From Nitrospinota bacterium (GTDB lineage: Bacteria > Nitrospinota > Nitrospinia > JACRGO01): a stretch of 18,640 nt of DNA. Positions 1 through 18,640 of the stretch are shown here, one piece after another (positions within the stretch are counted from its first letter, which is position 1; every line of letters starts with the position of its first letter). The notes under the pieces were generated by a model. The model saw only the letters and a program-made list of their open reading frames with translations, ran no database searches and was not told the DNA's origin. The position numbers and the translations under genes are program-made. The DNA lies in NCBI GenBank assembly GCA_016212295.1, contig JACRGO010000019.1, forward strand, positions 1 through 18,640, read 5' to 3'.

Positions 1-474
1 GCGGTATGTTCCCATACATCGCCTGATTCCCCCTTGGAAAAGGGGGCCAGGGGGATGTAAAAAGACCGCAGGCTCCCTGTAACTATAAAAATTCAGTTTT
101 AAGGAGAACAAAAATAAAAACACGCTGAATAGTTACAAATATTTTTTTGGTTAATAACGAAACTCAGCCATTCGTGCGCCTATCTCTATGAGTTTAGCCA
201 GTATTATGGCGAAATTGCAGGCAATATCTGTATCTTGCTCAAAAAGCAAAAGGATTAAAAGGTTGCTGAGATAGAAAAAGCCGCATCATTTGGGTTTCAA
301 AATTTGATGTAATGTATTATTTATCAATTGGTTGCATTGCTTGCAAATAAGGCTGAAATTGGTTATTAATCAAAAAAATATTAAAAATTGTAATACTTTA
401 AGAGGCAACCTCACACAAAGGCAAGCAGATCACAAAGAAAAAATCTTAGTGCCTTCGTGGCTTTGAATGTGAAG
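1..474. other. Non-coding AT-rich stretch with no supportable gene
   Basis: No open reading frame of convincing length or composition lies here on either strand, and I recognise no tRNA or other RNA gene. The first 60 bases hold a C-run/G-run inverted motif (CCCCCTT followed by AAGGGGG), a style common among dispersed repeats. The remainder is very AT-rich. It could be decayed coding or mobile DNA, but I cannot identify a parent. The right end (about 412-470) resembles the 'gtgccttcgtggctttg' repeat type listed separately. Confidence 0.5.
448..470. repeat. Short 'gtgcctt-gtggcttt' dispersed-repeat-like motif next to argJ
   Basis: The motif AGTGCCTTCGTGGCTTTG sits just beyond the argJ stop. 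It has the same degenerate pattern (alternating gtgcct/ctttg words) as the core of the palindromic element at 6444-6569. A 'cacaaaggca' word of opposite polarity lies just to the left, at about 413-422, so the two could form a weak stem. It is probably a member of a genome-wide repeat family; its function is unknown. Confidence 0.35.
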
Positions 475-1695
475 TCAAGTAGTATATTCCGCGTTAATCC
501 TAACGTAACCATGGGAAAGGTCAGTGGTGAAAATAGAGGCGGTCCCCTCCCCTCTTCCCACCCTCAACAGGACGTTGATCTCTTTTTGCTCCATTATCTT
601 CTTCAACGACGCCTTGTCCACGTCCGCAGACGGGCAGCCTTTTTCCATGATTTTCACGTCTTCAAAAAAAAGCTCGGAGCCATCAGGGTCGAATGCCACG
701 CCCGCGGTCCCGGCGGCGGCAAGAATCCTTCCCCAGTTCGGGTCTTTGCCGAAGAAGGCTGTTTTGACAAGCATGGAATTGGCGATCCTGCGGGCTATCC
801 GTTCCGCCTCTGAGTCCGTGCCGGTCCCTGTTACGCGAATTTCAATGAACTTCGTTGCGCCTTCTCCGTCTCTTACAATGGCCTTGGCCAAGTCCAGGCA
901 GACCGTCTCCAATGCCCAGCGGAAGGCGTCCAGTTCCTCCCCTTCTTCCCGGATTTCGCTGTTTCCCGCGAGACCGTTGGCAAGGCAAACTACCATGTCG
1001 TTGGTGCTAGTCTCTCCGTCCACCGTGATCCGGTTAAAGGAAACATCCACTGCCTCCTTCAAAACCTTTTGCAGCAATTTTTTTTCAATGGAAATATCCG
1101 ATGCAATGAAGGCCAGCATGGTTGCCATGTCGGGCTGAATCATGCCCGACCCCTTCGCCATGCCGCCCACCGTGATTTTTTTTCCCCTGAATTCATACTC
1201 CACGGCGCATTCCTTGGGCACAAGGTCGGTTGTCATGACGGCCTGGGCCGCCTCGCTCCCGCCTTCCTCATGAAGCCTTCCAGCCAAATCAGGAATCCCC
1301 TTTCTGAAACATTCCATTGGCAGTTGGACCCCGATAATGCCGGTGGAGGCTATCAAAACCGATTCCGGAGGAACGCCAAGGCTAGCGGCCGCCAGCCGGA
1401 TTATTTCCACTGTGTTTTCCAAACCCTGCTCACCGGTGCAGGCGTTTGCGTTTCCACTGTTGGCGATAATCGCCTGCGCCTTTTCGGACCTTGACAAATT
1501 CTCCCTGCAAACTCTGACGCTGGAGGCAACCACAATATTAGTTGTAAAAACCCCGGCGGCAACGGCTGGTGGATTCGACCGGACAAGGGCAAGGTCCTTT
1601 TTCCCGGTCTTTTTGATTCCGCAGGAAATTCCAGCCGCGGTTATGCCTTTGACTGCTGTAATTCCGCCTTTAATTGGATTGATTTTCATTGGCAT
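475..1695 (-). CDS. argJ: Bifunctional glutamate N-acetyltransferase / ornithine acetyltransferase
   Basis: A cytosolic arginine-biosynthesis enzyme that moves the acetyl group from N-acetylornithine to glutamate, regenerating N-acetylglutamate; many ArgJ proteins also make N-acetylglutamate from acetyl-CoA. The 406-residue length is normal for the family. The self-cleavage site is visible as KGSGMIQPDMATMLAF, with Thr192 as the expected nucleophile after cleavage between Ala191 and Thr192. The oxyanion-hole pair Thr118-Gly119 (STGIIG) and the NSGNANACTG motif (79-88) are present. Whether it also acts as an N-acetylglutamate synthase cannot be judged from sequence. A GGAG lies 4 bases before the chosen ATG; a second ATG two codons later (first base 1689) is equally possible. 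It follows argC by about 70 bases and is probably co-transcribed with it. Confidence 0.96.
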   Translation of the reverse strand: MPMKINPIKGGITAVKGITAAGISCGIKKTGKKDLALVRSNPPAVAAGVFTTNIVVASSVRVCRENLSRSEKAQAIIANSGNANACTGEQGLENTVEIIRLAAASLGVPPESVLIASTGIIGVQLPMECFRKGIPDLAGRLHEEGGSEAAQAVMTTDLVPKECAVEYEFRGKKITVGGMAKGSGMIQPDMATMLAFIASDISIEKKLLQKVLKEAVDVSFNRITVDGETSTNDMVVCLANGLAGNSEIREEGEELDAFRWALETVCLDLAKAIVRDGEGATKFIEIRVTGTGTDSEAERIARRIANSMLVKTAFFGKDPNWGRILAAAGTAGVAFDPDGSELFFEDVKIMEKGCPSADVDKASLKKIMEQKEINVLLRVGRGEGTASIFTTDLSHGYVRINAEYTT

Positions 1696-1767
1696 TACTC
1701 TCCGTTTTTACTGCTTCAAAAATCCACCCTATGGCAAACAACGAAAGAAAAATTTTCTTCATGGTCT

Positions 1768-2808
1768 TCACGGGAAAAGTCCGGCGCCCTTCAGCCCCGT
1801 TCCTTCCGGGAACCCGAACATCACATTCATGTTCTGGATCGCCGCGCCTGAGGCCCCCTTCACGAGATTATCAATGGCGGTGGTAACGACAAGGGTATTG
1901 CTCCTTGCTTCCAGCGCGATGCCTATATCACAGAAATTGGACCCCAGAACATATCTGGTATTAGCTAGGCTCCCTTTCTCAAGGACGCGGACAAAGGGCT
2001 CGCCTGCGTAAAAATTTGAATAAAGTGTAAGAACCGAATCCAGGTCCTTTCCCTCTCTCAAATCGCAATAAATGGTGCTCAAGATTCCCCGGTTGACCGG
2101 AATAAGATGAGGAGAGAAAGTGATCATGACTTCTTTTCCGGCAATCCCGGCCATTTCCTGCTCCATCTCCGGGGTATGTCTATGGACCGCGATATTGTAC
2201 GCCTTTACTCCCTCGTTGCATTCCGGAAAAAGTAAAGGGAGCCCGGCGTTCCTGCCCGCGCCGGAGGTCCCGGACTTGGAGTCAACCACTATTCCAGAAG
2301 TGGAAATCCAGTCCGATTTCAAAAGAGGCGCAAGCCCAAGGATGGCCCCTGTGGGATAACATCCAGGATTCGCCACGAGCTGGGCGTTCCGGATTAAGTC
2401 CCGATGGATTTCCGGCAGCCCGTAAACGGCCCGTCCCAGCAAGTCTTTTTGGGTATGCGCCGCTCCATACCATTTTTCATAGGTCTGGAAATCCTTCAGG
2501 CGAAAATCCGCGCTTAAATCTATGGCCCTCTTCCCGGCCTTGATCAAATCTCCGACAACATCCATCCCTTCCCGATGCGGGAGGGCGGAAAAAATCAGGT
2601 CGCACCTGTTTTCCAAGTCACTTTTTTTCAAGGACTCGCAGGGAAGGTCAATAAGGCCCAGCAACGAAGGAAAAACACTGGATATTGGAGCCCCGGCATT
2701 TTTCTCCGAGGTCAAAACGCTTATTGCGGCTTCCGGGTGGTTCAATAAAAGCCGGATCAATTCCGATCCCGTATAGCCTGATGCTCCCGCGATACCGACG
2801 CGAATCAT
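1768..2808 (-). CDS. argC: N-acetyl-gamma-glutamyl-phosphate reductase
   Basis: The NADPH-dependent reductase of the third arginine-biosynthesis step, converting N-acetylglutamyl phosphate to the semialdehyde. The N-terminal dinucleotide-binding loop GASGYTG is at residues 8-14. The catalytic cysteine is Cys150 in VANPGCYPTGAILGLAPL. The conserved DLSADFRL segment (97-104) and the region around HRHTPEMEQE are also present. At 346 residues it is full length. An AAGG Shine-Dalgarno lies 7 bases before the ATG. The start is only about 16 bases past the T-run of the terminator after rpsI, so expression needs either readthrough or a promoter overlapping that hairpin. With argJ downstream it forms an argCJ pair. 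Confidence 0.96.
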   Translation of the reverse strand: MIRVGIAGASGYTGSELIRLLLNHPEAAISVLTSEKNAGAPISSVFPSLLGLIDLPCESLKKSDLENRCDLIFSALPHREGMDVVGDLIKAGKRAIDLSADFRLKDFQTYEKWYGAAHTQKDLLGRAVYGLPEIHRDLIRNAQLVANPGCYPTGAILGLAPLLKSDWISTSGIVVDSKSGTSGAGRNAGLPLLFPECNEGVKAYNIAVHRHTPEMEQEMAGIAGKEVMITFSPHLIPVNRGILSTIYCDLREGKDLDSVLTLYSNFYAGEPFVRVLEKGSLANTRYVLGSNFCDIGIALEARSNTLVVTTAIDNLVKGASGAAIQNMNVMFGFPEGTGLKGAGLFP

Positions 2809-2824
2809 ATTTTTGCCTTAGGCC

Positions 2825-2873
2825 AAAAAAAAGGCCATGGAATCAAAACGCATATTGCGTAAACTCCATGGCC
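2825..2873 (-). terminator. Intrinsic terminator after rpsI, immediately before argC
   Basis: On the minus strand a 9-base stem (GGCCATGGA pairing with TCCATGGCC, at 2865-2873 and 2833-2841) encloses a second small stem (ACGCA/TGCGT). It is followed by eight T residues (2832-2825). This is a textbook Rho-independent terminator 25 bases past the rpsI stop codon. Because argC's ribosome binding site follows almost at once, it might instead act as an attenuator. Confidence 0.85.
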
Positions 2874-2898
2874 AAAAGTCAAAATCAGTAAGAAACGT

Positions 2899-3288
2899 TT
2901 ACCGTTTGGAGAATTGGAACCTCTTCCTTGCTCCTTTTCGTCCGTACATTTTCCTCTCTTTGATCCTGGAGTCGCGGGTCAGAAAACCGGCCCTTTTCAA
3001 GGACAACCTGAGGTTGGGGTCCGACTGCAACAAGGTCTTGGCGATCCCGTGCTTGATGGCGGCCGCCTGCCCTATGATTCCACCTCCTGTAACCGATATA
3101 TTCAGGTCATACCGGCTTAAGGTATTGGTAAGGGAGAGCGGGGATTTAATGAGCATCCTGGGGTTATCATTCGGGAAATACTCATTTAATGCTTTTTTAT
3201 TGACCGTGATTTTCCCGTCCCCCACTCTCATCCACACTTTTGCTATAGAGGTTTTTCTTTTTCCGGTCCCGTAAAAAATTTCTTCCAT
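2899..3288 (-). CDS. rpsI: 30S ribosomal protein S9
   Basis: A small-subunit ribosomal protein whose C-terminal tail reaches the P-site tRNA. The 129-residue protein shows the family signatures: YGTGKRKTSIAKV near the N-terminus, GGGIIGQAAAIKHGIAKTL in the middle, the DSRIKERKMYGRKGARKRFQFSKR basic end, and the terminal Ser-Lys-Arg. The gene begins 14 bases after the rplM stop with a GGAG before the ATG, the usual rplM-rpsI arrangement, and ends at a strong terminator. Confidence 0.98.
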   Translation of the reverse strand: MEEIFYGTGKRKTSIAKVWMRVGDGKITVNKKALNEYFPNDNPRMLIKSPLSLTNTLSRYDLNISVTGGGIIGQAAAIKHGIAKTLLQSDPNLRLSLKRAGFLTRDSRIKERKMYGRKGARKRFQFSKR

Positions 3289-3302
3289 TTTTAAAACTCC
3301 GT

Positions 3303-3734
3303 TCAGTTAAGGCTGATTGTTTCAGGTTGTTGAGCCCCATGCGGGTGCTCTGGCCCTGCAAAAACTTTTAATTTCGTAAGCATTTTTCTGCCAAGGCGGT
3401 TTTTGGGAAGCATGCCCTGCACCGCGTTTTTCAGAAGCATTGTCGGGTCCTTTTGCTTGAGCTCCCTGGCTGTGGCCGATTTCAGCCCGCCTGTGAAGCC
3501 CGTATGCCGATAATAAATCTTTCCTTCTTCCTTGTCGCCCGTCAACCGGACTTTTTGAACATTGGTGACAATGACAAAGTCCCCGGTGTCAACGTGTGGC
3601 GTATAGGTTGGTCTATGCTTCCCTCTAAGCATGCCAGAAACCCTAACGGCGATCCTCCCTAAAACCTGGTCCGAGGCGTCTATTACAACCCATTTTCTTT
3701 CAACTGATTCTTTCTTGGCCACATAAGATTTCAT
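3303..3734 (-). CDS. rplM: 50S ribosomal protein L13
   Basis: A large-subunit ribosomal protein that binds 23S rRNA early in assembly. The 143 residues match the family from WVVIDASDQVLGRIA through LRGKHRPTYTPHVDTGD and YYRHTGFTGG to the KVFAGPEHPHGAQQPE tail. It is the first gene of the rplM-rpsI unit. A sigma-70-type promoter candidate lies about 50 bases upstream. The ribosome binding site is only AAGG at a rather long distance. Confidence 0.98.
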   Translation of the reverse strand: MKSYVAKKESVERKWVVIDASDQVLGRIAVRVSGMLRGKHRPTYTPHVDTGDFVIVTNVQKVRLTGDKEEGKIYYRHTGFTGGLKSATARELKQKDPTMLLKNAVQGMLPKNRLGRKMLTKLKVFAGPEHPHGAQQPETISLN

Positions 3735-3782
3735 GATTTTAACAACCTTATAAAGATTTTTTCCTGAAATTTAAGAATATTC

Positions 3783-3812
3783 ATTCTAATGTAATTTATT
3801 CACAAAAGTCAA
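3783..3812 (-). promoter_or_regulatory. Sigma-70-type promoter candidate for rplM-rpsI
   Basis: Read on the minus strand, TTGACT (3812-3807) and TAGAAT (3788-3783) are separated by 18 bases in an AT-rich stretch, about 50 bases before the rplM ATG. Each hexamer differs by one base from the consensus. The position suits a housekeeping ribosomal-protein promoter. Confidence 0.55.
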
Positions 3813-3921
3813 TCTCAATTCCAGAGTTATAAAATATGAGAAGCATGTAGAGAGAAAATTTGAAGGTATTTTTTCAAAATAAAGAACAAAAACATCAAGT
3901 CATTTTGGCTATGCACACCGT

Positions 3922-3953
3922 AAAAAAACGCGCGTCTCCCCTATCAATCGCGC
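3922..3953 (-). terminator. Possible terminator of the flagellar operon
   Basis: On the minus strand a short GC-only stem (GCGCG with CGCGC, loop of about 14 bases) is followed by a run of seven T. It lies about 70 bases past the stop of the last flagellar gene and before the rplM promoter. The stem is short, so the call is moderate. Confidence 0.45.
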
Positions 3954-4020
3954 CTTGAGTCTATCAAACCGATTCTTATATCTTTATAAACCGGCGGTGG
4001 ATAAAGTTCGCTGAAGCCAG

Positions 4021-4641
4021 TTATTTCCTCTTGGCTATCTTGTCGCTAAGCTTGGAGCCGGCCTCGGTGCTCATTTTTTCCAGAATCTTGGCCGCGCTCT
4101 TCCCCTTCATCTTTGAAAGAATCTGGATGGAAATGTCTTCGTCCAGCTTTTCTATCAAGGAGGCCGCTTCGCCCGGCTTCATGGAGGAATAAACCTTTAC
4201 CAGATGTTTTATGCTCCGGTCGATCAGGTCTTCCCTCGCGGTTAGTAGCTGCTCGATTTTCTTTTGAACGTCGTTCATTTTTTGCAGTTTCCCGTCTATG
4301 GTCAACTGCAGCATGTTCAGTTGCTTCTCCCTTTCATCCAGGGCCGCGCTCCTTGCGTCAAGTTCCTCGCCTCTCTTCTTCATGGTTTCCAATATTTCCA
4401 TATTGATTGCTGGAGAAGGAGAGGAGGATTGGTCCGAAGCCGGAGTATCAGCGGACTCGGCCTTGGTTTCAGCGTAAACCGCGGGAGTGTCCGGAATGGA
4501 GATGGACGCGTTAGCGCCGGCCTGGAAATAGTCCAGGAGAAGCATCCCGCTGAAACAAAGCTTCAGGGCTATTAAAAAGATAAAAGCCATTTCTATGTTT
4601 CTAAAATCCAAAAAAATGGCTGGAAGTTTTAAGGCCCTCAT
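4021..4641 (-). CDS. MotE-like flagellar protein (one membrane segment, coiled coil, MgtE-N-like C-terminus)
   Basis: A 206-residue protein with a short basic N-terminus, one membrane-spanning segment (about residues 17-36), a Ser/Pro/Ala-rich linker, a coiled coil (about 80-140) and a C-terminal helical domain (SIKHLVKVYSSMKPGEAASLIEKL, then ILSKMKGKSAAKILEKM). That C-terminus resembles the MgtE intracellular N domain. Proteins of this build are often encoded right after fliJ and are annotated MotE or 'flagellar protein'; in rhizobia MotE is a chaperone for a periplasmic motility protein. Its ATG follows the fliJ stop directly with no gap, so translation is coupled. It is not a magnesium transporter, because the transport domain is missing. 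The exact role here is unknown. Confidence 0.75.
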   Translation of the reverse strand: MRALKLPAIFLDFRNIEMAFIFLIALKLCFSGMLLLDYFQAGANASISIPDTPAVYAETKAESADTPASDQSSSPSPAINMEILETMKKRGEELDARSAALDEREKQLNMLQLTIDGKLQKMNDVQKKIEQLLTAREDLIDRSIKHLVKVYSSMKPGEAASLIEKLDEDISIQILSKMKGKSAAKILEKMSTEAGSKLSDKIAKRK

Positions 4642-5085
4642 TTATTTTTCTCCAGGCTTCCATCGAGTGGAGACGGTTTCGTCAATGAAGCTCTGTTCCG
4701 CCCTGTTTTCCTCGACAAGGTACTCTTGATATCTATGGGACTTCAATATGCTGAATATTTTACGTTTTTTCATGGCCCCCACCACCTTTTCCCGCTGCCT
4801 GTCAACCACCTCTTCAATTTTTTTAATCTTTAAATCCTGCCTCGCCGCCCTCTGTTTCATTCCTTCAATAAAATTGGCATAAAAGAAAAAATCATCCGCC
4901 GTAAAGCTTCCGCTCTCCTTTTTCTGGTCGAGGAGCGAACCGGATTGGGCGGAGTTTTGCAAATATTCAAGCTTCTTGTTGGTCTCAACGGCCAGGACGG
5001 AGCGGACCTTTCCAAGTTCCCTCTTTTCATGGTCTTCCATTTGCCGCCGGTATCTCAAAATTGTGTCCAACCTGAACCGGAACAT
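4642..5085 (-). CDS. fliJ: Flagellar export chaperone / ATPase central stalk FliJ
   Basis: A small (147-residue), highly charged, mostly coiled-coil protein beginning FRFRLDTILRYRRQMEDHEKRELGKV, the typical FliJ opening. In the type III export apparatus FliJ acts as a gamma-subunit-like stalk inside the FliI hexamer. Its ATG shares one base with the fliI stop (TAATG), which points to translational coupling. Sequence similarity in this family is weak, so context carries much of the call. Confidence 0.88.
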   Translation of the reverse strand: MFRFRLDTILRYRRQMEDHEKRELGKVRSVLAVETNKKLEYLQNSAQSGSLLDQKKESGSFTADDFFFYANFIEGMKQRAARQDLKIKKIEEVVDRQREKVVGAMKKRKIFSILKSHRYQEYLVEENRAEQSFIDETVSTRWKPGEK

Positions 5086-6422
5086 TATAATATCTTCTCC
5101 ATTTGCTCAAGGGTCGTGTTGAAATTCACTTTTTCCTTGATCCCCTGTCTTAAAAAGGCGTTGAATTTTTCCAGGACCGAAATAGCCTTGTCGATCTTGG
5201 GGCTGCTGCCTTTTACATAGGCGCCGATATTGATCAGGTCTTCCGCCTCCTTATACGCGGCCATGATGTCCAGCAACTGGTTGGCCATGCCTTTCTGTTT
5301 CGCTGACGCCACGTCCTCCATGACCCTGCTGACGCTGCCCAATACGTCGATGGCTGGATAATGGTTATGGGCCGCCAGCGCTCTGGAGAGCAGTATGTGG
5401 CCGTCGAGAATGGAACGGACAGCGTCGGCTATGGGTTCATTGAAATCGTCCCCTTCAACCAACACGGCGTAGAGTCCGGTGATGGAGCCTTTCCCTTCGT
5501 CCGTTCCGGCCCTTTCCAGAAGTTTTGGGAGCAGCGCGAAAGTGGAAGGGGTAAAGCCACGAGTGGTGGGCGGCTCGCCCACGGCAAGTCCGATCTCTCT
5601 TTGCGCCAGGGCGAAGCGGGTGATGGAGTCCATCATGAACAAAACGTCCTTTCCCCTGGCCCTGAAAAATTCCGCTATGGTAGTGGCCGTATACGCCCCT
5701 CTCAAGCGGACCAGGGCAGGTTGGTCCGATGTGGCCACCACCACCACCGACCTTTTCAGCCCTTCTTCTCCGAGGCTTTCCTCTATGAATTCCCTCACTT
5801 CCCTGCCGCGCTCCCCGATGAGGGCTAGGACGTTGACGTCCGCCGCGGTGTTTCTGGCCATCATTCCCAAAAGGACGGATTTGCCCACTCCTGAGCCTGC
5901 CATGATCCCGACGCGCTGTCCCTTGCCCAAGGTGAGCAGACCGTTTATAGCGCGAATTCCTATGTCAAGTGAATCGGTAATCCTTCTTTTTTTAAAGGGG
6001 TCAGGAGGTTCGTTATACAGGCTGTATGACTCGCCCCTTGGGATGGGGCCTTTGCCGTCCATTGGCCGTCCAAGGCCGTCCAGGACCCTGCCCAGCATCG
6101 CCGGGTGCACGTTGATCCTGGCCTCCTTTTCCCTGGCCACGATCCTGCTGCCAGGAGACACGCCCTTGAGGTCGCCGAACGGCATAACGAGAAGCCGGTT
6201 CTCCCGGAAACCCACGGCTTCCGCGTTGAAGGGTTCTTTTTTCCCTGGGGAATAGATGGAACATTGGTGTCCGACCTGGAGAGGCGGGCCGTCCCCTTCC
6301 ATTGTAAGGCCCACGATTTTCAAGACCTTTCCGGCAAGCACATAGGCCTGTGTGTCCTTGATCACCTTTTTATACCGCGCCAAACCTGAAAAACCGTCTT
6401 GCGCGGGGGCTGAATTTTCCAT
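5085..6422 (-). CDS. fliI: Flagellum-specific export ATPase
   Basis: A cytoplasmic ATPase that energises type III export of flagellar subunits. Counting from the chosen ATG (445 residues), the Walker A loop AGSGVGKS is at about 175-182, the catalytic glutamate lies in GERGREV (about 204), and Walker B VLFMMDS ends near Asp265, followed by the SITRFALAQRE signature. The frame is open further upstream to a GTG, but that extension is encoded by the palindromic repeat, so I start at MENSAPAQ. No clear Shine-Dalgarno precedes this ATG, unlike fliF, fliG and flgC. Confidence 0.96.
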   Translation of the reverse strand: MENSAPAQDGFSGLARYKKVIKDTQAYVLAGKVLKIVGLTMEGDGPPLQVGHQCSIYSPGKKEPFNAEAVGFRENRLLVMPFGDLKGVSPGSRIVAREKEARINVHPAMLGRVLDGLGRPMDGKGPIPRGESYSLYNEPPDPFKKRRITDSLDIGIRAINGLLTLGKGQRVGIMAGSGVGKSVLLGMMARNTAADVNVLALIGERGREVREFIEESLGEEGLKRSVVVVATSDQPALVRLRGAYTATTIAEFFRARGKDVLFMMDSITRFALAQREIGLAVGEPPTTRGFTPSTFALLPKLLERAGTDEGKGSITGLYAVLVEGDDFNEPIADAVRSILDGHILLSRALAAHNHYPAIDVLGSVSRVMEDVASAKQKGMANQLLDIMAAYKEAEDLINIGAYVKGSSPKIDKAISVLEKFNAFLRQGIKEKVNFNTTLEQMEKIL

Positions 6423-6443
6423 GGCGGCAATATAAAGCGTGAA

Positions 6444-6569
6444 GAAGTGACTAAAGTTAAGGAAGGCAAGGCACAAAGGCACAAAGATGGGAAGGCGGAA
6501 GATTCAAGGCTTTGTGCCTCTGTGCCTTTATGCCCCTGTGCCTTGCCTTCCTTAACTTTAGCTCACTTC
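6444..6569. repeat. 126-base palindromic repeat between fliH and fliI
   Basis: The outer arms at 6451-6475 and 6537-6561 are perfectly complementary over 25 bases (beginning CTAAAGTTAAGGAAGG). The pairing extends to 6444 and 6569 with one bulged base. An inner pair, AGGCACAAAG (6477-6486) with CTTTGTGCCT (6510-6519), nests inside. The right arm overlaps the fliH stop codon and the left arm ends about 21 bases before the fliI ATG. It would form a long hairpin in the operon mRNA. It looks like a REP- or MITE-type element, not a terminator, because no T-run follows. Confidence 0.85.
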
Positions 6570-7431
6570 AAACCTCAGGGGTCTTATACGCCTCCTTTTC
6601 AGGCTTTTCCCCTAAAAGTTCCTTCTCTATTTCCCGGAGTTTGGTTTCCACGCGGCTGTCGATTTCCCCGAAGTTTGTTTCAATCACACAACCGCCCCTG
6701 GTTACGGAATTGTCCTTCTTTAAAACAATATTCCTCACGGTACCGAATTCGGATATCACGTCCGCCTTGAAGCTTTCCGCGTATTCAACGTCTTCCGGGT
6801 TCAACCTGACGGTTATGCTTTCCTGCTGGGCGACCTCCTTCATCGCTTCACGGATAACGTCCTGGAGAAATTCGTTGCTCCCGCCAAGCTCCCTATGGAT
6901 CACCTTTAGGCTGAGGGCGTTGAAAAGCTCCATCAACTCGGCCTCGCAATTCTTATATATCAACTTGCGGCAAGCAGCCATTTCCGTCAAGGTTTTTTCA
7001 AAGGCTTCAATGCACGGAAGGAGTTTTTGCTTCCCTTCCTCCCTGCTTTCTTTATATCCGGCCTCTTTCCCGTCCTCGTATCCCTTTTGATAAGCCTCCT
7101 GCTGGATGCGGTCCACCTCGCTTCTGGCATTATCTATCATTTCCGCCGCCTGTTTTTCCGCGTTTTTCAGGTGGGTCTTGATGTCATTTTCTGATGTGAA
7201 TTCGGTTTGAAAACTGAAGGCGTCTTTTTTATTTTTTTCCTTTTGGTCCGTGAAGTTCTCCTCAAAGGAGGAGACCTCCTCTTCCATGCCGTCCGCGTCC
7301 TGGACGGATATAGCGTTCCTTTCATGATTCCCGCGATGGTCCTGGTCCATGCGGGGAAATAACTTTCCTCCTCCAGCCTCGTCAACGGTAAAATCAGGAA
7401 GAAAGAATTTTTCGACTTTATAATTAGACAA
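6568..7431 (-). CDS. fliH: Flagellar assembly protein FliH (export ATPase regulator)
   Basis: Binds FliI and links it to the C-ring and export gate, restraining ATPase activity. It has a variable acidic N-terminus, a long coiled coil with a YQKGYEDGKEAGYKESREEGK segment (the G-x3-G-rich stretch typical of FliH), and a C-terminal half containing ITVRLNPEDVEY and RGGCVIETNFGEIDSRVETKL. I choose the TTG at 7431 (reading MSNYKVEKFF), because GGAG lies 6 bases upstream. A TTG seven codons earlier (7452) is the alternative. The gene overlaps the fliG end by 8 bases. Its last codons touch the palindromic repeat, so the extreme C-terminus may be altered. Confidence 0.9.
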   Translation of the reverse strand: MSNYKVEKFFLPDFTVDEAGGGKLFPRMDQDHRGNHERNAISVQDADGMEEEVSSFEENFTDQKEKNKKDAFSFQTEFTSENDIKTHLKNAEKQAAEMIDNARSEVDRIQQEAYQKGYEDGKEAGYKESREEGKQKLLPCIEAFEKTLTEMAACRKLIYKNCEAELMELFNALSLKVIHRELGGSNEFLQDVIREAMKEVAQQESITVRLNPEDVEYAESFKADVISEFGTVRNIVLKKDNSVTRGGCVIETNFGEIDSRVETKLREIEKELLGEKPEKEAYKTPEV

Positions 7432-8428
7432 GTTCTTCTCCGCCTCCACCAATGACTATCTTGCCCTCGTCTTCCAGCTTCTTAGCCACCTTGAGGATTT
7501 TCTGCTGGGACTTTTCCACGTCGGACAAGCGGACCGGCCCCATGGACTCCAGGTCTTCCTTGATCATCATCGCGGCGCGCTCGGACATGTTTTTGAATAT
7601 CTTTTCCCTAAGCGCGTCGGCGCACGTCTTCATGGAAAGGAGCAGATCCTCGGATTCCACTTCCTTCAGAATGGCCTGCATGCCGCGGTCGTCGACCTTG
7701 ATAAGGTCGGCAAACACGAACATGAGTTGCCTGATGCTGTCGGCCAATTCAGGGTCGGATTCCTCGATGTCGGCCAGGATCTTGCTTTCCGTCGCGTGGT
7801 CGATCTGGTTGAGCATCTCGGCCACTGATTGCACGCCGCCTATCTTGCTGCCTTCGCCCGCGCCCGTGGCGGAGAACTCCTGCTGCAGCGCCTCATCCAG
7901 GTCCTTGATAACGCCGGGGATGATTCTTTCAAGGGTCGCCATGCGGTAGACCACCTCTGTCCTGATTTTTTCCGGCATCTCTTTTAATACCTCGCCGGAC
8001 TGGCCGGGATCCAAATGGGCAAGAATAATGGCGGCTGTTTGCGGATGTTCGTTTTTCAGGAAGTTCACGATGGTCTTTGGGTCAAGCAGGCGTATGGTTT
8101 CCAGTCCGCCTCCCGTTTCCTCGCCGGGCATCGCGATATTGTCCATGATTTCGGCTACCTTCAAGGGGTCCATTGCGCGGAGCAGGGTATTTTTTATAAA
8201 GTCCTTTCCGGCAACGGCCATCCCGATGCCGCCGGATTGCAGTTGTTCATAAAATTCCTTGCTGACCTGGTCCAGGTCCTCCGAGGGAATATTGCCCAGG
8301 TAGGTCATATAGTTACCCAGGGTCTGGATCTCCTTGTCGTCAAGTTTATTCAAGACCGCGGAAGCGGCTTCCTCGCCCAGCGCCATTAGAAGTATGGCCG
8401 CCTTTTCCGGACCAGTATGTTTCGCCAT
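7424..8428 (-). CDS. fliG: Flagellar motor switch protein FliG
   Basis: A C-ring protein that contacts the MotA stator and transmits torque. At 334 residues it is typical length. It starts with GPEKAAILLMALGEEAASAVL, carries the middle-domain signature EHPQTAAIILAHLDPGQSGEVL, and has the C-terminal torque helix region with alternating charges (KEVESEDLLLSMKTCADALREKIFKNMSERAA). A strong AGGAGG lies 8 bases before the ATG. It follows fliF directly. Confidence 0.97.
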   Translation of the reverse strand: MAKHTGPEKAAILLMALGEEAASAVLNKLDDKEIQTLGNYMTYLGNIPSEDLDQVSKEFYEQLQSGGIGMAVAGKDFIKNTLLRAMDPLKVAEIMDNIAMPGEETGGGLETIRLLDPKTIVNFLKNEHPQTAAIILAHLDPGQSGEVLKEMPEKIRTEVVYRMATLERIIPGVIKDLDEALQQEFSATGAGEGSKIGGVQSVAEMLNQIDHATESKILADIEESDPELADSIRQLMFVFADLIKVDDRGMQAILKEVESEDLLLSMKTCADALREKIFKNMSERAAMMIKEDLESMGPVRLSDVEKSQQKILKVAKKLEDEGKIVIGGGGEELV

Positions 8429-8463
8429 TGTTTATTCCTCCTTCATTCCATTAAAAACAAAAA

Positions 8464-10077
8464 TCACCGTTTTTCCTTCAACCATTTCCTGACCAGTTCA
8501 GCCGTGTGCTGAGGGTCCTGCGCCGCGTATTCCGAGACCATTTTCCTGTATTCCATGGCTTCCGGGATCGGGGCCAATTCCAGCTTGGGCCTCCCCTCCT
8601 CCACCTCTTCCTCTTCGACAAGCGGAGCAGGGCGAAGCGCCTCCAGGTTGTCCCCTATGGTGGAAACCCAGTTCATAAGGGGCCTGACCACGAACAGGAC
8701 CAGGAGAAGGATCAATAAAGCGGTAACTCCGTACCTTCCTAAATTATACCATAGCTCCTTTTTCGCTTCTTCCTCCAACGCCTTCCTGGCCTCATCCTCC
8801 GAGGAGGTATCGAACGGGGCGTTGGCGACTTCTATGGTGTCCCCTCTGGCGTCGTCAATGCCTATGGCCCTCTCGACGATCACCCGCAGCCTCTTCATTT
8901 CCTCCTCGCTCCTGGGTTGGTACTTCCTGGTCTTCTTTTCGCCTTCTCCTTCTTCCGCGTAAATCCCATCCACGATCACGGCCACGGAAAGCTTTTTAAC
9001 GTCCCCGACCTGCTGCACCACCTTTTTAATTGTTTTATTCAGTTCGTAATTGATGGTTTCCTGGGTCTTATTGGAAGTCGGCGGGGTCATGGCCGGGGCC
9101 GGGGCGGTCTGCTGGGCGCCTGTGGCTCCAGGCACATTGGAAACAGTGCCCGGCATTCCACTGGGGATGGAGCTTCCGACATTTGACTCCTCCGACCTTT
9201 GTTCGCTTCTGGCCACCTGGCTTTCAGGATCAAACAGTTCCTCGTTCTTTTCCACTTGCTCGAAGTTTATCTTGGCAGAGACCCTTACAACGGCTTTTCC
9301 AGCGCCTAACATGCTTTCCAGCATGGATTTAGCCCTGTCTTCCAGGTTCTTCTCAATACCGCGCTGGTATTCGACCTGAGTCCTTGTGAGTGAGGTCAAC
9401 CCGCCCTCGTCCCGTCCGCTGGAAAGTATGTTTCCGTGCATGTCTATTATGCTCACTTTCTCCGCCTCCAACTCCTCCACGCTGCTGGCCACGAGATTGG
9501 CGATGCCGTCAACCTGGCTGTCCTTCAATTTCCTGTTGGATTTAATTTTCAGCACCACGGACGCGGTGGGCTTTTGGTCCTTTTCCGTGAAAAGGGATTT
9601 TTTAGGGGTCGCGATATGCACCCTTACGCTTTCGATTTCCTCCAACTGTGAGATGGTCCTTGCAAGCTCTCCTTCCAGCGCCCTCTTGAAATTCAGGTTT
9701 TGGACGAATTCGGTCATGCCCAGGGACGCGCGGTCAAAAATTTCAAACCCGACGCCGCCGCCGCTGGGTATCCCCTCCCCTGCCAGCTTCAGCCTTAACT
9801 CATGGACCTGGTTGGAAGGGACCATGATCGTGCCGCCGGCCTGTTCCAATTGGTAGGGGACGTGCTCGCCCTTGAGTTTTTCAATTATTTGATTGGCGTC
9901 TTCCTGGGTCAGTTTGGAAAAAAGGACTTGATATTCGGGTTTCTGCACCCAAAACGACATGGCCAGCAATCCAGCCAGGAACAACCCTATCCCTGAAAGG
10001 ATCAGCGCTTTTCTTATGGTATTAAGTTCCGAAAACCATACCGAGAAGTTTGAAAAAAATTTTGAAATGCCTTCCAA
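8464..10077 (-). CDS. fliF: Flagellar MS-ring protein FliF
   Basis: Forms the inner-membrane MS ring on which the rotor is built. The 537 residues have a first membrane segment near 26-46, the ring-building motif region YQVLFSKLTQEDANQIIEKL, the FVQNLNFKRALEGELARTI segment, a Pro/Ala/Thr-rich periplasmic linker, a second membrane segment (YGVTALLILLLVLFVVRP), and a cytoplasmic tail ending ELVRKWLKEKR that binds FliG. The start is a TTG, supported by AAGGAG 7 bases upstream. A dispersed repeat lies just before the gene, where fliE would normally be. Confidence 0.97.
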   Translation of the reverse strand: MEGISKFFSNFSVWFSELNTIRKALILSGIGLFLAGLLAMSFWVQKPEYQVLFSKLTQEDANQIIEKLKGEHVPYQLEQAGGTIMVPSNQVHELRLKLAGEGIPSGGGVGFEIFDRASLGMTEFVQNLNFKRALEGELARTISQLEEIESVRVHIATPKKSLFTEKDQKPTASVVLKIKSNRKLKDSQVDGIANLVASSVEELEAEKVSIIDMHGNILSSGRDEGGLTSLTRTQVEYQRGIEKNLEDRAKSMLESMLGAGKAVVRVSAKINFEQVEKNEELFDPESQVARSEQRSEESNVGSSIPSGMPGTVSNVPGATGAQQTAPAPAMTPPTSNKTQETINYELNKTIKKVVQQVGDVKKLSVAVIVDGIYAEEGEGEKKTRKYQPRSEEEMKRLRVIVERAIGIDDARGDTIEVANAPFDTSSEDEARKALEEEAKKELWYNLGRYGVTALLILLLVLFVVRPLMNWVSTIGDNLEALRPAPLVEEEEVEEGRPKLELAPIPEAMEYRKMVSEYAAQDPQHTAELVRKWLKEKR

Positions 10078-10089
10078 GTTTTTTTCTCC

Positions 10090-10165
10090 TTATATTAACG
10101 TTCAGAAATTTGCGTTTTCCGCGCAAATTTTTCACCCGCTTCTTGGAGCGGCCATGCCGCGGCTA
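10090..10165. repeat. Dispersed repeat unit in the flgC-fliF gap
   Basis: The pattern tatattaacgttcag..atttgcg..tccgcgcaaat, followed by gcggccatg.cgcg.ctatg, also occurs twice at 13612-13819, once in each orientation. The shared blocks and their order identify a family of about 75-100 bases. It occupies nearly all the space between flgC and fliF, where many genomes carry fliE. Confidence 0.65.
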
Positions 10166-10179
10166 TGCTTTAGACTGAA

Positions 10180-10620
10180 TTATTTGCTTCCAATTGAAAT
10201 GGCCTTTGTAATCATGCTCTTTGTCGCGCTTATGGAAGCCACGTTCGCCTCATAGGCGCGGGAGGCGGAGATCATGTCCACCATTTCTTCCATTAGATTT
10301 ACATTCGGCATGGCCACATATCCGCTCTCATTTGCGTCAGGGTGTTCTGGATTGTACACCATCTTAGGCTCTTCGTGGTCTTCTACGACATCCGTGACGC
10401 TGACCTCCCGGACGTCGTCCTTCATCGCGGTCTCTAATTCCCGGCCAAAACTGTCCTTCACGTGGGTGGCGGAAAAAACAACCGATTGGCGCCTGTATGG
10501 CCCCCCTTCCGCTGTCCGGGTGGTATTGATGTTAGCCAGGTTGGTGGAAATGGTTTCGATTCTTTTTCTTTGGGCCGACATGCCTGATGAACTGATCTGT
10601 AGAGATGTCATGAAGTCCAT
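10180..10620 (-). CDS. flgC: Flagellar basal-body rod protein FlgC
   Basis: A proximal rod component, exported without a cleaved signal and assembled in the periplasm. The N-terminal rod signature SSGMSAQRKRIETISTNLAN and the C-terminal SRAYEANVASISATKSM are clear, and 146 residues is normal. AGGAGG lies 8 bases before the ATG, and a sigma-54-like site is about 46 bases further up. It is the first gene of the flagellar block; no flgB precedes it and no fliE follows, although flgB-flgC-fliE is the common order. Confidence 0.96.
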   Translation of the reverse strand: MDFMTSLQISSSGMSAQRKRIETISTNLANINTTRTAEGGPYRRQSVVFSATHVKDSFGRELETAMKDDVREVSVTDVVEDHEEPKMVYNPEHPDANESGYVAMPNVNLMEEMVDMISASRAYEANVASISATKSMITKAISIGSK

Positions 10621-10665
10621 TATTTTTGCCTCCTAACGAGAATTTAAAAATCCAAATACTTTCTC

Positions 10666-10682
10666 TGCAATATTTAAACCAA
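10666..10682 (-). promoter_or_regulatory. Sigma-54-like promoter candidate upstream of flgC
   Basis: The minus strand reads TTGGTTTAAATATTGCA. The GG and GC dinucleotides are separated by exactly 10 bases, as RpoN promoters require, and the -12 half (TTGCA) is perfect. The -24 half keeps TTGG but has TTT where CAC is usual. It ends about 46 bases before the flgC ATG, a plausible leader length. No activator site was recognised. Confidence 0.4.
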
Positions 10683-11010
10683 AAAGAATACAGGCTTTCC
10701 TGAAAAAGGGAAAGAGATGATTATTTTATATTTTTTTCATGTAATATATTGATTTTTAAGGACTTTTACAATAATCTTCCGATATAGGGCAACGGAAAAA
10801 ATTGCCGGATTGCAGGGATAAGAGGTAAAGACCAGTCATTAATTTGACGTAAGAAAGAGAAACCTTTTCCCCCATTGAAAACGCGCGGATACATACAATG
10901 TTTTGAATATTTGCATTACCCATCTGGTATATGCTAATTTTTTTCAGGTAATGGAATAGAGCACTGGTGATGCGGAAGACGCGAATCTGCACGGATTTAC
11001 TTAAATCGTT
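10683..11010. other. Intergenic region between divergent flgC and hypC
   Basis: AT-rich DNA without a convincing gene. A minus-strand frame here (10756-11058) reads largely through repeat sequence and resembles nothing known. The words GGCAA and TTGCC around 10787-10805 form a small hairpin. The text 'gcgaatctgcacggattt' (10981-10998) looks like another common dispersed-repeat motif. I found no c-di-GMP riboswitch or other recognisable RNA. Confidence 0.4.
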
Positions 11011-11163
11011 TGAAAAATAAATTCTAAATCCGAATAACGAAATCCTAAACAATATCAAAATTCAAAGGTTCAAATTTCAGGCCCCGTGATTTGGAGCATT
11101 GGAATTTGGTTATTCGGATTTATTTCGTATTTCGATATTTGGTATTCGTATTTTGGCCGCGGC
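11011..11163 (+). repeat. About 155-base repeat, copy A (left of hypC)
   Basis: This stretch matches the reverse complement of 12471-12643 almost throughout: aaataaatt..aaat.cgaataacgaaatcc, aacaat..caaaattcaaagg, ggccccgtg, ggaatttggttattcggatt and tttcgtatttcgatatt appear in the same order with small substitutions and indels. It ends with TTTTGGCCGCGGC just before the hypC ribosome binding site. It contains no ORF of its own and is probably a MITE-like or intergenic repeat. Confidence 0.85.
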
Positions 11164-11185
11164 TCGTCCGGGCAAGGAGACTTTT

Positions 11186-11425
11186 ATGTGCCTAGCGGTA
11201 CCTGGAAAAGTTATTAGCATTTACGAGGAAGGCGGCATGAAAATGGGCCGGGTCGACTTCGGAGGGACCGTCAAAACCGCCTGCCTGGAATATGTGCCGG
11301 AAATCCAAATAGGCCAGTACACCATCGTCCACGCCGGTTTCGCGCTCAGCATCATCAACGAAGAAGAGGCTATAAAGACCCTGGAAATTTTCGATGGACT
11401 CGCGGCGGCAGCGGCGGATGACTGA
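11186..11425 (+). CDS. hypC: [NiFe]-hydrogenase maturation chaperone HypC
   Basis: A small chaperone (79 residues) that carries the Fe(CN)2CO group with HypD and delivers it to the hydrogenase large subunit. It begins MCLAVPGKV, with the essential Cys2 exposed after Met removal, and ends with the EEEAIKTLEIFDGL helix. I chose the ATG at 11186, not an upstream ATG inside repeat DNA, because AAGGAGA lies 5 bases before it and Cys2 must be N-terminal. It overlaps hypE by 8 bases. No hypD lies between the two genes, although it often does. Confidence 0.95.
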   Translation: MCLAVPGKVISIYEEGGMKMGRVDFGGTVKTACLEYVPEIQIGQYTIVHAGFALSIINEEEAIKTLEIFDGLAAAAADD

Positions 11426-12431
11426 CGACACCATTCAACTGGCCCACGGCAGCGGCGGGAAAAAATCACACGAGCTCATACACCAGCTTTTCCTCCCCTT
11501 TTTCAATAACCCCTATCTCAATAAGCTGAATGACCAGGCGGTATTGAACTGCGGCGGCAAGCGCCTCTCGTTCAGCACTGACACATACGTGGTGGACCCA
11601 ATCTTTTTTCCTGGGGGGAACATAGGGGAGTTGGCAGTGAATGGAACGGTAAACGACGTGTGCATGTGCGGCGCCCGCCCCTTTTTCCTCAGCGCTGGTT
11701 TTATCATCGAAGAGGGGTTCTCCATTGAGGAATTAAGAGCCATCGTCAAGTCCATGCAAGAGGCGGCCAAGAGGGCCAATGTGCTTATAGTCACCGGCGA
11801 CGTCAAGGTAGTGAACAGGGGCAAGGGGGACAAGGTCTTCATCAACACTACAGGGATTGGATTCATGGAGCATGATTTAGAGCTTTCCTCGGAAAAACTC
11901 AAGCCTGGAGACGCGGTCCTTTTGAGCGGGAGCATAGGCGACCACGGCATGGCCATTCTCTCGCTGCGTGAAGGGCTTTCCTTTGAAACCACAATAAAAA
12001 GCGACACGGCCCCCTTGAACGGATTGGTGGAAGAGATCATCAAGGCCGGTGGAAGGCATGTCCGCGCCATGCGGGACCCGACGCGTGGAGGCCTGGCCGC
12101 CACGCTGAACGAATTCGCGGAGGCGTCAAAAGTGGGAATTCATATCATGGAGGACAGCTTGCCGGTCAATCCGGCCGTCCTTGGGGCCTGCGAAATCCTG
12201 GGCATTGATCCCCTTTACGTGGCAAACGAGGGGAAGCTTGTGGCCGTTGTGGCGCCGGAAGGGGAAGAGGCGGTTTTAAGGGCCATGAGGGCGCACCCCT
12301 TAGGCAAGGAGACAGCCAGGATAGGGGAAGCGGGTTATAAAAATCCGGGAATGGTTGACATGCTGACGAAAATCGGCGGCAGGCGAATAGTTGATATGCC
12401 GGTTGGGGAACAATTGCCCAGGATTTGCTAG
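11418..12431 (+). CDS. hypE: [NiFe]-hydrogenase maturation protein HypE (carbamoyl dehydratase)
   Basis: HypE receives a carbamoyl group from HypF on its C-terminal cysteine and dehydrates it, using ATP, to the thiocyanate that supplies the active-site cyanide ligands. The 337-residue protein opens with IQLAHGSGGKKSHELI. It carries the FSTDTYVVDPIFFPGGNIGELAVNGTVND and SGSIGDHGMAIL ATP-site motifs and RDPTRGGLAATLNE, and ends with the required PRIC tail. An in-frame ATG eight codons earlier (11394) exists, but homologues begin near IQLAHGSGG. Translation is probably coupled to hypC. Confidence 0.96.
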   Translation: MTDDTIQLAHGSGGKKSHELIHQLFLPFFNNPYLNKLNDQAVLNCGGKRLSFSTDTYVVDPIFFPGGNIGELAVNGTVNDVCMCGARPFFLSAGFIIEEGFSIEELRAIVKSMQEAAKRANVLIVTGDVKVVNRGKGDKVFINTTGIGFMEHDLELSSEKLKPGDAVLLSGSIGDHGMAILSLREGLSFETTIKSDTAPLNGLVEEIIKAGGRHVRAMRDPTRGGLAATLNEFAEASKVGIHIMEDSLPVNPAVLGACEILGIDPLYVANEGKLVAVVAPEGEEAVLRAMRAHPLGKETARIGEAGYKNPGMVDMLTKIGGRRIVDMPVGEQLPRIC

Positions 12432-12470
12432 ATTCAATGATTACCCGAAAATGAACCGCGGAGACATGGC

Positions 12471-12643
12471 GCGGCCTTTGGCCGCAACCAAAATTCGAAT
12501 AACGAATATCGAAATACGAAACAAATCCGAATAACCAAATTCCAATATCCCTAAACACGGGGCCTGGATTTTGAAATTTGGACCTTTGAATTTTAATATT
12601 GTTTCGGATTTCGTTATTCGTATTTCTAATTTATTTTTCAACG
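12471..12643 (-). repeat. About 155-base repeat, copy B (right of hypE, inverted)
   Basis: The inverted partner of 11011-11163. It begins with a perfect small hairpin (GCGGCC TTT GGCCGC, 12471-12485), followed by 'gccgcaaccaaaat', a motif also found at 13627-13639. Together with copy A it encloses hypC and hypE. It contains no gene. Confidence 0.85.
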
Positions 12644-12690
12644 AGTTAGATGAAAAACTGTGTTAAAAAAACAAAGTTTTATAAATTTGT

Positions 12691-12774
12691 GGCACGGAGA
12701 CGCGGAGATTTTTTAAAATATTCACAGTTCTATTATGTTTTCCTTTCTCCGCGTCCTTTGCGCCTCCGCGGTAA
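12691..12774. repeat. Inverted 'cgcggaga' repeat downstream of hypE
   Basis: GACGCGGAGA (12699-12708) and TCTCCGCGTC (12746-12755) are perfectly complementary across a 37-base AT-rich loop. They are followed by 'ctttgcgcctccgcgg', which shares the word pattern of the repeats near argJ and fliH/fliI. It might also stop transcription from hypE or from the convergent small gene, but there is no T-run directly after the stem. Confidence 0.5.
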
Positions 12775-12788
12775 AAAGCGTCTGTTCT

Positions 12789-13043
12789 TTACTTGGCCGT
12801 GGTCACGGCGCCGGAGGCGCTCTGCGTCCTTGTAACCGCCCCGGAGATATTCTCGTCCCTTATCGTCTTTGTAACCACCCCTGACGCCGCCTTAATTTTT
12901 TTAGCAGCCCCTTCCCCAGCGGCTTCCTCTCTTTTTCTGCCGCTGTCCTTATTTTCTTCTTCCTTGGACGCGCAACTGATTCCGAATGTCATTACGCCTA
13001 CGGTAAACCCGGCGATGGTTGTGATAAAAAGTCTCCTGTCCAT
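12789..13043 (-). CDS. Small exported protein with twin-arginine-like signal and SGxVT repeats
   Basis: I do not recognise this 84-residue protein. The N-terminus MDRRLFITTIAG followed by a hydrophobic stretch (10-23) resembles a twin-arginine signal. It leads to Cys24 (FGISC), which could be a lipobox cysteine, although residue -3 is Gly, not the usual Leu. The mature part is charged (KEEENKDSGRKREE) and ends with three similar units, SGVVTKT, SGAVTRT and SGAVTTA (starting near 54, 67 and 77). AGGAG lies 8 bases before the ATG, supporting real translation. It follows the response regulator gene on the same strand after a leader with alternative hairpins. Confidence 0.6.
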   Translation of the reverse strand: MDRRLFITTIAGFTVGVMTFGISCASKEEENKDSGRKREEAAGEGAAKKIKAASGVVTKTIRDENISGAVTRTQSASGAVTTAK

Positions 13044-13100
13044 GATTTCTTTCTCCTGAAAAAATGCAGAGCGGTTCGACGCGGAAATCCCTTCTCAAAA

Positions 13101-13150
13101 TCAATGGGCAAAACCCATTGTGATAGGCTGTGATTAATACAGCCCATTGA
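13101..13150 (-). promoter_or_regulatory. Mutually exclusive hairpins in the leader of the small exported protein gene
   Basis: CAATGGG (13102-13108) can pair with CCCATTG at 13114-13120 (5-base loop). As the longer TCAATGGGC (13101-13109) it can instead pair with GCCCATTGA at 13142-13150. A further stem, GGCTGT/ACAGCC (13126-13131 and 13139-13144), lies between and overlaps the outer partner. Such competing stems resemble an attenuator, but no ligand class is recognised. A symmetric protein-binding site is the alternative. Confidence 0.4.
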
Positions 13151-13174
13151 TTTGCTCTATCTTCGACATAGCGC

Positions 13175-13564
13175 TCAAGGCGTGATCCCAATCTCTATTA
13201 TTTTTTCAATCCTTTTCTTTAACTCTGATATATCAAAAGGTTTACAGATATAATCTTCTGAAGCCAAACTCCCCATGCCTTTGCTCATATCATCTGTTTT
13301 TGCTGTAAGAAAAACAAAAGGTATTTTTTTCCATAATGGATTTGATTTTAATTTTGTGGCAACTTCCCAGCCATTCATTCCAGGCATCATTATATCAAGA
13401 AGAATTAAGTCAGGCTTTTCTCCTTTCTCTAATAGTTTAATGCAATCTGATCCAGAACCCACTTCCAGAAATTCATAATCACTTGTAAGATGTTCAAGTC
13501 CATGCTTGACTGTATAAATCATATCAGGGTCATCATCAACCACCATTATCTTTTTTTTAGCCAT
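13175..13564 (-). CDS. Stand-alone CheY-like response regulator receiver
   Basis: A single receiver domain (129 residues) with no output domain. The acidic pocket is DDD at 10-12, the phosphorylated aspartate is Asp57 (LLDIMMPG), the switch threonine is Thr86 (FLTAK), and the conserved lysine is Lys107 (CKPF). It would act by protein contact or as a phosphorelay intermediate. GGAGG lies upstream of the ATG at a somewhat long spacing. The gene is more AT-rich than the kinase at 14881-17124. That kinase ends in an HPt domain that needs a receiver partner, so pairing is possible but unproven. Confidence 0.92.
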   Translation of the reverse strand: MAKKKIMVVDDDPDMIYTVKHGLEHLTSDYEFLEVGSGSDCIKLLEKGEKPDLILLDIMMPGMNGWEVATKLKSNPLWKKIPFVFLTAKTDDMSKGMGSLASEDYICKPFDISELKKRIEKIIEIGITP

Positions 13565-13611
13565 TTTTTACCCGCCCTCCATTAAAGGGACATAATTGCT
13601 TCCCAAAACCA

Positions 13612-13819
13612 CATAGCGCGGCATGGCCGCAACCAAAATAAATTTCGATGTATTCAAACGTTCGATGATATTATTACGTGCAGGAATTTACGTTTCCGCT
13701 TGAAATAAAATCGGCGTTGAGCGTTTAAAGGAAATTTTTTTTGTTGCGGCCATGTCGCGCTATGCGACTGGCTCAAAAAATTTGCGCGGACAGCGCAAAA
13801 TTCTGAACGTAATAATATA
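13612..13819. repeat. Interleaved (apparently nested) copies of a dispersed repeat
   Basis: Block X, CATAGCGCGGCATGGCCGCAAC (13612-13633), recurs inverted with one mismatch at 13743-13764. Block Y, ATATTATTACGT followed by a related A/T and CCGC stretch (from 13668), recurs inverted, ending at 13819. The order X-Y-X'-Y' is what results if one forward copy (Y..X', as upstream of fliF) sits inside a reverse copy (X..Y'). It has no coding content. With flanking DNA it fills most of the gap between the response regulator gene and the IS remnant. Confidence 0.6.
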
Positions 13820-13913
13820 AACATAGCAGAAGGGCTTTTTGGAGTCAATGATTTTCCTTTTACAGGGTCTGCGACAAAAAAGTAGGCATAGATCAACATA
13901 GGGCTTTTTTTGC

Positions 13914-13952
13914 CCCATAATCTGATTGCTTAATAAGCAATCAGATTATGGG
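13914..13952. repeat. 39-base perfect palindrome before the DUF6788 gene
   Basis: Two 19-base arms, CCCATAATCTGATTGCTTA (13914-13932) and its exact complement (13934-13952), flank a single central A. The right arm ends in the GG that begins the GGAGG ribosome binding site of the next gene. It could be a subterminal IS structure, or a hairpin limiting translation of the accessory protein. Confidence 0.85.
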
Positions 13953-13961
13953 AGGAAAGCC

Positions 13962-14354
13962 ATGAAAGAGACGATGGAGCAGTTGGAGCGTAAAAGGAAG
14001 GGCCTGCGCCGCAAGATAGAAGAGCTTGGAGATTTGAGAAGAGGCATCATTTCGGTCAATTACCGCAAGTGCGGAAAAAGTAATTGCGCGTGCGCGAAGG
14101 AAGAGCACTCAGGCCATGGGCCGCAATATTTGTGGAATGCCACGATCAAGGGGAAGAGCCATGCCAGGAACCTGAAACTAGGGCCTGAGATATCTAAATA
14201 TATGGCGGAGACCGCCAATTACAGGAGGTTTGTGGAGCTTTGCGATGAGTTGGTGGTTGTAAACGAGCGAATCTGCAATCTGCGCCCTGTCCCCGATATC
14301 AAGGATGAGGATGAGCTTTCAGAGCTGAAAAAAAATTGCATCGTCACTTCATGA
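13962..14354 (+). CDS. DUF6788-family protein, IS-associated accessory ORF
   Basis: A 130-residue protein with an N-terminal coiled coil (about 1-30), then RRGIISVNYRKCGKSNCACA and HSGHGPQYLWNATIKGK. This is the pattern of the small DUF6788 proteins found directly upstream of ISKra4-like transposases. The Cys and His residues may bind metal. The ATG at 13962 has GGAGG 6 bases upstream; a longer frame from 13926 starts inside the palindrome and is less likely. The gene appears intact, although the following transposase is broken. It ends at a run of eight A (14328-14335), just before which the transposase frame opens. Function is unknown beyond the IS association. Confidence 0.75.
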   Translation: MKETMEQLERKRKGLRRKIEELGDLRRGIISVNYRKCGKSNCACAKEEHSGHGPQYLWNATIKGKSHARNLKLGPEISKYMAETANYRRFVELCDELVVVNERICNLRPVPDIKDEDELSELKKNCIVTS

Positions 14355-14880
14355 AGAAATACATCGGGAAGTAGACAGGATTGTGGATATATGTTTCAAG
14401 GACAAAAAGGAAGACGAACGCATGGATTTAGAATCCGTTGAGATGCGCATCCGCTAGTCGATGCGCGGCATGGGCAGGAGCATGCCTGAGCAATTGCTCA
14501 ATGAAGACAACGGCTATCGCGGCGGGGCATGGATAACTCGGGACAGGTCTGCGTCATAGGCGCCGGCGCTCCGTGGATGTGGAACATAGCGGGCGAACAG
14601 TTTTACGGGGCCACCCAGATAGTCGATCTTTATCATGCAAGGGAGCATTACTGGAATGCGGGCAGGGCGCTGATAGGCAACAGCAAGGAAGCGCTGAAGG
14701 CATGGGCTGGGGACAGGAAAAATGAATTGGGCAACGGCAAGGTGGAAGAGGTTATGGCGGCCATCAATGGCCTTTCGGCGATTACGAAAGAAGAAAAGGC
14801 GGTAAAGGAGCGAGAGAGCGGATATTTTGAAAAGAACAAGGAGCGGATGCGATACGACAAATTCCGGGGAAAAGGACTAT
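14329..14880 (+). pseudogene. ISKra4-like transposase, broken (stop, frameshift, internal and 3' deletion)
   Basis: The N-terminal piece reads SSLHEEIHREVDRIVDICF, then MDLESVEMRIR, an in-frame TAG at 14456-14458, and SMRGMGRSMPEQLL. The reading then changes frame (near 14529) into a late transposase segment: GAPWMWNIAGEQFYGATQI and VDLYHAREHYWNAGRALIG, up to [14 protein letters not shown]. The central part of the enzyme, roughly 200 residues in intact relatives as I recall them, is missing between the two pieces, as is everything after KGLF. An apparent ORF running on to 15086 is read-through into the antisense of the kinase gene. It cannot encode an active transposase. Confidence 0.75.
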
Positions 14881-17124
14881 TTACATGGCAGAGCTTCGGC
14901 GAGGCAAAGCTGCCGGCGCGTCTTCCGCGACTTGGCGGCTTCCCATCACCGCGACAATCCGCTCCAGCAGGACAGCCAACTCCTGCTCCATCGCATCCAA
15001 CGCCGGAGCCAAGCCATCGACCTCGCCACGATTCAACATGCCCTCGACCATGGCGGCGCGCTCGGCCATTTTCAGGGCGCCAATAGTGCCCGCCTGCCCC
15101 TTCACCGTATGCGCCGCGCGCGCGGCTGTTTCCGTTTCGTTGTTTTCAATGGCTGTTTTAATGCGCGACATGACATCCGCTTGGGTTTCGTTGAAACGGT
15201 TGATCTGCCTGCGCAATAGCTTAACGTTGCCGCCGAGGCACCGCAATGCCTTGTCTATTTCCATGCCGGGGATATCGGGCACATCATCGTCTTTCTCCGC
15301 TATCGCAATGTTTGATTCAGCGCTTGATTCAGCGGCGGCCGCCTTGGGTTTAATCCAACGTCCCAGCGCGATGAAGAGCTGGCCGGCGTCAATCGGTTTT
15401 CCGATGTGGTCATTCATGCCGCATTCGATGCACTTCTCTTTGTCGCCTGCCATTGCGTTGGCTGTCATGGCGAGAATCGGAAGATGGGCAAAACGCTTGT
15501 CTTCACGAATCTTGCGTGTGGCATCGAAGCCGTCCATCACAGGCATCTGGCAGTCCATCAGCACGCCGTCGTAATCGGCCCGCGCTACCTTCTCCACGGC
15601 CTCCGCGCCATTGTTGGCGACATCAACTCGAATACCAGCGGCCACGAGAATTTCCAACGCCAGTTCCTGATTGACAGCGTTGTCTTCCACCAGCAACAGA
15701 TACGCGCCGCGCATGGTTTTTTCCGCGGCAAGATAAGCATCCTGCCGTTCCTTTTTGCGCGGGCGCCGCAATGCCTCCTTGCCAAAGGCGTTGAGTATGC
15801 CGCCGATCAAGGTGGACGGACTCACTGGTTTGACCAACACTCCTTCGATTTGAGTGTCATGCGCCCGCTGCAGCAATTCATCCCGGCTGTAAGCGGTCAC
15901 CATGATGACTGATGGAGTATGCGCCAGCTTGGCATCGGCGCGGATGTGCTTGATGGTTTCAATGCCATCCATGCCCGGCATCATCCAGTCCATCAGCGCC
16001 AGACCATAAGGTTTGCCTTCTATCTGGCCCTGCTCCAGTTCGCCGATAGCTTCCGCTCCGCTGCTTACGGCGGTCGCGTCGAACTTTAGCGACGCCAGCA
16101 TCGACACCAGGATTTCACGCGCGCTGGCATTATCGTCCACCACCATAACGCGCAATCCAGACACCTCCTCCGAGGGAGTAACGAAGTGACTCTGCCCGGG
16201 CTGTAAACCGAATTTCGCGGTGAAATGGAACTTGCTGCCGACGCCGGGTTCGCTCTCCACGCAAATCTCGCCGCCCATCATTTCCACCAGGCATTTGCTG
16301 ATGGCCAAGCCCAGGCCGGTGCCGCCGTATTTCCGGGTGGTCGAAGCATCGGCCTGGGAGAAGGCGCTGAACAGCTTGCTGCCCTGCTCCCCGGTAAGGC
16401 CGATGCCGGTGTCTGCCACATCAAAGCGCAAATGCACGCCTTCCGGCCCGTCGGCGCTCTTGTGGACGCCCACGGTAATTTCGCCTTTCTCGGTGAACTT
16501 GATGGCGTTGTTGACCAGGTTAATCAATACCTGGCCCAGCCGGAGGGGATCGCCGACGAGCGCGGTCGGCACATCGGCGCCCATATCGAACAGCAGTTCC
16601 AGCCCTTTATCCTGCGCCTTGATAACGGAAAGATCAGCCAAGTGTTCCATGACATCTTCCAAATAGAAGGCAGTGCGCTCAAGCTGCATTTTGCCCGCTT
16701 CAATCTTGGAGGAATCAAGTATGTCGTTTATGATGCCGAGCAGGCTCCTGGCAGCGGAATCCACTTTCTCTATGTAATTGCGCTGCCTGGCGTTCAGGCC
16801 GGTTTGCAAGGCCAGATGTGACATGCCGATGATGGCGTTCATCGGCGTGCGGATCTCGTGGCTCATGTTGGCGAGAAAATCGCTTTTCGCGCGGTTGGCG
16901 GCGTCCGCTGCCTCTTTTGCCTTCTGTAATTCAGCCTCTATGCGCTTGCGCGCGGCAATCTCCTGCTCCAGTTGAAGATTTTTCCTTTCAATATCTGAAT
17001 GCGTAGAGGCAAGTTCGCTGTAGAGATTTTCCACTTGTTTTATTACTGTGCGGAAAACCTCTTCTTGTATTTCAAATTCCTTTACCTTTGCCGAAAGTTC
17101 ATCGTATGTGGGTTGGGGGTCCAT
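14881..17124 (-). CDS. Soluble hybrid histidine kinase, HisKA-HATPase-REC-REC-HPt
   Basis: A 747-residue multi-step phosphorelay kinase without membrane segments. Residues 1-80 are an N-terminal coiled coil opening [14 protein letters not shown]. HisKA follows with His89 ([11 protein letters not shown]). The ATPase domain has its N-box near 202-208, G1 DTGIG (238-242) and GTGLGL (269-274). REC1 has Asp330/331, Asp379 and Lys432; REC2 has Asp481, Asp524 and Lys576; the HPt domain has His672 ([10 protein letters not shown]). All phosphotransfer residues are intact. There is no PAS, GAF or other sensor domain, so input must come from a partner. It lies 136 bases downstream of the hydrogenase gene on the same strand with no strong terminator between. 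No Shine-Dalgarno is visible before the ATG. The gene is visibly richer in G+C than the hydrogenase gene and the receiver gene, which hints at separate origin. Confidence 0.95.
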
Positions 17125-17260
17125 AGTATTTATGGCTTAGGCGCCGTTGGGAGCATTTTCAATTTTTTGTAAATTATCCCTACATTCCAAAGGAATTTTT
17201 TTCATATTCCGCCTTCTGTCCTCTGTCCTCTGGCTCCTGAAACCTGTCCCCTGCCTTTTT
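17125..17260. repeat. Hydrogenase-kinase gap with pyrimidine-rich tandem repeat
   Basis: The stretch at 17211-17255 is built of near-tandem 7-base words (ttctgtcc, tctgtcc, tctggctcc, then cctgtcccctg), almost all pyrimidine on the plus strand. It resembles a dispersed repeat family. The remaining part holds a tiny ATTCC/GGAAT hairpin followed by T on the plus strand. No minus-strand terminator is evident, so the two flanking genes could share a transcript. Confidence 0.45.
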
Positions 17261-18640
17261 TTAATGCACGGCACAGACAAGACATGGGTCATAAGAGCGT
17301 ATCACATGTTCAATCTCAACCGGGTTGCTCTCATCTTCCACCGGCAAACCTAAAAGGGATTTTTCCAGGGCGCCAGGGGTTTCCCTCTCATCCAGCGGAG
17401 AGGCATTCCATCCGGTAGGCGTTATTACCTGGTAGTTCTTTATCTTTCTATTTTCAACACTTATCCAGTGTCCCAGCATACCCCTTGCCGCCTCTGTAAG
17501 ACCAATGCCTTCCGCATTTTGTTTAAGGGTGTTTTTAGCATAATAATTCTCGTCCGGACTTAATTCATCCGCCCATTTATCCATAATATCCAGCAGCTTA
17601 ACTGCCTCATGCAGGCGCGCAAAGACCCTTGTGAAGACAGTCGAGCCATGCTTTGAAAATAATTCCGTTATAAGGTTATCCCCGCATATAAGCTGTCTGC
17701 CTAAAGCGCCGACTTCAACAACTTCCCCGTTATAGCGAGGCGCCTTGCCCCAGCTATAGGCCTTCGGTTTGCCCCATTTCGGCTCTGAGGCATCTCTCTC
17801 AGGAGCAGAAACCGGGTTTTCCGAATCAAAAAACGAATATTTAATTGATTCAGTTATTTTCCCTGCATCGAGCGGAGACACTCCATTGTCCCGGTAACCT
17901 GCCGGCATGAATAGCTGCCCCTCAGTCAGTGGATATGCGCATGCGGCAATAAATTTACCCGGCCCTTTTCCCATACCAAGAAACCCTGCCTCTTTTGCAA
18001 AAAAATAAAACAGGGCAAGATCCGATCTGTTAATGCTATCTTCCATGAAAGCAGAGTCAAAATCATTTATGGACTTTATTTTAAGATAATCCTTGACAGG
18101 CATTCCGAGCAGAACCGTTTCCATTACAGCCGTAAAATGTTTAAGGACGCTTTTTATGCGAAGGATATCGGAAGTTGTGAGCGCTTTTGTGATGCCGCCA
18201 GGCTGTATAGCAAGGGTGTGGGGCCATTTCCCGCATATCAGGCCGAGTATCTCCAGAAACCTCTTCCTTTCACTTATTATGGTTTTTACAGATTCCCCTT
18301 TTAACCCTGCCAGCCGTTTTTCCAGGGCAGGATAATATTCAAGCCCGGCGTATTTTTTATTTAACAGGTCAGGCGCGAAATAGAGATAAAACTGCGTGAT
18401 ATGGCTCATGGAGTTTTCCGTGGCATGGCTTATGTTTTTTGCGTATTGACCGCTTCTCGAAGGGGTAAAATCCTCGGATATCGCCGCGAGGGCATTTGAG
18501 GACGCCACGGAATGAGAGATGGAACATATCCCGCAAATCCGGGGGGTATAGACAAGGGCGTCCTCCGGGAAGTGCCCTTTAAGAATATATTCAAAACCGC
18601 GAAACATGACCCCCGAAGCCTTTGCCTCAAATATCCTGCC
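17261..18640 (-). CDS. [NiFe]-hydrogenase large subunit, group 2-like, no C-terminal extension (5' end outside window)
   Basis: The catalytic subunit carrying the Ni-Fe centre. The frame is open to the right edge (GRIFEAKASGVMFRGFEYIL), so MFRGFE is internal and the true start lies beyond the window; 459 residues are visible. The first cysteine motif is PRICGICSISHS and the second is DPCLVCAVH at the very end. The stop codon follows the His directly, whereas catalytic enzymes usually carry a tail of about 10-25 residues that a protease removes. Regulatory (HupV/HoxC) subunits lack that tail, as do some energy-converting ones (CooH). The motifs and the N-x2-H..FYLYFAPDL pattern suggest group 2. 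The small subunit should lie upstream, outside the window. I leave the symbol blank because hupL, hupV and hoxC cannot be separated on this evidence. Confidence 0.93.
   Translation of the reverse strand, partial: GRIFEAKASGVMFRGFEYILKGHFPEDALVYTPRICGICSISHSVASSNALAAISEDFTPSRSGQYAKNISHATENSMSHITQFYLYFAPDLLNKKYAGLEYYPALEKRLAGLKGESVKTIISERKRFLEILGLICGKWPHTLAIQPGGITKALTTSDILRIKSVLKHFTAVMETVLLGMPVKDYLKIKSINDFDSAFMEDSINRSDLALFYFFAKEAGFLGMGKGPGKFIAACAYPLTEGQLFMPAGYRDNGVSPLDAGKITESIKYSFFDSENPVSAPERDASEPKWGKPKAYSWGKAPRYNGEVVEVGALGRQLICGDNLITELFSKHGSTVFTRVFARLHEAVKLLDIMDKWADELSPDENYYAKNTLKQNAEGIGLTEAARGMLGHWISVENRKIKNYQVITPTGWNASPLDERETPGALEKSLLGLPVEDESNPVEIEHVIRSYDPCLVCAVH

Follow-up and report, generated by a model that had tools for sequence, protein, structure and literature searches.

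The DNA analyzed here, a window of 18,640 nucleotides that constitutes the complete contig C161 of a 3.74-Mb genome in 237 contigs (G000), probably carries most of a cytoplasmic, tail-less [NiFe]-hydrogenase that senses H2, together with a hybrid histidine kinase to which it would dock, and this putative sensor belongs to a horizontally spread clade that is probably the sister of group 2b. The reading is based on gene order, the absence of a C-terminal tail and of a Tat signal, residue patterns, homology of a kinase helix, phylogeny, and purifying selection, and it suggests that the cell most likely uses the product of the hydrogenase gene to gauge H2, not to burn it as fuel. We infer H2 as the signal, the kinase helix as the docking site, and cyclic di-GMP as the output.

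The large-subunit gene (PF00374, 249 bits) occupies positions 17261..18640 on the minus strand and encodes residues 25-483 of 483; its frame stops at 17261 and leaves the window at 18640. The first 24 codons sit on contig C9 of the same genome, whose last 141 bases overlap exactly with the first 141 bases of the minus strand of the window. Joining the two contigs yielded a large subunit of 483 amino acids (MAKIIISPFNRVEGDL...RSYDPCLVCAVH), and the join is supported by the orthologous loci, which have the same small-large order. The sequence-only reading had claimed that the protein terminates with DPCLVCAVH directly before TAA, with no C-terminal peptide, and this was borne out by the window itself, where positions 17290-17261 of the minus strand read gac cca tgt ctt gtc tgt gcc gtg cat taa (L2 motif, 17261..17290), by phmmer, in whose alignment the frame runs through to the final residue of the mature [NiFe] large subunits, so that its end is the true C-terminus, and by the same end in four orthologues. 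Its description of the L1 and L2 motifs as group 2-like also held, L1 being RICGICSISH (18512..18541, minus strand). The orthologous large subunits are 84% (locus L132), 80% (L138), 68% (L160), and 65% (L161) identical to the window protein and derive from a Nitrospinota-labelled MAG (L132, with L041), G343, G418, and G399, respectively. Since all four, from other genomes, stop after the same ligand His, a sequencing error hiding a longer tail was ruled out.

To place the missing tail in context, we compared 47 large subunits, comprising 29 group 2b, five window-clade, six 2a, four 2c, and two group 1-type proteins and the protein of locus L139. The tail was absent from 29/29 2b and 5/5 window-clade proteins and from that of L139; it was present in all six 2a proteins (15-20 aa), all four 2c proteins (13-17 aa), and both group 1-type proteins. 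The host genome encodes a second large subunit (L001, contig C130) that bears a 15-aa tail, and the absence is therefore specific to the window gene within this genome. No maturation protease was recognized beside the window gene or in the L138, L160, and L161 loci; a protease gene lies close by in the 2a and 2c loci whose neighbourhoods were read. According to a 2025 review, groups 2b, 2d, 4c, and 4e are the tail-less exceptions among the [NiFe] groups (PMC12134894), and proteolysis is not required for HoxC (PMC10073562). With no C-terminal peptide to remove, the small/large [NiFe]-hydrogenase of the window would mature without proteolysis.

The sequence-only reading had also proposed that a sensor should be accompanied by a small subunit without a signal peptide, and such a subunit was found on the overlapping contig C9, just upstream of the large subunit (L009:11698-12675; 325 aa; PF14720 and PF01058). 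It begins MKNLLSLHGLGCGGD, only 11 residues ahead of the first cluster Cys, which leaves no room for a Tat leader; by its sequence, the small subunit is cytoplasmic and without a Tat signal. Its C-terminal extension (LPRDVAKAWYIGIVGLSKMATPERLTNNA) aligns with that of the 2b small subunits (LPTDMPKAWFVALASLSKSATPKRVKANA). Residue 251 is Cys in the window clade and in 2b and Lys in 2a and 2c, and we read this Cys as the fourth ligand of the medial cluster. Position 15, which in 2b holds the second Cys of a CxxC motif, is Cys in 29/29 2b proteins, Asn in 2a, and Asp in 2c and in 5/5 clade members. Compared with the twelve Cys of three [4Fe-4S] clusters, the window protein thus has Asp for Cys15, keeps Cys251, and has an extra Cys235, which is found in the window clade and L139 and is absent from 2a, 2c, and 2b (Ala/Val235 in the last). 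The extra Cys235 and an acidic residue 15 co-occur in the clade and in L139 (L009:11740-12402, residues 15 and 235), a pairing that possibly reflects a swap of cluster ligands.

The large subunit is similarly mixed. Eleven of its positions, including Ser64 and Ser68 around L1, are common to the window clade and 2b, against 2a and 2c. Tyr111 (18380..18382, minus strand), at the position of F110 in HoxC, is predicted to be an aromatic gas-channel residue together with Ile62 in L1; in RH, the gas-channel pair is I62/F110. In contrast, position 67 (Q67 of HoxC), which is Gln in all 29 2b proteins compared, is His in 5/5 clade members as it is in 2a and 2c. The Gln in L1 and the twelve Cys have been named as RH features (PMC5665086), and by this strict test the window protein is not a 2b member. 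It nonetheless looks made to work as a 2b protein would.

Phylogenetic analysis separated the window clade from all these groups. In a large-subunit tree (IQ-TREE, LG+C20+F+G4 PMSF, 47 rows, none from groups 2d or 2e), the window clade was supported at 100/100, and 2b was monophyletic without it at 100/99 to 100/100. The two were joined as sisters with moderate support (93/80), with L139 basal to both at 99/93, and 2a and 2c fell together outside this tail-less lineage. Forcing the window clade together with 2c was rejected (AU p = 0.00077), which disposed of group 2c membership; forcing it with 2a and 2c together was barely disfavoured (AU p = 0.047). The small-subunit tree again recovered a separate window clade and left its deeper position unsettled. 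Taken together, the two trees and the AU tests indicate that the window protein lies in a distinct clade that is most likely sister to 2b rather than nested within it, and this branch beside the known bacterial H2 sensors has apparently not been described before. In the placement that the sequence-only reading had asked for, the protein groups with the tail-less, kinase-linked lineage (99/93) and outside the tailed uptake groups, but as a clade beside 2b and not within it. The nearest named proteins are 2b sensors (Variovorax, 42-43% identity; HoxC, 38%). Among solved structures, the best match to the large subunit was PDB 7utd, Huc of group 2a, and no regulatory-hydrogenase structure was among the matches listed.

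In the window, as in L132, L138, L160, L161, and L139, the large-subunit gene is directly followed by a kinase gene. The window kinase (14881..17124, minus strand; 747 aa), the probable partner of the hydrogenase, is a hybrid histidine kinase with the order HisKA-HATPase-REC-REC-Hpt and no PAS. Its body is a hybrid of the HEIRTP type unrelated to the PAS-HELNNP kinases of 2b, but its N-terminal helix (16939..17112, minus strand) is homologous to the N-terminus of HoxJ/HupT, and we propose this helix as the hydrogenase-docking or input element. In HoxJ-type kinases, TWLDVIQKMDEVYSQLVQDEVELEKKNEELEQ precedes the PAS. When 5268 ORFs from the loci of the 2b search were screened with a profile built on six window-clade kinase N-termini, it matched HoxJ-type (HELNNP) kinases of 68 loci at 10.6-30.7 bits, with the next match at E 6.6. 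Conversely, a profile built from HoxJ sequences only matched all the clade kinases (window kinase, E 5.6e-6) and that of L139 against 3544 background ORFs, followed at E 0.55 by a fragment at a contig end. With about 35 residues the shared helix is short, and it is probably a coiled coil; with that caveat, a generic coiled coil was rejected as the explanation, the reciprocal profiles matching sensor-linked kinases only. Within G000, where the kinase query returned at least 30 matches besides this one, the helix was found in this kinase only; because the profile includes the window kinase, the informative part is the absence of the helix from the others.

The bodies that bear the helix comprise hybrids without PAS (window and L138), a PAS-hybrid (L161), and the PAS-HELNNP kinases of 2b. 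On the simplest reading, which is our inference, the hydrogenase addresses the kinase through this helix. In G399, the helix also occurs on a second kinase-sized frame of 433 aa away from the hydrogenase locus (G399:C65:56252-56425; E 3.5e-22). The L132 kinase has an additional Cys-rich N-terminal stretch without a Pfam match (L132:775-1075; NCWEFKKCGREPGG...CWAVAGTLCGG...CMVCDF), which is absent from the window kinase.

The 3' end of the window kinase gene is broken. Its homology with the 813-residue kinase of L138 extends no further than residue 736 of the latter, after the Hpt, and the protein lacks about 77 C-terminal residues. At this end lies an ORF (14529..15086, plus strand) with a remnant of an ISKra4-family transposase (NF033572; 93 bits, below the cut-off of 205; model positions 254-377 of 422 over the first 118 aa), and this IS remnant removes the last residues of the kinase. 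A DUF6788 protein (13926..14354, plus strand; PF20586) likely belongs to the same insertion element; adjoining these two genes are a 33-nt inverted repeat pair (88%) and a perfect 19-bp palindrome (window 13612-13764 and 13914-13952). Beyond the IS remnant, the window encodes a single-domain response regulator (13175..13564, minus strand; PF00072), a possible phosphorelay partner, as well as the [NiFe] cofactor scaffold chaperone HypC (11186..11425, plus strand; TIGR00074, 69 bits, cut-off 48) and HypE for cyanide-ligand synthesis (11394..12431, plus strand; TIGR02124, 467 bits). No HD-GYP gene follows the window kinase, and no linked GGDEF/EAL protein was found in the window. Given the kinase residues lost beside the IS remnant and the HD-GYP gene not being adjacent, local signalling output in the host genome may be impaired.

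The most complete operon found, L138, encodes in order the HypC-HydE fusion, HydG, HypA, and HypB (the latter two assigned by eye), the small and large subunits, a hybrid kinase, a REC-HD-GYP protein, a second hybrid kinase that also bears the helix, a REC-GGDEF protein, and a REC protein. In L132, the protein after the kinase closely resembles the REC-HD-GYP protein, and L160 carries the large subunit, the second kinase type (its frame split into two ORFs), and REC-GGDEF-like and REC proteins, the REC-GGDEF assignment being by sequence similarity. The REC-HD-GYP and REC-GGDEF proteins of intact orthologous operons point to the level of cyclic di-GMP as the probable output, which these gene orders suggest well for the clade and indirectly for the host genome. 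In the latter, an 80% identical REC-HD-GYP protein is encoded on contig C127 after a paralogous kinase. On the same contig lies what remains of a second sensor small subunit (L158:4420-4632; residues 131-201, 77-89% identical), which adjoins the paralogous hybrid kinase (L158:4577-9260); there, a membrane/Cache-like sensor replaces the helix, an apparent swap of the input domain, and the REC-HD-GYP gene follows. At locus L162 (L162:8896-13099), a 2c-like tailed hydrogenase is followed by an apparent protease, a hybrid kinase, and a REC protein, with no diguanylate cyclase, as judged by eye.

The sensor operon is headed in two relatives by the HypC-HydE fusion (TIGR03956, about 275 bits, plus a HypC domain) and HydG (TIGR03955, about 534-545 bits), located at L138:1341-2636 and 3376-4752 and at L160:16288-17580 and 14912-16291. 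No [FeFe]-hydrogenase (PF02906) was found in the L138 and L160 genomes, which may be incomplete. HydG and HypC-HydE could supply the [NiFe] site with its CO ligand by radical-SAM chemistry; the anaerobic origin of this ligand has been called unresolved (PMC12134894).

The system was present in 1 of 77 genomes of the host's own phylum, in 1 of 24 of the phylum of the Nitrospinota-labelled genome, and in 3 of 75 of the class of G343. The other 76 same-phylum genomes, one of them from the same genus, yielded no orthologues above E 1e-40, and no relatives were found on viral contigs. Between genomes of different groups dS is unsaturated (about 0.5-0.9), which argues for recent horizontal transfer, and dN/dS values of 0.12-0.25 for the large subunit, small subunit, and kinase indicate purifying selection; for the window lineage, the ratio reflects mainly the period preceding the IS insertion.

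Where the sequence-only reading had left the choice between a sensor and a protease-independent enzyme, the sensor gained support from the tail-less, kinase-linked lineage, the leaderless small subunit, the absence of a recognized protease nearby, and the HoxJ-type N-terminus of the kinase. In the model that we propose, H2 would bind and be slowly oxidized at the NiFe site, and as a result the FeS chain would change its redox state, the dimer its conformation, or both. The signal would be relayed by contact between the hydrogenase and the kinase's N-terminal helix, which HoxJ and HupT also have; autophosphorylation would change, as would the flow along HisKA-REC-REC-Hpt towards a response regulator. 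The likely regulators of the intact orthologous operons, REC-HD-GYP and REC-GGDEF proteins, would then adjust the level of cyclic di-GMP.

Other explanations account for part of these data. The protein could be a protease-independent, cytoplasmic, catalytic uptake hydrogenase that passes H2 electrons to a soluble acceptor, with the kinase adjacent by chance or for another process. The catalytic-type His in L1 and the 2c-like Asp at the proximal position fit such an enzyme, and tail-less catalytic enzymes exist among groups 4c/4e (PMC12134894); nevertheless, no electron-acceptor gene was recognized adjacent in the loci read, each locus has a kinase with the HoxJ N-terminus after its hydrogenase genes, and the window clade and 2b have derived sensor features in common, which together make a fuel enzyme improbable. 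We consider it equally doubtful that the protein is an ordinary, if divergent, group 2b sensor (HupV/HoxC). An identity-based classifier would probably assign it to 2b, its nearest named relatives being 2b proteins (42-43% identity) of the same architecture, but 2b is monophyletic (about 100/100) without the window clade, Gln67 and Cys15 of 29/29 2b proteins are His and Asp in 5/5 clade members, and the kinase body is unrelated (hybrid HEIRTP versus PAS-HELNNP).

Membership of HydDB group 2d (Aquificae-type) would agree with the listing of that group as tail-less (PMC12134894) and with the unresolved, possibly regulatory role that HydDB assigns to it. No Aquificota were among the best 80 matches listed in a genome scan that required exact peptide patterns. 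We regard membership of 2d as unlikely. A further view holds the locus to be a decaying remnant, a sensor severed from its output by the IS and non-functional in the host genome. The kinase 3' end missing beside the ISKra4 remnant, the HD-GYP gene not being adjacent, and the second copy on C127, already without most of its small subunit, speak for decay. Against it stand the retention of all catalytic domains and the Hpt in the window kinase, the dN/dS of 0.12-0.25, though mainly pre-insertion, and the persistence of the 80%-identical REC-HD-GYP gene on C127. Complete loss of function seems rather unlikely.

It is possible, though somewhat short of probable, that the clade is a separate subgroup of [NiFe] H2 sensors that controls cyclic-di-GMP turnover and uses a single conserved N-terminal helix to couple to kinases with unrelated bodies, be they PAS-hybrids, hybrids without PAS, or hybrids with a Cys-rich domain. 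The HoxJ-type helix would then be a general H2 input port, sensing could dispense with both Gln67 and the proximal cluster's fourth Cys, and HydG and HypC-HydE in two relatives would represent a radical-SAM route to the [NiFe] CO ligand. The mode of H2 signalling from regulatory hydrogenase to kinase is still under investigation (PMC6978683). A sister lineage that has only the N-terminal helix in common with HoxJ, on kinase bodies otherwise unrelated, points to this helix as the hydrogenase contact, an idea that deleting or transplanting the helix would test directly. In addition, the clade separates possible needs of sensing (tail absence, small-subunit extension, helix) from possible peculiarities of 2b (Gln67, twelfth Cys), and annotation rules that take the L1 Gln as the mark of a sensor would overlook its proteins. 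If the cyclic-di-GMP link holds, H2 would govern, for example, motility or attachment in uncultured bacteria, beyond hydrogenase expression. Our literature searches on "group 2c" hydrogenases, on the input domain of HoxJ, and on HD-GYP proteins in H2 sensing returned nothing directly on point. What appears new here is a sister clade whose residues are mixed, a kinase helix that is shared although the bodies are unrelated, and a likely cyclic-di-GMP output.

Among known systems, group 2a (Huc/HupSL) shares with the window clade the cytoplasmic small subunit, the L1 His, and the best structure match (Huc), but differs in its tail and protease and in having no kinase neighbour in the loci read. 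Group 2c, a diguanylate cyclase-linked putative sensor according to HydDB, has in common a predicted signalling role, the small-subunit CGGD motif, the L1 His, and, through the probable output of the clade, a cyclic-di-GMP link, whereas its tails of 13-17 aa, the Lys at the medial position, and its place in another clade set it apart. The L139 system (L139:5796-9901; genome G249) is likewise tail-less, with the L1 His, an acidic position 15 (Glu), Cys235, and the HoxJ helix, yet it is about 40% identical, has RVCGQCGLAH as L1, a PAS kinase, and a next regulator resembling the NtrC type, and is basal in the tail-less lineage. The most extensive comparison is with the 2b systems HoxBC-HoxJ (Cupriavidus necator) and HupUV-HupT, which share the lack of a C-terminal peptide, the cytoplasmic location, the small-subunit extension, the fourth medial-cluster Cys, the Ile and aromatic gas-channel residues, and a linked kinase bearing the helix. 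The window clade differs from them by His for Gln67, Asp for Cys15, the extra Cys235, and a clade of its own; the window kinase is a HisKA-REC-REC-Hpt hybrid without PAS, and the probable outputs in the orthologues are HD-GYP and GGDEF proteins in place of the HoxA-type activator.
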